DNA from: Desulfovibrio sp. UIB00
GTDB taxonomy: Bacteria; Desulfobacterota; Desulfovibrionia; Desulfovibrionales; Desulfovibrionaceae
DNA length: 64,000 bases
Reading direction: 5' to 3'
NCBI RefSeq assembly: GCF_022508225.1
Contig: NZ_JAETXJ010000004.1
Coordinates: forward strand, 186,001-250,000
Part shown: positions 1 through 64,000 of the stretch, piece after piece
Layout: each line of letters starts with the position of its first letter
Numbering within the stretch: position 1 is the stretch's first letter
Translations under genes and position numbers: made by a program
The notes under the pieces: generated by a model
Told to the model about the DNA's origin: nothing
Databases searched by the model: none
Seen by the model: the letters and a program-made list of their open reading frames with translations, nothing else

Positions 1-84
1 CAGAAGGGCTTGCGACGCCGCTTGACAATATGTATTGACATGATTGACGAGCAAAGGTATGAAGTCCGACTTTCGAGGTATCAC

Positions 85-654
85 ATGCAGAACTATCGCA
101 TTTCTCTCAATGACCTTTCCCCCGAGGGCAAGGAATTTACTCTGGACGACCCCGCCGTCTGGCAGGAACCCATGGAGGAATTCCACCTGGAATGCCGCGT
201 GAGCAAACCGCTGTGCGCGCGCATTCTGGTTTTGCCCACGGACGGCGGCTGGCTTGTGCGTGGCACGCTTGAGGGAGAAGTTGTTCTGCCTTGCAGCCGT
301 TGCGCGGAAGATTCCACCGTGACCATTGCCGCGCGCTTTGAAGATTTTGAGAGTCTTCCTGGCGGCAGCGATGATGAAGACCAAGAAGAAAGTTACGCCC
401 CCCTGCCCGATATGGATGGCGTGACCGAAGGCCGCATCGTGTTTGAACGCAACGCCCCCATGCTGGATCTTGCCGCCATTTGCTGGGAAGAACTCATGCT
501 GGCATTGCCCCCGACACCCCTTTGCCGCGATAACTGCAAAGGCCTGTGCGCCGGGTGCGGGGTTAATCTTAATGAAGGCATGTGCGCCTGCACGGAAGAA
601 GAAGGCGACCCCCGCATGGCGGCATTGCGCGGCCTCACTCTGCACAAAAACTAG
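85..654 (+). CDS. yceD: YceD/DUF177 family protein
   Basis: Small YceD (DUF177) protein of 189 residues, a family linked by gene order to ribosomal protein L32 and, in some bacteria, to 23S rRNA accumulation; no enzymatic role is known. A CxxC pair lies at C70/C73, and a second Cys-rich segment near the C-terminus (C147, C151, C155, C158, C167, C169) resembles a metal-binding knuckle. I chose ATG 85 because GAGG precedes it and family similarity begins there; an in-frame TTG at position 10 would add 25 unmatched residues. The gene sits directly ahead of rpmF, the usual arrangement in many bacteria. The family assignment is firm; the start is likely. Confidence 0.85.
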   Translation: MQNYRISLNDLSPEGKEFTLDDPAVWQEPMEEFHLECRVSKPLCARILVLPTDGGWLVRGTLEGEVVLPCSRCAEDSTVTIAARFEDFESLPGGSDDEDQEESYAPLPDMDGVTEGRIVFERNAPMLDLAAICWEELMLALPPTPLCRDNCKGLCAGCGVNLNEGMCACTEEEGDPRMAALRGLTLHKN

Positions 655-761
655 ACAATCACAATTTTTTTTACTAATCTGCTGTGTCTTGCGGGCGGGC
701 AAGTGCGCCAAGCCGCCCAAACCCGCACAAACATTCCGCAAGACAGGAAAAGGAGACTACC

Positions 762-944
762 ATGGCCGTTCAGCAAAATAAGAAATCCCGTTCCCGCAAG
801 GGCATGCGCCGCTCCCATGATCGCGTGGCCGTGCCTGCCGTTATCTACTGCTCCTGCGGCGAACCCACCGTTCCGCACAGCGTGTGCCCCAACTGCGGTA
901 CCTACAAAGGCCGCCAGGTGATCGCCAAAAGCGAAAACGAATAA
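762..944 (+). CDS. rpmF: 50S ribosomal protein L32
   Basis: L32, 60 residues, a zinc-ribbon protein of the large subunit. The N-terminus is basic (KKSRSRKGMRRSHD) as in all L32 proteins, and the zinc ligands are C30, C32, C42 and C45. The start at ATG 762 follows a strong AGGAG. The stop codon overlaps the plsX start by one base, so the two are probably translationally coupled in the common rpmF-plsX-fab arrangement that links ribosome and membrane lipid synthesis. Confidence 0.97.
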   Translation: MAVQQNKKSRSRKGMRRSHDRVAVPAVIYCSCGEPTVPHSVCPNCGTYKGRQVIAKSENE

Positions 945-1978
945 TGAACGAGCGCCCCATCATTGCCGTGGACGCCATGGGCGGGGACTTTGGCCCCTCT
1001 GTGGTTGTGCCGGGAGCTATAGAAGCTGCAAGGCTTTATGATCTGCATGTCCAGCTTGTGGGCGACACCCCCAAGCTGGAGGCCGAGCTCGAAAAGCTCG
1101 ATCTCACCAATGTGCATTTCGACATAGTTCATGCCGATGATGTGGTGCATATGAACGAAAAGCCTTCGGACATTCTGCGCCGCAAGAAAAACGCGTCCAT
1201 CCAGGTGGCCTGCCGTCAGGTCAAGGATGGCGCGGCGGATGCTGTTGTCAGCGCCGGGCATTCCGGCGCTACGGTGGCTTGCGGCATGTTCATCATGGGG
1301 CGTTTGCCCGGGGTGGAGCGCCCTGCTCTTGCCACCTTGCTGCCCACGGAAAAAAATCCCGTGGTCGTGCTTGATGTGGGAGCAAATGTGGATTGCCGCC
1401 CCTATCATCTGTTCCAGTTCGGCCTCATGGGCGATGCGTTTGCCCGTGACCTGCTGGGCTATGCCTCCCCACGTGTGAGCATCCTCAGCATTGGCGAAGA
1501 AGAGGGCAAGGGCAACAGTCAGGTCAAGGAAGCCTACGACCTGCTTAAAATGGCCCAAAACCTCAACTTTGCGGGCAATGCCGAAGGGCGCGACATTTTT
1601 ATCGGTAATATCGACGTGGTTGTCTGCGATGGTTTTGTCGGTAACGTGGTCGTTAAAATGAGCGAGGGGCTGGCGACCTCTCTGGTGCGCATGCTCAAGA
1701 AGGTGTTTACGTCCGGCGTGTTGCCCGCCATTGGCGGCATGCTGGCCAAAGGCGCTTTCAAACGCTTTGCCAGCACCATTGACTATGCAGAATACGGCGG
1801 CGCGCCCCTGCTGGGCCTTCAGGGTCTGGCCATTGTCTGCCACGGGCGCTCCAGCGCCAAGGCCATGACAAACGCCATCAAGATGAGCGGAACCTTTGTG
1901 CGCAAGGGAACCAGCAGCCGCCTCGGTGAAATAATTCTTGCCAACGAGGAACTCACACGTTTCTCCCGCGCTATATAA
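944..1978 (+). CDS. plsX: phosphate acyltransferase PlsX
   Basis: PlsX converts acyl-ACP and phosphate to acyl-phosphate, the donor for PlsY in phosphatidic acid synthesis; it is a peripheral membrane enzyme. The 344-residue protein has the family N-terminus (IAVDAMGGDFGP) and the GHSGATVACG and DVGANVDC motifs. ATG 944 overlaps the rpmF stop (ATAATG); an upstream in-frame start at 884 lies inside rpmF and is rejected. fabH follows after 15 bp, consistent with one lipid operon. Confidence 0.97.
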   Translation: MNERPIIAVDAMGGDFGPSVVVPGAIEAARLYDLHVQLVGDTPKLEAELEKLDLTNVHFDIVHADDVVHMNEKPSDILRRKKNASIQVACRQVKDGAADAVVSAGHSGATVACGMFIMGRLPGVERPALATLLPTEKNPVVVLDVGANVDCRPYHLFQFGLMGDAFARDLLGYASPRVSILSIGEEEGKGNSQVKEAYDLLKMAQNLNFAGNAEGRDIFIGNIDVVVCDGFVGNVVVKMSEGLATSLVRMLKKVFTSGVLPAIGGMLAKGAFKRFASTIDYAEYGGAPLLGLQGLAIVCHGRSSAKAMTNAIKMSGTFVRKGTSSRLGEIILANEELTRFSRAI

Positions 1979-1993
1979 CCCTACGGTATTTCT

Positions 1994-2980
1994 ATGAATC
2001 CACTCTGTCATCTGCTCGCCTTGAGCGCCTATGTGCCGGATACGGTGCTGACCAATAGCGATCTCGCCAAGGTGGTGGACACCAATGACGAATGGATTGT
2101 TTCCCGCACCGGCATCAAACAGCGCCACAGGCTGAACGATGCGGAAAATGCCTCGGATCTCGGCCTCAAGGCCGCCCGCAAGGCGCTTGTGGATGCCGGA
2201 ATGGACGCAGGGGAGCTCACCCATATAGTTGGTGCAACCTGCACCCCTGACGTGCTCTCTCCCTCCGTGGCCTGCATCATTGCCGGGCAGCTTGGCGCGG
2301 GCAAGGTCATGGCTTTTGACATCAGCGCGGCCTGCTCGGGCTTTCTGTACGGCCTTTCCATCTGCCGCGCCCTGCTGGCGCAGGATCCTGACGCCAAAAT
2401 TCTTTTTGTCTGCACAGAGGCGCTTACCCGCCGCGTAAACTGGGCAGACCGTTCCACCTGCGTGCTTTTTGGCGATGCGGCCACGGCCTGCATTGTGAGC
2501 AGCGCTTCCAACAATGCCATGTCTTGCGTTGAAGACGTGGTTTGCCACAGCGACGGCGTGCAGCGCGACCTTATCGTGGTCGGCGGCGGCACCCGCTGCC
2601 AGTACGGCCTTGGCGAACCTGTTGGTGAAGACTTTTTCATCACCATGCAGGGCCGCGAAACGTACAAGCATGCAGTACGCAACATGGTGCACGTGTGCGA
2701 GGAAGTGCTTGCGCGCAACGGCCTTTCTGGCGCAGATGTGGACCTGCTGGTGCCGCATCAGGCAAATATGCGCATCATTGAAGCCGTGGGCAGCCGCCTT
2801 GAATTGACGGGCGATCGCGTGTTCACCAATGTGGAAAAATACGGCAACACATCTTCCGCCTCCATTCCCCTGGCACTGAGCGAAGCTCGTGCCCAAGGCC
2901 GCATTCGCCCCGGCAGCCGCGTTCTTATGACGGCTTTTGGCGCAGGCCTTACCTGGGGCGCCGCATTGTTACGCTTTTGA
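1994..2980 (+). CDS. fabH: 3-oxoacyl-ACP synthase III (KAS III)
   Basis: FabH condenses acetyl-CoA with malonyl-ACP to start type II fatty acid synthesis. The 328-residue protein carries the Cys-His-Asn triad: C114 in SAACSGF, H255 in VPHQANMR and N285 in KYGNTSS. Length and motifs are typical. It lies between plsX and fabG; the 164-bp gap before fabG holds a short GC-rich hairpin and may contain a further promoter. Confidence 0.97.
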   Translation: MNPLCHLLALSAYVPDTVLTNSDLAKVVDTNDEWIVSRTGIKQRHRLNDAENASDLGLKAARKALVDAGMDAGELTHIVGATCTPDVLSPSVACIIAGQLGAGKVMAFDISAACSGFLYGLSICRALLAQDPDAKILFVCTEALTRRVNWADRSTCVLFGDAATACIVSSASNNAMSCVEDVVCHSDGVQRDLIVVGGGTRCQYGLGEPVGEDFFITMQGRETYKHAVRNMVHVCEEVLARNGLSGADVDLLVPHQANMRIIEAVGSRLELTGDRVFTNVEKYGNTSSASIPLALSEARAQGRIRPGSRVLMTAFGAGLTWGAALLRF

Positions 2981-3144
2981 GGCAATACGCCTGCGGGATT
3001 GCCCCGCAGCACAGCGCCATGTATACTGAATTTCAGTCAGGCCAGGCCGTAAGCCGGGCAGCGCCGCTGCCAAAATAACGCAAAAAGGCGATCCCTGGGA
3101 TACGGTCTCCTTTTTTACAGGACTCAGACAAAGGCGATATAAGC

Positions 3145-3909
3145 ATGAGCACAGCGCAATCCTCCCCTGCAGCCGGACTGCCGACAGCCCTGGTTACCGG
3201 CGGTTCGCGCGGCATTGGCCGGGCCATTGCCCAAACCCTTGCCCGTGACGGCTTTCAGGTATTTCTCACCTACGTCAGCAAACCCGAAGAAGCGGAAAAA
3301 GTCGCGGCCGACATCTGCGCAGCTGGCGGCAAGGCCAAGGCCTTTGCCCTTGATGTCAGCAACAGCGAATCCGTGGCCGACTTTTTCGCTACCCAGATCA
3401 AAGACAAGGTTGATCTTGCGGTGCTGGTCAATAATGCCGGCATCACCAAGGACTGCGTTCTTATACGCATGAAGGACGAAGACTTCGACCGAGTTATCGC
3501 CGTCAACCTTCGCGGCGCGTTCGTCTGCACGCGCGAAGCCGCAAAAATCATGAGCAAGGCCCGCAAGGGGCGCATTGTTAATATTTCTTCCGTGGTGGGG
3601 CAGATGGGCAACGCGGGGCAGGCCAACTACGCTTCGGCCAAAGCCGCCCTGCTGGGGCTTACCAAGTCCTGCGCCAAAGAACTGGCCGCCCGCCAGATTA
3701 CGGTCAACGCCGTAACGCCGGGTTTTATCGAAACGGACATGACCGCGACACTCAATGCCGACGTGCGGGCGAGCTACACAGACAGCATCCCGCTCAGACG
3801 CATGGGCAGCGCCGAAGATGTGGCAGAGGCCGTGGCTTTTCTTGCTTCGGACAAGGCGGCCTACATCACCGGGCAGGTGCTGGGAGTGAACGGCGGCATG
3901 TACTGCTAG
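3145..3909 (+). CDS. fabG: 3-oxoacyl-ACP reductase
   Basis: NADPH-dependent short-chain dehydrogenase that reduces 3-oxoacyl-ACP in fatty acid elongation. The 254-residue protein has the Rossmann motif TGGSRGIG at 18-25, NNAG near 96-99, and the catalytic Ser148/149-Tyr162-Lys166 set (NYASAKAA). The position between fabH and acpP is the standard fab order and removes most doubt about which SDR this is. The N-terminus is about ten residues longer than usual. Confidence 0.95.
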   Translation: MSTAQSSPAAGLPTALVTGGSRGIGRAIAQTLARDGFQVFLTYVSKPEEAEKVAADICAAGGKAKAFALDVSNSESVADFFATQIKDKVDLAVLVNNAGITKDCVLIRMKDEDFDRVIAVNLRGAFVCTREAAKIMSKARKGRIVNISSVVGQMGNAGQANYASAKAALLGLTKSCAKELAARQITVNAVTPGFIETDMTATLNADVRASYTDSIPLRRMGSAEDVAEAVAFLASDKAAYITGQVLGVNGGMYC

Positions 3910-3978
3910 GCATTTACTACGGAAGACACCCGGCCAGGGCCGGGGTTAAGCAGACCACTAATTTATCTGGAGGATACC

Positions 3979-4212
3979 ATGTCTGACGTTACTGAAAAAG
4001 TTACAAAAATCATCATTGACCAGCTCGGCGTGACCGCTGAAGAAGTGAAGCCCGCAGCTTCCTTTGTGGAAGACCTCGGCGCCGACTCCCTTGACCTGAC
4101 CGAACTGATCATGGCCATGGAAGAAGAATTCGACATCGAAATCGCCGACGACGACGCCCAGAAGATCCTGAAAGTTCAGGATGCCATCAGCTACATCGAA
4201 AACAAGCAGTAA
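3979..4212 (+). CDS. acpP: acyl carrier protein
   Basis: ACP, 77 residues, carries acyl chains on 4'-phosphopantetheine attached to Ser37 of the DSLDL motif. The protein is very acidic, as expected. A strong GGAGG ribosome binding site precedes ATG 3979, fitting a highly expressed protein. It sits between fabG and fabF. Confidence 0.98.
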
Positions 4213-4273
4213 TAGCGCTTGTTATAGTATATGCAGCGCGGGGGGGTCTGCCCCCCGCCTCAAAGGAGCATGC

Positions 4274-5521
4274 ATGACCCGTCCCCGCGTAGTAATCACC
4301 GGCATAGGCGGCGTTACGCCCCTCGCCAATGATATTGAGAGCACCTGGAAAAAACTGCTCGCAGGCGAGTCGGGCATCGCGCCCATCACGCTTTTTGACG
4401 CCTCCGCCTACGATTCCCGCATTGCCGGTGAAGTGAAAAACTTCGTCGCCGAAGACTATATGCCCATGAAGCAGGCTCGGCGCATGGATCGCTTCACCCA
4501 GTTTGCAGTGGCCTCTGCCAAGATGCTGCTTGAAGACGCCAAGTACGAGATCACCGATGCCAACGCTTACGATACGGGCGTGATCCTCGGTATCGGCCTG
4601 GGCGGCCTGCATACCATCGAAACCTACCACGCCAAGCTGCTGGAATCCGGGCCTCACAAAATTTCGCCCTTCATGATCCCCATGCTGATTTCCAACATGG
4701 GGCCGGGACAGATTTCCATCTTCACCGGCGCCAAGGGTTCTAACATCGTCACCACAACGGCCTGCGCCTCTGCCATCCACGCTCTTGGCACCGCCTACAG
4801 CGAAATGGTTCTGGGCCGCGCGACCGCAGTTATTTCCGGCGGTGTTGAAGCCACGGTTACACCTCTTGGCGTGGCCGGTTTTACGGCTCTCAAGGCCCTC
4901 TCGACCCAGTTCAATGATGAGCCTTCCCGCGCATCCCGGCCCTTTGCTGCCAATCGCGATGGTTTTGTCATCGGCGAAGGCGCAGGCCTGCTGCTGCTGG
5001 AAACGCTGGAATCCGCGCAGGCGCGCGGTGCCAAAATTTATGCGGAAATGGTGGGTTACGGCGCGTCTGGCGATGCCTACCACATGACCGCCCCCCGCGA
5101 CGACGGCGAGGGCATGGCCCGCGCCATGCAGAACGCACTGCGCGAAGCTGGCATTGACGCTTCGGCCATTGGTCACATTAATGCCCACGCCACGTCCACC
5201 ATGCTGAACGACAGCACGGAAACCAAGGCCATCAAGACCGTTTTTGGCGCGCATGCCAAGAATGTCAAAATTTCGGCCACCAAATCCATGACCGGGCATC
5301 TGCTTGGCGCGGCTGGCGGTATTGAATCCGTCTTCACGGCCCTTGCCCTGCATGACGAAATGCTGCCCGGCACCATTAACCTTGAAAACCCCGATCCCGC
5401 ATGTGATCTCGATTACATGGCCGACGGCTCCAAGCACATCGCCTGCGAATACGCCATGTGCAACTCCTTCGGCTTTGGCGGCACCAATGCCAGCGTGATC
5501 TTCAAGAAGTGGCAACAGTAG
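4274..5521 (+). CDS. fabF: 3-oxoacyl-ACP synthase II (KAS II)
   Basis: FabF elongates acyl-ACP with malonyl-ACP. The 415-residue product has the KAS Cys-His-His-Lys set: C164 in TTACASA, H305 in NAHATST, K337 and H342 in KSMTGHLLGAAG. The usual NAHGTST is NAHATST here, a mild change. Start ATG 4274 has AAAGGAG at the right distance; the longer in-frame extension from 4181 lies over acpP and is rejected. A short G-rich spacer separates it from acpP. Confidence 0.96.
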   Translation: MTRPRVVITGIGGVTPLANDIESTWKKLLAGESGIAPITLFDASAYDSRIAGEVKNFVAEDYMPMKQARRMDRFTQFAVASAKMLLEDAKYEITDANAYDTGVILGIGLGGLHTIETYHAKLLESGPHKISPFMIPMLISNMGPGQISIFTGAKGSNIVTTTACASAIHALGTAYSEMVLGRATAVISGGVEATVTPLGVAGFTALKALSTQFNDEPSRASRPFAANRDGFVIGEGAGLLLLETLESAQARGAKIYAEMVGYGASGDAYHMTAPRDDGEGMARAMQNALREAGIDASAIGHINAHATSTMLNDSTETKAIKTVFGAHAKNVKISATKSMTGHLLGAAGGIESVFTALALHDEMLPGTINLENPDPACDLDYMADGSKHIACEYAMCNSFGFGGTNASVIFKKWQQ

Positions 5522-5613
5522 CCGACAGTTTTTACTCGGCCTCTGCCCTCTCTGTTTGACAATCATCTGCCCGCCGTTGTGGCGGGCAGAACATTTCAAA
5601 AGGATGCGACGTC

Positions 5614-6852
5614 ATGGACGAAATCCTGCTGCAAGACCCGGAACTGGCGCGAGCCATCACGCTTGAATCCGACCGTCAGATGAGCAAGCTTGAGCTCATC
5701 GCTTCTGAAAACTTTGTTTCCCGCGCCGTGCGCGAAGCTCAGGGCAGCGTGCTGACCCACAAGTACGCCGAAGGCTATCCCGGCAAGCGCTACTACGGCG
5801 GCTGCGAATATGTGGATATAGCCGAGACCCTGGCGCAGGATCGCGCCAAACAGCTTTTCAACTGCGAATACGTGAACGTGCAGCCGCACTCCGGCTCGCA
5901 GGCCAACATGGCCGCCTACCTCGCTTTTCTGAAGCCCGGCGACACCATCCTTGGCATGAACCTTTCGCACGGCGGGCACCTTACCCATGGCAGCCCGGTG
6001 AACTTCTCTGGCCGCCTGTTCAACATCGTTTCTTACGGCGTGCAGCGCGAGACGGGCCGCATAGATTATGACGAAGTCGCCGCCCTGGCGCGCGAGCACA
6101 AGCCCAACGCCATCGTTGCCGGCGCAAGCGCCTACCCCCGCGCCATTGATTTTGCCCGTTTCCGCCAGATCGCTGACGAAGTCGGCGCCAAGCTGGTGGT
6201 GGATATGGCGCACATCGCTGGCCTTGTGGCCGCCGGTCTGCACCAGAGCCCGCTTTCTTACGCCCACATCACCACCACGACCACGCACAAAACCCTGCGC
6301 GGTCCCCGTGGCGGCATGATTCTTTCTACCGAAGATATGGGCAAGACCCTGAACAGCCAGATTTTCCCCGGCATTCAGGGCGGCCCCCTCATGCACGTCA
6401 TTGCTGCCAAGGCTGTGGCCTTTGGCGAAGCCCTGCGCCCCGCTTTCAAAACATACCAGCAGCGCGTGGTAACCAACGCCGCCGTACTTGCCAAGTATCT
6501 TATGGATGCCGGGTACGACCTTGTTTCCGGCGGTACGGACAACCACCTGATGCTGGTTGACCTGACCAACAAGGACGTCACGGGCAAGGACGCGGAACAC
6601 GCACTTGATCAGGCGGGCATCACCGTGAACAAGAACACGGTACCCTTTGAAACCCGTTCGCCCTTTGTGACCTCTGGCGTGCGCCTTGGCACTGCCGCCC
6701 TGACCACGCGCGGCATGAAGGAAGACGACATGCGCACCGTGGGCGCGTTCATCGTGGAAGCCATTGAAAAGCGCGAGGACGCCGCCGTTCTTGAAAAGAT
6801 CAGCAAGAACGTTGAAGAATTTGCGCGTCAGTTCCCGCTATTCGCCTGGTAA
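5614..6852 (+). CDS. glyA: serine hydroxymethyltransferase
   Basis: PLP enzyme that interconverts serine plus tetrahydrofolate with glycine plus methylene-THF. The 412-residue protein has the N-terminal substrate motif LELIASENF and the PLP lysine K226 in [14 protein letters not shown]. Length is normal. It follows fabF by 92 bp and is followed by strong stem-loops, so the lipid-glyA block probably ends here. Confidence 0.98.
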
Positions 6853-6866
6853 CGGGCTGATTTTCG

Positions 6867-6927
6867 GGCGGTTTTTCTGACGCTTCGGCCTCGCAGGAAC
6901 TTCGGGGCTGGTACCGGAAAAACCGCC
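6867..6927. repeat. 11-bp perfect inverted repeat, 39-nt spacer
   Basis: GGCGGTTTTTC at 6867-6877 is perfectly repeated in inverse at 6917-6927. It lies just past the glyA stop and could fold as a long hairpin in the 3' untranslated RNA. No T-run follows, so a terminator role is uncertain. Confidence 0.6.
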
Positions 6928-6961
6928 AGATATAATCATAGAGGGGCTGCGCCCCCTTTGA

Positions 6962-6995
6962 CAAAGCCCCGGTTTTGAGAAAAACAGGGGCTTTG
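6962..6995 (+). terminator. probable glyA transcription terminator
   Basis: CAAAGCCCC pairs with GGGGCTTTG, with an inner GTTTT/AAAAC pairing. The stem is strong and lies about 110 bp after glyA; the tail is only CCTTG, so it may act as a hairpin that blocks RNA decay instead. Confidence 0.5.
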
Positions 6996-7061
6996 CCTTG
7001 CGCAGACAGGCAGTTAAAAACAGCTGTTTCACAGCAGGAATGCACGGCCGATGCAGCGGGG

Positions 7062-7111
7062 GCGACCGGAACCGCAAGTGCTGCCTGACGCAGCATCACG
7101 GCAAAATAGCC
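7062..7111. repeat. 50-bp direct repeat, copy 1
   Basis: Identical to 7192-7241. Inside it TGCTGC-CTGAC-GCAGCA forms a small hairpin. The flanks of the two copies differ, so the 50 bp is a defined unit. Confidence 0.85.
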
Positions 7112-7191
7112 TCGACCCTGCCTGTCGCGGATATTTTGACGTCAGGCAAGGAAGGCAAGGGCGCGGTGATGGGAGCGTACTCTTCTGGTAC

Positions 7192-7241
7192 GCGACCGGA
7201 ACCGCAAGTGCTGCCTGACGCAGCATCACGGCAAAATAGCC
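7192..7241. repeat. 50-bp direct repeat, copy 2
   Basis: Identical to copy 1, starting 130 bp after it. It is likely an interspersed intergenic repeat family; this cannot be tested within one window. Confidence 0.85.
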
Positions 7242-7307
7242 CGACAGGCAACTTGGCATTTTCACCAGCCGCCTGTACACTACCACCAATCAACATACGG
7301 GTGTGTT

Positions 7308-7799
7308 ATGCAGCGAATGCCGTGGCCGGAATATTTTATGAACATCACGTACCTGGTGAGCGGGCGTTCTACGTGCACGCGGCGCAAGGTGGGCGCGGTG
7401 GCGGTTAAGGACAAGCGCATTTTAGCCACGGGATACAACGGGGCTCCGGCGGGGGTTCCGCACTGCCTTGAGGTGGGATGCTTGCGTACGCAGCTGGGCA
7501 TTCCTTCGGGGCAGAGGCACGAGATATGCCGGGGGCTGCATGCGGAGCAGAATGTCATTATTCAGGCTGCCGTGCATGGCATCAATATCAGTGGCGCAGA
7601 GATTTATTGCACGACGCACCCTTGTGTGCTGTGCAGCAAGATGTTGATAAATTGCGGCATACGCCACATTTATTATGCGGAATATTACCCTGACGAGCTT
7701 GCGGAGCAGATGCTCAAGGAAGCCGGGGTCATTGCGGAAAAGCTAGATTTTGCACCGCCTGTTATCAGCGCCCAAGCCGGAGTAGACTACCATGTCTGA
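7308..7799 (+). CDS. dCMP deaminase family protein (ComEB-like)
   Basis: Cytidine/deoxycytidylate deaminase of 163 residues, expected to make dUMP from dCMP. Zinc motifs are visible: H78-A-E80 and P105-C106-x2-C109. H52/C53 and C58 form the extra ligand region common in bacterial dCMP deaminases. The stop codon overlaps the ribD start by eight bases, so it heads the riboflavin gene group; the deaminase fold is shared with RibD but the full-length similarity is to dCMP deaminase. Confidence 0.9.
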
Positions 7800-8934
7800 A
7801 CTGGATTTTGTTCCCTTTATGCGTGAAGCCATTGACCTTGCAGAAAAAGGTCGGTGGTATGCCTGCCCCAACCCCACGGTGGGGGCGGTACTGGTGCGCG
7901 ATGGGCAGATTGTGGCTCGGGGCTGGCACCACGCCGCCGGAGAGGATCATGCTGAAGTGGACTGCATCAAGGATGCGGCCTCGCGCGGCGTAAATCCGGC
8001 GGAGTGCACCCTGGTTGTCACGCTTGAACCGTGCTGCCATCAGGGCAAAACGCCCCCCTGCACCGAAGCCATCAAGGCTGCGGGCATCAAAAAGGTGGTC
8101 GTGGGCCTTGCGGACATCAATCCAGTTGCCTGCGGCGGCGCTTGCCAGCTGCGCGAAAGCGGCGTCGAAGTTATTGAAGGCGTCTGCGAGCAGGAATGCC
8201 GCGATCTTGTGGCCGATTTTCTGATCTGGCAGCAGCACAAGCGCCCCTACGTCATGCTGAAAATGGCCGCCACCCTTGACGGACGCATCGCCACCCGCAA
8301 GGGCCAGTCCAAGTGGATAAGCTGCGATAAATCCAGAGAAGAAGTGCAGGAACTGCGCGCGGGCATTGGCCTGTGCGGTGGCGCCATCCTTGTGGGCGGC
8401 GGCACCTTTCGCACCGACAACCCGCAGCTTACCGTGCGGGGCGAAAATGCCGGGCCGCAGCCTCTGGCCTGCGTGCTTACCTCACGCCTGCCCCAGCCAG
8501 ATGCCGATTTTCACCTACTGAAAGACCGCCCGGAACAGACCGTTTTTATGGTTTCGCCCGCTGCGGCGGCCTCCACCACGGCCAAGGCCCTGCGCGACAT
8601 CGGCGTAAGAGTTCTGGCGCTTGGCCCCGGCATGCACGGCGGGCCGGATTTTCCCAATCTGCTGCGCGCCGTATGGGAAGAACTGAACTGCCCCTACATG
8701 CTTTGCGAAGGCGGCGGGCATCTGGCCCTGAGCCTGCTGGAAGCGGGCCTTGTGGACGACTTCCGCCTGCACCTTGCGCCCATGATTCTTGGCGACGAAG
8801 ACGCCCTGCCGCTCTTTTCCGGTCGCGCGCCCCTGAGCCTGGAAGACGCACTGCGCATGCGCGTGAGCAATACGCACCTGTGCGGCGAAGACATACATAT
8901 TCACCTGCGGCCTCTTGAAGCCGCCAAGGCTTAG
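7792..8934 (+). CDS. ribD: bifunctional riboflavin deaminase-reductase RibD
   Basis: RibD performs the second and third steps after GTP cyclohydrolase II: deamination of the pyrimidine and reduction of the ribose. The 380-residue protein has an N-terminal deaminase domain (H53-A-E55, C81, C90) and a C-terminal NADPH-dependent reductase domain from about residue 150. It overlaps the dCMP deaminase stop and is followed by ribE after nine bases. Confidence 0.95.
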
Positions 8935-8943
8935 GCGGGCTGC

Positions 8944-9624
8944 ATGTTTACCGGCATTATCCAGGGTCAGGGCGAGGTTCTCGCCCTGCGCGACTCCGGC
9001 ACGGAACGCAGGTTCACCCTGCGCCCCCTGTTCAGTCTGCCCTCCATAGTCGATGGCGAATCCATTGCCGTCAACGGCGCATGCCTTTCTGTGGAAACCC
9101 ACGGCGAAGGCGTGTTCACAGCCTACGCCTCCACAGAAACACTCTCGCGTACCACGTTGGGCAGGCTCAAGACCGGCGACAGCGTGAACATGGAACGGGC
9201 GCTGGCCTTGGGCGACCGACTTGGCGGGCATCTGGTGAGCGGGCATGTGGATTGCCTTGCTACGGTGCGCAGCGTTACGGGCGCGGGCCAGTCGCTGTGC
9301 TGCCGTCTTGCCTTTCCCAAGGAATACGGGGTGGAGGTCATTGCCAAGGGCTCTGTGGCCCTTGACGGCATCAGCCTTACCATCAATGATTGCGGGCCTG
9401 ATTTTCTTGAGGTCAACATCATTCCCGATACGCAGAAGCGTACCACCATGCGCAACTGGCGGCCGGGAACGCTGGTGAATATGGAAACCGACCTCATCGG
9501 CAAATATGTACGCAGCCTTTTGGGGGCATGGGCTCCAGGCGGCAAGAGCCCGGCTGAGCAAACTGTCGCCGCGCAGACCAGCGGGTTGAGCCGCGATATG
9601 CTCTTGCGCAACGGCTTTATCTGA
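8944..9624 (+). CDS. ribE: riboflavin synthase alpha subunit
   Basis: Riboflavin synthase dismutates two molecules of 6,7-dimethyl-8-ribityllumazine. The 226-residue protein opens with the invariant MFTGII and contains two lumazine-binding repeats, the second starting near SGHVD. A C-terminal tail of about 20 residues exceeds the usual length. It lies between ribD and ribH. Confidence 0.95.
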
Positions 9625-9701
9625 ACATTTCCGCTTACAGAAATATTACAAAAAAACGCGTTAGCGCGCGGGCACTTGCGCAAACGCGCCAAGGAGTTGC
9701 C

Positions 9702-10172
9702 ATGAGCACTGTTACCACCATCGCCGGACAGTTGGACGCCAAAGGCCTCAAGATCGCCATTGTGGCCACCCGTTTCAACGATTTTATCGTAGATCGCCTT
9801 GTGGGCGGCGCGCAGGACTATCTGGAACGTCACGGCCTTGATACCGCCAACATCACCATTGTGCGTATTCCCGGGGCATTTGAAATGCCGCTGGTCTGCC
9901 AGAAGCTGGTCAATTCCGGCAAGTATGACGGCGTGTTGGCGCTTGGCGCGGTTATTCGCGGCGGCACCCCCCACTTCGACTACGTGTGCGCCGAGGCCAG
10001 CAAGGGCATTGCCCAGGCCATGATGCATTCCGGCGTTCCCATCGGCTTTGGCCTGCTGACCTGCGACACCATTGAACAGGCCATTGAACGCGCAGGTTCC
10101 AAGGGCGGCAACAAGGGCGTGGAAGCAGCGGCAGCCATGCTGGAAACCATCCGCGTTATGGAGCAGTTGTAA
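9702..10172 (+). CDS. ribH: 6,7-dimethyl-8-ribityllumazine synthase
   Basis: RibH (156 residues) condenses the pyrimidine product with 3,4-dihydroxybutanone phosphate. Motifs: ATRFNDFI near the N-terminus, PGAFEMPL, and [14 protein letters not shown], which carries the catalytic histidine. AAGGAG precedes ATG 9702. The common ribBA gene is not between ribE and ribH here. Confidence 0.96.
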
Positions 10173-10175
10173 CCC

Positions 10176-10673
10176 ATGGCAAAAGCCAAATCAGCCACAC
10201 GCCGCGGCGAACGCGAACTGGCCTTTCAGGTTCTGTACGGCCTTTCCTTCACCCCGGCCCGTGATATTGACGATCTGCGGCGCATCTTTCGCATTTCTCC
10301 GGACTATCTTGCCCGCTGGGAAGGTCAGGAACCGCCCAGCCATCCCTCTGGCTTTGCCTGGGAACTGGTGGCAGGCGTGTGGAGCAAGAGCGACGAGCTG
10401 GACGCAGCCATCACCAATTTTTCCCGCAACTGGCGCGTTGACCGCATGGGCCGTGTGGAACTGACCCTGCTGCGCCTTGCCGTTTTTGAAATCATGTACC
10501 GCAATGATGTGCCGCCCAAGGTTGCCATCAACGAGGCGCTGGAACTCAGCCGCCAGTTTGGCGAAGGCAACGCCAAGAGCTTTATCAACGGCATTCTTGA
10601 TGCCGTGGCCAAGGCTCTGGAAACCGGCGGAATCTCCCGGCCCGCTGCCGATCCTTCAACCATATCCGAGTAA
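10176..10673 (+). CDS. nusB: transcription antitermination factor NusB
   Basis: NusB binds boxA RNA with S10 (NusE) in rRNA antitermination. This all-helical protein of 165 residues starts with the typical RRGERELAFQVLYGL and contains VPPKVAINEALELSRQFG and the GILDAVAK ending. The ribH-nusB pair, spaced by three bases, is common in many phyla. Confidence 0.94.
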   Translation: MAKAKSATRRGERELAFQVLYGLSFTPARDIDDLRRIFRISPDYLARWEGQEPPSHPSGFAWELVAGVWSKSDELDAAITNFSRNWRVDRMGRVELTLLRLAVFEIMYRNDVPPKVAINEALELSRQFGEGNAKSFINGILDAVAKALETGGISRPAADPSTISE

Positions 10674-10687
10674 TCCGGTAAAGCCCC

Positions 10688-13210
10688 ATGACGCACGAAC
10701 GCTATAATCCGCAAGCTATCGAAGAAAAGTGGCAGTCTCGCTGGCAGGCCGAAAACGCTTTTGCCTGCACCCACAAGAGCAACAAGCCCAAGTATTACGT
10801 GCTTGAAATGTTCCCCTATCCTTCGGGCAATATCCATATGGGCCATGTGCGCAACTACGCCATTGGCGATGTGGTGGCGCGCAGCAAGCGCATGCAGGGC
10901 TTCAACGTGCTGCACCCAATGGGGTGGGACGCCTTTGGCCTGCCTGCGGAAAACGCGGCCATCAAAAACAATACCCATCCCGCCAAGTGGACCTACGCCA
11001 ACATTGACAACATGCGGGCGCAGCAGAAACGTCTGGGATATTCATACGACTGGGATCGCGAGATCGCCACCTGCCGCCCCGAGTACTACCGCTGGGAGCA
11101 GATGTTCTTTCTGCGCCTGCTGGAAAAAGGGCTCGTGTACCGCAAAAAGGCAGCGCAGAACTGGTGCCCCTCGTGCCACACGGTTCTCGCCAACGAGCAG
11201 GTAGTCGATGGCCTTTGCTGGCGCTGCGACAGCCGCGTGGAGCAGAAGGATCTGACCCAGTGGTTCCTCAAGATCACTGCCTACGGCGATGAACTGCTGC
11301 AAGACCTGCAAAGCCTTGAAGGCGACTGGCCCGACCGAGTTATTGCCATGCAGCGGAACTGGATTGGCAAATCCATAGGCGCGGCCATCACTTTTGGTCT
11401 GGAAAACCCGGCTCTCAAGGCAGAAGGCGTCACGGGCATAGACGTGTTCACCACGCGGCCCGACACGCTCTTTGGCGTGACCTTCATGACGCTGGCCCCC
11501 GAGCACCCGCTGGTGGAAAAGCTCATTGAAGGCTACGAAAAAGCCGATGAAGTGCGCGCCTTTGTGGAGCGCATCCGCAATATGGACCGCATCGACCGCC
11601 AGTCTGATTCGCTGGAAAAAGAAGGCATCTTCACTGGTGCCTACGCCGTGCATCCCTTTACCGGGCAGCGCGTGCCGCTGTGGCTGGGCAACTTTGTTCT
11701 GGCTGATTACGGCACGGGCGCGGTCATGGGCGTGCCCGCCCACGACCAACGCGATTTTGAATTTGCCCGCAAATACGGCCTGCCCGTGCGCGTGGTCATC
11801 AGCCCCAAGGATGAGCAGATTGCTCCTGAAACCATGACCGAAGCCTACACCGCTGAAGGTTTCATGGTTAATTCCGGCTCATTTGACGGCACCGCCAACG
11901 AAGACGGCAAAAAGGCCGTGGCTCAGGCGCTGGAAAAGGAAGGTAAAGGCAAGGCCACCACGCAGTTCCGCCTGCGCGACTGGAACATTTCGCGCCAGCG
12001 CTACTGGGGCGCGCCCATCCCCGTTATTTACTGCGACAAGTGCGGCGTGGTGCCTGAAAAGGAAGAAAACCTGCCCGTGCTGCTGCCCATGGACGTAAAA
12101 ATCCGCGAAGACGGGCGCTCTCCCCTGCCGGAAACGCCGGAATTCGCCTCGTGCACCTGCCCCAAGTGCGGCGGAACAGCCCGGCGTGAAACCGATACCA
12201 TGGATACCTTTGTGGAATCCTCGTGGTACTTCGCCCGCTACACCAGCGCCCGCAAGGAAGACGGCCCCTTTGACGCGGAGGCCCTCAAGTACTGGCTGCC
12301 CGTTGACCAGTACATCGGCGGCGTGGAGCACGCCATTCTGCATCTGCTCTACTCGCGTTTTTTCACCAAGGTGCTTCGCGATCTGGGCTTTTTTCCTGCC
12401 GAGCTCAACGAGCCTTTCGCCAACCTGCTCACCCAGGGCATGGTGCTGAAAGACGGCAGCAAGATGTCCAAATCCAAGGGCAACGTGGTTGCGCCTTCTG
12501 ACATGATCGCCAAGTACGGCGCGGATACGGTGCGCCTGTTCTGCCTCTTTGCCGCGCCCGCTGAACGCGACTTTGACTGGTCGGATTCCGGCATTGAAGG
12601 CGCATCGCGCTTTATTGGCCGGGTGTGGCGTCTTTTTGATGAAGAAAAGGATCGTCTGTTGCCCCTCAAGGCCTGCCAGTCCACGGCTGAGGACGCTCAG
12701 AGCGAGGAAGCCCGCGACCTGCGCCGCCGCGAACACCTTACGGTCAAGAAATGCAGCGAAGACATGGGCGACCGCTTCCAGTTCAATACGGCCATTGCCG
12801 CCGTCATGGAACTGGTCAACGCCATGTATCTTTCGCGCGAAAAGCTCGGCGTCACTGAAGGCGACCGCCGCGTGTTCTCTTCGGCCATGGCTTCCGTGCT
12901 CACGTTGCTTTCGCCCATCACGCCCCATGTTTGCGAAGAGCTGTGGCAGCACCTGGGGCATGGCACCCAGCTTGCCAGCGAGCTTCTGCCCAAGTGGGAC
13001 GATGCCGCTACCGTTCAGGATATGCTCACCGTGGCCCTTCAGGTCAACGGCAAGCTGCGCGGCACAGTGCAGATTCCTGCAGCGGCGGACAAAGTCGCCA
13101 TGGAACAGGCCGCCCTTGCTGATTCCTCCGTGCAGCGCCACATTGACGGCCTGACAGTCCGCAAGGTGGTGGTGGTTCCCGGAAAACTGGTCAACATCGT
13201 TGCCAACTAA
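10688..13210 (+). CDS. leuS: leucyl-tRNA synthetase
   Basis: Class Ia synthetase of 840 residues that charges tRNA-Leu. The HIGH signature is HMGH at 50-53 and the KMSKS loop is at 592-596; the CP1 editing domain lies between them (residues about 220-415) and a zinc-type CxxC segment is present near CDKCG and CPKCG. It begins 14 bp after nusB and ends before a strong hairpin. Confidence 0.98.
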
Positions 13211-13221
13211 TTGATTATCAT

Positions 13222-13266
13222 GGCGGAAGGGGCTGTTTTTCGCAGATGAAAAACGCCCCTTCCGCC
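13222..13266. terminator. hairpin after leuS
   Basis: GGCGGAAGGGGC and GCCCCTTCCGCC form a perfect 12-bp stem, extended inside by GTTTTT/AAAAAC. It lies 11 bp past the leuS stop. There is no clear T-run outside, but the strength and place suggest termination. Confidence 0.65.
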
Positions 13267-13444
13267 TGTATACCCCTTCCCCGTTCCCCCTTTTGTACCT
13301 ATACTGACAGCGTTGGCAGTTTCACCAGATGACGAACCTGGATTTACGGGATTTATTCCAAGGCGGAATTTATTCCGGACGGGTTTTATTCCGAGGCTGC
13401 TACGGCAGTCTTTTTTTTATCAATTTTCAGAACCATGGAACATC

Positions 13445-14488
13445 ATGAGCGCGGCACATCCAGGATTCAGTTTTCTTGTATGCCCTGACGGGCAGTTGCT
13501 GCGCGCGCGCATGGAGCAGCTGCTTTCTTCCTTTCCGCCCGCCAGCGGGCAATGGGAACGGCACGTCTACTGGGGCGACGAGGAACCCTCGCCGCGCTTC
13601 TGGGAGCAGCTCACCCTGCAAGGCCTGTTCGGCGCGCCGCGTGTGCTGGTGGTGCGGCAGGCCAACCTGTGGCCCGCAGCGGTGTGGAAAAAGGTATCGC
13701 ATGCGCTGGCCCGGCCCTCGGAACAATGCTGGCCTTTTTTTTGTATGGAAGTGGCCTGGGACAAAGGCCAGCCAAAGATTCCCGCGCACATTGCCAAGCT
13801 GCGCTGCATGGCCTTTGCCGATCAGCAAGGCTGGATATGGCGGCAGGACGGCCTGAACGAAAGGGCGGTCAAAAAGCACGTGCTGCAACGCTCCCACGAA
13901 ATGGGGCTGCGCTTTGAACAGGACGCACTGGAGCAGTTCTGCGCATCTGTGCCGCCCGATGCCTTGGCCATTGAAAACGAGTTGATCAAGCTGCAACTGC
14001 TGCGCAATACCGCGCAGGATGTTGCCCGGGAAAAATCACAGGCAGATTCTCACGGGGCGGATCACCTTCCCGACCAGGGCACCATTACCCTGGCCATGAC
14101 TGCCACGGCTTCGTGGAATCCAGAGTGCAATGTCTTTGACTGCATCCGGCACATGGAGGCAGGCAACCTCACCGCCGTGTGGAAGGAACTTTCCCGCAGT
14201 CAGGACGGAGACAGCCTGCTGTTTTCTTTGCTGGCCCTGCTGGCGCGCGAACTGCGCCTGCTCTGGCAACTGTGGGCGGGCGAAAAGGTGCGCGTGCATC
14301 CCAACGAGGCCTCCTTTAAAAAGCAGTTGGCAACCCGACTCGGCCCCTCGGTGCTTGCGGAGTGCATGTCCACTGTTATGGATGCGGAGTTGCAGGTAAA
14401 GAGCGGCCGCCGATCGCCAAGCCAGAGCCTGGACTACCTTGCGGCACGTATGACAGACCTGTTTGCCGCAGGCCGCACCCGCGCCTGA
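13445..14488 (+). CDS. holA: DNA polymerase III delta subunit
   Basis: Delta subunit of the clamp loader, 347 residues, which opens the beta clamp. Recognised by its overall pattern: an N-terminal region with GAPRVLVVRQA, a middle AAA-like fold without Walker residues, and the C-terminal NVFDCIRHMEAGN...LLALLARELRLLW region. The start is uncertain: ATG 13445 gives the family N-terminus, while an in-frame start at 13313 would add 44 unusual residues. Confidence 0.85.
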   Translation: MSAAHPGFSFLVCPDGQLLRARMEQLLSSFPPASGQWERHVYWGDEEPSPRFWEQLTLQGLFGAPRVLVVRQANLWPAAVWKKVSHALARPSEQCWPFFCMEVAWDKGQPKIPAHIAKLRCMAFADQQGWIWRQDGLNERAVKKHVLQRSHEMGLRFEQDALEQFCASVPPDALAIENELIKLQLLRNTAQDVAREKSQADSHGADHLPDQGTITLAMTATASWNPECNVFDCIRHMEAGNLTAVWKELSRSQDGDSLLFSLLALLARELRLLWQLWAGEKVRVHPNEASFKKQLATRLGPSVLAECMSTVMDAELQVKSGRRSPSQSLDYLAARMTDLFAAGRTRA

Positions 14489-14675
14489 CGTAAAGCCGCA
14501 GGCAGAACATCGCCGCGCCAGCCATGGACGGAGCAAATGCAACCATTGCGGCCCATATTCCGTTGCGGCCCGCTTTTATCATGTTCGCTCACGTAAAAAA
14601 CGGCAAAGGATTTGCGGGAATGCATGCGCCTTTATCCGCCCGCCCCCTTGCGCAACCTCCAAGACTGCTTATTTT

Positions 14676-15368
14676 ATGACAGCAAAGCCAACATCCACCC
14701 CGCCCACAAGCCTCGGGCATCGTGAGCGGCTGCGGCAAAGACTGGAACTGGAACCCACGGCAGTGGCGGATTATGAAGTGCTGGAGCTGCTTCTGGGATA
14801 TGGCCTGACGCGCAAGGACACAAAGCCCCTCGCCAAGGAACTGATACAGAAGTTTGGCAGCATTCGAGGTGCGCTGGACGCAAGGCCAGACGAACTCTTG
14901 CAGGTGCCCGGTTTCGGGCCGGGATTGCTCGCCTTATGGCGTGTTTTGGGCGAAACGCGGGCGCGCTACGCCGCAGCAGATCTGCGGCAAAAGGAAGTTC
15001 TGGCAACCCCGGAGGCCGTGGCCCGCATGGCGCAGGCCCGGCTTGGCACAAGCCCCCACGAGGAATGCTGGCTGGCGCTGGTAGACAGGCGCAACCGCCT
15101 CATGGCCTGGGAGCGCCTGCGCAGAGGCGGCATTGCAGAAGTTTCAATCTACCCAAGGGACGTTCTTGAAGCGGCCCTGTTCCGAAAGGCAAGCGGCATA
15201 ATCTTGGTGCACAACCACCCCGGCGGCAATCCGGGGCCTTCGCAGGAAGACCGCCTGCTGACAGAAGAACTGCAAAGACTGGCGCCCCGTATGGGGCTGC
15301 GCTTTCTGGATCACGTCATCGTTACGGATGGAGACTGCTACAGCATAACGCAATCGCAACGCATTTGA
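14676..15368 (+). CDS. radC: RadC-like JAMM domain protein
   Basis: RadC/YsaA family protein of 230 residues. The N-terminal helix-hairpin-helix region (YEVLELLLGYGL...VPGFGPGLLA) is followed by a JAMM metalloprotease-type domain with HNHPGGNPGPSQED. The family's function is unsettled despite the name. Start ATG 14676 fits the common N-terminus (GHRERLRQRL); a longer frame from 14463 lacks similarity. It ends just ahead of lon. Confidence 0.9.
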   Translation: MTAKPTSTPPTSLGHRERLRQRLELEPTAVADYEVLELLLGYGLTRKDTKPLAKELIQKFGSIRGALDARPDELLQVPGFGPGLLALWRVLGETRARYAAADLRQKEVLATPEAVARMAQARLGTSPHEECWLALVDRRNRLMAWERLRRGGIAEVSIYPRDVLEAALFRKASGIILVHNHPGGNPGPSQEDRLLTEELQRLAPRMGLRFLDHVIVTDGDCYSITQSQRI

Positions 15369-15394
15369 ATCGAAAGCAGTCGGGGAGAATATAT

Positions 15395-17995
15395 ATGGCT
15401 GACATCAATGAAAAAGACATTTTGCTGCATCAGGAAGGGCCCGCTGAGGCAGAACCTGCCATCGACAGCGAAACGGACAAATCGGAAATGAACGCGCCAG
15501 AAACGCTGGATCACGAGGGCAGCCTCAATACGGCGGCGCAGAGCATTCCTGACACGCTGCCCGTGTTGCCCGTTCGAGACGTGGTTATCTTCAATTATAT
15601 GATCCTGCCGCTCTTCATCGGGCGCGACAAATCCGTGCAGGCCGTGGACGCTGCCCTGAAGAACGGGCGGCATCTGCTTGTGTGCGCGCAGAAAGAAGAA
15701 GCCACCGAAGACCCCAAGCCGGAAGACCTCTACGAGGTCGGCACGGTGGTACAGGTCATGCGCATGCTCAAGATGCCCGATTCGCGGGTGAAAATTCTTG
15801 TGCAGGGCGTCAGCCGCGCTCGGGTTACGGGCTACCGCCAGGTGGAGCCCTTCCTTGAAGCGCGTATCGAAACCCTGCCCGAGCAAATCCCCGTGGTGGA
15901 CGCCACTGTGGAGGCCCTGCTGCGCTCCGTGCGCGAGCAGAGCGAAAAAGTACTGACCTTGCGCGGTCTTTCTTCGCCAGACGTGCTTGCAGTTTTGCAG
16001 GGCGTGGACGATCCGGGCCGCCTGGCCGACCTCATCGCCGCCAACATGCGCATGAAAACCGCCGATGCACAGCGTATTCTCGAGGCGGAGAATCCCATTG
16101 ACCGCCTCATGCTTGTCAACACCCAGTTGCAGCGCGAGGTTGAAGTCGCCACCGTGCAGGCGCGCATCCAGAGTTCGGCCCGCGAGGGCATGGACAAGGC
16201 GCAGAAGGATTACTTTCTGCGCGAGCAGCTCAAGGCTATCCGCACAGAACTTGGCGACAAGGACGAAGACGGAGAGGAAGACCTTGATAACCTCAAGCAG
16301 GCCCTTGAAAAAGCAGGCCTGCCCAAGGACGTGCGCAAGGAAGCTGACAAGCAGTTGCGCCGCCTATCGGGCATGCACGCTGATTCCTCCGAGGCCAACG
16401 TGGTGCGTACCTACCTTGACTGGCTGGTGGAACTGCCGTGGAAAAAACTTTCGCGCGACAGGCTGGATATTGTCCATGCCAAGGAAATTCTTGACGAAGA
16501 CCACTGCGGGCTCGATAAAATCAAGGACCGTATCCTTGAATTCCTGAGCGTGCGCAAGCTCAATCCACAGTCCAAGGGGCCTATTCTTTGCTTTGCGGGC
16601 CCTCCCGGCGTGGGCAAAACCTCGCTTGGGCGCTCCATTGCGCGGGCGCTGGGCCGCAAATTCCAGCGGCTTTCGCTGGGCGGCATGCATGATGAGGCGG
16701 AAATTCGCGGGCATCGGCGTACTTACATCGGCGCCATGCCAGGGCGCATCATTCAGGCCCTCAAGCAGGCGGGCACGCGCAACCCCGTTATCGTGCTGGA
16801 CGAAGTGGACAAGCTGGGCGCGGATTTCAGGGGCGATCCTTCGTCCGCCCTGCTGGAAGTGCTTGACCCGGAACAGAACTACACCTTCAGCGACCACTAC
16901 CTGAACGTGCCCTTTGATCTTTCAAAGGTGATGTTCCTCTGCACGGCCAACCATCTGGAAACCATCCCGGCGGCCCTGCGCGACCGTATGGAAGTCATTT
17001 CCCTGCCCGGCTACACCTTGCAGGAAAAGGCACAGATCGCCCGCAAGCATCTGCTGCCCAAGAAGGTGGAAGACAACGGCCTTGCCCCCAAGGATGTGGA
17101 ACTGACGGAAGAAGCCCTGGAAAAGATCATTCGCGAATACACGCGCGAGGCCGGGCTGCGCAACCTTGAACGCGAGCTTTCCTCCATTTGCCGCAAACTG
17201 GCCCGACGCAAGGCCGAGGGCAAAAAACCGCCCTTTATGGTTGACGTGGCCGATGTGGAAAAGCTGCTGGGCGCGCCCCGCTTTATTGAAGACGAAAAGG
17301 AAAAGAAGCTCATGCCCGGCATGGCTCTGGGCCTGGCCTGGACGCCCGCTGGCGGCGAAGTGCTGACAGTTGAAGCCACTGTCATGAAGGGCAAGGGCGG
17401 CCTCACCCTCACCGGACAGCTTGGCGATGTGATGAAGGAAAGCGCCCAGGCGGCCTTGAGCTACATCCGCAGCCGTGCGGAAGACCTTGGCGTTGACCCC
17501 GGCTTTGTGTCGCAATACGACCTGCACGTACACGTGCCTGCGGGCGCGACGCCCAAGGACGGCCCCTCGGCTGGCGTTACGCTGACCACGGCCCTCATCT
17601 CCGCCCTGAGCGGACGGCGTGTGCGTGCAGACCTCTGCATGACCGGCGAGATAACCCTGCAAGGCCGGGTGCTGCCCGTGGGCGGCATCAAGGAAAAAAT
17701 CCTGGCGGGCGTGGCGCGCGGCCTCAAGCATGTGGTTATCCCGCACCAGAACGTCAAAGACCTAGAGGATGTGCCCAAGGAACTGCTCAAGCGTATCACC
17801 GTGCACCCTGTGCACCATTATGACGAGCTGCTGCCCATCGTGTTTGAAACCAAGGGCGGGCGCGGCAGCTCCACAACGGGCAAGGGCGGCAAAAGCAAGG
17901 TGGAAGAATCCACGGGCGTTGCTGCCAAGAGTGCGGAAACAGGCAAAAGCGCTGGCGCAAGAAAACCCAAGCGGCCTGCGGAAGCTGGAGCCTGA
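15395..17995 (+). CDS. lon: ATP-dependent Lon protease
   Basis: Lon, 866 residues, degrades damaged and regulatory proteins. Order: acidic N-terminal extension, LAN substrate domain (starting near LPVLPVRDVVIFNYM), AAA+ domain with Walker A GPPGVGKT (K408) and Walker B VIVLDEVDK, then the protease domain with catalytic S725 (DGPSAG) and K766 (GGIKEK). The C-terminal tail after residue about 830 is rich in Lys, Gly and Ser and probably disordered. GGGGAG precedes ATG 15395. Confidence 0.97.
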   Translation: MADINEKDILLHQEGPAEAEPAIDSETDKSEMNAPETLDHEGSLNTAAQSIPDTLPVLPVRDVVIFNYMILPLFIGRDKSVQAVDAALKNGRHLLVCAQKEEATEDPKPEDLYEVGTVVQVMRMLKMPDSRVKILVQGVSRARVTGYRQVEPFLEARIETLPEQIPVVDATVEALLRSVREQSEKVLTLRGLSSPDVLAVLQGVDDPGRLADLIAANMRMKTADAQRILEAENPIDRLMLVNTQLQREVEVATVQARIQSSAREGMDKAQKDYFLREQLKAIRTELGDKDEDGEEDLDNLKQALEKAGLPKDVRKEADKQLRRLSGMHADSSEANVVRTYLDWLVELPWKKLSRDRLDIVHAKEILDEDHCGLDKIKDRILEFLSVRKLNPQSKGPILCFAGPPGVGKTSLGRSIARALGRKFQRLSLGGMHDEAEIRGHRRTYIGAMPGRIIQALKQAGTRNPVIVLDEVDKLGADFRGDPSSALLEVLDPEQNYTFSDHYLNVPFDLSKVMFLCTANHLETIPAALRDRMEVISLPGYTLQEKAQIARKHLLPKKVEDNGLAPKDVELTEEALEKIIREYTREAGLRNLERELSSICRKLARRKAEGKKPPFMVDVADVEKLLGAPRFIEDEKEKKLMPGMALGLAWTPAGGEVLTVEATVMKGKGGLTLTGQLGDVMKESAQAALSYIRSRAEDLGVDPGFVSQYDLHVHVPAGATPKDGPSAGVTLTTALISALSGRRVRADLCMTGEITLQGRVLPVGGIKEKILAGVARGLKHVVIPHQNVKDLEDVPKELLKRITVHPVHHYDELLPIVFETKGGRGSSTTGKGGKSKVEESTGVAAKSAETGKSAGARKPKRPAEAGA

Positions 17996-18000
17996 CATTC

Positions 18001-18867
18001 GTGCGCCTCAAGCAATATATAGATAACGCGACAGAGCAACTGACAAAGGCGGGGGTGGACAGCCCCCGCCTTTGCGCAGAAGTGCTGGCGCGCGAGACGC
18101 TCAAGGGCGATCCTTCCGGCTCCGCCCGCCTGTTTTGCATTCTGGAGACAGGGCGGGAGTTGACGGCTAGTGAAGAGAATGTGTTTCAGGCGCTGGTGGC
18201 CCGCCGGGCCACAGGGCAACCTCTGGCCCAGATCATCGGGCGCAAAGAATTTTATGGCCGCGACTTTGTTGTTACGCAGCACACCCTCATTCCCAGACCA
18301 GAAACGGAACTCATTGTGGACAATGCTCTGGAGCTACTGCCGGAAGAGCGCCTCAGTTTTGCGGATCTGGGCACTGGCACTGGCTGCATCGGCATCACTC
18401 TGGCGGCGGAGCGCTCCGACTGGAACGGCATACTGCTGGATATCTGCCCCAATGCCATTGCGGTTGCCACGCAGAATGCGGAGAGGCACAGTGTGGGCAG
18501 CAGGATTACGGCGCTGCGGGCAGACATGCGCACCCCGCCGCTCAAGGCGGAATCACTGCGCCTGCTTGTGAGCAACCCTCCATATATAGCGGATGCCGAG
18601 CGGCACATGGTCATGGATGAAGTGCTGCACAACGAACCGCACAGCGCCCTGTTCTCTGAAAACAACGGCCTGCTCCACCTAAAAGCAGGAGTGGATGCAG
18701 CCGCGCTTGCACTACAAAATGGCGGTTGGGTTTTGCTGGAGCACGGCGCAAATCAGGCGGATGCCGTGCGAGAAATGCTGACGGCCACAGGAATTTTCAA
18801 AAAAATTGAAAATAAACGGGATATTGCCCAATTAAACCGTTGCACATTAGCGAGGAAAGGGCTATAA
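18001..18867 (+). CDS. prmC: peptide chain release factor glutamine methyltransferase
   Basis: PrmC (HemK) methylates the GGQ glutamine of RF1/RF2. The 288-residue protein has an N-terminal helical domain, the SAM motif DLGTGTGCIG and the catalytic NPPY at 192-195. The start codon is GTG 18001, six bases after the lon stop, so it is likely co-expressed with lon; PrmC is more often found next to prfA. Confidence 0.92.
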   Translation: MRLKQYIDNATEQLTKAGVDSPRLCAEVLARETLKGDPSGSARLFCILETGRELTASEENVFQALVARRATGQPLAQIIGRKEFYGRDFVVTQHTLIPRPETELIVDNALELLPEERLSFADLGTGTGCIGITLAAERSDWNGILLDICPNAIAVATQNAERHSVGSRITALRADMRTPPLKAESLRLLVSNPPYIADAERHMVMDEVLHNEPHSALFSENNGLLHLKAGVDAAALALQNGGWVLLEHGANQADAVREMLTATGIFKKIENKRDIAQLNRCTLARKGL

Positions 18868-19002
18868 GGCCAAATCGTTTCCGCGCAAAGGCGCGAAAAA
18901 TGGTAAAAAGCAGCACGGCTCACTATAATTTGAAAAAAATTGAGCCAAAGCGAAAATTTTGCTTGCAAAGCAAATTGAAAATCGCTAATAAGCTGTGTTG
19001 CC

Positions 19003-19078
19003 GCTGGCGTAGCTCAACTGGCAGAGCAGCTGATTTGTAATCAGCAGGTTGCGGGTTCGAGTCCCATCGCCAGCTCCA
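19003..19078 (+). tRNA. tRNA-Thr(TGT)
   Basis: A cloverleaf with acceptor GCTGGCG/CGCCAGC, anticodon stem GCTGA/TCAGC, anticodon TGT at 19036-19038, T-loop GGTTCGAGTCC and encoded CCA. It heads a tRNA-tuf cluster. Confidence 0.97.
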
Positions 19079-19124
19079 CAAGAAGCTGAACGAAGATCGG
19101 ACTTTCCGACTTTTCGGCAAGAGT

Positions 19125-19210
19125 GGAGGGGTTCCCGAGTGGCCAAAGGGAACAGACTGTAAATCTGTCGTCGTAAGACTTCGGTGGTTCAAATCCACCC
19201 CCCTCCACCA
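19125..19210 (+). tRNA. tRNA-Tyr(GTA)
   Basis: Class II tRNA of 86 nt with acceptor GGAGGGG/CCCCTCC, a long variable arm, anticodon GTA at 19159-19161 and encoded CCA. Confidence 0.97.
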
Positions 19211-19310
19211 CCACTTTTCCGTCGCCAAATACTGGACGGTTGGTGGCTGGTTTGAATAAACTGCCTTGGCTGTAGGAGACAGGACGCCTGTCGGGGAACT
19301 ACGGTAGCGT

Positions 19311-19386
19311 GCGGGAATAGCTCAACGGCTAGAGCATCAGCCTTCCAAGCTGAGGGTTGCGGGTTCGAATCCCGTTTCCCGCTCCA
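19311..19386 (+). tRNA. tRNA-Gly(TCC)
   Basis: Acceptor GCGGGAA/TTCCCGC, anticodon stem TCAGC/GCTGA, anticodon TCC at 19344-19346, T-arm GGTTCGAATCC and encoded CCA. Confidence 0.97.
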
Positions 19387-19601
19387 AAATCCTGCCTGAT
19401 TCCGCCTCCCCCTCAGTCACCTTGTCCGCCAATGCACGTTCCCTGGTGTCCAGGGACTGAATGCGGATAGCGGGCCGCCCAACGGAACTTCCCACTGCCG
19501 CAGCCGTTACGCGAGGAGCAGGCGTTACAGCTCTAAGAATTCAAAACGAATTTAGTAACGCAGGTAAAACGCAAACATTTTTTTCTCCAGGGAGACGTAC
19601 A

Positions 19602-20795
<1,194 letters not shown>

Positions 20796-20798
20796 CAT

Positions 20799-20948
20799 AT
20801 GCGAGTTAATATCATACTGGCCTGCACTGAGTGCAAGCGCCGCAACTACAGCACCCGGAAGAACAAGAAAAACACTACCGGTCGGCTGGAAATGAAAAAG
20901 TATTGTCCCTGGGATAAGAAGCACACAGTGCATCGCGAAACCAGGTAA
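20799..20948 (+). CDS. rpmG: 50S ribosomal protein L33
   Basis: L33, 49 residues, too short for a standard ORF cutoff. [17 protein letters not shown] and [13 protein letters not shown] are the family ends; zinc-type cysteines are C9, C12 and C36. It starts three bases after the tuf stop, so it depends on the tuf transcript, and it ends before a GC hairpin. Confidence 0.95.
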
Positions 20949-20960
20949 AATAAACTTCCG

Positions 20961-20983
20961 CCGGGGGGCGATAAGCCCCCCGG
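20961..20983 (+). terminator. GC-rich hairpin after rpmG
   Basis: CCGGGGGGC and GCCCCCCGG form a 9-bp stem with a GATAA loop, 12 bp past rpmG and 9 bp ahead of tRNA-Trp. No T-run follows, so it may be a processing or attenuation site as much as a terminator. Confidence 0.45.
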
Positions 20984-20992
20984 ACGGTGTGC

Positions 20993-21069
20993 AGGGCAGT
21001 AGCTCTAACGGCTAGAGCGGCGGTCTCCAAAACCGCATGTTGGGGGTTCGAATCCCTCCTGCCCTGCCA
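20993..21069 (+). tRNA. tRNA-Trp(CCA)
   Basis: Acceptor AGGGCAG/CTGCCCT, anticodon stem GCGGT/ACCGC, loop CTCCAAA with anticodon CCA, T-arm GGTTCGAATCC and encoded CCA. It sits between rpmG and secE, a classic place. Confidence 0.97.
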
Positions 21070-21091
21070 TTTTTTATCTCCGGATTACACC

Positions 21092-21331
21092 ATGGCAAAA
21101 AAACAAGCTCAAGCTGCCGACCTTAAGGCGGACAAAGGCCCGAACCCTGTCGTACGGTTTACTCGCTACGTTGAGGACGCCAAGGCCGAATTGCGCAAGG
21201 TCACCTGGCCTACGTTGCAGGAAACGCGCAAAGCCACCTTGGCCGTTTTGGGCTTTGTAGCCGTGATGGCTGTCATCCTGGGGCTGGTGGACTTTGGTCT
21301 GTCTTCCCTGATCAAGACCCTATTGTCCTGA
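21092..21331 (+). CDS. secE: preprotein translocase subunit SecE
   Basis: SecE, 79 residues, clamps SecY in the translocon. A soluble N-terminus leads to the amphipathic helix with KAELRKVTWPT and a single membrane span (about residues 47-70). Start ATG 21092; a longer in-frame reading covers tRNA-Trp and is rejected. nusG follows after eight bases. Confidence 0.96.
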   Translation: MAKKQAQAADLKADKGPNPVVRFTRYVEDAKAELRKVTWPTLQETRKATLAVLGFVAVMAVILGLVDFGLSSLIKTLLS

Positions 21332-21339
21332 AGGCCGAT

Positions 21340-21912
21340 ATGAAAGACCCTGTTATCGACGAAACTTCCGAGCTCTGCAAAAAAGCTCGCTGGTACATCG
21401 TGCACACCTACTCGGGTTTCGAGCAGCGTGTGCAGAAGACCATTAACGAGTTGCGCCGCACCGGGCAGGATGAAGGGCTTATTGAGGAAGTTGTTGTTCC
21501 CACTGAAAAGGTTATTGAACCTACCAAGGGTGGACAGCAGCGCACCTCTACTCGCAAGTTCTATCCCGGGTATGTCATGGTACGTATGACCATGACGGAT
21601 CTTTCCTGGCATCTGGTACAGTCCATCCCCAAGGTCACCGGCTTTGTGGGCGGCAAAAACCGTCCTACCCCAATGCGTGAGAGTGAAGCACAGCGCATTC
21701 TCACCCTGATGGAGTCTCGCCAGGAAACGCCAAGGCCCAAGTTCAACTTTGACCGCGGCGACGAAGTACGCGTTATTGAAGGGCCGTTTGGCGGCTTCAA
21801 TGGCGTTGTGGAAGACGTCAACTACGACAAGGGGAAACTGCGCGTTTCCGTTTCCATTTTTGGTCGTCAGACCCCTGTGGAACTGGATTTCGTGCAGGTA
21901 TCCAAAGGTTAA
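21340..21912 (+). CDS. nusG: transcription termination/antitermination factor NusG
   Basis: NusG, 190 residues, binds RNA polymerase and couples it to the ribosome or Rho. The NGN domain contains WYIVHTYSGFE and the KOW domain contains GDEVRVIEGPFGGFNG. The gene is between secE and rplK, as usual. Confidence 0.97.
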   Translation: MKDPVIDETSELCKKARWYIVHTYSGFEQRVQKTINELRRTGQDEGLIEEVVVPTEKVIEPTKGGQQRTSTRKFYPGYVMVRMTMTDLSWHLVQSIPKVTGFVGGKNRPTPMRESEAQRILTLMESRQETPRPKFNFDRGDEVRVIEGPFGGFNGVVEDVNYDKGKLRVSVSIFGRQTPVELDFVQVSKG

Positions 21913-21978
21913 TGACTTGCCCCCCGCGCGACAGGGCTTTGCCTTGAACTGCGCGAGCAGCGATGAAGGATAACTCAA

Positions 21979-22401
21979 ATGGCCAAGAAAGAAGTTGCCA
22001 AAATCAAACTGCAGATCCCCGCTGGCGCGGCTAACCCCTCGCCGCCGGTTGGTCCTGCCCTCGGTCAGCACGGCCTGAACATCATGGGTTTCTGCAAGGA
22101 ATTCAATGCCCGCACCATGGAACAGAAGGGCACGATCATTCCTGTGGTCATCACCGTGTACGCCGACCGCTCTTTCACCTTCATCACCAAGACCCCTCCG
22201 GCCTCGGTGCTGATCATGAAAGCCGCCAAGATCGAAAAGGGTTCCGGCGAACCCAACCGTAACAAGGTTGGTAGCCTGAGCATGGCGCAGATTGAAGAAA
22301 TCGCCAAGCTGAAGCTGCCCGATCTGAATGCTGCCAGCATTGAATCTGCGGTGAAGTCCATTGCTGGTACCGCTCGCAGCATGGGCATTGACGTTAAGTA
22401 A
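21979..22401 (+). CDS. rplK: 50S ribosomal protein L11
   Basis: L11, 140 residues, of the GTPase-associated centre. It contains the proline-rich linker motif [14 protein letters not shown] and the C-terminal RNA-binding region ending [18 protein letters not shown]-type ribosome site precedes ATG 21979. Confidence 0.98.
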
Positions 22402-22571
22402 GGCCCTATCAAAGCCGTGAGCGCCCAAGGGCGCTCGTTGCATATACGGCACATTGGTCTTACGGCTGCGATTGCTTTTAAACGCTATGCAGCCATCGTT
22501 GAAATCAATTGTACTGCCGCCTTTGCGCAAGACAAAGTTCGGCAGGAGATGCAAAACGAAAGGATTATCTC

Positions 22572-23279
22572 ATGCCCAGACATGGCAAGAATTTCCGCAA
22601 GGCGCTTGAAGGTAGCAACCTTCAGGAACGCTTCAGCATTGAAGACGCCGTCAGCAAATCGCTTGGCGCTTCCTTTGCCAAATTTGACGAAACTGTTGAC
22701 GTGGCCGTGCGCCTCGGCGTTGACCCCAAATATTCTGACCAGATGGTTCGCGGCGCTGTGACCCTGCCCCACGGGCTTGGCAAGACCGTTCGCGTGGCCG
22801 TGTTCTGTAAGGGCGAAAAGCAGGCGGAAGCCCGCGAAGCCGGTGCAGACGTTGTGGGTGCCGAAGACCTGGTCGCCAAGGTCAAGGAAGGCTGGCTCGA
22901 ATTTGACGCCGCCGTTGCTACCCCCGATGTCATGGCTCTTGTGGGCCAGATCGGTCGCGTGCTTGGACCCCGTGGCCTTATGCCCAACGCCAAGACCGGC
23001 TCCGTCACCTTTGATGTGACCAAGGCCGTTACCGAACTTAAGGCCGGTCGCGTGGACTTCAAGGTTGACAAGGCTGGCGTGCTGCATGCCCCCCTTGGCA
23101 AGGTTTCCTTTGGCCCCGAAAAAATTCTGGGCAACCTCAAGGCCCTGCTTGACGCCGTGAACCGCCTTAAGCCTTCCGCCGCCAAGGGCAGCTACATGCT
23201 CTCCATGGCAGTGTCCACCACCATGGGCCCTGGCTTCAAGGTTGACATGACTCAGGTTAAAAAATTTCTTGAGGGCTAA
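22572..23279 (+). CDS. rplA: 50S ribosomal protein L1
   Basis: L1, 235 residues, forms the L1 stalk and in many bacteria represses its own operon. Key motifs: [31 protein letters not shown] and the end [11 protein letters not shown]. Start ATG 22572 has the usual [11 protein letters not shown]. The 170-bp gap after rplK contains a GAGCGCCC/GGGCGCTC hairpin that could mimic the L1 binding site. Confidence 0.97.
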
Positions 23280-23291
23280 GCTCTCAAGGCT

Positions 23292-23320
23292 GTGGGCGCG
23301 CTGTATGTCAGTGCGCCCAC
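23292..23320 (+). promoter_or_regulatory. hairpin in rplJ leader
   Basis: GTGGGCGC and GCGCCCAC (23292-23299 and 23313-23320) pair in the 168-bp leader between rplA and rplJ. L10 leaders often bind the L10-L12 complex for autoregulation; this stem may be part of that or an attenuator. The full leader fold was not computed. Confidence 0.4.
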
Positions 23321-23447
23321 AATCTGTCTAAGGATACGGAATTCGAGTCGAAGACGACAGGTGGGCGCAAGCTCTTAATACCCTGTCCAGACACTTCTTC
23401 TTTGGCTCGGCATTCCACCTGGCAACCCCGAACGTGAGAGGTATCAC

Positions 23448-23972
23448 GTGAACAGGTCTGGAAAAGCCGTAATTATTGAAGCCGTTAAGGCCCGCGCCGA
23501 CAAGGCTTCTTTTGCGGTTATCACGGACTTCAAGGGCATGACGGTGGAAGAGCTGACGAACCTGCGCGTTTCTCTGCGTAATGCAGGCGGCGAATATCTC
23601 GTCGTTAAAAACACGCTTGCCCGTATTGCTCTGACCGACGGTACGCACAATGCTATCAAGGATAACTTCCATGATAACTGCGGCGTAGCCTTTGGGTTCG
23701 ATGACCCCGTGGCGGTGGCCAAGGCGCTCAGCGATTTTGCCAAGCAAAGCAAGCTCTTTGAGCTTCGCTGCGCCAGCCTGGACGGCAAGGCTATGACTGC
23801 CGCCCAGATTGACGCGCTGGCCAAGCTGCCCGGAAGGGAACAGCTCCTCGGTCAGTTGCTCGGCACCATGAACGCCGTGCCCACCAACTTTGTTTCGCTG
23901 TTCGCCAACGTGGTGCGTGGTCTGCTTTATGCCCTCAAGGGCATCGAAGATCAGAAATCCAACGCCGCATAG
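23448..23972 (+). CDS. rplJ: 50S ribosomal protein L10
   Basis: L10, 174 residues, base of the L7/L12 stalk. Typical regions: [32 protein letters not shown] and a C-terminal helix that binds L12 dimers. The start is GTG 23448 with GAGAGG upstream. Confidence 0.96.
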
Positions 23973-24023
23973 CAAGCAACCATCGAATTATTTGCACTAA
24001 AGCCAAAGATCAGGAGACTTATC

Positions 24024-24404
24024 ATGGCCGTTACCAAAGAAGAAGTTGTTGAATTTATCTCCAATATGACCGTTCTCGAACTTTCTGAGTTCATCAAGGA
24101 ACTCGAAGAAAAGTTCGGCGTTTCCGCCGCTGCACCTGCCGCCGCCATGATGATGGCTGCCCCCGCTGCCGCTGCTGAAGCCGTTGAAGAAAAGACCGAG
24201 TTCGACGTTATCCTGAAGGAAGCTGGCGCCAACAAGATCGGCGTCATCAAGGTTGTGCGCGCTCTGACCAGCCTGGGCCTCAAGGAAGCCAAGGAAAAGG
24301 TTGACGGCGCCCCCGCTACCCTGAAGGAAGGCGTGTCCAAGGAAGAAGCTGAAGACGCCAAGAAGCAGCTGACCGAAGCCGGCGCCACCGTCGAAGTGAA
24401 GTAA
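24024..24404 (+). CDS. rplL: 50S ribosomal protein L7/L12
   Basis: L7/L12, 126 residues: an N-terminal dimer domain, an Ala-rich hinge (about residues 36-55) and the C-terminal factor-binding domain with KIGVIKVVR and [20 protein letters not shown] precedes ATG 24024. A strong terminator follows, and rpoB is not the next gene. Confidence 0.98.
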
Positions 24405-24428
24405 GTTCGGTTTATACCGTGCTTTTGA

Positions 24429-24456
24429 GGCGGAACCTTCGGGTTCCGCCTTTTTT
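24429..24456 (+). terminator. rho-independent terminator after rplL
   Basis: GGCGGAACC-TTCG-GGTTCCGCC, a 9-bp stem with a stable UUCG tetraloop, followed directly by TTTTTT. This is a textbook terminator 24 bp after the rplL stop. Confidence 0.95.
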
Positions 24457-25176
24457 ATTGCCTTCTACAGGACGCTGGAGCTGTTTTGCTGATGCCCTGA
24501 CACCTGCCACGTTCAGTCCCCTTCAGACATCCCCCTCGAACACGCTGGCTCTCTATGCATGGCTATCCCCAGCAAGTCAGGTTCTGCGCCAAAGCCAGAC
24601 GTTCGCAACGAAGCCGCGTTCCCAGCCGTTATCTGGTCAGTTTCCTGTATTCCTCCAGAGCTAAGGCCCAATGCAATCTCGCCTACGCAGATCTGGCAAT
24701 TGCGTAAAGGGCGCTGCTGCGTCGGTACACCTGCCATTTTGGCGACAGGCATGCAGCCTATAATCAGTGCATATTGCCCTGTACGCCACGGATCCTGATC
24801 TGCCTGCCCTGAAATGAATGAGCATTCTGTGCTCATCGAGCAGACAGTATTTCCCTCCGCGAATCTTACCGCCCCGATGTTATCCGCTTCTCTAGCCTTT
24901 TCATCCGTCCTTACAAAGCCTTCTCCAAATTGCGCCCAAATTCACATCATCAACACTCCCTTTACGTGCAGAACCGGAGCAGTTTTCTGCAATTTTCTGG
25001 GGAAAACAACTCAAACTCATTTCCAACTCCTCAATTTTACAGAATTTCATACTGATATAGTAGACTTAACCAAGATCGCACCTTTGCTTCGATCTCAATT
25101 GTGCGCTTCGACACATTTGCCCAAAATTACGGGTAAAAAATATTGGCATAACTATCTGTAATATATTTGATTTATT
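24457..25176. other. long intergenic region, no supported gene
   Basis: About 720 bp between the rplL terminator and the focA promoter. Base composition falls from GC-rich at the left to AT-rich near 25000-25170. A 107-codon minus-strand frame (24513-24836) matches no family I know and lacks a good ribosome site. It may be decayed sequence marking an old junction between the ribosomal cluster and the formate island. A half-site TTCGACA for the putative activator is at 25107-25113. Confidence 0.6.
25107..25113 (+). promoter_or_regulatory. putative activator half-site before focA
   Basis: TTCGACA, equal to one arm of the 18-bp inverted repeats before hyfA and hydN, lies 64 bp ahead of the sigma-54 promoter for focA. 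The other arm is degenerate. Inferred only from repetition and position. Confidence 0.4.
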
Positions 25177-25192
25177 TGGCATCTACTTTGCA
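25177..25192 (+). promoter_or_regulatory. sigma-54 promoter for focA
   Basis: TGGCATCTACTTTGCA matches the sigma-54 consensus (TGGCAC-N5-TTGCW) with correct GG-to-GC spacing. It is 54 bp upstream of the focA start in AT-rich DNA. Confidence 0.8.
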
Positions 25193-25245
25193 ATATGTGT
25201 AAAAATTCCCAAGCTCAACAATTTACCCATGCAAAGGAGAATACT

Positions 25246-26136
25246 ATGGCTGACTCTTCCTCCTTCGAGGCGCTGAATCCCTATCAGATGTGCGACAAGG
25301 CGGCTGTTGTCATGGAAGGCAAGGCGCTCAAACCAGCCCGCAAGGCTTTTCTTCTTGCCATAATGGCAGGTGTGTTTATCGGTCTGGGTTTTGTGTATTG
25401 CGCCATAGCCAACGCAACCGGCGCGGGCAAAATTGTCGGTGGGCTGGTGTTCAGCCTGGGCCTCATGCTGGTTGTTGTTCTTGGGGCTGATCTGTTCACC
25501 TCCACGACCATGACGCTTATTCCCCGTGCCAGCGGCAAGATCAGCTGGGGGCAGATGTTTTCCAACTGGGGCGTGGTTTACGCAGGCAACTTTGTGGGCA
25601 GCATCTTTCTTGTGGCGCTTATCCTGCTGAGCGGTCATCCGTGGGAAAACGGCGGCAGCATCGCGATCTTCTACATCAACACCACAGAGCACAAACTCAC
25701 CCACACCTTTATTGAAGCGGTCTTTCTGGGTGCCATGTGCAACCTGATGGTCTGCCTGGGCGTCTGGATGAGCTACGCCGGGCGCTCGCTGTTCGACAAA
25801 ATGATCGCCTGTCTGTTCCCTGTGGGTCTTTTCATTGCCTGCGGTTTCGAGCACAGCGTGGCGAACATGTTCATGATTCCCATCGGCATTCTCTGCAACA
25901 ACATGATGCCTCCCGAAGTGGCCGCCAAGCTGGCCGATCCCGCGCACATCGCCTCTGTGCTCAACTGGCAGAACTTCATCTTCAAGAATCTCATTCCTGT
26001 GACGCTTGGCAACATCCTTGGCGGCGGTGTTTTTGTGGGTCTGTTCCACTGGCTCATCTACCTGAAGCACGGGCACGACGACCATCAGGCTGCCACCAAG
26101 CCCGCTCCGCAAAAGCAGTCACCGACCATCGGCTAA
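25246..26136 (+). CDS. focA: formate/nitrite channel, FocA family
   Basis: Pentameric formate/nitrite channel of the inner membrane, 296 residues with about six membrane spans. LGADLFTSTTM matches the omega-loop region (LxxDLFTS), and the central histidine is in GFEHSVANM. Start ATG 25246 has AAGGAG; the upstream in-frame ATG at 25195 lies next to the sigma-54 -12 element and would not be in the transcript. Its position ahead of the hydrogenase genes makes formate the likely substrate; it plays the part of focB in the E. coli hyf cluster. NirC-type nitrite use cannot be excluded by sequence alone. Confidence 0.92.
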   Translation: MADSSSFEALNPYQMCDKAAVVMEGKALKPARKAFLLAIMAGVFIGLGFVYCAIANATGAGKIVGGLVFSLGLMLVVVLGADLFTSTTMTLIPRASGKISWGQMFSNWGVVYAGNFVGSIFLVALILLSGHPWENGGSIAIFYINTTEHKLTHTFIEAVFLGAMCNLMVCLGVWMSYAGRSLFDKMIACLFPVGLFIACGFEHSVANMFMIPIGILCNNMMPPEVAAKLADPAHIASVLNWQNFIFKNLIPVTLGNILGGGVFVGLFHWLIYLKHGHDDHQAATKPAPQKQSPTIG

Positions 26137-26158
26137 ATTGTCGAAGCTGTCGAAGCCC

Positions 26159-26176
26159 TTCGTCAAAAGTGTCGAA
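26159..26176 (+). promoter_or_regulatory. putative activator site before hyfA
   Basis: TTCGTCAAAAGTGTCGAA is an 18-bp imperfect inverted repeat. Two more TGTCGAA half-sites lie just upstream at 26139-26145 and 26148-26154. The site is 84 bp upstream of the sigma-54 promoter, a typical enhancer distance. Similar sites precede hydN, so I infer binding of the FhlA/HyfR-type activator. Confidence 0.6.
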
Positions 26177-26259
26177 CACGGCTTTATGGAGACCCCGCCG
26201 CACGGGCAGCGGGCAGATATATTCCCCAAAATGCGCATGAATACTTGGTTTGTGCATAA

Positions 26260-26275
26260 TGGCACGTATTCTGCT
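26260..26275 (+). promoter_or_regulatory. sigma-54 promoter for the hyf operon
   Basis: TGGCACGTATTCTGCT fits the sigma-54 consensus with one mismatch in the -12 element (CTGC for TTGC). It lies 44 bp upstream of the hyfA start. Confidence 0.8.
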
Positions 26276-26319
26276 GAACAGGGGCCATTATCACGATCCC
26301 TTGCGTAACGAGGAAGGTT

Positions 26320-26949
26320 ATGAACCATTTCATTTTTGCGGATCCGGTCAAGTGCATCGGCTGCAATACCTGCATGGCGGCATGTTCGCTCGCGCATGAG
26401 CAGCAAGGGCTGCTCAGCAGGCCCCGGCTGGAGGTCATGCGCTACGGCAACGGCACAGCGCCTGTGAGTTGCCGCCATTGCGAAGACATGCCCTGCGCCA
26501 AAGTCTGCCCGGTGAACGCCATCACGGCCACGGGGCATTCGGTGCACATCAACGAAAGCAACTGCATTGGTTGCAAACTGTGCGGCCTTGCCTGTCCTTT
26601 TGGGGCCATTGCCCCCGCTGCCGACAGACCAGCCGGGCACCCGGAAGTATACGAGCATTACGTGCCGGAAGAAGAACTGGCCGACGCTCCGGGCAGCAAT
26701 TACTCCATGCCGCCTTTTCTGGCCTGGAATGTGGGCCGCCGTACCATCGCCGTTAAGTGCGACCAATGTTACTTCCGCTCGCGCCCGGCCTGCGTGGAGG
26801 CCTGCCCCACCACAGCCTTGCAGCTTGTGGATGAAAAAACGCTGGCAGAACTGCAAAACAGCAAACGCGTTGCCGCGCTTGAGCAGGAAAAACAAGGCGA
26901 TGATGCCGCCCCGGCGGCAATAACCATGTCGGGGGTGCAGCATGCATGA
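26320..26949 (+). CDS. hyfA: hydrogenase-4 ferredoxin subunit HyfA/HycB-like
   Basis: Iron-sulfur electron carrier expected to link formate dehydrogenase to the hydrogenase. The 209-residue protein has four Cys clusters for four [4Fe-4S] centres: CIGCNTCMAAC, CRHCEDMPCAKVCP, CIGCKLCGLACP and CDQCYFRSRPACVEACP. It overlaps hyfB by eight bases and is the first gene behind the sigma-54 promoter. It resembles E. coli HyfA and HycB. Confidence 0.9.
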   Translation: MNHFIFADPVKCIGCNTCMAACSLAHEQQGLLSRPRLEVMRYGNGTAPVSCRHCEDMPCAKVCPVNAITATGHSVHINESNCIGCKLCGLACPFGAIAPAADRPAGHPEVYEHYVPEEELADAPGSNYSMPPFLAWNVGRRTIAVKCDQCYFRSRPACVEACPTTALQLVDEKTLAELQNSKRVAALEQEKQGDDAAPAAITMSGVQHA

Positions 26950-28978
26950 TCCACTTGAAATCCTGCTCTGGGCTGTTCTGGCCTACATGGCGGGTGGCGT
27001 GCTTTCCCTGCTGCTGGGCCGCAACGAGCGGGCCGCCATCACCATCAACGGTCTCTTTGGCGCGCTTGGCGGCGCACTTGGGCTGTACGCCGTTTTGCCC
27101 TTTTTGCTGCAACGTGCAGATGCCCTCAACCATGTTTACGCGGGGCCGTTCCCCTTTGCGCATCTGGCCGTGCGGCTGGATATGCTGGGAGCCTTCATGA
27201 CGGGCGTCATCTCCCTGCTGGCTGTTGCCGCTTCCATCTATTCCATTGCCTATGTGCGGGAATATGAAGGCAAGGGCGCGTCCGCCATGGGCTTTTTCAT
27301 GAACACCTTCATCGCTTCCATGGTGGCGCTGATGGTCATGGACAACGCCTTTTACTTCATCATCTTTTTTGAAGTCATGTCGCTGTCTTCCTACTTTCTG
27401 GTCATTGCCGATCAGGAGAGCGAAGCCGTCAGCGCTGGCTTGCTTTACTTTTTCATCGCCCATGCCGGATCTGTGCTGATCATGGCATCGTTCTTCATCA
27501 TGTACTGCCACACGTCCAACAACAGTCTTGATTTTGCGGCCTTCCGTCAGGCGCAGATTTCGCCTCTCATGGCCTCAGTCGCCTTTTTGCTGGCATTTTT
27601 CGGCTTCGGCGCAAAGGCGGGCATGCTGCCCCTGCACGGCTGGCTGCCCAGAGCGCACCCGGCTGCTCCCTCGCACGCCTCGGCCATGATGTCTGGCGTG
27701 ATGGTCAAAATTGGCGTGTTCGGCATCATCAAGGTGGGCGCAGACCTGCTGGGCGGCGTGGATATGCCTGTCTGGTGGGGTGTTGTGGTGCTGACCTTCG
27801 GCGCTGTTTCGTCCGTGCTGGGCGTTATGTACGCCTTGGCAGAACACGACATCAAACGTCTGCTTGCCTATCACACTGTTGAAAACGTGGGCATCATCCT
27901 CATGGGCGTGGGCGTGGGGCTCATGGGTCTGGCCCTCAAAAACCCTCTGCTGGCAGCTCTGGGATTTCTGGGCGCGCTCTATCACCTGCTGAACCATGCC
28001 GTGTTCAAGGGCCTGCTGTTCCTCGGCGCTGGCGCCATCATCTATAAGGTGCACACCAAGGACATGGAAAAGATGGGCGGCCTTGGCAAGCGCATGCCGC
28101 GCACGGCCCTGGCCTTTCTGGTTGGCTGCATGGCCATTTCGGCCCTGCCGCCCCTCAATGGTTTTGTCAGTGAATGGTACACCTATCAGGGCCTTGTGAG
28201 CATCAGCCAGCATTCGTCCGCCATTGCCCGCCTTTCCGGCCCTGTGGCAATCGTGATGCTGGCCATCACCGGCGCTCTCGCCGCCATGTGCTTTGTAAAG
28301 GTATACGGCATCAGCTTTTGCGGGCAGGCGCGCAGCGCCAAGGCTGCGGAAGCCACTGAAGTTCCCGCTGCCATGACGCTTTCCATGCTTGGGCTGGCCG
28401 CGCTGTGCGTGGTGCTGGGCGTGGGCGCGGCTTGCGTGGCCCCTGTCATCAGCGCCGTGGCCGACTCACTCACCACAAGCCAGCAGCACTTTGAGGCCGT
28501 GCGGCAGGGTGTGCTTGTTCCCGGTGCAGATGCCGCCACAGGGCTTTCGCCCACGCTGGTGATGCTCCTGCTGCTCGGCGGCATGCTTTTACCCATACTG
28601 CTCTTTATGGCTGGCAAGGCCGACCGCCTGCCCATGCGCCGCAAAAACGATCCCTGGGCCTGCGGTTATGGTTACGAAGAACGCATGGCCCTTTCTGCCG
28701 GCAGCTTTACACAGGGTCTGCGCCACGTGTTTGCGGGGCTGTACCGCCTTCGTCAGGCGCTTGATCCGGCCCCGGCCATGTCGCGCGCGCTTGACTCGGT
28801 CATCCGTACTGCCCGGCGTGTGGAGCCCATGTGGGACGACGGCATTCTTGCCCGTATCGTCCGCACCGCACAAAAAATCGGCGTATGTGTGCAGCGGCTG
28901 CAGCAGGGCGATTTCCGCGTCTACTGCCTGTATATCATCATCGCGCTTATCGCGCTGCTTCTCATCAAAGCCGCCTAG
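26942..28978 (+). CDS. hyfB: hydrogenase-4 membrane subunit HyfB (NuoL/M/N-like)
   Basis: Large antiporter-like membrane subunit, 678 residues, close to the E. coli HyfB length. It has many hydrophobic spans, the proton-antiporter domain (EVMSLSSYFLV, KAGMLPLHGWLPRAHPAAPSHASAMMSG split around residues 220-250) and KRLLAYHTVENVG. It belongs to the complex I-like proton-translocating arm. Confidence 0.93.
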   Translation: MHDPLEILLWAVLAYMAGGVLSLLLGRNERAAITINGLFGALGGALGLYAVLPFLLQRADALNHVYAGPFPFAHLAVRLDMLGAFMTGVISLLAVAASIYSIAYVREYEGKGASAMGFFMNTFIASMVALMVMDNAFYFIIFFEVMSLSSYFLVIADQESEAVSAGLLYFFIAHAGSVLIMASFFIMYCHTSNNSLDFAAFRQAQISPLMASVAFLLAFFGFGAKAGMLPLHGWLPRAHPAAPSHASAMMSGVMVKIGVFGIIKVGADLLGGVDMPVWWGVVVLTFGAVSSVLGVMYALAEHDIKRLLAYHTVENVGIILMGVGVGLMGLALKNPLLAALGFLGALYHLLNHAVFKGLLFLGAGAIIYKVHTKDMEKMGGLGKRMPRTALAFLVGCMAISALPPLNGFVSEWYTYQGLVSISQHSSAIARLSGPVAIVMLAITGALAAMCFVKVYGISFCGQARSAKAAEATEVPAAMTLSMLGLAALCVVLGVGAACVAPVISAVADSLTTSQQHFEAVRQGVLVPGADAATGLSPTLVMLLLLGGMLLPILLFMAGKADRLPMRRKNDPWACGYGYEERMALSAGSFTQGLRHVFAGLYRLRQALDPAPAMSRALDSVIRTARRVEPMWDDGILARIVRTAQKIGVCVQRLQQGDFRVYCLYIIIALIALLLIKAA

Positions 28979-28986
28979 GGGGAATC

Positions 28987-29964
28987 ATGTTCACCATGCA
29001 ATCCTTGTCCTGGCCGGTATCCTTGCTGCTGGCCGCAGCGCAGACCTTGCTTCTGCTTTTGCTGGCCCCTCTGCTGTCCGGCATTTCGCGTAAAATCCGG
29101 GCCAGAATGCACTCGCGCCTTGGCCCTCTGGGTGCCGCTGGCGTGTTGCAGGACTACCGTGACCTGGCCAAACTCATGACCCGGCAGGAAGTGGCCCCTG
29201 CGCAGTCGGGCATCATTTTCCGCATCATGCCCTTTGTGCTCATTGCCAGCGCAGCGGCCATTGCCATGACGCTGCCCCTGATCGTGACCGGCTCCCAGAT
29301 GGCGAGCGCGGCAGATCTGATAACCTTGCTGTATCTTTTCGCCCTCTACCGCTTTTTCTTTGCCCTTTCCGGGCTTGATTCCGGCAGTCCCTTTGCGGGC
29401 ATGGGCGCAAGCCGTGAGATGCTGCTGGGAGTGCTGGTGGAGCCTGTGCTCATGCTGGCCCTGCTGGTGGCGGCCCTTATTGCGGGTTCGACCAACCTTG
29501 GCATCATCAGCGAGATATTCCGCCAGAACTGGGGCGGATCCATGCCCACGGCGGCGGCATTGGCCATGGTGGCCTGCGCCTTTGCCGTGTTTATTGAAAT
29601 GGGCAAGATCCCCTTTGACTACCCAGAAGCGGAACAGGAACTTCAGGAAGGCCCGCTGACCGAGTATTCCGGCCCCGGTCTTGCCCTGGTCTGCCTTGGC
29701 GTGAAGTTCAAGCAGGCAGTTGTGGCCAGCGTGTTCATCAGCGTGTTTCTGCCCTTTGGCAATGTAACGCCCGAGAGCCTGAGCCTTGTATCCGTGCTTA
29801 CCGCCACAGTCATATTCGTTCTGAAGCTGCTGGTCATCTTTGTCCTGGCCTCGCTGTACGAAAACAGCCTTGCACGCGGGCGCTTTTTGCTGACCCCGCG
29901 CGTCACCTGGTCCGGTTTCGGCGTGGCGGCCCTGGCATTCGTCTTTTACTTCAGCAAGCTCTAG
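28987..29964 (+). CDS. hyfC: hydrogenase-4 membrane subunit HyfC (NuoH-like)
   Basis: 325-residue NuoH/HycD-type subunit that anchors the hydrophilic arm. Visible features are about eight membrane spans, the cytoplasmic loop with RARMHSRLGPLGAAGVLQDYRDLAKL, and the acidic FDYPEAEQELQEGPLTEYSG loop typical of the family. Start ATG 28987 follows the hyfB stop by eight bases; a longer in-frame extension from 28831 overlaps hyfB and is rejected. Confidence 0.93.
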   Translation: MFTMQSLSWPVSLLLAAAQTLLLLLLAPLLSGISRKIRARMHSRLGPLGAAGVLQDYRDLAKLMTRQEVAPAQSGIIFRIMPFVLIASAAAIAMTLPLIVTGSQMASAADLITLLYLFALYRFFFALSGLDSGSPFAGMGASREMLLGVLVEPVLMLALLVAALIAGSTNLGIISEIFRQNWGGSMPTAAALAMVACAFAVFIEMGKIPFDYPEAEQELQEGPLTEYSGPGLALVCLGVKFKQAVVASVFISVFLPFGNVTPESLSLVSVLTATVIFVLKLLVIFVLASLYENSLARGRFLLTPRVTWSGFGVAALAFVFYFSKL

Positions 29965-29982
29965 GGCGTCGAGGAAGAAGTC

Positions 29983-31479
29983 ATGGATAAAATTGCACTG
30001 GCAACAATCCTGATACCGTTCATCGGCGCGTTGCTCGCCGCCTGTTTGCCGTATCGCGCGGCACGGGCGCTGGCGCTGGTGGTTGCCCTTGCCGCTTCGG
30101 CAGGCAGCGCGGCCCTTGGCCTGGCATACTTCAACGCAGGTATGCCCGAAAACTGCACATTCAACCTTGTGAGCTACAATTCCGCCATGTTTGGCGGGGC
30201 TGGGCACACAGTGGAAATATTCGGCGTACTCGTAGACAGGGTAAGCACGCTCATCTGCTTTGCCGTGGTTTTTCTCGGTTTTCTGGTGGTGCTGTATTCC
30301 ACAGCCTATCTGACCAAGGGCAACCGCGAGCATCCGCACGAAGGCACTACCCGTTTTTACGCCATCATGCTGGCCTTTATCGGCGCCATGGCCGGGCTTA
30401 CGCTGTCCTCCACCCTCTTTGGCCAGCTGCTGTTCTTTGAAATCACCGGCGGCTGCTCGTGGGGTCTGATCGGTTACTACCAGACACCCAAGGCGCTGCG
30501 CTCTGCCATGAAGGCCCTGCTGGTGACACACCTTGGCGCTCTGGGCCTGTATGTGGCTGCGGCATGGCTGTTCCATGAAACAGGCTCCTTCGCCCTCTCC
30601 GGCATTGCCGGGCTTGGCGATACCGCCAAGATCATCGTCGTGGGCGGCGTACTCTTTGCGGCCTGGGGCAAGTCCGCCCAGATTCCCATGCACATGTGGC
30701 TGCCCGACGCCATGGAAGCGCCCACCCCGGTGAGCGCCTATCTGCACGCAGCATCCATGGTCAAGGTGGGCGTGTTCATCTTTGCCCGCGCCGTCATGGC
30801 TGCCGGGGACATTCCCCCGGTTGTTGGTCAGGTGGGCATGGTCATGGCCGTGATAACCCTTATCTACGGCTTTATCATGTACCTGCCGCAGACAGACATG
30901 AAGCGTCTGCTGGCCTATTCCACCATCACCCAGCTTTCGTACATCTTCTTTGCCATTTCTCTGGCAGCCCTTTGCACGGACCCTGTTCTGCGTAATACGG
31001 TGCTGTTGTTTGGCGCGATCGCCTACATTTTCAACCACGCTTTTGCCAAGAGTCTGTTTTTCCTTGTTGCTGGCGCGCTCAGCTACACATGCGGCACGCG
31101 TACCCTCACCCAGTTGCAAGGAATCCTGTCACGCCTGCCTCTGCTGGGCGTGGGCTTTTGCGTGGCGGCACTTGCCATCACCGGCGTGCCGCCGCTCAAT
31201 GGCTTTTTCAGCAAGTACCCCATCTTCACCACCGGTTTTGCCCTTGGCTCAACCCACTGGCTGGTGCTGGTGCTGACGGTGCTGGTCATGATCGAATCCG
31301 TGGGCAGCTTTGCCTGGTTCCTCTACTGGTTCGGCAAGACTGTTCCCGGCAAACCCTCTGAGGTTGTGGCGCAGGCGCAGCCTGTGCCCGCCGCCATGAA
31401 GCTGGTGCTGGCCATCCTTGTTTTCATGTCGTTCTGTTCCAGCATCATGGCCGTTTACTGGTTGAACCACGGAGGCTAA
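29983..31479 (+). CDS. hyfD: hydrogenase-4 membrane subunit HyfD (NuoM/N-like)
   Basis: Second antiporter-like subunit, 498 residues, with KSAQIPMHMWLPDAMEAPTPVSA and the helix KVGVFIFARAV. HyfD is one of the subunits that separates the hydrogenase-4 (FHL-2) type from the smaller hydrogenase-3 (FHL-1) type, so this complex has an extended membrane arm. Confidence 0.92.
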   Translation: MDKIALATILIPFIGALLAACLPYRAARALALVVALAASAGSAALGLAYFNAGMPENCTFNLVSYNSAMFGGAGHTVEIFGVLVDRVSTLICFAVVFLGFLVVLYSTAYLTKGNREHPHEGTTRFYAIMLAFIGAMAGLTLSSTLFGQLLFFEITGGCSWGLIGYYQTPKALRSAMKALLVTHLGALGLYVAAAWLFHETGSFALSGIAGLGDTAKIIVVGGVLFAAWGKSAQIPMHMWLPDAMEAPTPVSAYLHAASMVKVGVFIFARAVMAAGDIPPVVGQVGMVMAVITLIYGFIMYLPQTDMKRLLAYSTITQLSYIFFAISLAALCTDPVLRNTVLLFGAIAYIFNHAFAKSLFFLVAGALSYTCGTRTLTQLQGILSRLPLLGVGFCVAALAITGVPPLNGFFSKYPIFTTGFALGSTHWLVLVLTVLVMIESVGSFAWFLYWFGKTVPGKPSEVVAQAQPVPAAMKLVLAILVFMSFCSSIMAVYWLNHGG

Positions 31480-31481
31480 GC

Positions 31482-32141
31482 ATGTTGAGTTCAAGCATAA
31501 TCATCAACAATCTCGCGGGGCTTTTGGTGGTCACATCCCTGATGGTGGTCACCTGCAAAAAAGCCACAACATCCGCCTTGCTGTACGCTGTGCAGTCTGC
31601 CGTGCTGGTGCTCTCGTTCATAGCGCTGGGCGGCCTGATGCAGGCGCACGAGCTGTACACCTGGGCCGGAACCGCCGTTCTGACCAAGGTCATCCTTGTG
31701 CCGCTGATAATGTACAAGGCCCTCGGCAAGATGAGCGACCCTGAAGCGCAGGGAATGGTCATTCCCACATCTGTGGTCGTCATACTGTCAGCCGTTCTGC
31801 TGCTCTTGTGCCACTTTGTGGTGAGCACGGTTCAGGTGCCCATCATCACCCAGCACGGGCTTGAACCTGTACTGGCCGTATCGCTTGGTCACTTCATGAT
31901 CGGCGTCATGTGCATTGTGGTGCAGCGCAACATCATCAAGCAGATATTCGGTTATTGCCTGATGGAAAACGGCGCGCACATGACCCTGGCCCTGCTGGCC
32001 AACCAGGCCCCGCATCTTGTGGAAATAGGCATTTCCACAGACGCCATCTTCGCGGTTATCATCATGGTATACATGGTGCGCCGCATCTTCACCACCATGA
32101 ACACGCTGCGCGCGCATGATCTTTCCGCGCTGAAGGGGTGA
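31482..32141 (+). CDS. hyfE: hydrogenase-4 membrane subunit HyfE
   Basis: 219-residue hydrophobic protein with about six to seven spans, close to the 216 residues of E. coli HyfE. It begins two bases after hyfD and ends four bases before hyfF. HyfE has a NuoK-like part in the complex I comparison. Family call rests on position, length and hydrophobic profile. Confidence 0.9.
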   Translation: MLSSSIIINNLAGLLVVTSLMVVTCKKATTSALLYAVQSAVLVLSFIALGGLMQAHELYTWAGTAVLTKVILVPLIMYKALGKMSDPEAQGMVIPTSVVVILSAVLLLLCHFVVSTVQVPIITQHGLEPVLAVSLGHFMIGVMCIVVQRNIIKQIFGYCLMENGAHMTLALLANQAPHLVEIGISTDAIFAVIIMVYMVRRIFTTMNTLRAHDLSALKG

Positions 32142-32144
32142 GCC

Positions 32145-33785
32145 ATGAATGTCATGACCAACAGCAACCCCATGCTTTTTTACCTGCTGCTCGCCGCGCC
32201 ATTGATCACGTCGCTGCTCTGCTTTGCCTGCGCCTTCTGCGGGCGCGGCATACGCGCCGTGGTCAACATCATCAATACGGCAGGCTGTGCGGCCCTTCTG
32301 GTCACGGCCTACGGGCTTGTAAGCAGTGTATATGAGCATGGCGCTCTTTTTGCCGCTGGCAAATGGCTGTACCTCGACAGCCTTTCGGCCATGTTTCTGG
32401 CCGTGCTGGCCTTGCTTGGCACCATTACCGGACTGTATTCCTACGGATACATGAAGCAGGAAGTGGATCACGGCGAAGTCTCCGTGCCCACGCTCTGCAA
32501 CTATTACGGATTCTTCCACCTGTTCATCTTCACCATGGTTTCGGTGATCACCACCAACAACCTGATCCTCATGTGGGCTGGCGTGGAAGCCACCACCCTG
32601 GCCTCGGCCTTTCTGGTGGGTATTTACGGGCAAAATTCCTCGCTTGAAGCGGCCTGGAAGTACATTGTCATCTGCACCGTGGGCGTGGCCTTTGGCCTCT
32701 ACGGCACGGTGCTGGTGTATTCCAACGCCTCTGCGGCCATGACCGCCCAGGGGCTCGACCCCTCGGACGCCATCTTCTGGACCGAAGCCTTGCGCTATGC
32801 GGGTGGCCTTGACCACACCCTCATGTATCTGGCCTTTGTGTTCGTGCTGATCGGCTTTGGCACCAAGGCCGGGCTTTTCCCCATGCACGCATGGCTGCCC
32901 GATGCCCACAGCGAAGCCCCCAGCCCCACCAGCGCCCTGCTTTCCGCCGTGCTGCTCAAGGCGGCCATGCTGGTCATCCTGCGTTACTACATCCTTATCG
33001 GCCGCAGCATCTCAAGCGCTGTGCCGCAAAACATGCTGCTGGTTTTCGGCCTTCTCTCCATACTTGTGGCCGCGTTCAGCATGATCTCGCAAAACGACAT
33101 CAAACGCCGCTACGCCTATTGCAGTGTTGAAAACATGGGCATCATTGCCGTGGGCCTCGGTTTTGGCGGCCCGCTGGGTATCTTTGCCGCCCTGTTCCAC
33201 GTTATCAGCCACAGCCTTGCCAAGGGTCTGGTGTTCTGCGTGTCGGGCAACGTGCTGCTCAAGTACGGTACGCGCGACATGGCCACCGTGCGCGGCATGC
33301 TCAAGGTCATGCCTGTTTCCGCCGTGTTTCTGGCAGCGGGAACCCTGGCTCTGGGCGGCCTGCCGCCGTTCAGCGTGTTCCTGAGCGAATTCATGGTGGT
33401 CGTTTCCGGCATCACCGCCGGTCATATGTATCTGGTTGCGGCTCTGGCCGTGCTGCTCATGGTCGCTCTGGGTGCGCTGGTGCATCTGGTGGCGGTGACG
33501 CTCTCCGGTCAAGCGCCGGAATCCATCGCAAAAGGCGAGCAGGGCAGCATGACCCTCATCCCCGCCGCCGTGCTGCTGGGCCTGCTGCTTGTTATGGGCA
33601 CCTGCACGCCCGCCCCTGTGGTGAACATGCTCAACGCAGCCACCAGCATCGTGCTGGATAAAAATACCGCAACCGCTCAGGTGCAGCCCGCCCTGCGCGA
33701 CATGGTACGCGCCGCTTCCCACAATACGGCGGATGCGGCGGAAGCCGAAGGCGCAAAGCAAACTTCTTCCAGTCAGGAGATATAA
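32145..33785 (+). CDS. hyfF: hydrogenase-4 membrane subunit HyfF (NuoL/M/N-like)
   Basis: Third antiporter-like subunit, 546 residues. Motifs: MWAGVEATTLASAFLVG and TKAGLFPMHAWLPDAHSEAP, with the channel-lining acidic and lysine residues of the family. Three such subunits (HyfB, D, F) imply several proton or sodium routes per complex. The tail after about residue 500 is soluble and Ala-rich. Confidence 0.92.
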   Translation: MNVMTNSNPMLFYLLLAAPLITSLLCFACAFCGRGIRAVVNIINTAGCAALLVTAYGLVSSVYEHGALFAAGKWLYLDSLSAMFLAVLALLGTITGLYSYGYMKQEVDHGEVSVPTLCNYYGFFHLFIFTMVSVITTNNLILMWAGVEATTLASAFLVGIYGQNSSLEAAWKYIVICTVGVAFGLYGTVLVYSNASAAMTAQGLDPSDAIFWTEALRYAGGLDHTLMYLAFVFVLIGFGTKAGLFPMHAWLPDAHSEAPSPTSALLSAVLLKAAMLVILRYYILIGRSISSAVPQNMLLVFGLLSILVAAFSMISQNDIKRRYAYCSVENMGIIAVGLGFGGPLGIFAALFHVISHSLAKGLVFCVSGNVLLKYGTRDMATVRGMLKVMPVSAVFLAAGTLALGGLPPFSVFLSEFMVVVSGITAGHMYLVAALAVLLMVALGALVHLVAVTLSGQAPESIAKGEQGSMTLIPAAVLLGLLLVMGTCTPAPVVNMLNAATSIVLDKNTATAQVQPALRDMVRAASHNTADAAEAEGAKQTSSSQEI

Positions 33786-33786
33786 C

Positions 33787-35526
33787 GTGAGCACGACCAC
33801 GGAACAGACCCAACACCCCGCCAGCGGCAATCGCGGCGCAGGGTATGTGGCAAACGTGCGGCAGCGCTTTCCCTATGCTGTTCTTGATGAAGAACGGCAA
33901 ACCAGCAACCAGCTCACCATCACGGTCAAGCTGGAGGCTCTGCCCGATGTTGTTTCCTACCTTTATTACGAGCAGGGCGGCTGGCTGCCGGTTGTTTTTG
34001 GCAACGACGAACGCACGCTCAATGGCAGTTTTGCCATCTACTACGCCCTTTCCATGGAAGAAGGCGAAAAATGCTGGATAGTTGTGCGCGCCTTTGTGGA
34101 CGCCGACCGGCAGGAGTTTCCTTCCGTAACGGCCAGGGTGCCCGCCGCTGTGTGGGGCGAGCGCGAAATCCGCGACATGTATGGGCTTACCCCTGTGGGC
34201 CTGCCCGATGCGCGCCGTCTGGTGCTGCCCGATGACTGGCCGGACAACCTGCACCCCCTGCGCAAGGACTGCATGGACTACCGCCAGCGCCCTGCGCCCA
34301 CCACGGACACGGAAACCTACGACTTCATCAACGAGCTGGGCAGCAGTAAAAACCGCATTCTGCCAATTGGCCCCATGCACGTCACTTCTGACGAACCCGG
34401 GCACTTCCGCCTGTTTGTTGACGGCGAAAACGTGGTGGATGCCGACTACCGCATGTTCTATGTGCATCGCGGCATGGAAAAAGCCGCAGAAGTACGCATG
34501 GGCTACCACGAAATCACCTTTCTGGCCGAGCGCGTGTGCGGCATCTGCGGCTATGCCCACAGCATCGCCTACGCCAACTCGGTGGAAAACGCCCTGGACA
34601 TCAACGTGCCTATGCGCGCCCGCTGGATACGCACCCTGCTGCTCGAGGCGGAGCGCCTGCACAGCCATCTGCTGAACCTTGGCCTTGTCTGCCACTTTAC
34701 TGGCTTTGACTCCGGCTTCCAGCAGTTCTTCCGCGTGCGTGAAAAATCCATGACCATTGCCGAGCTGCTCACCGGTTCGCGCAAGACTTACGGCCTCAAC
34801 CTTATCGGCGGCATCCGCAACGACATTCTGGCCGATGCGCGCAAAACCACCACCGCCCTGCTCAATTCCATTGAAAAGGAAGTGGCCGAGCTGGTGGACA
34901 TGCTCCTCGGCACCACCAACTTTGAGCAGCGCACCAAGGGCGTGGGCATACTAGACCGCAAGGTGGCCCGCGACTACAGCCCCGTTGGCCCCATGATTCG
35001 CGGCAGCGGCTTTGCCCGCGATGTGCGCGCCGACCATCCCTTTGAAGGCTACGCCCATATTCCCGTCAACGTCTTCTCCTTTGACGGCTGCGACATCTTT
35101 TCCCGCGCGCTTGTGCGTGTGAAGGAAGTGTTCGACTCCATCGCCCAGTGCCGCTACGTGCTGGACAACATGCCCGGCGGCCCGGTGCTGACCGAAGGCT
35201 TCACCTACACGCCCCACAAGTTTGCCCTGGGCTTTACCGAAGCCCCGCGCGGCGAAGACGTGCACTGGAGCATGACCGGCAACAACCAGAAGATCTTCCG
35301 CTGGCGCTGCCGCGCGGCCACCTACGCCAACTGGCCGGTGCTGCGCTACGCCCTGCGCGGCAATACGGTTTCGGACGCCGCCCTCATCATCGGCAGCCTT
35401 GACCCCTGCTATTCCTGCACAGACCGCGTCACCCTTGTGGATGTGCGCAAAAAGAAGGCCAAGACCGTATCGTATCAAGACTTTGAGCAGTACGGCATTG
35501 ACCGCAAACATTCACCCCTGCCCTGA
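33787..35526 (+). CDS. hyfG: [NiFe] hydrogenase large subunit HyfG (NuoCD-like)
   Basis: Catalytic H2-evolving subunit, 579 residues. The N-terminal third is NuoC-like (GEREIRDMYGL) and the rest NuoD-like. Nickel ligands are C251 and C254 (RVCGICGYAHS) and C541 and C544 (DPCYSC). Exactly 32 residues follow R547, the equivalent of the E. coli HycE cleavage site (Arg537 of 569), so HycI should remove this tail after nickel insertion. The start is GTG 33787 with CAGGAG, one base after the hyfF stop; an earlier in-frame ATG lies within hyfF. Confidence 0.93.
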   Translation: MSTTTEQTQHPASGNRGAGYVANVRQRFPYAVLDEERQTSNQLTITVKLEALPDVVSYLYYEQGGWLPVVFGNDERTLNGSFAIYYALSMEEGEKCWIVVRAFVDADRQEFPSVTARVPAAVWGEREIRDMYGLTPVGLPDARRLVLPDDWPDNLHPLRKDCMDYRQRPAPTTDTETYDFINELGSSKNRILPIGPMHVTSDEPGHFRLFVDGENVVDADYRMFYVHRGMEKAAEVRMGYHEITFLAERVCGICGYAHSIAYANSVENALDINVPMRARWIRTLLLEAERLHSHLLNLGLVCHFTGFDSGFQQFFRVREKSMTIAELLTGSRKTYGLNLIGGIRNDILADARKTTTALLNSIEKEVAELVDMLLGTTNFEQRTKGVGILDRKVARDYSPVGPMIRGSGFARDVRADHPFEGYAHIPVNVFSFDGCDIFSRALVRVKEVFDSIAQCRYVLDNMPGGPVLTEGFTYTPHKFALGFTEAPRGEDVHWSMTGNNQKIFRWRCRAATYANWPVLRYALRGNTVSDAALIIGSLDPCYSCTDRVTLVDVRKKKAKTVSYQDFEQYGIDRKHSPLP

Positions 35527-35543
35527 AGCATGTGGCAACGCGT

Positions 35544-35678
35544 ATGAAAACCACGAACATTCACCAGAACCGCGCGCGGCAGCGCAGTACGGCCCCCGCC
35601 ACATGGGCGGCCCGGCATTGCGCCGCCACGGCGGCCATGCACATGCGCAACATGCTTGAGGAGGCGCTGTCATGCTGA
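35544..35678 (+). CDS. possible 44-residue Arg/Ala-rich peptide
   Basis: An ATG frame fills the 145-bp gap between hyfG and hyfH and ends by overlapping the hyfH start (ATGCTGA), an arrangement typical of translational coupling. The peptide (starts MKTTNIHQNR) is rich in Arg, Ala, Met and His and has no family I know. No clear ribosome site precedes it. It may be a leader that opens hyfH for translation or chance. Confidence 0.3.
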   Translation: MKTTNIHQNRARQRSTAPATWAARHCAATAAMHMRNMLEEALSC

Positions 35679-36196
35679 AATTACTCAAAATAGTCCGTGA
35701 TGCAGGCGAGGTAACGATCAAGTATCCCTTCGCGCCTGCCGAATTCACGCCCACATTCCGTGGCAAGCCGGAATATGATCCCAAACGCTGCATTTCGTGT
35801 GCAGCCTGCGCCATCGCCTGCCCGCCCAATGCCCTGACCATCGAAACGGATCTGGAAAAGGGCGTGCGCACCTGGCAATTCTGCGCCGGACGCTGCATCT
35901 TCTGCGGCCGTTGCGAAGAGGTTTGCCCCACCAGGGCCTTGCACCTCTCGCAGGAGTTTGAACTTGCCGTCATGCGCAAGGACGACCTTTATGAACGCTG
36001 CACCTTCAGCCTGTGCCACTGCCGTCAGTGCGGCACCCCCTTTGCCCCGCAAAAAGAGGTGGACTACGCGCTGGCCCTGACCATGCAGGCTGACGGCGTT
36101 ACAGAAGAAGACCCCGACCAGCGGCGGCAGTTTGAAACCTGCCCCCAGTGCAAGCGCAAGCAGACCCTCGGCCTCAAGCCCCGGCAGGAGGTATAG
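35672..36196 (+). CDS. hyfH: hydrogenase-4 ferredoxin subunit HyfH (NuoI-like)
   Basis: 174-residue NuoI/HycF-type protein. Two [4Fe-4S] motifs are [12 protein letters not shown] and [14 protein letters not shown]-terminal domain with CHCRQCG and CPQCK looks like a zinc or rubredoxin-like knuckle also seen in HycF. It relays electrons between HyfA and HyfI. GAGGAGG precedes ATG 35672. Confidence 0.92.
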
Positions 36197-36198
36197 CC

Positions 36199-37017
36199 AT
36201 GTCCATTGTTCCCTATGCCTACGCGCCCGGAATCTCGCACTACAAAACCGAACCCGTCAGCGTTGAGGATTCCATAGCCGCGCTCAAAGGTGCGCTTTTG
36301 CAGCGCATTCAGCGCTCCGCCTACGTCTACCGCATCGACTGCGGCGGCTGCAACGGCTGCGAAATTGAAATCTTCGCGTCCATCACGTCCATTTTTGATG
36401 CCGAGCGTTTCGGCATCAAGGTGGTTCCCTCGCCCCGCCATGCGGATATTCTGCTGTTCACGGGCGCTGTTACCCGCGCCATGCGCATGCCCGCCCTGCG
36501 CGCCTTCCACAACGCGCCTGACCCCAAGATATGCGTCTCTTACGGTGCCTGCGGGTGTAGCGGCGGCATCTTCCACGACATGTATTCCGTGTGGGGCGGC
36601 AGCGACAAGATTGTGCCCATTGACGTGTACATTCCCGGCTGCCCGCCAACCCCGCAGGCAACCATCTATGGCTTTGCCATGGCCCTTGGCCTGCTGGATC
36701 AGAAACTCAAGGAACGCAATCACGAGGAATCCGGGGCAGCCGCTCCAGCGCCCCTGCTGCCTGATGCCCCGCTCGACATCCGCGTGCGGATTGAACGCGA
36801 GGCGCGTCTGCTGGCTGGCTACCGCCAAGGCAGGGAAATCAGCGACAGGTTCTTCCAGTGCCTTGAGGCCGGGAGCACCGCCGCCCTTGAAGCCAACCTG
36901 CAAAAATGGATTCGCGATGCCGAAGACCCCCGCCTGACGGAAATTCTTTTCCGCCTGCGCGAAGTGTTTTTCGACAGCCTGAACGTTGGGCAGGATCAGG
37001 GGATCTACCATGACTGA
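36199..37017 (+). CDS. hyfI: [NiFe] hydrogenase small subunit HyfI (NuoB-like)
   Basis: 272-residue NuoB/HycG-type subunit carrying the [4Fe-4S] cluster next to the nickel site. Cysteines are in [11 protein letters not shown] (C48, C51, C54), GACGCSGG (C118, C120) and GCPPTP (C148). The C-terminal 90 residues exceed NuoB and are predicted soluble. It overlaps the next gene by eight bases. Confidence 0.92.
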
Positions 37018-37429
37018 AATGGTCAGCTTCCACGCACTGCGGCGAAAGTTTCTGGATACGCAGAAGGATCTTCCCGAGTCTGACGCTACCAAGCAGGTCA
37101 TGTACTACTCCCTTGCCATTGGGCATCACGTGGGGGTTATCGACTGCCTCGTCAAAGTGCTGGAATGCCCCAGAGACGCCTATGAAACATGGGTGGGCCT
37201 GCTGCCCGAGGGCGAGGCCCGCCGCAAGATGAGCGGGCTGCTGACTTTTGGCGAAATCCATATTGACGCCAACCACGCGGGCATGCTGGGCAAGGCTTTT
37301 GCCGAAGCCATGCCCGGCATGGACGAGCCATACAAGGGCTGGAGCGCTGTACTCATGGAGCAACTGGCCGCCATTCAGCGCGAGCCTGCGCTCTATCTCA
37401 TGGTGCAACTGCCCCGGAGGATGGAATGA
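37010..37429 (+). CDS. hycH: formate hydrogenlyase maturation protein HycH/HyfJ
   Basis: 139 residues, the size of HycH (136) and HyfJ (137). This family is needed for processing of the hydrogenase large subunit in E. coli, by an unclear route. Visible pattern: [18 protein letters not shown] and the [16 protein letters not shown] region. Start ATG 37010 overlaps hyfI; it overlaps hycI by four bases. Confidence 0.85.
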
Positions 37430-37899
37430 GTGCCCCCGCCCCCCAAGACTGCAACGTGGTGCTGACCGTGGGCAACAGCCTCATGGGCGATGACGGCGCA
37501 GGCCCGCTTTTGTGCGAACGCATGGAGGCAAGCCCTGTGCCGGGCTGGACTGTGGTGGACGGCGGCTCCATGCCCGAAAACGTCACCTACGCGGTCAAAG
37601 CCATGAAGCCCCGGCGTCTTCTTATTGTGGACGTTGCCACCTTGGAGCTTGCCCCCGGTGAAATGCGCTTTGTGGACAAGGAACGCATCCGCTCCATGGG
37701 CATAGCCAGCACCCACAACATGCCCCTCTCTTTCATTATGGACGAACTGGAGCGGGAGATTGAGCAGGTTGTGTTTCTGGGCATCCAGCCGCAGGAAGTG
37801 GGCTTTTGCCTGCCTGTTACCGATGCTGTGCAGCATGCGGTGGAGCGTATCCACGCGGGCTTGGCGGAGGGCCTTGGCGACATTCCCTGGCTGGTCTAA
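37426..37899 (+). CDS. hycI: hydrogenase maturation endopeptidase HycI
   Basis: 157-residue nickel-dependent endopeptidase of the HycI/HybD family that trims the hydrogenase large subunit. VGNSLMGDDGAGP carries the first metal-binding Asp (D22), VDVAT the second region and STHNMPLS the histidine. Its likely substrate is HyfG, whose 32-residue tail is intact in the gene. It ends the hyf unit. Confidence 0.92.
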   Translation: MSAPAPQDCNVVLTVGNSLMGDDGAGPLLCERMEASPVPGWTVVDGGSMPENVTYAVKAMKPRRLLIVDVATLELAPGEMRFVDKERIRSMGIASTHNMPLSFIMDELEREIEQVVFLGIQPQEVGFCLPVTDAVQHAVERIHAGLAEGLGDIPWLV

Positions 37900-37902
37900 A
37901 GC

Positions 37903-37920
37903 TTCGTCAAAAATGACGAA
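37903..37920 (+). promoter_or_regulatory. putative activator site 1 before hydN
   Basis: TTCGTCAAAAATGACGAA, perfect 7-bp arms (TTCGTCA/TGACGAA) around AAAA, three bases after the hycI stop. It matches the site before hyfA. Confidence 0.6.
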
Positions 37921-37994
37921 AAAGAATCAGTCCAGCTAACCGTCTGGAGTAACAGCGATTGTTATAAATTTCACACATGTTTGCCATTCGACAG

Positions 37995-38012
37995 TTCGAC
38001 ATTTTTGACGAA
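37995..38012 (+). promoter_or_regulatory. putative activator site 2 before hydN
   Basis: TTCGACATTTTTGACGAA, the same inverted repeat, with an extra TTCGACA half-site at 37987-37993. It lies 68 bp ahead of the sigma-54 promoter. Confidence 0.6.
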
Positions 38013-38079
38013 ACAACGCGAACACGGTTTTTACAGCAATCGTAACAATATAGAATGCCAGATCATTTTTGCAACATAC

Positions 38080-38095
38080 TGGCATCCTTGTTGCA
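38080..38095 (+). promoter_or_regulatory. sigma-54 promoter for hydN-fdhF
   Basis: TGGCATCCTTGTTGCA matches the consensus with exact spacing and a full TTGCA -12 element. hydN starts 57 bp downstream. Confidence 0.85.
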
Positions 38096-38151
38096 ATTTA
38101 ACGAATACAGGCCGGCCCCACGCCGAGCCGTAAAACAAGCAAGGGCTTTCT

Positions 38152-38658
38152 ATGAAAAAACGCATAGCGGCCAATCCAGGGCGCTGCATAGGCTGCCGCA
38201 CCTGTGAGATAGCCTGCGCCCTGGCGCACAGTGAACTGCGTATTGAAGACATGACCGCCTCTGACTTCAAAGCCAGAGTCGCCATCCTGAAGCACGAAGA
38301 CATCAGCACTCCGGTTGCCTGCCGCCAGTGCGAAGACGCCCCCTGCGCATCGGCCTGCCCCTGCGGAGCCATTGTTGCCGACAGCGAGAGCGTCACCGTG
38401 CTGCGGCACAAGTGCATAGGCTGCAAGGCCTGCATCATGGCCTGTCCTTACGGGGTCATGCGGGTCACAAGCCACAAGGTGCGCCGCACCGTATGTGGCA
38501 AACCGATGGGATTCAGCCACAAGGCCCTGGCGCAGAAATGCGATCTGTGCGCCAGCGTGCCCGAAGGCCCATCCTGCGTGCGGGCCTGCCCCACCGATGT
38601 GTTGTTCGTGGTGGAGGATGAAACAGTGCAGCCCGAGGGAACAGCAGCATTTCAGTAA
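38152..38658 (+). CDS. hydN: HydN-like ferredoxin for formate dehydrogenase
   Basis: 168-residue protein with four Cys clusters (CIGCRTCEIAC, CRQCEDAPCASACP, CIGCKACIMACP, CDLCASVPEGPSCVRACP), hence four [4Fe-4S] centres. It resembles E. coli HydN, encoded with hypF, and HycB. Being first in the fdhF transcript it probably takes electrons from FdhF. A 108-bp gap with two short hairpins separates it from fdhF. Confidence 0.88.
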   Translation: MKKRIAANPGRCIGCRTCEIACALAHSELRIEDMTASDFKARVAILKHEDISTPVACRQCEDAPCASACPCGAIVADSESVTVLRHKCIGCKACIMACPYGVMRVTSHKVRRTVCGKPMGFSHKALAQKCDLCASVPEGPSCVRACPTDVLFVVEDETVQPEGTAAFQ

Positions 38659-38766
38659 GCGGGCACTGGTGCTTACGGCACCTGCCCCCGGTTTGAAATG
38701 CGGCGCTACATGCCTGCCAGAGCAGCGGAGTGCTCGCCGCTGTTAAAATGAATACAAGAGGTTATC

Positions 38767-40965
38767 ATGAAAAAAGTAATAGAAGTCTGCCCGTACTGCG
38801 CTTCGGGCTGCAAGATCAACCTACTGGTTGAGAATGGCCGCGTGGTTGGCGCAGAAGGCGCCAACGGCCTGACCAACCAGGGGGCCTTGTGCCTCAAGGG
38901 TCTGTATGGCTGGGATTTTATCAACGACACCAAAATCCTGACTCCCAGAGTCAAAAACCCCATGATTCGCCGCAAGCGTGGCGGTGAGTTTGAGGCTGTC
39001 TCCTGGGATACGGCCATCGACTACACCGCATCGCGTCTTACGGCCATCAAGGAAGAATTTGGCCCAGATTCCATCATGGTGTCCGGTTCTTCCCGCTCCA
39101 CCGGCAACGAAACCAACTACATAATGCAAAAATTCGCCCGCGCGGCTCTCGGCACCAATAATGTCGACTGCTGCGCGCGGGTCTGACACGGCCCATCAGT
39201 TGCAGGTCTGCAACAATCAGTCGGCAATGGCGCAATGAGCAACTCCATTGTGGAGATTGAAGATACTAAATGCTTGTTCATCTTTGGGTGGAATCCGGCA
39301 GATTCGCACCCCATTATCGCCCGCCGGGTGGTAAAGGCGAAAGAAAAAGGGGCAACCATCATTGTCTGTGATCCGCGCAAGATTGAAACTGCGCGCATCG
39401 CCGACCTGCATGTTCCCCTGAAAAACGGTTCCAACGTGGCCTTCGTCAATGCTTTGATGAACGTCATTATTAACGAGGGACTCGCGGACAAGGAGTTCAT
39501 AGAAAAGTACACGACTGGCTTTGCAGAACTTAAAGCCATTGTGGACAACTATCCTCCTGAAGCGGTTACGGAAATCACGGGCATTGATGCCGAAACCATC
39601 CGCAAGACCGCCCGTATGTACGCCACGGCCCCAGAGGGCGCAGGCATATACTGGGGCATGGGCGTTTGCCAGTTCTATCAGGGTGTGGAGACCGTACGGG
39701 CACTGACCTCCATGGCTCTGATTACCGGCAACATAGGCAAACCTCACACCGGCGTTGCTCCGGTGCGTGGGCAGAACAACGTGCAGGGCGCCTGCGACAT
39801 GGGCGCGTTGCCCAACGTGTTTGTGGGCTACCAGAGCGTGACAGACCCGGCCGTGCGCGAAAAATTCGCCAAGGCCTGGGGTGTCCCTGTTGAAAAAATG
39901 TCCCCCAAGGTGGGGCATTTCCTGAGTGAAGTCGCCGCGAGCGCTTCTGCTGGCAGGCTGAAGGCATTCTACTGCATGGGTGAAGACCCCTTGCAGACAG
40001 AACCCGACCTTTCTGGCGTGCGTAGCGGCTTCAGCAAGCTTGACCTGCTCATTGTGCAGGACTGCTTTATGACCAAGACCGCAGCCGTGGCCGACGTGAT
40101 CTTCCCCACCACCACGTGGGGCGAACACGAAGGCGTATACTCGGCTGCCGACCGTGGCTTCCAGCGCTTCTACAAGGCTGTGGAACCGCAGGGCGATGTA
40201 AAGGTGGACTGGGACATCATCTGCCGCCTGTCCACAGCCATGGGCTATCCCATGCAGTACAACAACACCAGAGAGATCTGGAACGAGCTGATCTCGCTCT
40301 CGCCCAAGTATGCGGAAGCGACCTATGAAAAGCTCGATGCAAACGGCGGGCTTGGCTACATCCAGTGGCCCTGCACCAAGGATGCCCCCAACGGCACCCA
40401 GGTTCTTTACGCACAGCCCGACGGCAGCATCAAGTTTGAAACCCCGGACGGCCTGGGCCACCTTTTTACGGTGGAATGGGTCCCGCCTGTGGAAAAAATC
40501 AGCTCCGAGTTCCCGCTGGTGCTTTCTACCGTGCGCGAAGTGGGCCACTACTCCTGCCGCTCCATGACAGGCAACTGCAAGGCGCTGGCGGCACTGGCGG
40601 ACGAACCCGGCTTTGTGCAGATGAACGACAAGGATGCGGAAGCCCTCGGCATCCGCGACCATGAGCTTGTGTGGGTGCAGTCGCACCACTCCAAGGTCAT
40701 CACCAGGGCGCAGATCAGCCCGCGCACCAACAAGGGCGCGGTGTACATGACCTACCAGTGGTGGATTGGCGCATGCAACGAATTGGTGGGTGAGGTATTG
40801 AGCCCCATCACCAAGACGCCGGAATACAAGTATGTGCCTGTTAGGGTTGAAAAAATAGAAGATCAGACATGGGCTGAAAGCCATGTGGTGCAGGTATACA
40901 GCGAATTGAAGCAACGCCTGCGCAAGGAAAAGGCCAACGGCACAGCAATGTCCGTAACAGCCTGA
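38767..40965 (+). CDS. fdhF: formate dehydrogenase H, selenocysteine form
   Basis: Molybdopterin formate dehydrogenase of 732 residues when UGA at 39184-39186 is read as selenocysteine 140. One [4Fe-4S] is bound by C8, C11, C15 and C42, the same numbers as E. coli FdhF, and Sec140-His141 also matches. Without readthrough the gene would look split at 39186 and 39235; the bases between encode HGPSVAGLQQSVGNGA in frame, identical in pattern to the Cys paralogue downstream, so this is not a pseudogene. A SECIS hairpin follows the UGA. It should need SelB, SelC, SelA and SelD from elsewhere in the genome, and FdhD for sulfuration of molybdenum. Confidence 0.96.
39184..39224 (+). promoter_or_regulatory. 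SECIS element and UGA of fdhF
   Basis: After UGA (39184-39186) come 12 nt, then GTTGCA-GGTC-TGCAAC (39199-39214), a 6-bp stem with a GGTC loop. The loop starts 18 nt after the UGA and has G in its first two places, as in the E. coli fdhF SECIS, to which the primary sequence is also very close. Confidence 0.93.
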
Positions 40966-41359
40966 TAAATAAGCCTTACATCGGGGTTCCCCGCGCAAGA
41001 CGCGGGGAACCCCTAAAAAGGAAAAACCAAAAGATTTTTTGCAAGCGCGCTGCCAGAGTGCGACTGCCACACGGCGGAACAGGTAGCGCAACTTGAGGGA
41101 ACAATAAAATTTATCTGTTTTATACCAGCCTGTTGCAGGATGGAGAACAGAGCGTACCCGGCGAACTGAGGGCTTTGCTCCGGCAGCACCGCAAGGCAAT
41201 GCGAGTGCGCCATCAAGCCAGTATTGCGGAAACTGCAAAATACCATTGCTTTTTTTCGTAACATGCCGGTCTGCCAATACAGCAGGCGCGAAAAAAGAAT
41301 TTCTGCCGGATCAACGGAATGCCCGCCGTTGCCCAAGATGGACACACATAAGGAAGACC
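40966..41359. other. 394-bp spacer between the two fdhF genes
   Basis: No gene is supported here. It opens with a strong 13-bp hairpin (40983-41013). An AT-rich stretch at 41101-41136 could hold a sigma-70-type promoter. I found no convincing sigma-54 element, unlike upstream of hydN, so the Cys gene may have its own different control. Confidence 0.6.
40983..41013 (+). terminator. strong hairpin after Sec-fdhF
   Basis: GGGGTTCCCCGCG and CGCGGGGAACCCC form a perfect 13-bp stem with loop CAAGA, 18 bp past the stop. It is followed by TAAAAAGG rather than T residues, so it may reduce readthrough or stabilise the upstream RNA. Confidence 0.6.
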
Positions 41360-43558
41360 ATGAAAAAGGTTATAGAAGTATGTCCCTATTGTGCTTCAGG
41401 CTGCAAAATCAATCTGCTGGTTGAAAATGGCCGTGTAGTTGGCGCAGAAGGCGCCAACGGCCTGACCAATCAGGGGGCCTTGTGTCTCAAGGGTTTGTAT
41501 GGCTGGGACTTTATCAATGACACCAAGATACTGACCCCACGGATCAAAAATCCCATGATCCGCCGTAAGCGCGGCGGCTCGTTTGAGGCTGTCTCGTGGG
41601 ATACGGCCATTGACTACGCATCGTCGCGCCTCATGGCCATCAAGGAAGAATTCGGCCCTGATTCCATCATGATATCTGGTTCCTCCCGCTCAACGGGCAA
41701 TGAAACCAACTACGTGATGCAAAAGTTCGCCCGCGCCGCAGTGGGCACCAATAATGTCGATTGCTGCGCGCGGGTCTGTCATGGCCCCTCTGTTGCCGGG
41801 CTTCAGATGTCCGTAGGCAATGGTGCCATGAGCAACTCCATTGTCGAGATTGAAGACACCAAGTGCATATTCATCTTTGGATGGAACCCAGCGGATTCAC
41901 ACCCGATCATTGCCCGCAGGGTTATCAAGGCCAAGGAAAAAGGCGCAACGATCATTGTGTGCGACCCGCGCAAGATTGAAACCGCGCGCATCGCAGACCT
42001 CTACGTGCCCATAAAAAATGGCTGCAATGTGGCTTTTGTCAACGCGCTGATGAACGTCATCATCAATGAGGGCCTCACGGACAAGGACTATATCGCCAAA
42101 TACACATCCGGGTTTGAGGAACTGAAGGCCATTGTTGATAAATACACGCCCGAATCCGTAACGGAAGTAACGGGCATTGACGCCGAAACCATCCGCAAGA
42201 CGGCCCGCATGTATGCGACCGCGCCGCAGGGAGCGGGGATTTTTTGGGGCATGGGCGTATGCCAGTTTTTTCAGGGTGTGGAGACGGTGCGGGCGCTCAC
42301 TTCCATGGCGCTGCTCACCGGCAACATCGGCAAGCCCAATACAGGCGTTGCACCGGTGCGCGGGCAAAACAATGTTCAGGGCGCCTGCGACATGGGGGCG
42401 CTGCCCAACGTATACGTAGGCTACCAAAAAGTTGTGGATCAGGAAGCCCGCAAGAAATTTGCAAAAGCCTGGGGCCTGCCTGTTGAAAAGCTCTCTGACA
42501 AGGTTGGTCACTATCTGACCGAAGTGGCAAAACTTGCCACAGCCGGGCAGCTTAAGGCTTTTTACTGCATGGGAGAAGACCCCTTGCAGACGGAACCGGA
42601 ACTTTCCGCCGTACGTAGTGGTTTCAGCAAGCTTGACCTGCTCATTGTGCAGGACTGCTTTATGACCAAGACCGCAGCCGTGGCAGACGTGATCTTCCCC
42701 ACCACCACGTGGGGTGAGCACGAGGGCGTGTATTCGGCTGCCGACCGAGGTTTCCAGCGCTTTTACAAGGCCGTGGAACCGCAGGGGGACGTAAAGGTGG
42801 ACTGGGACATCATCAGCCGCATGTCCACAGCCATGGGCTATCCCATGCACTACAACAACACCAAGGAAATTTGGGACGAACTTATCTCGCTCTCGCCCAA
42901 GTATGCGGAAGCGACCTATGAAAAGCTCGATGCAAACGGCGGGCTTGGCTATGCCCAGTGGCCCTGCACCAAGGATGCCCCCAATGGCACACAGGTACTC
43001 TACGCACAGCCGGACGGCAGCATCAAGTTTGAAACAGACGATGGGCTGGGCCGCCTCTACACGGTGGAATGGGTTCCGCCTGTGGACCAGATCAATGAAA
43101 AGTTCCCCATGGTGCTCTCAAGCGTGCGCGAAGTGGGCCACTACTCCTGCCGCTCCATGACCGGCAACTGCAAGGCACTGGCGGCACTGGCGGACGAACC
43201 CGGTTTTGTGCAGATGAACGACAAGGATGCGGCAAGGCTGCACATTGCAGATCAGGAGCTGGTGTGGGTCGCATCGCGCCACTCCAAGGTTATCAGCCGC
43301 GCTCAGGTCAGCCCGCGCACCAATGAAGGCGCGGTGTACATGACCTACCAGTGGTGGATCGGCGCCTGCAATGAACTGATCGGTGAAGTACTGAGTCCCA
43401 TCAGCAGAACGCCGGAGTACAAATATGCCGCAGTGCGGATTGAAAAAATTGAAGATCAAAAGTGGGCGGAACAATATCTGGTTGAGACGTATACCAACCT
43501 CAGGCAACGCCTGCGCAAAGAACTGATAGACGGCTCTGCATCCAAGATCCCTGCCTGA
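41360..43558 (+). CDS. formate dehydrogenase H, cysteine paralogue
   Basis: Paralogue of the gene upstream, also 732 residues, and collinear with it throughout by eye. Iron-sulfur ligands are C8, C11, C15 and C42; the Mo ligand is Cys140 (TGT 41777-41779) where the neighbour has Sec. The DNA after the Cys codon no longer forms the SECIS hairpin. Start ATG 41360 has AAGGAAG; the in-frame start at 41246 adds residues not found in the first copy. Cys forms are usually slower than Sec forms, so it may serve when selenium is scarce. fdhD and moeA follow. Confidence 0.95.
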   Translation: MKKVIEVCPYCASGCKINLLVENGRVVGAEGANGLTNQGALCLKGLYGWDFINDTKILTPRIKNPMIRRKRGGSFEAVSWDTAIDYASSRLMAIKEEFGPDSIMISGSSRSTGNETNYVMQKFARAAVGTNNVDCCARVCHGPSVAGLQMSVGNGAMSNSIVEIEDTKCIFIFGWNPADSHPIIARRVIKAKEKGATIIVCDPRKIETARIADLYVPIKNGCNVAFVNALMNVIINEGLTDKDYIAKYTSGFEELKAIVDKYTPESVTEVTGIDAETIRKTARMYATAPQGAGIFWGMGVCQFFQGVETVRALTSMALLTGNIGKPNTGVAPVRGQNNVQGACDMGALPNVYVGYQKVVDQEARKKFAKAWGLPVEKLSDKVGHYLTEVAKLATAGQLKAFYCMGEDPLQTEPELSAVRSGFSKLDLLIVQDCFMTKTAAVADVIFPTTTWGEHEGVYSAADRGFQRFYKAVEPQGDVKVDWDIISRMSTAMGYPMHYNNTKEIWDELISLSPKYAEATYEKLDANGGLGYAQWPCTKDAPNGTQVLYAQPDGSIKFETDDGLGRLYTVEWVPPVDQINEKFPMVLSSVREVGHYSCRSMTGNCKALAALADEPGFVQMNDKDAARLHIADQELVWVASRHSKVISRAQVSPRTNEGAVYMTYQWWIGACNELIGEVLSPISRTPEYKYAAVRIEKIEDQKWAEQYLVETYTNLRQRLRKELIDGSASKIPA

Positions 43559-43579
43559 CTCCGATAACCCTCAACAACT

Positions 43580-43616
43580 CCCCGCGCGGCCACTCCCAAG
43601 GTGCAACCGCGCGGGG
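43580..43616 (+). terminator. hairpin after Cys-fdhF
   Basis: CCCCGCGCGG and CCGCGCGGGG form a 10-bp stem with a 17-nt loop, 21 bp past the stop and just before fdhD. It resembles the hairpin after the Sec copy (both contain a CCCCGCG core). No T-run follows. Confidence 0.5.
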
Positions 43617-43626
43617 AACCACAACC

Positions 43627-44340
43627 ATGAAACAGCCGCCAGATGCTTCCATAAGTATTGAACGCGCCATTACCCGCATCGGGCCTCAGGGCCGCCGCGA
43701 GGTCATGGACGTGCTCCTGCGCGAAGAACGCTACGAACTCTTCTGCAACGGCAATTGCGTGGCCGAGCTGCACTGCATGCCAAGCCTGCTGCGCGAGCTT
43801 GCCGTGGGGCGGCTCCGCACTCTGGGGCTTTTACATGAAATCTCCGCCTTGCGGGCGCTTTCCATTGATGAGCAAAACCGCGTCATAGAGGCATCTGTTG
43901 CGGAATTTTCCGCGACAGCCGTGAACTCCCCAAGCGATGTGCGGCTTGCCGCCGCGCAGGTGCATGCGCTGCAACTGGCCTTCAACGAGCGCTGCGACCT
44001 TTTCCGCGCCACAGGTGCGGCCCACAGCTGCGCCCTGGCAACCCCGGAAGGCCTGCTGCTTTTCTGCGAGGATATCGCCCGCCACAACGCGCTGGACAAA
44101 GTCATTGGGGCCATGCTGCTGCAAGGGCTGAGTCCGGATGGAAAGATCCTCATTTTCAGCGGGAGGCTCGCCTCCGACATGCTCTCAAAGGTTGTGGCCT
44201 GCGGGGTCAGGCTGCTTATTGCGCCGGGGGCCCCCTCGCTCACATCAGTAGAAATGGCCGAAGCTCACGGCATCACTCTGCTGGGATTTGTACGCCGCGA
44301 CAACATCAACATTTACACTTGCCCGCAAAGGATCTGCTGA
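43627..44340 (+). CDS. fdhD: FdhD-like formate dehydrogenase accessory protein
   Basis: FdhD moves sulfur to the molybdenum cofactor of formate dehydrogenase. The 237-residue protein has the family C-terminal half: TGAAHSCALA, CEDIARHNALDKVIG, FSGRLASDM and HGITLLGFVRRDNINIYT. The CGxCG loop that carries the sulfur-relay cysteines in E. coli FdhD (C121/C124) is absent; the segment between about residues 75 and 125 is shortened. So it may be a divergent subfamily with another route for sulfur. The genes on both sides support a role with FdhF. Confidence 0.85.
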   Translation: MKQPPDASISIERAITRIGPQGRREVMDVLLREERYELFCNGNCVAELHCMPSLLRELAVGRLRTLGLLHEISALRALSIDEQNRVIEASVAEFSATAVNSPSDVRLAAAQVHALQLAFNERCDLFRATGAAHSCALATPEGLLLFCEDIARHNALDKVIGAMLLQGLSPDGKILIFSGRLASDMLSKVVACGVRLLIAPGAPSLTSVEMAEAHGITLLGFVRRDNINIYTCPQRIC

Positions 44341-44341
44341 G

Positions 44342-45625
44342 ATGAACCGCGCTCTGCACTCCTTTAAGGCTGACGCGCAGCCCCATATTTCTACCCCGCC
44401 GGAGCGGGAAAGTCTGCCGCTGGAGGAAGCTCTGGAGCTTCTTTTACAGCACACGCCCACAGTTGCAGAGTCGGAAGAAGTACCGCTTTTTGACGCCGAT
44501 GGCCGCATATGTTTTGCCCATATGCGCGCCGAGTTGCCTCAGCCGCCCTACAACCGGGTTCAGGTGGATGGATATGCCCTGCGCAGCGCCGACATTGCCA
44601 GCGCCACGGCGGAACGTCCCGCCATGCTGCTGGTAACGCAGCACCTCTATGCCGGTGATGCACCAGGCCATCCCCTCGAACCCGGTCAGGCGGCACGCGT
44701 GACCACAGGCGCAGTTCTGCCTCCGGGTGCGGACTGCGTTGTATGGCAGGAGGACACGCTGGCAGATGACCAGACAGTGGTGATTTCCCGCAGTCTTGCG
44801 GCCATGCGCAACTGCCGCATGTGCGGGCAGGATATGGAACGCGGCAGCACACTGGCCGAGAGCGGCGATGTGCTGCACAGCGGCACCCTCAGTCTTCTGG
44901 CTGGTCAGGGCTACACCCATGTGCGCGTATTCCGCCGCCCCAGAGTCAGCCTGCTGGCAACGGGCAGCGAGCTTGTGCTGCCCGGCGCTCCGCTGCCGCA
45001 GGGCGGCATTTACAACATCAGCAGCACCCTGCTGGGCGTGCGCCTGCGCAAAATGGGCGCGCGCATACTGCGCATGATGACCAGAGGTGACAACCGGCAG
45101 GCATTGCAGGAGCATCTGGCCGAAATGCTTGCCGAGAGCGATCTTGTCATCACCACGGGCGGGGCTTCTGTGGGCCCCAAAGACCTTGTGCCCGCCATCA
45201 CTTCGGAGATTGTGGCGGAACAGGGCGGCAGCATGCTTTTTCAGAGCCTGCGCCTCAAGCCCGGCTCCATGACCTTGGCCGCCGCCCTGCCGCAAACCCT
45301 GATGCTGGGCCTTTCGGGCAATCCTGTGGCTGCTGCCGCGACCTTTGGCCTGCTGGCGGTTCCGGTGCTGAAAAAAATGAGCGGCGCAACGCGTTTTGCC
45401 CCTCTGCGGCTAAAGGCCGTGGCCCGCAATGATTTTGGTTCCTGCCGCAAGGACGAGCGCCGCATTGTGCTGGCGCGCCTTGAAGGCAGGGATGTTTATT
45501 TTGCGCGCGATGCGCAACGCATGGGGCAACCAGCCCTGTGCGACGACTGCAATTGTTTTGTGGATATTCCCGCAGGCAGCGCTCCTTTGCGCAAAGGCAT
45601 GGAGGTAGACGTCATTCTTGCCTGA
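44342..45625 (+). CDS. moeA: molybdopterin molybdenumtransferase MoeA
   Basis: MoeA inserts molybdate into adenylated molybdopterin. The 427-residue protein has the N-terminal PPYNRVQVDGYAL region, the central TTGGASVGPKDLV (the family norm is close to TSGGVSVG) and LSGNPVAAAATF. Start ATG 44342 is one base after the fdhD stop. Its place in a formate dehydrogenase operon suggests dedicated Mo supply. Confidence 0.9.
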   Translation: MNRALHSFKADAQPHISTPPERESLPLEEALELLLQHTPTVAESEEVPLFDADGRICFAHMRAELPQPPYNRVQVDGYALRSADIASATAERPAMLLVTQHLYAGDAPGHPLEPGQAARVTTGAVLPPGADCVVWQEDTLADDQTVVISRSLAAMRNCRMCGQDMERGSTLAESGDVLHSGTLSLLAGQGYTHVRVFRRPRVSLLATGSELVLPGAPLPQGGIYNISSTLLGVRLRKMGARILRMMTRGDNRQALQEHLAEMLAESDLVITTGGASVGPKDLVPAITSEIVAEQGGSMLFQSLRLKPGSMTLAAALPQTLMLGLSGNPVAAAATFGLLAVPVLKKMSGATRFAPLRLKAVARNDFGSCRKDERRIVLARLEGRDVYFARDAQRMGQPALCDDCNCFVDIPAGSAPLRKGMEVDVILA

Positions 45626-45654
45626 CCCCCTCGGGCAAGCTCGGTAGACAGTCC

Positions 45655-45660
45655 TATAAT
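45655..45660 (+). promoter_or_regulatory. possible -10 box before the activator gene
   Basis: A perfect TATAAT lies 29 bp upstream of the GTG start, but the -35 region is poor. The activator may be read both from here and from the fdhF transcript. Confidence 0.35.
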
Positions 45661-45688
45661 CCTGCCCTATGGTGTATGGAGAAATGTT

Positions 45689-47920
45689 GTGGATATCCCG
45701 TCCAGAATCCCCCCCGGACGCACGCCGCCAGCCGGGTTTTTTACAGCCAGCGCTTCCGAGATGGTAAAAAGTACAGCTATTGTCTGGCAGGAAGCCCTGC
45801 TCGCAGCCAGCCGGGTGCTGCCCCTGCAAAAAGACATTCCCAGCCTTTTGCGCATGCTGAAAAACTGCTGTGATCCACTCATGGCCTTTCAGCGCATACA
45901 CATTGTCATTGCCGCGCCCATGCAGGAAAAGGCGCGGCTCTACATGCTTGACGCGCACGCTGACCGCTCTGCCGTTTCAGAACAAGACCTGACCCCCCAG
46001 CAGGGCCTGCGCCAGTTCTGGAGCCAGACCGAGGTGGCCTGCTTTGAGGGCGAACACCTGCGCCGGGAATTTCCCGCCATTGCTGATCTTGACCAGTACC
46101 GCAATGCCAGCGGCTGCCTTTTTGTTCCCATTTCCACGCAGGGCGGCTGCCACTGCGCCATGGATTTTGTCAAAACAGACGGCAGCGTGTTCAGCGACGA
46201 TTCGCTTGTTTTTTTCCGTGTACTGGCCGGGGTGGTTACGGCTGCCATCACAGCCATCCTCTGCATGGACAATGTGCGGCAGGAAACCGAACACCTGCGC
46301 CGCGAACGCGACCACTTCAGCATCCTCGTTGATGTGACCAACACGGCCATCGGCACCCTTGAAATGAACGACATGGTGGCCGTGGTTGCTGGCGAGATAC
46401 GGCGGTTCTTCGGCATACGCGATTTTGCCCTGCTGCTGCACGAAACGGACGACACGTTTTCCTTCCACTGCGCCCGCCCGCCGCAGTCTACTGAAAATCC
46501 TGTGCTGCCAGCGGGTACGTTTTCGCTGTCCAACACCCTGCTCAAGCGCTGCCACGATATCAACGCCCCCCTGCTGGCGCGGCAGGGCGATCTAGCCAGA
46601 CTTTCGCGCAAAGATCCGGCCTCGGAATTCATTCTTGGCAACGGCAATCAGGCAGCGGGGCTGTTTCCGCTGCATTTCGGCCAGCACTGCCTCGGGGCCA
46701 TGCTGCTTGCCCACCGCCACCCCGACGTCTTTACCGATGAATCCGTCAGCCTGCTGGCCCAGATCGCCTCGCGCGTGGCCATTGCCGTGCGCAATGCTCT
46801 GGACTACACCACGATATCTGTGCAGAAAAACGACCTTGCACAAGAAAACCTGTATCTTTCTGAACAGATACAAAATCAGTCGGACATGGGCGTCATCATT
46901 GGACAGAGCGATGCCATCATGCGCGTTTTGCAACAGGTGGACATGGTGGCCGCCAGCGACAGCACCGTGCTGCTGCTGGGCGAAACCGGCACCGGCAAGG
47001 AGCTTTTTGCCCAGGCCATCCACAACCGCAGCCCGCGCAAATCCAAGCGCATGGTCAAGATGAACTGCGCCGCAGTGCCTGCGGGGCTTATGGAAAGCGA
47101 ACTTTTCGGGCACGAAAAAGGGGCCTTTACCGGTGCTGGCGCGCAACGCAAGGGGCGCTTTGAACTGGCTCAGGGCAGTACGCTGATGCTGGACGAAGTT
47201 GGCGACATCCCGCTGGAATTGCAGCCTAAACTTCTGCGTGTGCTGCAATCGCGCGAGATTGAACGCCTGGGCGGGCACAAGGTCATTTCCGTGGATGTGC
47301 GCCTCGTGGCCGCCACCAACCGCAACTTGCAGGAAATGGTGCTCGACGGAACGTTCAGGGATGATCTGTTCTACCGGCTCAATGTCTTTCCCATCGCCAT
47401 TCCGCCACTGCGCGAACGCCGCGAAGATATCCCCCTGCTGGCAAAGCATTTTACGCAGCAGATGGCGCGGCAGATGAAGAAAAACATAACCAATATTCCT
47501 TCCGCAGCTCTGCGCTGGCTTTGCGACCAGCCCTGGCCCGGCAACGTGCGCGAGCTTGCCAACGTCATCGAACGCGCGGTCATTCTTTCCAGCGGCCCTA
47601 GCCTGAATATCTGCCCGCTGGAGGTTCCAGCCCCAGTTGCGGCCATTTCCCAGCGCAAGCAGGAGGCCAGCGCGCCGCCCGCGCCCGCGCAGCCCAGCCG
47701 GCCCGTGTATACGGATGCCCACCACCAGCCCGGCGAAACCCTCAGCGAGCGCGACCGCATTGTGGCAGCAATTCTGGCCTGTAATGGCGTGATGGCGGGT
47801 TCGCGCGGGGTGGCCGCCATGCTGGGCCTCAAGCGTACAACCCTGCTCTCGCGCATGCAGCGTATGGGCATAGACATCAAGGACGTGCTGGAATCACGCG
47901 GTCAGTCCCTGCCTGCCTAG
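45689..47920 (+). CDS. sigma-54-dependent activator, FhlA/HyfR type
   Basis: Enhancer-binding protein of 743 residues. The N-terminal 400 residues look like tandem GAF-type sensor domains, as in FhlA, where formate is the signal. The AAA+ domain has Walker A GETGTGKE (K437), GAFTGA at 478-483 for sigma-54 contact and Walker B STLMLDEVGD. The C-terminal helix-turn-helix (RGVAAMLGLKRTTLLSRM) binds DNA. The start is GTG 45689 with GGAG upstream. Three sigma-54 promoters in the island and the shared inverted repeats make the island its likely regulon. Confidence 0.9.
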   Translation: MDIPSRIPPGRTPPAGFFTASASEMVKSTAIVWQEALLAASRVLPLQKDIPSLLRMLKNCCDPLMAFQRIHIVIAAPMQEKARLYMLDAHADRSAVSEQDLTPQQGLRQFWSQTEVACFEGEHLRREFPAIADLDQYRNASGCLFVPISTQGGCHCAMDFVKTDGSVFSDDSLVFFRVLAGVVTAAITAILCMDNVRQETEHLRRERDHFSILVDVTNTAIGTLEMNDMVAVVAGEIRRFFGIRDFALLLHETDDTFSFHCARPPQSTENPVLPAGTFSLSNTLLKRCHDINAPLLARQGDLARLSRKDPASEFILGNGNQAAGLFPLHFGQHCLGAMLLAHRHPDVFTDESVSLLAQIASRVAIAVRNALDYTTISVQKNDLAQENLYLSEQIQNQSDMGVIIGQSDAIMRVLQQVDMVAASDSTVLLLGETGTGKELFAQAIHNRSPRKSKRMVKMNCAAVPAGLMESELFGHEKGAFTGAGAQRKGRFELAQGSTLMLDEVGDIPLELQPKLLRVLQSREIERLGGHKVISVDVRLVAATNRNLQEMVLDGTFRDDLFYRLNVFPIAIPPLRERREDIPLLAKHFTQQMARQMKKNITNIPSAALRWLCDQPWPGNVRELANVIERAVILSSGPSLNICPLEVPAPVAAISQRKQEASAPPAPAQPSRPVYTDAHHQPGETLSERDRIVAAILACNGVMAGSRGVAAMLGLKRTTLLSRMQRMGIDIKDVLESRGQSLPA

Positions 47921-48271
47921 ACACTGCCAGCCCCCCTCCCTAACCCGTTGCCCCATGCCAATTTGGCCTCAGATTTCAGTTGGATATAAAAAAACGCTTG
48001 TCCCGCCTTGTTGACATAGCGGGAAGTTCTGATACCCATTACAATATATCTTGAAATTTCGCGGCCTCAGCCTGTGGCCGGTCTGCCCTCTTTTTGGCTT
48101 CAAGCTGGCCTGTTTCTGTCACCGTCACCGCAGGAGCAGACCAACATTAAGCATGTTTGTCTGTTCTGCATGGATTTTTGTAAAAATCCGCACTGCGAAG
48201 TGCCTGCATGACGAAGACAATCTATCGTCACGCAAGTACTTCAACGTGAAAATGCTCTAACCGGAGCCGCC
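47921..48271. other. intergenic region before the cytochrome operon
   Basis: No gene is supported in these 351 bp. TTGACA near 48010 followed by AT-rich DNA may be a promoter. An 18-bp palindrome is at 48172-48189. Confidence 0.6.
48172..48189. promoter_or_regulatory. palindrome upstream of the cytochrome operon
   Basis: GGATTTTTGTAAAAATCC has perfect 8-bp arms around GT and is 83 bp upstream of the first cytochrome gene. It may be a regulator's operator; no known consensus was matched. Confidence 0.45.
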
Positions 48272-49135
48272 ATGAACAACCGCACTCTGCTTTACGCCCT
48301 GACGCTCACCTGTATTCTGCTGATATTTGGCGCGTGGACGCTGGCCTTTTTCCATTACGGGGCAGCCGTGCGGCAAACCCCGGCACCGCAGGCGCTGGCA
48401 ACATTACAGGCAGGCCCGGCAGCAGAACCGCAGTTCAATCCGCCCAAACCGCAGGACGCGCCGGAAGATATCCGAGAAGCCGTCATGCTCGGCTACAATA
48501 TTATCAACGATACGGCGCAGTACGCCCCCGAGCACGTGGGCAACGAACTCGCCTGCGCCACCTGTCATCTCGAGGGCGGCACCAGCAAGGCAAGCATCAC
48601 CCTTGTGGGCGTTGCGGCAACCTATCCGCGTTTTCTGCCAAGCCACGGCTACAGCGCAGATCTTGCCCAGAAAGTGCAGGATTGCTTTGCGCGCAACCTC
48701 AATGCCGCGCCCCCGGCCCTTGACAGCCGCACCATGCAGGCTGTGCTTGCCTATCTGCACTGGATTTCAAAAGATATTCCCGTCTATGCCAAGCTGCCGT
48801 GGACCCTTCCCGCAAAGCTCGACAGCAGCCACAAGCCCGATGCCGCCAGCGGAGCCAGCGTGTATGCAGACAACTGCGCCTCCTGCCACGGCGATACGGG
48901 CGACGGTTCACCCCCGCTCTGGGGCAATGGCGCGTACACTGACGGCTCCACCATGCACGACATAAACACTATTGCCGTGTTCACCCTTCGGTTCATGCCC
49001 CCGGAGGCAGCCAACCTCACGCCGGAACAGGCCCTTGACGTGGCGGCCTATGTGGACGGCCAGCCCCGCCCCCATTACGCGCCCGCAAAGCCCGCAACGA
49101 CAGCGGACGCACCCAAAGCGCCGCAGGGGAAGTAG
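48272..49135 (+). CDS. dihaem cytochrome c, TsdA-like
   Basis: 287-residue exported or membrane-anchored protein: an N-terminal hydrophobic span (about 5-28) and two haem c sites, CATCH at 95-99 and CASCH at 202-206. C138 in VQDCFARNLN matches the pattern around the cysteine haem ligand of TsdA thiosulfate dehydrogenase/tetrathionate reductase, and RFMPP near 240-244 could give the second haem its Met. So it may act on thiosulfate or tetrathionate, or may just pass electrons to the two partners encoded next. It is separated from the next gene by three bases. Confidence 0.75.
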   Translation: MNNRTLLYALTLTCILLIFGAWTLAFFHYGAAVRQTPAPQALATLQAGPAAEPQFNPPKPQDAPEDIREAVMLGYNIINDTAQYAPEHVGNELACATCHLEGGTSKASITLVGVAATYPRFLPSHGYSADLAQKVQDCFARNLNAAPPALDSRTMQAVLAYLHWISKDIPVYAKLPWTLPAKLDSSHKPDAASGASVYADNCASCHGDTGDGSPPLWGNGAYTDGSTMHDINTIAVFTLRFMPPEAANLTPEQALDVAAYVDGQPRPHYAPAKPATTADAPKAPQGK

Positions 49136-49138
49136 GCC

Positions 49139-50491
49139 ATGAACTTTCCCATCCTGCATATTCCTGTGGTGGGCGACGGCATGACCATTGCCCTCAATGC
49201 GGTGCTGCACGTTTATATCAGCCACGGCCTGGCCATAGGCCTCATGACCATGCTGGTGATCTTTCAAACCCTCACATGGAAGGGCAAGGGCGCGTTCTGG
49301 GCCGACATTGCCCGTCGGTTGCTGGGGCCGCTGGTGGTAATTACCACCTCTGTGGGCGCGGTCACAGGCGTGGGCATCTGGATTCTGACCGGGAGCCTCG
49401 CGCCGGAAGGCATCGGCGCGCTCATCCACCTGTTTTTCTGGCCATGGTTTATTGAGTGGTTCGCCTTCACCGCCGAAGTCATTTTGCTGCTCTGCTACTA
49501 CTACCAGTGGGATCGGCTGATAACGCGCAAACCCGGCACCCTGGCCGCCATTGGCTGGGGCTATGTGGGGGCGTCCTTTATCTCTGCGGTTCTTATCACC
49601 GGCATTCTGGGCTTCATGCTCACCCCGCAAGGCTGGCCGTGGGCCAGAAGCTTTACCGAGGCCTATTTCAACCCCACATTTGTGCCGCAGTGCTTTTTAC
49701 GTGTCAGCGGCGGCATGGCGCTGGGCATACTGTTGCTCATGAGTTGGATTGCCTGGCGCTTCAAGGGCACTGCAGAGGAACGCGGCAGAGCCTTACGGGT
49801 CTGCGGAACGGCGTTGCTGCTCTCTCTGGTTGTGACGGCAGCGGCGACCTACGTGTATTTTATGCGGGTGCCGCAAACCTACCTCACGCACTGGAAATTC
49901 TCGGTCGCCACATCCTACCTCTCGCAAATGCCGGACTTTCTGCCAGCGGTCAACGCGGTTGCCGCGCTTGTGCTCCTGCTGACAGCCCTGGCGGCAATGG
50001 CGCGCTCACGGCTTGCATGTCGCTTGCTGTGCTTCCCGGCCCTGATCATGAGCCTGTGCTTTGTCATGGAATTTGAGCGCGTGCGCGAATTTATTCGCGG
50101 CCCGTACCTGATGCCGGGCTATATGCACGCCAGCCAGATAACCCTTGTGGAAAGCGAGGCGCTGGCAGCCCAGAACGCCCCCCTGTTGCCCCGGCTGCGC
50201 TGGGTCAACACCAGCGGCAATCTGTCCCCGGCAACCCAGGCCGCCAGAACGCTTTTTGCGGCCAATTGCGGCGTATGCCACGCGGAAAGCGGCATCAACG
50301 GCATTGATCAACGCCTTGCGGGACGCTCGGCAGACGGCATCAACGCCATGCTGGGCATTACGCAGAGGCTGGCCCCCTACATGACGCCCTTTGTGGGTTC
50401 GGAGCAGGAACGCGCCATGCTCACGGAATATTTGTTCCAGCTTTCCTCCAACTATTCCCGCCGCGCCCAACAAGCCGCCAGGGAGAAGTAG
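49139..50491 (+). CDS. cytochrome bd-superfamily-like subunit with C-terminal haem c
   Basis: 450-residue membrane protein with about nine spans followed by a periplasmic cytochrome c domain (CGVCH at 377-381). H24, H29, the GAVTGVGIWILTGSLAPEGI loop, W105-WFAFTAE and E311-xxRVREFIRGPY resemble CydA-like proteins of the OR-C type, which carry haem c at the C-terminus. Whether it reduces oxygen or another acceptor cannot be told from sequence. It lies in a tight operon with two other cytochromes. Confidence 0.65.
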   Translation: MNFPILHIPVVGDGMTIALNAVLHVYISHGLAIGLMTMLVIFQTLTWKGKGAFWADIARRLLGPLVVITTSVGAVTGVGIWILTGSLAPEGIGALIHLFFWPWFIEWFAFTAEVILLLCYYYQWDRLITRKPGTLAAIGWGYVGASFISAVLITGILGFMLTPQGWPWARSFTEAYFNPTFVPQCFLRVSGGMALGILLLMSWIAWRFKGTAEERGRALRVCGTALLLSLVVTAAATYVYFMRVPQTYLTHWKFSVATSYLSQMPDFLPAVNAVAALVLLLTALAAMARSRLACRLLCFPALIMSLCFVMEFERVREFIRGPYLMPGYMHASQITLVESEALAAQNAPLLPRLRWVNTSGNLSPATQAARTLFAANCGVCHAESGINGIDQRLAGRSADGINAMLGITQRLAPYMTPFVGSEQERAMLTEYLFQLSSNYSRRAQQAAREK

Positions 50492-50493
50492 CC

Positions 50494-52053
50494 ATGCAGC
50501 AGTGGACAGACCTGTTTCTCAACAAACCATTGCCCGAAGGCTGGATGCAGGGGTTGCTCTTCATCACTTTTGGCCTGCATCTGCTCTTCGTGCTGCTCAT
50601 GCTTGGCACGGCCATCCTGAGTCTGCTGTTCTTTCTGCGTGATCTGCTGCGTCAGCCCTCGCCAGATCAGCACTGGAACGAGCACGTGGCCCACTCGCAC
50701 ATGGGCCTCAAAAGCCTGGCCGTGGTGCTGGGCGTTGGCCCGCTGCTGCTCATGCAGATAAGTCATCCGCATGCCTTTTTTACGGTTACGGGGCTTTTTT
50801 CGTATGCGTGGCTGGCGATTATTCCGCTGCTGATCACGGCATTTCTGCTGTTTGACGGCTTTGCGCACAAAATTGGCACCAGCGCATGGCTGGCCCTCAT
50901 CTGCGGACTGGTGGGCGTTGCGGCCCTCATGACTGTGCCCGCCATCTTTACCGGGGCGCTGACCCTCATGGAACGCCCTGCGGAGTGGGCCGACTTTGCC
51001 GCCAGCGGCTTCCGCTTTGATGCGCAGTGGATGCCGCACTGGGTGCTGCGCTACCTGCACGTGATGGGCGCGGCTGTGGCCTTTGGCGCGGCTTTTCACC
51101 TGTTTTTCTCCGCCAGAAATGAAAAACAGAAGGCCCCTCTGCTGCGCAAGTGGCTGCTTGGCGCTCTGATGGCTCAGGCCGTCATAGGGCTGGCCCTGCT
51201 GGCAACCATTTTGCCGCAACTGTCCGTTCCGGTGTTGTCGTTCATAAGCCTTGGCGCACTGGCCCTTGGCGCTGCGGTCTGGATTCTGAGGCCGGAATCG
51301 TCAACCGCCGATTACCGCTTGCTGGCCTTGCTGCCCCTTATCTTCGTCTCCATGCTGCTGGCCCGCCAGCTCATGCAGAACGAGGCGCTGGCCCCCGGGC
51401 AGGCGGAAGCTACGGCCCAACGCGAACAGCGCGTTCGGGAACTGGCCCCCTTCAGCCAGAAGGCTCTGGATGCCTTTGCCGTCAAACTGCGCACCGTGTA
51501 CGACAATGGCGACACCATCTATGACGGCGCTTGCGAGCCGTGCCACGGCCTCACCGGACGCGGCGACGGGCCGGAAGCCTCACGGCTGCGCATCCCCGCC
51601 ACAGACCTGACCACCATGCGCACAGACCGGGATTACGTGTATGAAATGGTGCGCGACGGCACCCCCGGTACAGGCATGCCTTATTTTCGCATGTTCGACC
51701 GTGAAAAGCTGGAGAGCCTGCTGGACGCCATGGGCAAGCGCTTTGGCATGTACGCGGCCACGCCGCCCCCCCCCCGCGATATCAGCCCTGTTTCGCTTGA
51801 AGTATGGATAGGTACCTGCGCCAAATGCCATGCGGCCAACGGCAGCGGCAGCCCCTCGGGGCGGGCCATGCAGCCCCCGCCCCCCGATTTTAGGCGCAGC
51901 AGCCTGACCCATGAGCAGGCCCTGAAAATCATTACTGAGGGCTATCCCGGAACAGGCATGCCCGGCTACCGGAATCAGCCTCAGACTGTGCGCGAAGACC
52001 TCGCCATCATCTGCAACAGTTTCCGCGCCGCGCATAACAAGAGCGAAAAATAG
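50494..52053 (+). CDS. membrane protein with two C-terminal haem c domains
   Basis: 519 residues: about eight membrane spans to residue 292, then two cytochrome c domains, CEPCH at 347-351 and CAKCH at 442-446, each followed by a GTGMP motif that may supply the Met ligand. Histidines H29, H64, H68, H91, H93, H182, H189 and H202 in or near spans could bind b haem. It starts two bases after the previous gene and is likely the partner subunit. The membrane part has no firm family assignment by eye. Confidence 0.65.
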   Translation: MQQWTDLFLNKPLPEGWMQGLLFITFGLHLLFVLLMLGTAILSLLFFLRDLLRQPSPDQHWNEHVAHSHMGLKSLAVVLGVGPLLLMQISHPHAFFTVTGLFSYAWLAIIPLLITAFLLFDGFAHKIGTSAWLALICGLVGVAALMTVPAIFTGALTLMERPAEWADFAASGFRFDAQWMPHWVLRYLHVMGAAVAFGAAFHLFFSARNEKQKAPLLRKWLLGALMAQAVIGLALLATILPQLSVPVLSFISLGALALGAAVWILRPESSTADYRLLALLPLIFVSMLLARQLMQNEALAPGQAEATAQREQRVRELAPFSQKALDAFAVKLRTVYDNGDTIYDGACEPCHGLTGRGDGPEASRLRIPATDLTTMRTDRDYVYEMVRDGTPGTGMPYFRMFDREKLESLLDAMGKRFGMYAATPPPPRDISPVSLEVWIGTCAKCHAANGSGSPSGRAMQPPPPDFRRSSLTHEQALKIITEGYPGTGMPGYRNQPQTVREDLAIICNSFRAAHNKSEK

Positions 52054-52126
52054 CCTTGGCGCGGGCTGCCCCCGGCCTCGTTGCTGCCATAGAGAATTGC
52101 CTGACCAGTTTCTGAGAATCCCATAA

Positions 52127-52161
52127 CAAAGCCCCCGTTCCATAATGGATCGGGGGCTTTG
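52127..52161. terminator. bidirectional terminator
   Basis: CAAAGCCCCCG and CGGGGGCTTTG with an inner CCAT/ATGG pairing. It lies between the cytochrome operon and the oppositely directed small gene at 52173-52370 and should serve both. Confidence 0.85.
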
Positions 52162-52172
52162 ATTTCAATCAG

Positions 52173-52370
52173 TTACTTGCTCTGTTTGCGGGCGGCTTTT
52201 CTGGCCTTGCTGCGCAAACGCCGTTCTTCGTCATCAAGCAGGGCACGCTGCTTGTCAAAGGGAATTCAACCGCAGTTCAGGCGGTCTGTGGGCAGCCAGC
52301 CTTTTTTGAGGGCAAGCAGGTATATGGCGGCAATACCGCCAAACACCAGCAGGAGAATCAAAGTATCCAT
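52173..52370 (-). CDS. candidate small membrane selenoprotein (in-frame UGA)
   Basis: Reading UGA at 52268-52266 as selenocysteine gives 65 residues: a single membrane span (about 3-21, starting MDTLILLLVFGG), a KKGWLPTDR linker, the motif Cys33-Gly34-Sec35, then a highly charged tail (IPFDKQRALLDDEERRLRS to KQSK). GGAGG lies just before ATG 52370. Downstream of UGA a hairpin is found at the same distance as in fdhF. Without readthrough the product is a 34-residue peptide. The gene starts 15 bases after the GH3 hydrolase stop on the same strand. I know no family with this sequence. Function unknown; a Cys-x-Sec pair suggests redox chemistry at the membrane. Confidence 0.6.
52230..52268 (-). 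promoter_or_regulatory. putative SECIS of the small ORF
   Basis: After UGA come 11 nt, then CAAGCAG-CGTGCC-CTGCTTG (52254 to 52235), a perfect 7-bp stem with a 6-nt loop. The loop starts 18 nt after UGA and has G as its second base, meeting the general rules for bacterial SECIS. It lies inside the coding frame as expected. Confidence 0.55.
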
Positions 52371-52385
52371 AAAACCTCCGCCGCT

Positions 52386-53672
52386 TTATCTGGTCCAGGG
52401 ATAGAGCGCCGATGATCCATCGGCGGCGGCCCTGGCGGCAGTGGCGCGGCTTGCGTACAGGTTAGTGATGCGCAGCCATGATTCCATGATCCGCTGGCGC
52501 GAAATGCGCCCGCTTTCCACAAGCCCTCGCAAGGTCTCAAAAGCCTTGCTGGGCAGGGTTTCGTCCCAATACAAGTTATTGCCGAACAGCAGAATGTCCA
52601 CCCCGGCGTTAACCGCCAGCAGCATTGCCTGCTCCATGCCGTAATGGTCGGTAATGGCCTTCATCTGCATGTCGTCGCTGATGATCACGCCCTGCCAGCC
52701 CATGCGCCCGCGCAACAGGTCGGCAACAACAGCGCGGGAAAGCGTGGCAGGATACTGCGGATCAAGCCCCTTGTGGTACAGATGCCCAAGCATCACCATA
52801 CCGGGCCAGCCCTGTGCAAAAGCCTGCGCATAGGGCGCAAGGTCGGCCTTGGCATTCCAGCTGCGGGTGATATCCGTCAGCCCCAGATGCGAATCCTTCT
52901 GCGCGCCGCCCTGACCGGGAAAATGCTTGAGCGCGGGGATGATGCCGCTCTGCGCCAGCCCCTGCCCAAAGGCCAGAGCGTGCGCAGCCACAAGGGCCGG
53001 ATTGGGGCTGAAGCTGCGCTCCAGCGCGCCAATGGCCGGGTTGGCGGGGTTGCTGTTCACATCCGCCACCGGGGCCAGATCAACAGAAATTCCCAGCGAG
53101 GCCAGTTCCACGCCCAGTTGCCGGGCAATGGCGCGGGTTTTCTCCGGGCTGGCCGCGCCCATGCTCTGGGCGGAAGGCAGATCGGCAAAACCGCGTTGCG
53201 GCTTGAGCCGCCGCACCCGTCCGCCCTCCTGGTCAACAGCTATGAACATGGGACAGGGGGACGCGGCCCGCAGCGAGGCTGTGAGCCGCCGCACCTGCTG
53301 GGGCGAAATGATATTGCGTTCGCCGCCTGTGGTAACATCCCGGTCAAACAGGATAATATGTCCCACATGCCCGGCGCGCACATGGGCAAGAAAGGCATCG
53401 CCCTGGGGCAGATCCGCTCCGCGAAAACCCAGCATGAGCATGGAGCCGATCATGACATCCAGCGATGGCGCGACACTGCCCGTATTTGTTTTAGCGGGCG
53501 CGGCCTGCGCAGCCGAGGCTTCGGCGCTCAGCAGGGGCGAAAAACAGAGGGCCAGAGCAAATGCAAGCAGACAAAGTGCAGCCCCGCCCTTACGCGCGGC
53601 AGCAAAAAAACTCTGGCTGGCGGAACAGCGCCTCACCAAGGGGGATTTGCCCCTGTTTACAGTATCAGACAC
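52386..53672 (-). CDS. GH3 glycoside hydrolase, NagZ-like, exported
   Basis: Family 3 glycosidase of 428 residues, like beta-N-acetylhexosaminidase NagZ. ALKHFPGQGGAQKDSHLGL holds the NagZ-type Asp-His loop, VISDDMQMKAI the nucleophile Asp, and FIAVDQEGGRVRRL the substrate Asp-Arg region. An N-terminal hydrophobic segment (about residues 31-46) after a basic start suggests export; classical NagZ is cytosolic. The start is taken at GTG 53672, ten bases after the upstream stop; a longer frame to 53873 overlaps that gene. Confidence 0.8.
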   Translation of the reverse strand: MSDTVNRGKSPLVRRCSASQSFFAAARKGGAALCLLAFALALCFSPLLSAEASAAQAAPAKTNTGSVAPSLDVMIGSMLMLGFRGADLPQGDAFLAHVRAGHVGHIILFDRDVTTGGERNIISPQQVRRLTASLRAASPCPMFIAVDQEGGRVRRLKPQRGFADLPSAQSMGAASPEKTRAIARQLGVELASLGISVDLAPVADVNSNPANPAIGALERSFSPNPALVAAHALAFGQGLAQSGIIPALKHFPGQGGAQKDSHLGLTDITRSWNAKADLAPYAQAFAQGWPGMVMLGHLYHKGLDPQYPATLSRAVVADLLRGRMGWQGVIISDDMQMKAITDHYGMEQAMLLAVNAGVDILLFGNNLYWDETLPSKAFETLRGLVESGRISRQRIMESWLRITNLYASRATAARAAADGSSALYPWTR

Positions 53673-53682
53673 GACTTTCGCC

Positions 53683-54270
53683 TCAGCTTTCAGGATCAAG
53701 CGTTGTGTAAGGGGCCTGCCCTTGGCAACCAAGGCACTGCGGGCCATGATCCAGAGGATAGGCCTCGCCGCAGCGGGGGCAAATGCCGATGGTGCCCATG
53801 TGCCCATGCCCCAGAAAATTCTTGTCCACCTGCACGCGCTGCACCTTACAGATACTGTGCCCGGCTTCTTCAATTTGCCGTTCTAACTCCACGATATCCT
53901 GCGCATGCTTGGGCTTTTCCTTCATGAACCAGCCCTGGATTTCCGGATAGGCGAAGAGTTTTGCCGGGTCTATGCTCACGCGCACGCCCAGGCCTGTTTT
54001 TTTGTCGTACAGCGAAACCGCGTAAAGCCCCAGGTCGCGCACATGCAACCGTTTGTTGCCCGTGCTGCACAGGCTGAGCAGCTGCACCGCGTCCGGCAGG
54101 CATTTGCTGGTTTCCGCCAGTGCTTCAAAAAGGGTTCCTTCGGGCAGCATACCCTTGGCAAGCTCGACCATATAGCCACCGATAAGCAGGCCAGGAGCCG
54201 CGCAACCGTGAAACTCCTCTGCGATCCCGTGGAATTGCGAAAACGTATACGCGCCGATATTCATGGACAT
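53683..54270 (-). CDS. FmdE family zinc-finger protein
   Basis: 195-residue protein of the FmdE family (named after formylmethanofuran dehydrogenase subunit E, common near Mo/W formate enzymes in sulfate reducers). Motifs: FHGCAAPGLLIGGYM at 20-34 (the usual form is close to FHGHxCPGxxxG, so the ligands shift) and a C-terminal zinc ribbon CPRC and CLGC. An ATG two codons later (54264) is an alternative. Its partner is unknown; it may assist Mo enzymes. Confidence 0.75.
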   Translation of the reverse strand: MSMNIGAYTFSQFHGIAEEFHGCAAPGLLIGGYMVELAKGMLPEGTLFEALAETSKCLPDAVQLLSLCSTGNKRLHVRDLGLYAVSLYDKKTGLGVRVSIDPAKLFAYPEIQGWFMKEKPKHAQDIVELERQIEEAGHSICKVQRVQVDKNFLGHGHMGTIGICPRCGEAYPLDHGPQCLGCQGQAPYTTLDPES

Positions 54271-54509
54271 TCCGTCGTGCTGCCCGCCGTGTGCGGAAGG
54301 TAAGGTGGGATGCGCAGGCAGGATGGCTGCGCCAAGAGGCAAAATTCCTCCTGTCACTTGGCATCATTTGCCGCCCAGCGTCAAGTGCGCACGGCAGCTG
54401 TGCTTGACCCGGCAGAGCGCGGACTGCTATCGGTTGAGCACGGTCAGATTCATGCATCAGCATTCCGCGCTAACCTGTACGGGCGGCATAACCGCATGAG
54501 GCACCTCAC

Positions 54510-55058
54510 ATGCAGGCTCTTATAATCATAGATATTCAGAACGATTACTTCCCCGGCGGCAAGATGGAACTTTGCGGCAGCGAGGCAGCGGCCAATAATG
54601 CCGCCCTGCTGCTCAAGGCCTTTCGCAAGGCTGGAAAACCCGTTTTTCATGTGCAGCATATTTCTCTTGCGCCCACTGCCACTTTTTTTCTGCCCGGCAC
54701 CACAGGTGCGCTCATTCATGGCAGCGTTGCCCCCCTTTCGGGCGAAGCCGTAGTGGAAAAACACTTTCCCAATTCCTTCCGCGACACCACCCTGCTTGGC
54801 CTGCTTCAGGCGCAGAATATCACGGACATTGCCATAGCGGGCATGATGACCCACATGTGCGTGGATACCACCACACGCGCTGCCTTTGACCTTGGCTTCA
54901 CCTGCCATCTTGCCCACGATGCCTGCGCCACCCGCGATCTTGCGCACAATGGCAAAACAGTAAGCGCCTCCCATGTGCAAACAGCCTACATGGCTGCCCT
55001 TGGGCAGGTATTCGCTCAGGTGCGCAGCACGCAGGAACTGTGCGCGGCCATCAGCTAG
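54510..55058 (+). CDS. isochorismatase-like cysteine hydrolase
   Basis: 182-residue hydrolase with the Asp-Lys-Cys triad: D8 (IIIDIQND), K84 and C117 (GMMTHMCVDTT). The family includes nicotinamidase, isochorismatase and related amidases; substrate is not clear. It is divergent from the FmdE gene. Confidence 0.85.
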   Translation: MQALIIIDIQNDYFPGGKMELCGSEAAANNAALLLKAFRKAGKPVFHVQHISLAPTATFFLPGTTGALIHGSVAPLSGEAVVEKHFPNSFRDTTLLGLLQAQNITDIAIAGMMTHMCVDTTTRAAFDLGFTCHLAHDACATRDLAHNGKTVSASHVQTAYMAALGQVFAQVRSTQELCAAIS

Positions 55059-55125
55059 AGCAGTTAAGCCACTTCATTCGCAAACTGCTTTAAACCGCGC
55101 TGCACACTCCATCAGGGGGAATATC

Positions 55126-56757
55126 ATGGCGTCATTCCTGTTGCGATTCCGTTTTTCCGCACTGGCTCTGTTTTTGTGGGCCAGCCTGCTTGCAGGCTTT
55201 TCGCTGGTTTCCCTGCCCTGCCATGCGCAGGAAAAGGCGGGCCTCGAGCTGCTCTTGCTGCACACCAACGACCTGCACTCCTACCTTGCGGGCAGGGATG
55301 CCCACGGCAACGCCTGCCTGAAATCCGAGGGCTGCACGGGCGGCTTTGCCCGCCTTGCCACAGCCATGAAGCGCGCCCGCGCGGAGCACGACAACGTGCT
55401 GGCCGTGGACGCTGGCGACCAGTTTCAGGGCACCCTGTTTTTTACCGCCAACAAATGGCCCATGCTGGCCGACATCAACAGCCTGATGCCCTATGACGCC
55501 ATGACGCTGGGCAATCACGAATTTGACGATGGCTGCGAGGCCACAGCCGGATTTGTACGGGCGCAGCCCTACCCGGTGCTGGCCGCCAATCTGGATGCCC
55601 GCCCCGGCTGCCCTCTGCGCGGAACACCCTTCCGCCCATGGATCATCAAGGAGGTGCGCGGGGTCAAGGTGGGCATTGTGGGGCTTGCCAACCCCAGCGT
55701 GCGCACGCTTTCTGCGGCCTGCCCCGAAACGTGGTTCTACAAGAGCGAAACAACGCTGAAAATGGCTGTGGCTGAGCTGGAAAAGCAGGGAGTGCGGCAC
55801 ATCATAGCCGTGACGCATCTTGGCCTGCCAAAGGATCTGGAACTGGCCCGCAAGGTGGACGGCGTGGATATCATTGTGGGCGGGCACACCCACGACTACC
55901 TTGGCCCCAAATCATCCAAGGGGCCGTACCCCATTGTGGAGCACTCGCCCTCGGGCAAGACTGTTCTGGTGGTCACTGCCGGGGCGCTTGCCAAGTATCT
56001 GGGCCAGCTCGACGTGACCTTTGACGCGCAGGGCGTCCCTGTGCGCTGGCAGGGCGAGGCCCTGCCGCTGGATGCCTCCATTCCGCCCGACCCGGATGTG
56101 GAAGCCAAGATCGCCCAGTATGCTCAAAAGCTGGAAGCCTTCACCTCCGTTACCGTGGGGCAGAACAACCTGAATGCGCCTGACGGCCTGCATCAGTGCC
56201 GCATAGGTGAATGCCTTTCCGGCCTGATCGCCACAGACTCCATGCTGGATTATGGCCGCGCCTATGGAGCGCAGGCCGCCATTATCAACGGCGGAGGCCT
56301 ACGCGCTCCCCTGCGGCAAGGCGCGCTGAACCTTGGCGACATGCTGGCCGTGCTGCCCTTTGGCAACAAGGTCATCATCCGCGATTTCACAGGAGAACAA
56401 CTGCTGGCCGCTCTGGAACACGGCGTGGCCGACAACAAGGGCGTTGGCTCCCCCGTCTTGCACACGGCGGGCCTGCGCTACGTGTATAATCCCGCCCTGC
56501 CCTCCGGCAAACGCATTGTGCGCGCAGAACTGCTGGACGCGGACGGAACCGCGCACGCCCTTGACCCTGCCGCCCGCTACCGGGTGGTTCTTGTGGATTA
56601 TCTGGAACGCCGGGGCGATGGCTACGCCATGCTTGCCAAGGGATCGCCCGTGGAAGCCCCCGACCCGGTGGATGTGGACGTGCTGGCGGCATACATCAAA
56701 AAATTCAGCCCGCTGACAGCCTTGCCGCCTGACCGACTGATCCGCCAGACAAACTGA
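55126..56757 (+). CDS. periplasmic 5'-nucleotidase/phosphoesterase, UshA family
   Basis: 543 residues. A signal peptide (hydrophobic 10-30, likely cut after PCHA) leads to a calcineurin-type metal domain with LLHTNDLHSYL (D49, H51), GNHEFDDG and GGHTHDYLG, and a C-terminal substrate domain with NGGGLRAPL and GDGYAMLAKG. Expected to release phosphate from nucleotides outside the membrane. Start ATG 55126 has AGGGGGA upstream. Confidence 0.9.
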   Translation: MASFLLRFRFSALALFLWASLLAGFSLVSLPCHAQEKAGLELLLLHTNDLHSYLAGRDAHGNACLKSEGCTGGFARLATAMKRARAEHDNVLAVDAGDQFQGTLFFTANKWPMLADINSLMPYDAMTLGNHEFDDGCEATAGFVRAQPYPVLAANLDARPGCPLRGTPFRPWIIKEVRGVKVGIVGLANPSVRTLSAACPETWFYKSETTLKMAVAELEKQGVRHIIAVTHLGLPKDLELARKVDGVDIIVGGHTHDYLGPKSSKGPYPIVEHSPSGKTVLVVTAGALAKYLGQLDVTFDAQGVPVRWQGEALPLDASIPPDPDVEAKIAQYAQKLEAFTSVTVGQNNLNAPDGLHQCRIGECLSGLIATDSMLDYGRAYGAQAAIINGGGLRAPLRQGALNLGDMLAVLPFGNKVIIRDFTGEQLLAALEHGVADNKGVGSPVLHTAGLRYVYNPALPSGKRIVRAELLDADGTAHALDPAARYRVVLVDYLERRGDGYAMLAKGSPVEAPDPVDVDVLAAYIKKFSPLTALPPDRLIRQTN

Positions 56758-56888
56758 TTGCTGCATGGGCGCAGGCTGCCCCCGCGCGGGCCATGCCTGA
56801 GAGAGTCTGAACATGCCGTAACATGCCCGCCCTTGGGACTTGCCAAGGGCGGGCATGTTGGGCAGTGTGGCGAAAAAGTTGAGGCCTT

Positions 56889-57830
56889 ATGAATTCCCGC
56901 GACCTTATCATGGTCCTTTCTTCGCTGCTTTCCATGGCGGCGGGCGTTTTTCTGCCCCAGGCGGCAGAGCCACTTGCCGCAATGCCGCGCCTTATTCTCA
57001 TTTTCATGCTTTATATGAGTTTTCTGGCTGTGGGCATGGAAGCCCTGATGCGCGAAACACGCCACATGAAGGGCACGCTCTGTTTTCTGGTAGCCTTGCG
57101 GCTTGCGGTGTTGCCGCTGCTGTGCCTTGCGGTTTTCCGCCTGCTCATGCCCCAGTTTGCGCTGGGGGCCTTTCTGCTTGGCGCAGCGCCCGTGGGGGTC
57201 ATGGCCGCTGTTTTTTCGCTCATGGTGGGGGCCAATACGGCGCTTATTCTTGTGGCCAACATCGCCACGTCCCTGCTGCTGCCCGCAAGCCTGCCCGCCG
57301 TGCTTTCCGCTACCGATGCCGCGCTACGCCTGCTGGGCCTTGAGCCGCTCAACATGCCTGCGCACCTGGAACTGGGGCACATGAGCCTGTCGCTCTGCGT
57401 GACCATTCTTGTGCCCTTTGCCGCCGCGCATATTACGCGCATTCACCTTGACGGGCTCCGCAACCTGCTTTTACGCTGGCAGTTCCCGCTCATAACCGTG
57501 TCCATCGTGATTTCCAACATTGCCATTTTCAGCCACTACGGCGATCTGCTGCGGCAATCGCCCGACCTGCTGCTCAAATCGCTGGGCGCAGCCTCCCTGC
57601 TCTGCCTCATCATGACGCTTGCCGCCATCCCCCTGGCCCGCCGCATGAGCAGGCAGGTGGGCATGGCCTTTCAGATTTCGTTCGGCGTTATCAACAATGT
57701 GCTGGTGATGATTGTCTGCATGGAATTTTTCAGCGCCACAGAGGCGATCATGGCCGCCGCCTATCTGGCCCCCCTGTACGTGCTGCTGTTTTATTACCGC
57801 CTGTGCAGCCGGGATAAAAGGCAGGGCTGA
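56889..57830 (+). CDS. BASS-family transporter (bile acid:sodium symporter-like)
   Basis: 313 residues, about nine to ten spans, with GAAPVGVMAAVFSLMVGANTALILV and GVINNVLVMIV as the crossover regions. The family imports organic anions with sodium; the substrate is unknown. A leader with a GCCCGCCCTTGG/CCAAGGGCGGGC hairpin (about 56825-56854) lies upstream. Confidence 0.75.
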   Translation: MNSRDLIMVLSSLLSMAAGVFLPQAAEPLAAMPRLILIFMLYMSFLAVGMEALMRETRHMKGTLCFLVALRLAVLPLLCLAVFRLLMPQFALGAFLLGAAPVGVMAAVFSLMVGANTALILVANIATSLLLPASLPAVLSATDAALRLLGLEPLNMPAHLELGHMSLSLCVTILVPFAAAHITRIHLDGLRNLLLRWQFPLITVSIVISNIAIFSHYGDLLRQSPDLLLKSLGAASLLCLIMTLAAIPLARRMSRQVGMAFQISFGVINNVLVMIVCMEFFSATEAIMAAAYLAPLYVLLFYYRLCSRDKRQG

Positions 57831-57899
57831 CATGGCAGGGAATGCACTACTCCGGCGGCAAAAACGGGTTTACTTGCGGCCCCGGCAGATGTAGAAATT

Positions 57900-57960
57900 A
57901 CCCAGGGGATGGAGTTCCCCTTGAACCGCATTTGCTGATAACTCCTACCAGGGCCAGGGC
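57900..57960 (+). promoter_or_regulatory. fluoride riboswitch (crcB motif)
   Basis: The segment contains GGGGATGGAGTTCCCC, TTGAACCGC and GCTGATAACTCCTACC in order, the conserved core of the fluoride (crcB) riboswitch. It is followed by an intrinsic terminator and then crcB, so fluoride should turn the gene on by preventing termination. Confidence 0.92.
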
Positions 57961-57979
57961 GTTGGTAGACTATTTTGCG

Positions 57980-58007
57980 ACCGCGCCAAAGCGCGGTTGC
58001 TTTTTTT
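57980..58007 (+). terminator. riboswitch expression-platform terminator
   Basis: ACCGCGC-CAAA-GCGCGGT followed by TGC and seven T residues, 20 bp after the aptamer. This is the on/off switch of the fluoride riboswitch. Confidence 0.88.
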
Positions 58008-58106
58008 ATTCAACGCCGGGGCATTACCGCTGCCATCGGCAAGCATGAAAAAGCGGGCAGCGTGGGCCTTTACCAGCCGTACTTGCACCGCATAACGGAT
58101 TGACGC

Positions 58107-58496
58107 ATGGTCAAAAACGTTCTTGTCATCACATTGGGGGCCGGGGCCGGGGCCTGCCTTCGCTGGGTGCTTTCAATGCTGCTCAATTCCATCTTTCCGG
58201 CTATCCCGCTTGGTACGGTGGCCGCCAATTTCCTCGGCGGGTTCGGCATCGGGCTTTCGCTGGGCGTGTTCAACTCGCTGCCCGGTCTGGCCCCCGAATG
58301 GCGGCTGCTTGTCATCACTGGTTTTCTGGGCGGCCTCACCACCTTTTCCACCTTCACGGCAGAGATCGGCACCCTGCTGCAGGAACAACGCATAGGCATG
58401 GCCGCCGGGGCCATAGCCCTGCACGTCTGCGGCTCGCTGATCTGTTTTTTCATGGGCCTTGGCGCAGTTTCGCTTCTCAAATCCCTCTTTCGTTAG
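58107..58496 (+). CDS. crcB: fluoride exporter CrcB/Fluc
   Basis: 129-residue Fluc channel with four spans that dimerises to pass fluoride. Typical motifs are [26 protein letters not shown] and the break motif [15 protein letters not shown]. The riboswitch upstream supports the function directly. Confidence 0.95.
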
Positions 58497-58505
58497 GAGC
58501 AGGCC

Positions 58506-58838
58506 ATGAACGGCTACAGACTGACATTTTATACGCAGCAGGGGCGCTCGCACGGGCACATGAGCATTGCGGAATGGCTGCTCAAGGAAGCAAAGGCCAT
58601 TGGCGTTGAGGGCGCGACCTTTGCCGCAGCGCAAGGCGGCTACGGGCGCGACGGCAAATACCACAGCGCACGCTTTTTTGATGTGGGCGAGCAGCCCATG
58701 GAAGTGACCATGGCCGTGAGCCCGGAACACAGCGAGCAGCTTTTTGCCCGCATTGAGCAGGAAAATCTGCAGATATTCTACATGAAAATCCCTGTGGAAT
58801 TCGGCATCACCTGCTCGGGGAAAAATCAGCCCGCCTGA
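58506..58838 (+). CDS. DUF190 family protein
   Basis: 110 residues, DUF190, a family often found beside crcB. MSIAEWLLKEAKAIGVEGAT and AAQGGYGRDGKYHSARFFDV are typical; the fold is PII-like (ferredoxin-like). Nine bases after crcB, so it shares the fluoride control; its role there is unknown, perhaps regulatory. Confidence 0.85.
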   Translation: MNGYRLTFYTQQGRSHGHMSIAEWLLKEAKAIGVEGATFAAAQGGYGRDGKYHSARFFDVGEQPMEVTMAVSPEHSEQLFARIEQENLQIFYMKIPVEFGITCSGKNQPA

Positions 58839-58868
58839 CCCCAGACGGCCCCCTCCCAATAAAGAAAC

Positions 58869-58907
58869 CCCCGGCGGAAACGGCCTCTCAGACCACATCC
58901 GCCGGGG
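58869..58907. terminator. bidirectional terminator
   Basis: CCCCGGCGGA and TCCGCCGGGG pair between the convergent DUF190 gene and cinA. AAAGAAA lies on the left side, giving a T-rich tail for the minus-strand transcript. Confidence 0.75.
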
Positions 58908-58932
58908 ATTCAAAACTTCGGCAGCCAAAAAA

Positions 58933-60204
58933 CTAGGCCTGACCCAGACTCCACTGATCTTCCACCGGCAGATCGGCAAGACGGCGGCGCAGCATGTCCA
59001 GCGCATGGCTTGAGGCAAGGCGGCGCGTCCATTCGCGGCCCAGATAACGTCCCTGCGGGCGCATGACGCGCAGCCAGACATGCTCCGCATCGCTCAGGGC
59101 AATATATACAAGACCCACAGGCTTTTGCGGGGTACCGCCGCCAGGGCCAGCCACGCCGGTGATGCCAATGCCGTAATCAGCGCCGCTGTGCTCGCGCACG
59201 CCCTGGGCCATGGCCCGCGCCACCTCCGGGCTGACAGCCCCGTGCGCGCACAGCATATCGTGCGGCACGCCGAGCAGCCGTTCCTTGGCTTCGTTGGCAT
59301 AGGTTACCATGCCGTAACCAAAAACATCCGATGCACCGGGCTGGTCAGTGATGCGCTTGGCAAGCAGGCCACCGGTGCAGGATTCCGCAGTGGCAAGGGT
59401 TTTGCCCTGACGCGCCAGCTCCTGCACAGCCACTGCCTCCAGCCCCGCAACATTCACGCCGTACACAAAGTGCCCCAGCAGCTTGCGCACCTCCGCCACC
59501 ATGGGGGCAGCCAGAGCCTCGGCAGCGGCGGCATCCTGCGCCTTGGCTGTTACCCGCACGAACATTTCCGCATCGCCCGCATAAGTTGCCGCCGTGGGAT
59601 TGGCCCCGCCAGTCAGCCCCGCAATGCGCAAGGCAGCCACGCCCTCGCCTATGCCAAAGGTCTTTACCATGAACGATGAAATGACCGACCCGCTCATGCT
59701 CCGCAAAAAGGGCACGGCGCTGTCGTGCAGCATGGGCAGCAGTTCGGATGGCGGCCCAGGCAGCATGAGCACCCAGCGCCCCTCGCCCGCAGGCGTGGCG
59801 CAGCCGGGGGCGGTACCCGCCAGATTGGGAAAAGCCACGGATCCGCGCGGCAACATGGCCTGCTTGGCCTGATTGGCCGACATGGGGCGCGTGCCAAAAT
59901 ATTCCCGCAGCCGCGCCATGCTGTCCGCATGTTCCTCAAGCGGCGCTTCGGCCACCAGAGCTACAGTTTCCTTGGTCAGATCGTCTTCCGTTGGGCCTAG
60001 GCCGCCGGTGGTGATGACCACCTCCGCGCGTTCCAGCGCCTCGCGCAGAGCTTTCTCGAGCCGTTGCGGATTGTCGCCCACGGTATGCACCTGCAAAAGA
60101 TCCATCCCCAGTGCGGAAAGCTCCCGCGCCACATGTGTCGCATCCGTATTGACCGTATGGCCCAGCAGGAGTTCTGTGCCGACCGATATTATTTCCGCCT
60201 TCAT
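58933..60204 (-). CDS. cinA: CinA: NMN deamidase/ADP-ribose pyrophosphatase family
   Basis: 423 residues. The N-terminal MoaB-like domain carries TTGGLGPTEDDLT and LPGPPSEL; the C-terminal PncC domain carries ESCTGGLLAKRIT and GITGVAGPGGGTPQKPVG. Full CinA proteins recycle NMN and ADP-ribose. Start ATG 60204 follows CGGAGG; the longer frame to 60366 has no family match. Confidence 0.93.
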   Translation of the reverse strand: MKAEIISVGTELLLGHTVNTDATHVARELSALGMDLLQVHTVGDNPQRLEKALREALERAEVVITTGGLGPTEDDLTKETVALVAEAPLEEHADSMARLREYFGTRPMSANQAKQAMLPRGSVAFPNLAGTAPGCATPAGEGRWVLMLPGPPSELLPMLHDSAVPFLRSMSGSVISSFMVKTFGIGEGVAALRIAGLTGGANPTAATYAGDAEMFVRVTAKAQDAAAAEALAAPMVAEVRKLLGHFVYGVNVAGLEAVAVQELARQGKTLATAESCTGGLLAKRITDQPGASDVFGYGMVTYANEAKERLLGVPHDMLCAHGAVSPEVARAMAQGVREHSGADYGIGITGVAGPGGGTPQKPVGLVYIALSDAEHVWLRVMRPQGRYLGREWTRRLASSHALDMLRRRLADLPVEDQWSLGQA

Positions 60205-60360
60205 GCGGCCTCCGTTTTGCTTGATGCACACCCCGCCCGCAAAGGCTTGGGACGTGCCGTTGAGCATCCTAATCTCCCAGCCTGCACGGCGCAAGACTGA
60301 CGCGCCACGCACGCAAGATTTCCCGGCAGGACTTGCTTGACAAGCCCGAATATCTGGGCC

Positions 60361-60393
60361 AATCATTTCTTACCAATTTACTAAGAAATGATT
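60361..60393. promoter_or_regulatory. 12-bp inverted repeat before metY
   Basis: AATCATTTCTTA at 60361-60372 and its exact inverse at 60382-60393 flank a 9-nt spacer, 45 bp before metY and just before a -10-like GATAAT (60404-60409). Likely an operator over the promoter. Confidence 0.6.
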
Positions 60394-60438
60394 TGTCGAC
60401 TAGGATAATACAAACTGCAAAAGAATCAGGGGACTGAA

Positions 60439-61722
60439 ATGAGCGAAAAAAGGAAACCACGTTTTGAAACCCTGCAAGTTCATGCCGGGCAGGAACAGCC
60501 GGATCCGGCGACCGGTGCGCGCGCAGTACCGATCTATCAGACAACATCCTTTGTTTTTGACGACTGTGCGCACGCTGAGGCGCGCTTTAACCTCAGCAAT
60601 GCCGGCAACATTTACAGCCGCCTGACCAATCCCACGCAGGACGCCTTTGAACAGCGAGTTGCAGCACTTGAAGGAGGCGTTGCGGCCCTGGCCACGGCCA
60701 GCGGCGCAGCAGCCGTTACCTATGCCCTGCAAAATCTGGCTGAAGCTGGCGACCACATTGTGGCCGAAAAGACCCTCTACGGCGGCACCTACAATCTGCT
60801 GGCGCACACGCTCAAGGCCTGGGGCATAGACACCACCTTTGTGGACCCCGATGAACCCGGCGCTTTTGAGCGCGCCATCACACCCCGCACCAAGGCCATT
60901 TTTATTGAAACCCTGGGCAACCCGCACAGCAATATTGTGGATATTGAAGCGCTGGCGGATCTGGCCCACAAAAACGGCATCCCCCTGGTGGTGGACAATA
61001 CCTTTGCCACTCCTTGGCTGCTGCGCCCCATCGAACACGGGGCGGACGTTGTTGTGCATTCGGCAACCAAGTTTATTGGCGGTCACGGCACAACCCTTGG
61101 CGGTGTGATTGTGGACGGCGGCAAATTTGACTGGGAGGCCTCGGGCAAGTTCCCCCGGCTGTGCGAGCCGGAACCGAGCTACCACGGCCTGAGCTTTACC
61201 AAGGCAGTGGGCGCGGCGGCCTTTGCGGTGCGCGTCCGGGCCATACTGCTGCGCGATCTTGGCGCTACGCTTTCGCCCTTCAACGCCTTTATCCTGCTTC
61301 AAGGGCTGGAAACCCTTTCGCTGCGGGTTGAGCGCCACGTCAGCAATGCGCTGGCAGTGGTGGAATATCTGGCCAAGCATCCCAAGGTTGAGCGGGTCAA
61401 CCATCCGTGCCTTGCCAGCAGCCCCAGCCATGCCTTGTATCAGCGCTATTTCCCCAAGGGGGGCGGCTCCATCTTTACCTTTGAGGTCAAGGGCGGCGCG
61501 GCCGAAGCCAGGGCATTCATCGACAGGTTGCAGGTCTTCTCCCTGCTGGCCAATGTGGCGGATGCAAAATCGCTGGTCATTCACCCCGCCTCCACTACGC
61601 ATTCTCAGCTCACTGCCACAGAGCTTGCCGAAACGGGCATCCGGCCCAACACGGTCAGGCTCTCCATTGGCATTGAACACGTGGATGACATTATTGAAGA
61701 CATTGCACAGGCACTGGGCTAA
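60439..61722 (+). CDS. metY: O-acetylhomoserine sulfhydrylase (MetY-like)
   Basis: 427-residue PLP enzyme of the Cys/Met metabolism family that combines O-acetylhomoserine with sulfide to give homocysteine. PLP lysine K211 is in [29 protein letters not shown] and FVDPDEP are family regions. In a sulfate reducer direct sulfide use suits this enzyme. O-acetylserine as substrate is the alternative. Confidence 0.92.
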
Positions 61723-61774
61723 GCCCACCCGGTGCAGGGCGCGCACAGCGCACCCGGAACCACAGCTCGGTTTC

Positions 61775-61809
61775 AAAGGCCCTGCCACAATACGCGGCGG
61801 GGCCTTTTT
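61775..61809 (+). terminator. metY terminator
   Basis: AAAGGCCC and GGGCCTTT with an inner CC/GG pairing, followed by T residues, 53 bp past metY. Confidence 0.85.
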
Positions 61810-61960
61810 AGCTTGCAGCTTCGAGTAAAAGGCATTGTCTTTTCAGGGGCCATTGCATACAACTGGCTGATCCATTGTAATGCTCTGCGACCGGGACAGC
61901 CTACCCCCTCTGGGCAAGCCGCCCGCCGTTAACTGTGCGCTCTCAAGCAGGAGACTTTTC

Positions 61961-62416
61961 ATGTTCAGAAAAATTGCGGTTCTTCTTTTTGTCATGCTCC
62001 TGGCCACGCCCGTGCTGGCAGATGAGGTGAGTACAAAGTATATTTCCGTTGACCTTCCCGACAACTGGAAGGCCGTTATGGCTCCCACAGAAAATCAGGG
62101 AACTACCACCGTTATTTTTTCAAATGCTTCGGGCAATTCTACGGTGGGTTTTGTGACCGGCCCCACCGGCGGCGCGGATACCAAAACTGTTGCCGAAATG
62201 TTCGCCAACCAGTTCAAGGCGCTCAAGCCCCCGGTGGAAAAAAACGGACAATACACCTTTGCCTTCACCCAGCAGCAGACCCCTTGCCAATCCTGGGTAG
62301 CGGCGTCTGGCGATATTTTTATGGTCACGACCATCACCGGCGACCGCAAGCTTGGCCTGGCTTTTATCAAAAGGTACGTAAAAAGTGCGGAATACGCCAG
62401 TTTACTGCCTAAATAG
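61961..62416 (+). CDS. small periplasmic protein of unknown function
   Basis: 151 residues with a clear signal peptide (MFRKIAVLLFVMLLATPVLA, cut before DEV). The mature 131 residues are mostly beta-rich and carry a single Cys (PCQSW). AGGAGA precedes ATG 61961. I do not recognise the family; the pattern of a secreted protein with PDNW and FVTG segments is seen in uncharacterised proteobacterial proteins. Confidence 0.75.
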   Translation: MFRKIAVLLFVMLLATPVLADEVSTKYISVDLPDNWKAVMAPTENQGTTTVIFSNASGNSTVGFVTGPTGGADTKTVAEMFANQFKALKPPVEKNGQYTFAFTQQQTPCQSWVAASGDIFMVTTITGDRKLGLAFIKRYVKSAEYASLLPK

Positions 62417-62452
62417 GCAAATTCTCTCGGTCAATTTTAAGGCTTGATAAAA

Positions 62453-62489
62453 CATCAGGGGCTGTCGGCATTGCTGACAGCCCCTGATG
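62453..62489. terminator. bidirectional terminator
   Basis: CATCAGGGGCTGTC and GACAGCCCCTGATG form a perfect 14-bp stem with a 9-nt loop between convergent genes. Confidence 0.85.
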
Positions 62490-62516
62490 TTAGTTACTGA
62501 CGCCCCCAAAGTGCAT

Positions 62517-63494
62517 TCACAAAGGAGTGCATTCCTGCCCGCAGCCTTTCCAGATTCTTTTCAGACGATCCACCACGGCATCTGAATACATGTCGTTATT
62601 GCGGCCTGCCGCAACCAGATTGTCCAGCAGATCCTTACTGCGGCTCAAGGCCTGTTGAATGGGCGCATAGGCGGGATCTTCCTCCAGCACCACGTTATAG
62701 CCATCCACATCCTTGATGCGGTAGCGCAGCGGTACCTTCCAGTTGCGAACGCACATGTTGTACAGATAGTAATTCACCAAAAACAATCCCATGCCGCCGG
62801 ATTCATCCTTGAAAAGCCGGGCATGTTCCTTGCCTTTATTCAGGTCTGTATCTTCGTATTCCGAATTGTCGTATTTGCCGCCGTTTACAAAAAAATCATT
62901 GGCGTCATAATAGTATTGCGTCAATCCGGCACAGTTTACGCGTGAGCCGTAATCCCCGTCATCTGCGCCGTACAGACCGTAATCCTCGCTCCAGTAGCCC
63001 AATATGTCTGAAACACTTTTGGGGATGATAATGGCGCTCCCCATGAGCGTGGATGTGCAAATGCCAAGTCTGCCGTCTTCACTGGTGATCGTGCCGGGAT
63101 TTTTCACCATGTCATGCGCTATGAACGTCGGCCCCAGTGTAGAAACAGGATCACCGTGCGCCCACAGCCTGAAAAGATTCTCCAGCCAGTTGGGCGTTAG
63201 GGCCGCCATATCGTTGTCGAGCTTCATGTAATAAGGGGCGTCCACAGCGCGCCAGCCGATGTTGCAGGCGCAGGATATGCCCATATTGCGCGGCAGCAAA
63301 AAAAGATTGTCGATGATCCCGTCTTTGTGCAGCTCCACCAGACGATCACGCAGGGCTTGCTCGCTGCCGTTATCCACCACTGTAACCGCAAATGGAATGC
63401 CGGGCGCTGTTTTGCGCAGGGCCAACAGTGTCTTCTGCGTAAGATGATACCTGTTAAAAACAGGTATGGTGATGTTTACGACAGGATTGGTCAT
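62517..63494 (-). CDS. family 2 glycosyltransferase
   Basis: 325 residues, GT-A fold. ITIPVFNRYHLTQKTL at the N-terminus, VVDNGS near 39-44 and the metal site D93-N-D95 in KLDND are clear. The C-terminal half is less conserved and may define the acceptor. No membrane span is seen. Sugar and acceptor are unknown; no other cell-surface sugar genes lie in the window. Confidence 0.85.
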   Translation of the reverse strand: MTNPVVNITIPVFNRYHLTQKTLLALRKTAPGIPFAVTVVDNGSEQALRDRLVELHKDGIIDNLFLLPRNMGISCACNIGWRAVDAPYYMKLDNDMAALTPNWLENLFRLWAHGDPVSTLGPTFIAHDMVKNPGTITSEDGRLGICTSTLMGSAIIIPKSVSDILGYWSEDYGLYGADDGDYGSRVNCAGLTQYYYDANDFFVNGGKYDNSEYEDTDLNKGKEHARLFKDESGGMGLFLVNYYLYNMCVRNWKVPLRYRIKDVDGYNVVLEEDPAYAPIQQALSRSKDLLDNLVAAGRNNDMYSDAVVDRLKRIWKGCGQECTPL

Positions 63495-63544
63495 CTGAAC
63501 GCTCCTGTACCGACCAGTGATTCAGAATGATGTGCAGACTTACT

Positions 63545-64000
63545 CTAGCGCACCTCTTCCATCAACCAGCGGCGCATAAAGGCCAGCCCTGCAGCCCGTG
63601 CCTGAGCGCCGAGCCTCTGGGCGTCTTCACGTATGGCGCGGGGGTCAAAGCCGTTCACGCCAAGTTCGCAGCAATGGCCCACAAGCCATGTTTCCATCAG
63701 GGCCGCGTCCATTTCTGCGTGAAACTGCAAACCGAGCTGCCCCGGCCCGGGCCGGAAGGCCTGATGCGGGGTGATAGCCGTTGAGGCAAGCAGATCGCTG
63801 CCCCGGGGCAGATCAAACGTATCGCCATGCCAGTGCAGCACAGGCGCGCCCGCAAGCTCAGCCAGAGGGCCGCTCAATCCCGCCGGGGTGAGTTCAACCT
63901 GGCCCCAGCCAATCTCCTTGGCGGTTCCGGGGTATACGTCGGCATCAAGGGCGCTGGCCATAAGCTGCGCGCCAAGGCAGATGCCCAGCAGAGGTCGGCC
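63545..64000 (-). CDS. class I glutamine amidotransferase, partial
   Basis: The gene runs off the right edge, so its start is missing. The visible 151 residues open with GRPLLGICLGAQL, holding the nucleophile Cys, and contain LHWHGDTFDLP and the catalytic His in LQFHAEMD. This is the stand-alone GuaA-N-like type often called GMP synthase-like amidotransferase; the real substrate is unknown. Confidence 0.88.
   Translation of the reverse strand, partial: GRPLLGICLGAQLMASALDADVYPGTAKEIGWGQVELTPAGLSGPLAELAGAPVLHWHGDTFDLPRGSDLLASTAITPHQAFRPGPGQLGLQFHAEMDAALMETWLVGHCCELGVNGFDPRAIREDAQRLGAQARAAGLAFMRRWLMEEVR

Follow-up and report, generated by a model that had tools for sequence, protein, structure and literature searches.

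The question raised by this locus is whether a UGA codon on its minus strand terminates a 34-residue membrane peptide or encodes selenocysteine (Sec) within a protein of 65 residues. In the stretch of Desulfovibrio sp. UIB00 DNA analyzed here (64,000 nucleotides, referred to as the window), the gene occupies positions 52370 to 52173 of the minus strand: an ATG at 52370 opens a run of 34 codons, which is followed by the in-frame UGA as codon 35 (52268-52266), 30 further codons (52265-52176) and a TAA (52175-52173). With U denoting Sec, the translation reads MDTLILLLVFGGIAAIYLLALKKGWLPTDRLNCGUIPFDKQRALLDDEERRLRSKARKAARKQSK. A GGAGG ribosome-binding site (52375-52379, minus strand) is located 4 nt before the ATG, and a GGAG-type site precedes the start of every homologue. 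An earlier note on this DNA had described the frame, its GGAGG, its membrane span and the UGA directly after Asn-Cys-Gly, and both the coordinates and the sequence given there are correct. The gene lies 15 nt behind the stop codon of a GH3/NagZ-like beta-N-acetylhexosaminidase gene (52386-53873, minus strand; the name rests on its sequence, and the start codon is uncertain), and on account of this short gap the two are probably co-transcribed. By eye, an inverted repeat 3' of the TAA (AAAGCCCCCG..CGGGGGCTTT, 52128-52160) resembles a Rho-independent terminator; a consensus terminator scan did not flag it.

Taken for the single genome, the open reading frame and the hairpin that follows the UGA are weak evidence. 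The hairpin (52235-52254, minus strand) consists of a perfect 7-bp stem, CAAGCAG/CTGCTTG, and a 6-nt loop, CGTGCC, which begins 18 nt after the UGA and carries G and U at its second and third positions. It thereby meets the rule for bacterial SECIS elements, according to which the apical loop is located 16-37 nt after the UGA and has a G within its first two positions (PMC13188914). The UGA of the formate dehydrogenase alpha subunit in the same window (39184-39186, plus strand, within ARVUHGPSV) provides an internal reference for SECIS spacing in this organism; its apical loop is likewise situated 18 nt downstream, so that the equal spacing claimed in the earlier note is borne out. When the post-UGA peptide is recoded synonymously, a comparable hairpin forms in about 17% of cases, and free energy by itself does not distinguish the real hairpin from the recodings. 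Three open reading frames in the window, moreover, combine a ribosome-binding site and a TGA end with at least 25 open codons beyond it. It is for these two reasons that the single-genome case remains weak, and on the strength of the recodings we reject the hairpin alone as proof of a selenoprotein. An Rfam search of the locus returned only sub-threshold chance matches.

The comparative case is strong and lifts the gene far above chance. When 288 family genomes were searched in translation with stops read through, 12 carriers emerged, all of the same genus (12 of its 79 genomes) and all full length, with 59-98% identity to the window protein; a profile search of 348 class genomes recovered the same 12. 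These homologues represent 11 distinct sequences, which form the 11 rows of the alignment, and range from 60 to 67 residues. TGA is present at the identical codon in all 12 and is flanked on both sides by conserved protein, the invariant residues being D29, C33, G34, U35, P37, F38, D39, K40, R42, A43, L45, E49 and R51; the Cys33-Gly34-Sec35 motif (52266-52274, minus strand) is thus without exception. In one alignment row (L018 of alignment A1) a last 'C' suggested a second Sec; this was rejected, as a real UGA stop had been read as Sec. The earlier note had called the 30 codons up to the TAA coding-like. Indeed, the alignment beyond the UGA gives a coding signal only in the frame of the UGA (z = 3.7; none of 2000 column shuffles was as good), with a BLOSUM score of +2.61 in frame versus -0.96 and -0.85 in the other two. 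Third codon positions are the most variable there, conservative replacements predominate and pN/pS is 0.45 over 18 codons; divergence per site is about 0.70 beyond the stop codon and 0.58 ahead of the start.

Conservation extends to the hairpin, which is found in every homologue and is bulged in one clade. Within its codons, GAC AAG CRG CGT GCY CWG CTT, four of the five fully conserved degenerate positions are synonymously invariant, as against 3 of 18 elsewhere. GAC AAG, CGT and CTT show no synonymous change at all in the 11 distinct sequences, and most other conserved codons vary. Since the stem is almost invariant, ordinary covariation is nearly absent and hardly any of it is seen in the stem pairs; in the deviating clade CAG has changed to CGG together with a change of CTG to CAG, and the stem persists, now with a bulged A and a loop of 5 nt whose distance from the UGA is unchanged. 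Each of the three observations that had been named in advance as refuting the proposal, namely homologues that all stop at residue 34, a lack of conservation after the UGA and absence of the hairpin in relatives, has therefore failed to materialize.

The machinery for decoding UGA as Sec is at hand. The earlier note had asserted that the organism uses Sec; the window's own genome has a tRNA-Sec about 9 kb beyond the window (G000:C4:259044-259133). All 12 carriers possess tRNA-Sec with scores of 74-80 bits; in same-genus genomes chosen for the absence of SelB the scores are about 46-48 bits. SelB was detected above the curated cut-off in 11 of the 12 carriers and in 57 of the 79 genomes of the genus. 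It was not found in carrier G092 (L015 / L098), a 40-contig draft that does contain tRNA-Sec; the close sister G093 has SelB, and we infer that an assembly gap is the likely cause. SelB and Sec-tRNA(Sec) would accordingly read the in-frame UGA under the direction of the downstream hairpin, an inference supported by conservation and by no experiment.

We are therefore highly confident that the gene encodes a genuine selenoprotein, the first of a new family whose members are small, bitopic membrane proteins, with the reservation that no experiment has shown the incorporation of selenium. It is a new selenoprotein family and not a new mechanism. The earlier note had suggested searching relatives for UGA or Cys at position 35, with Cys as strong support. 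The first was met in 12 of 12 homologues and the second in none: no version with Cys, Ser or anything other than UGA was apparent in 288 genomes of the family, 348 of the class, 395 of the phylum and 155 of further classes, sets that overlap. The Sec position consequently lacks this independent confirmation, and the absence of Cys versions from these searches makes Sec appear obligate for function. The family thus rests on the conservation of UGA with UGA and is the more unusual for it; few selenoproteins, if any, would be expected to have Sec in every carrier species and no Cys version. According to the authors of deep-Sep, Cys homologues now seem to exist for all known selenoproteins; they add that families lacking such homologues may be lost in filtering and that their method may fail in such cases (PMC12013277).

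Several distant profile hits were inspected in translation and rejected as chance matches. The one in G561 (KGWLRFDQSVCGC) has no membrane span before it, that in G777 (E = 4e-4) lies inside a KdpA-like protein, and further hits with E near 0.01, among them G413 and G541, lack a similar architecture. A 31-residue open reading frame in G069 (L029), MNLAGWYYLALCGIALVTLFAVKKGWLRFRD, resembles the membrane half of the family, including LFAVKKGWLRF, and ends before the Cys-Gly-Sec motif; without the C-terminal half it was not counted. No relatives were found among plasmids and viral contigs.

Judging from the genomes searched, the family does not extend beyond one genus-level group, apparently of Desulfovibrio-like sulfate reducers. 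An rpoB tree of 30 genomes of the genus places the carriers in three well-supported clades, and three changes on the tree are needed to explain them. The gene resides in a different and unrelated context in each clade, that is after nagZ (in this one clade of the three only), near an EAL/GGDEF gene with a chemoreceptor gene next to it, or divergent from a flagellar-cap-like gene; the names of the neighbors were read from their sequences and not assigned by family search. In non-carriers that possess nagZ, the selenoprotein gene is absent downstream of it. No operon partner is conserved across the three loci, and an inference of function from operon structure was rejected on these grounds. From the three loci and the clade pattern we conclude that the gene is a single-gene unit without a fixed partner that has moved or has repeatedly been lost. 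An operon on the plus strand of the window (48272-52053) runs convergently toward the selenoprotein gene. Its products are a cytochrome c with CxxCH and two multi-span proteins, of which the first resembles cytochrome bd and has a CxxCH domain at its end and the second carries two CxxCH motifs; the operon is conserved beside the selenoprotein gene in the nagZ clade only.

The protein meets the criterion for single-pass membrane proteins, namely a single hydrophobic helix, about 20 residues long, that is flanked by positive residues at one of its ends. In the window protein the helix is predicted at about residues 3-22 (52305-52364, minus strand; best-19-residue mean hydropathy 2.62) and KKGW follows directly; across the members this mean is 2.6-2.95, the N-terminal flank has a charge of -1 and KK or RK follows the span in all. 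From hydropathy and the positive-inside rule we infer a topology with the N-terminus outside and the C-terminus inside. AlphaFold2, run with the 11-row alignment, predicts a helix at residues 2-22, an unstructured loop at 23-38 containing C33-G34-U35 and a second helix at 39-63 (mean pLDDT 70, with low values in the loop); the extension encoded after the UGA would thus consist of the IPFDK segment and a charged helix. The flexible loop may position Cys-Gly-Sec at the cytoplasmic face of the membrane, with the strongly charged C-terminal helix beyond. Cys33 and Sec35 could then form a reversible selenenylsulfide couple, the protein being anchored in the membrane as a redox relay or as a repair factor, and its charged helix would dock to a partner membrane complex or to a peripheral redox protein. 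We regard this as the most likely role and put it forward tentatively, at somewhat less than even chances; it is no more than an inference because no conserved operon partner links the gene to a pathway.

It is possible, if unlikely, that Cys-Gly-Sec instead binds soft metals or metalloids (Hg, Cu, As, Se) at the membrane and is not a redox pair. Small Cys-containing membrane peptides often accompany metal transporters, and a small protein with Cys and Sec one residue apart would suit such a function; furthermore, metal binding has been proposed for some predicted selenoproteins with CU-type motifs (PMC13188914). However, no metal-resistance gene was seen among the neighbors read at the three loci, and only a single Cys accompanies the Sec. 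About as unlikely, though again possible, is that the protein belongs to a larger membrane complex as one of its small subunits, structural or regulatory and of the CcoS or KdpF type, with Sec serving that complex. A single short span with a charged helix is compatible with it, as is the convergence of the window gene with the cytochrome c/quinol-oxidase-like operon at 48272-52053, but the EAL/GGDEF and chemoreceptor genes or flagellar cap genes that adjoin the other two clades provide no common partner. Both alternatives leave the selenoprotein itself untouched, and the redox couple is retained as the preferred reading of its role.

Two further explanations dispense with selenium. The UGA could be a true stop, the product a 34-residue peptide that already contains the membrane span, and the remainder a relic or a separately started peptide, for which a GTG directly after the UGA in 6 of the 11 distinct sequences offers a possible restart. 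This codon is ATT, ATA, ATC, GTT or GTG and invariably specifies Ile or Val; most of the five forms are not ordinary start codons, so that a restart is not a conserved feature, and with ATA, ATC, ATT or GTT in the other clade there is no conserved start. The frame, moreover, is free of insertions and deletions within the conserved core, and in none of the 12 genomes has the UGA been replaced by TAA or TAG, which leaves this explanation very improbable. Readthrough with tryptophan or another standard residue, possible in principle as the sequence does not tell which residue is inserted, is just as hard to credit in view of the tRNA-Sec in all carriers and of a hairpin at SECIS spacing that is constrained at synonymous sites. 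The UGA is thus best read as Sec.

The family appears not to have been named previously, as had been suspected from the sequence; our coverage of the literature is incomplete and a report naming it is not excluded. None of the 11 members matched a model above noise in Pfam and NCBIfam (June 2026), and no entry among the 119 prokaryotic selenoprotein families of the 2026 inventory describes such a protein (PMC13188914, Table 1). The families that the inventory credits to another study (PMC12013261) have NCBIfam models, none of which matched. Standard annotation would miss the family, since it would record a 34-codon reading frame stopping at UGA, and selenoprotein finders that depend on Cys homologues cannot confirm it. 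This suggests that further small families with Sec only are still hidden. At 65 residues, the protein offers a genetically simple case in which to ask why selenium, and not sulfur, is needed next to the membrane.

Among known bacterial selenoproteins, those with a CxU motif come closest: the UshA-like proteins (NF041198), ferredoxin-thioredoxin reductase (NF041072), rhodanese form 3 (NF041203) and thioredoxin-like Sec.1 all have Cys and a UGA-encoded Sec one residue apart. They are recognized enzyme or redox domains, whereas the new family comprises proteins of 60-67 residues with one span and without an NCBIfam match. The FeoB-associated Cys-rich membrane protein (PF12669) and CcoS-like bitopic peptides share the general build, in which a short span at the N-terminus leads into a cytoplasmic tail that carries cysteines or charges. 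No member of the new family matched the Pfam and NCBIfam models for PF12669 and CcoS-like small peptides even at E = 10, no FeoB gene was seen beside the selenoprotein gene, and families of either type are not known to contain Sec. Eukaryotic selenoproteins K and S differ in belonging to another domain of life, in their type of SECIS element and in carrying Sec near the C-terminal end, and no sequence relation is claimed. They are alike in the way they work, and in this only: small, single-span proteins that hold Sec in a charged or flexible cytoplasmic tail.
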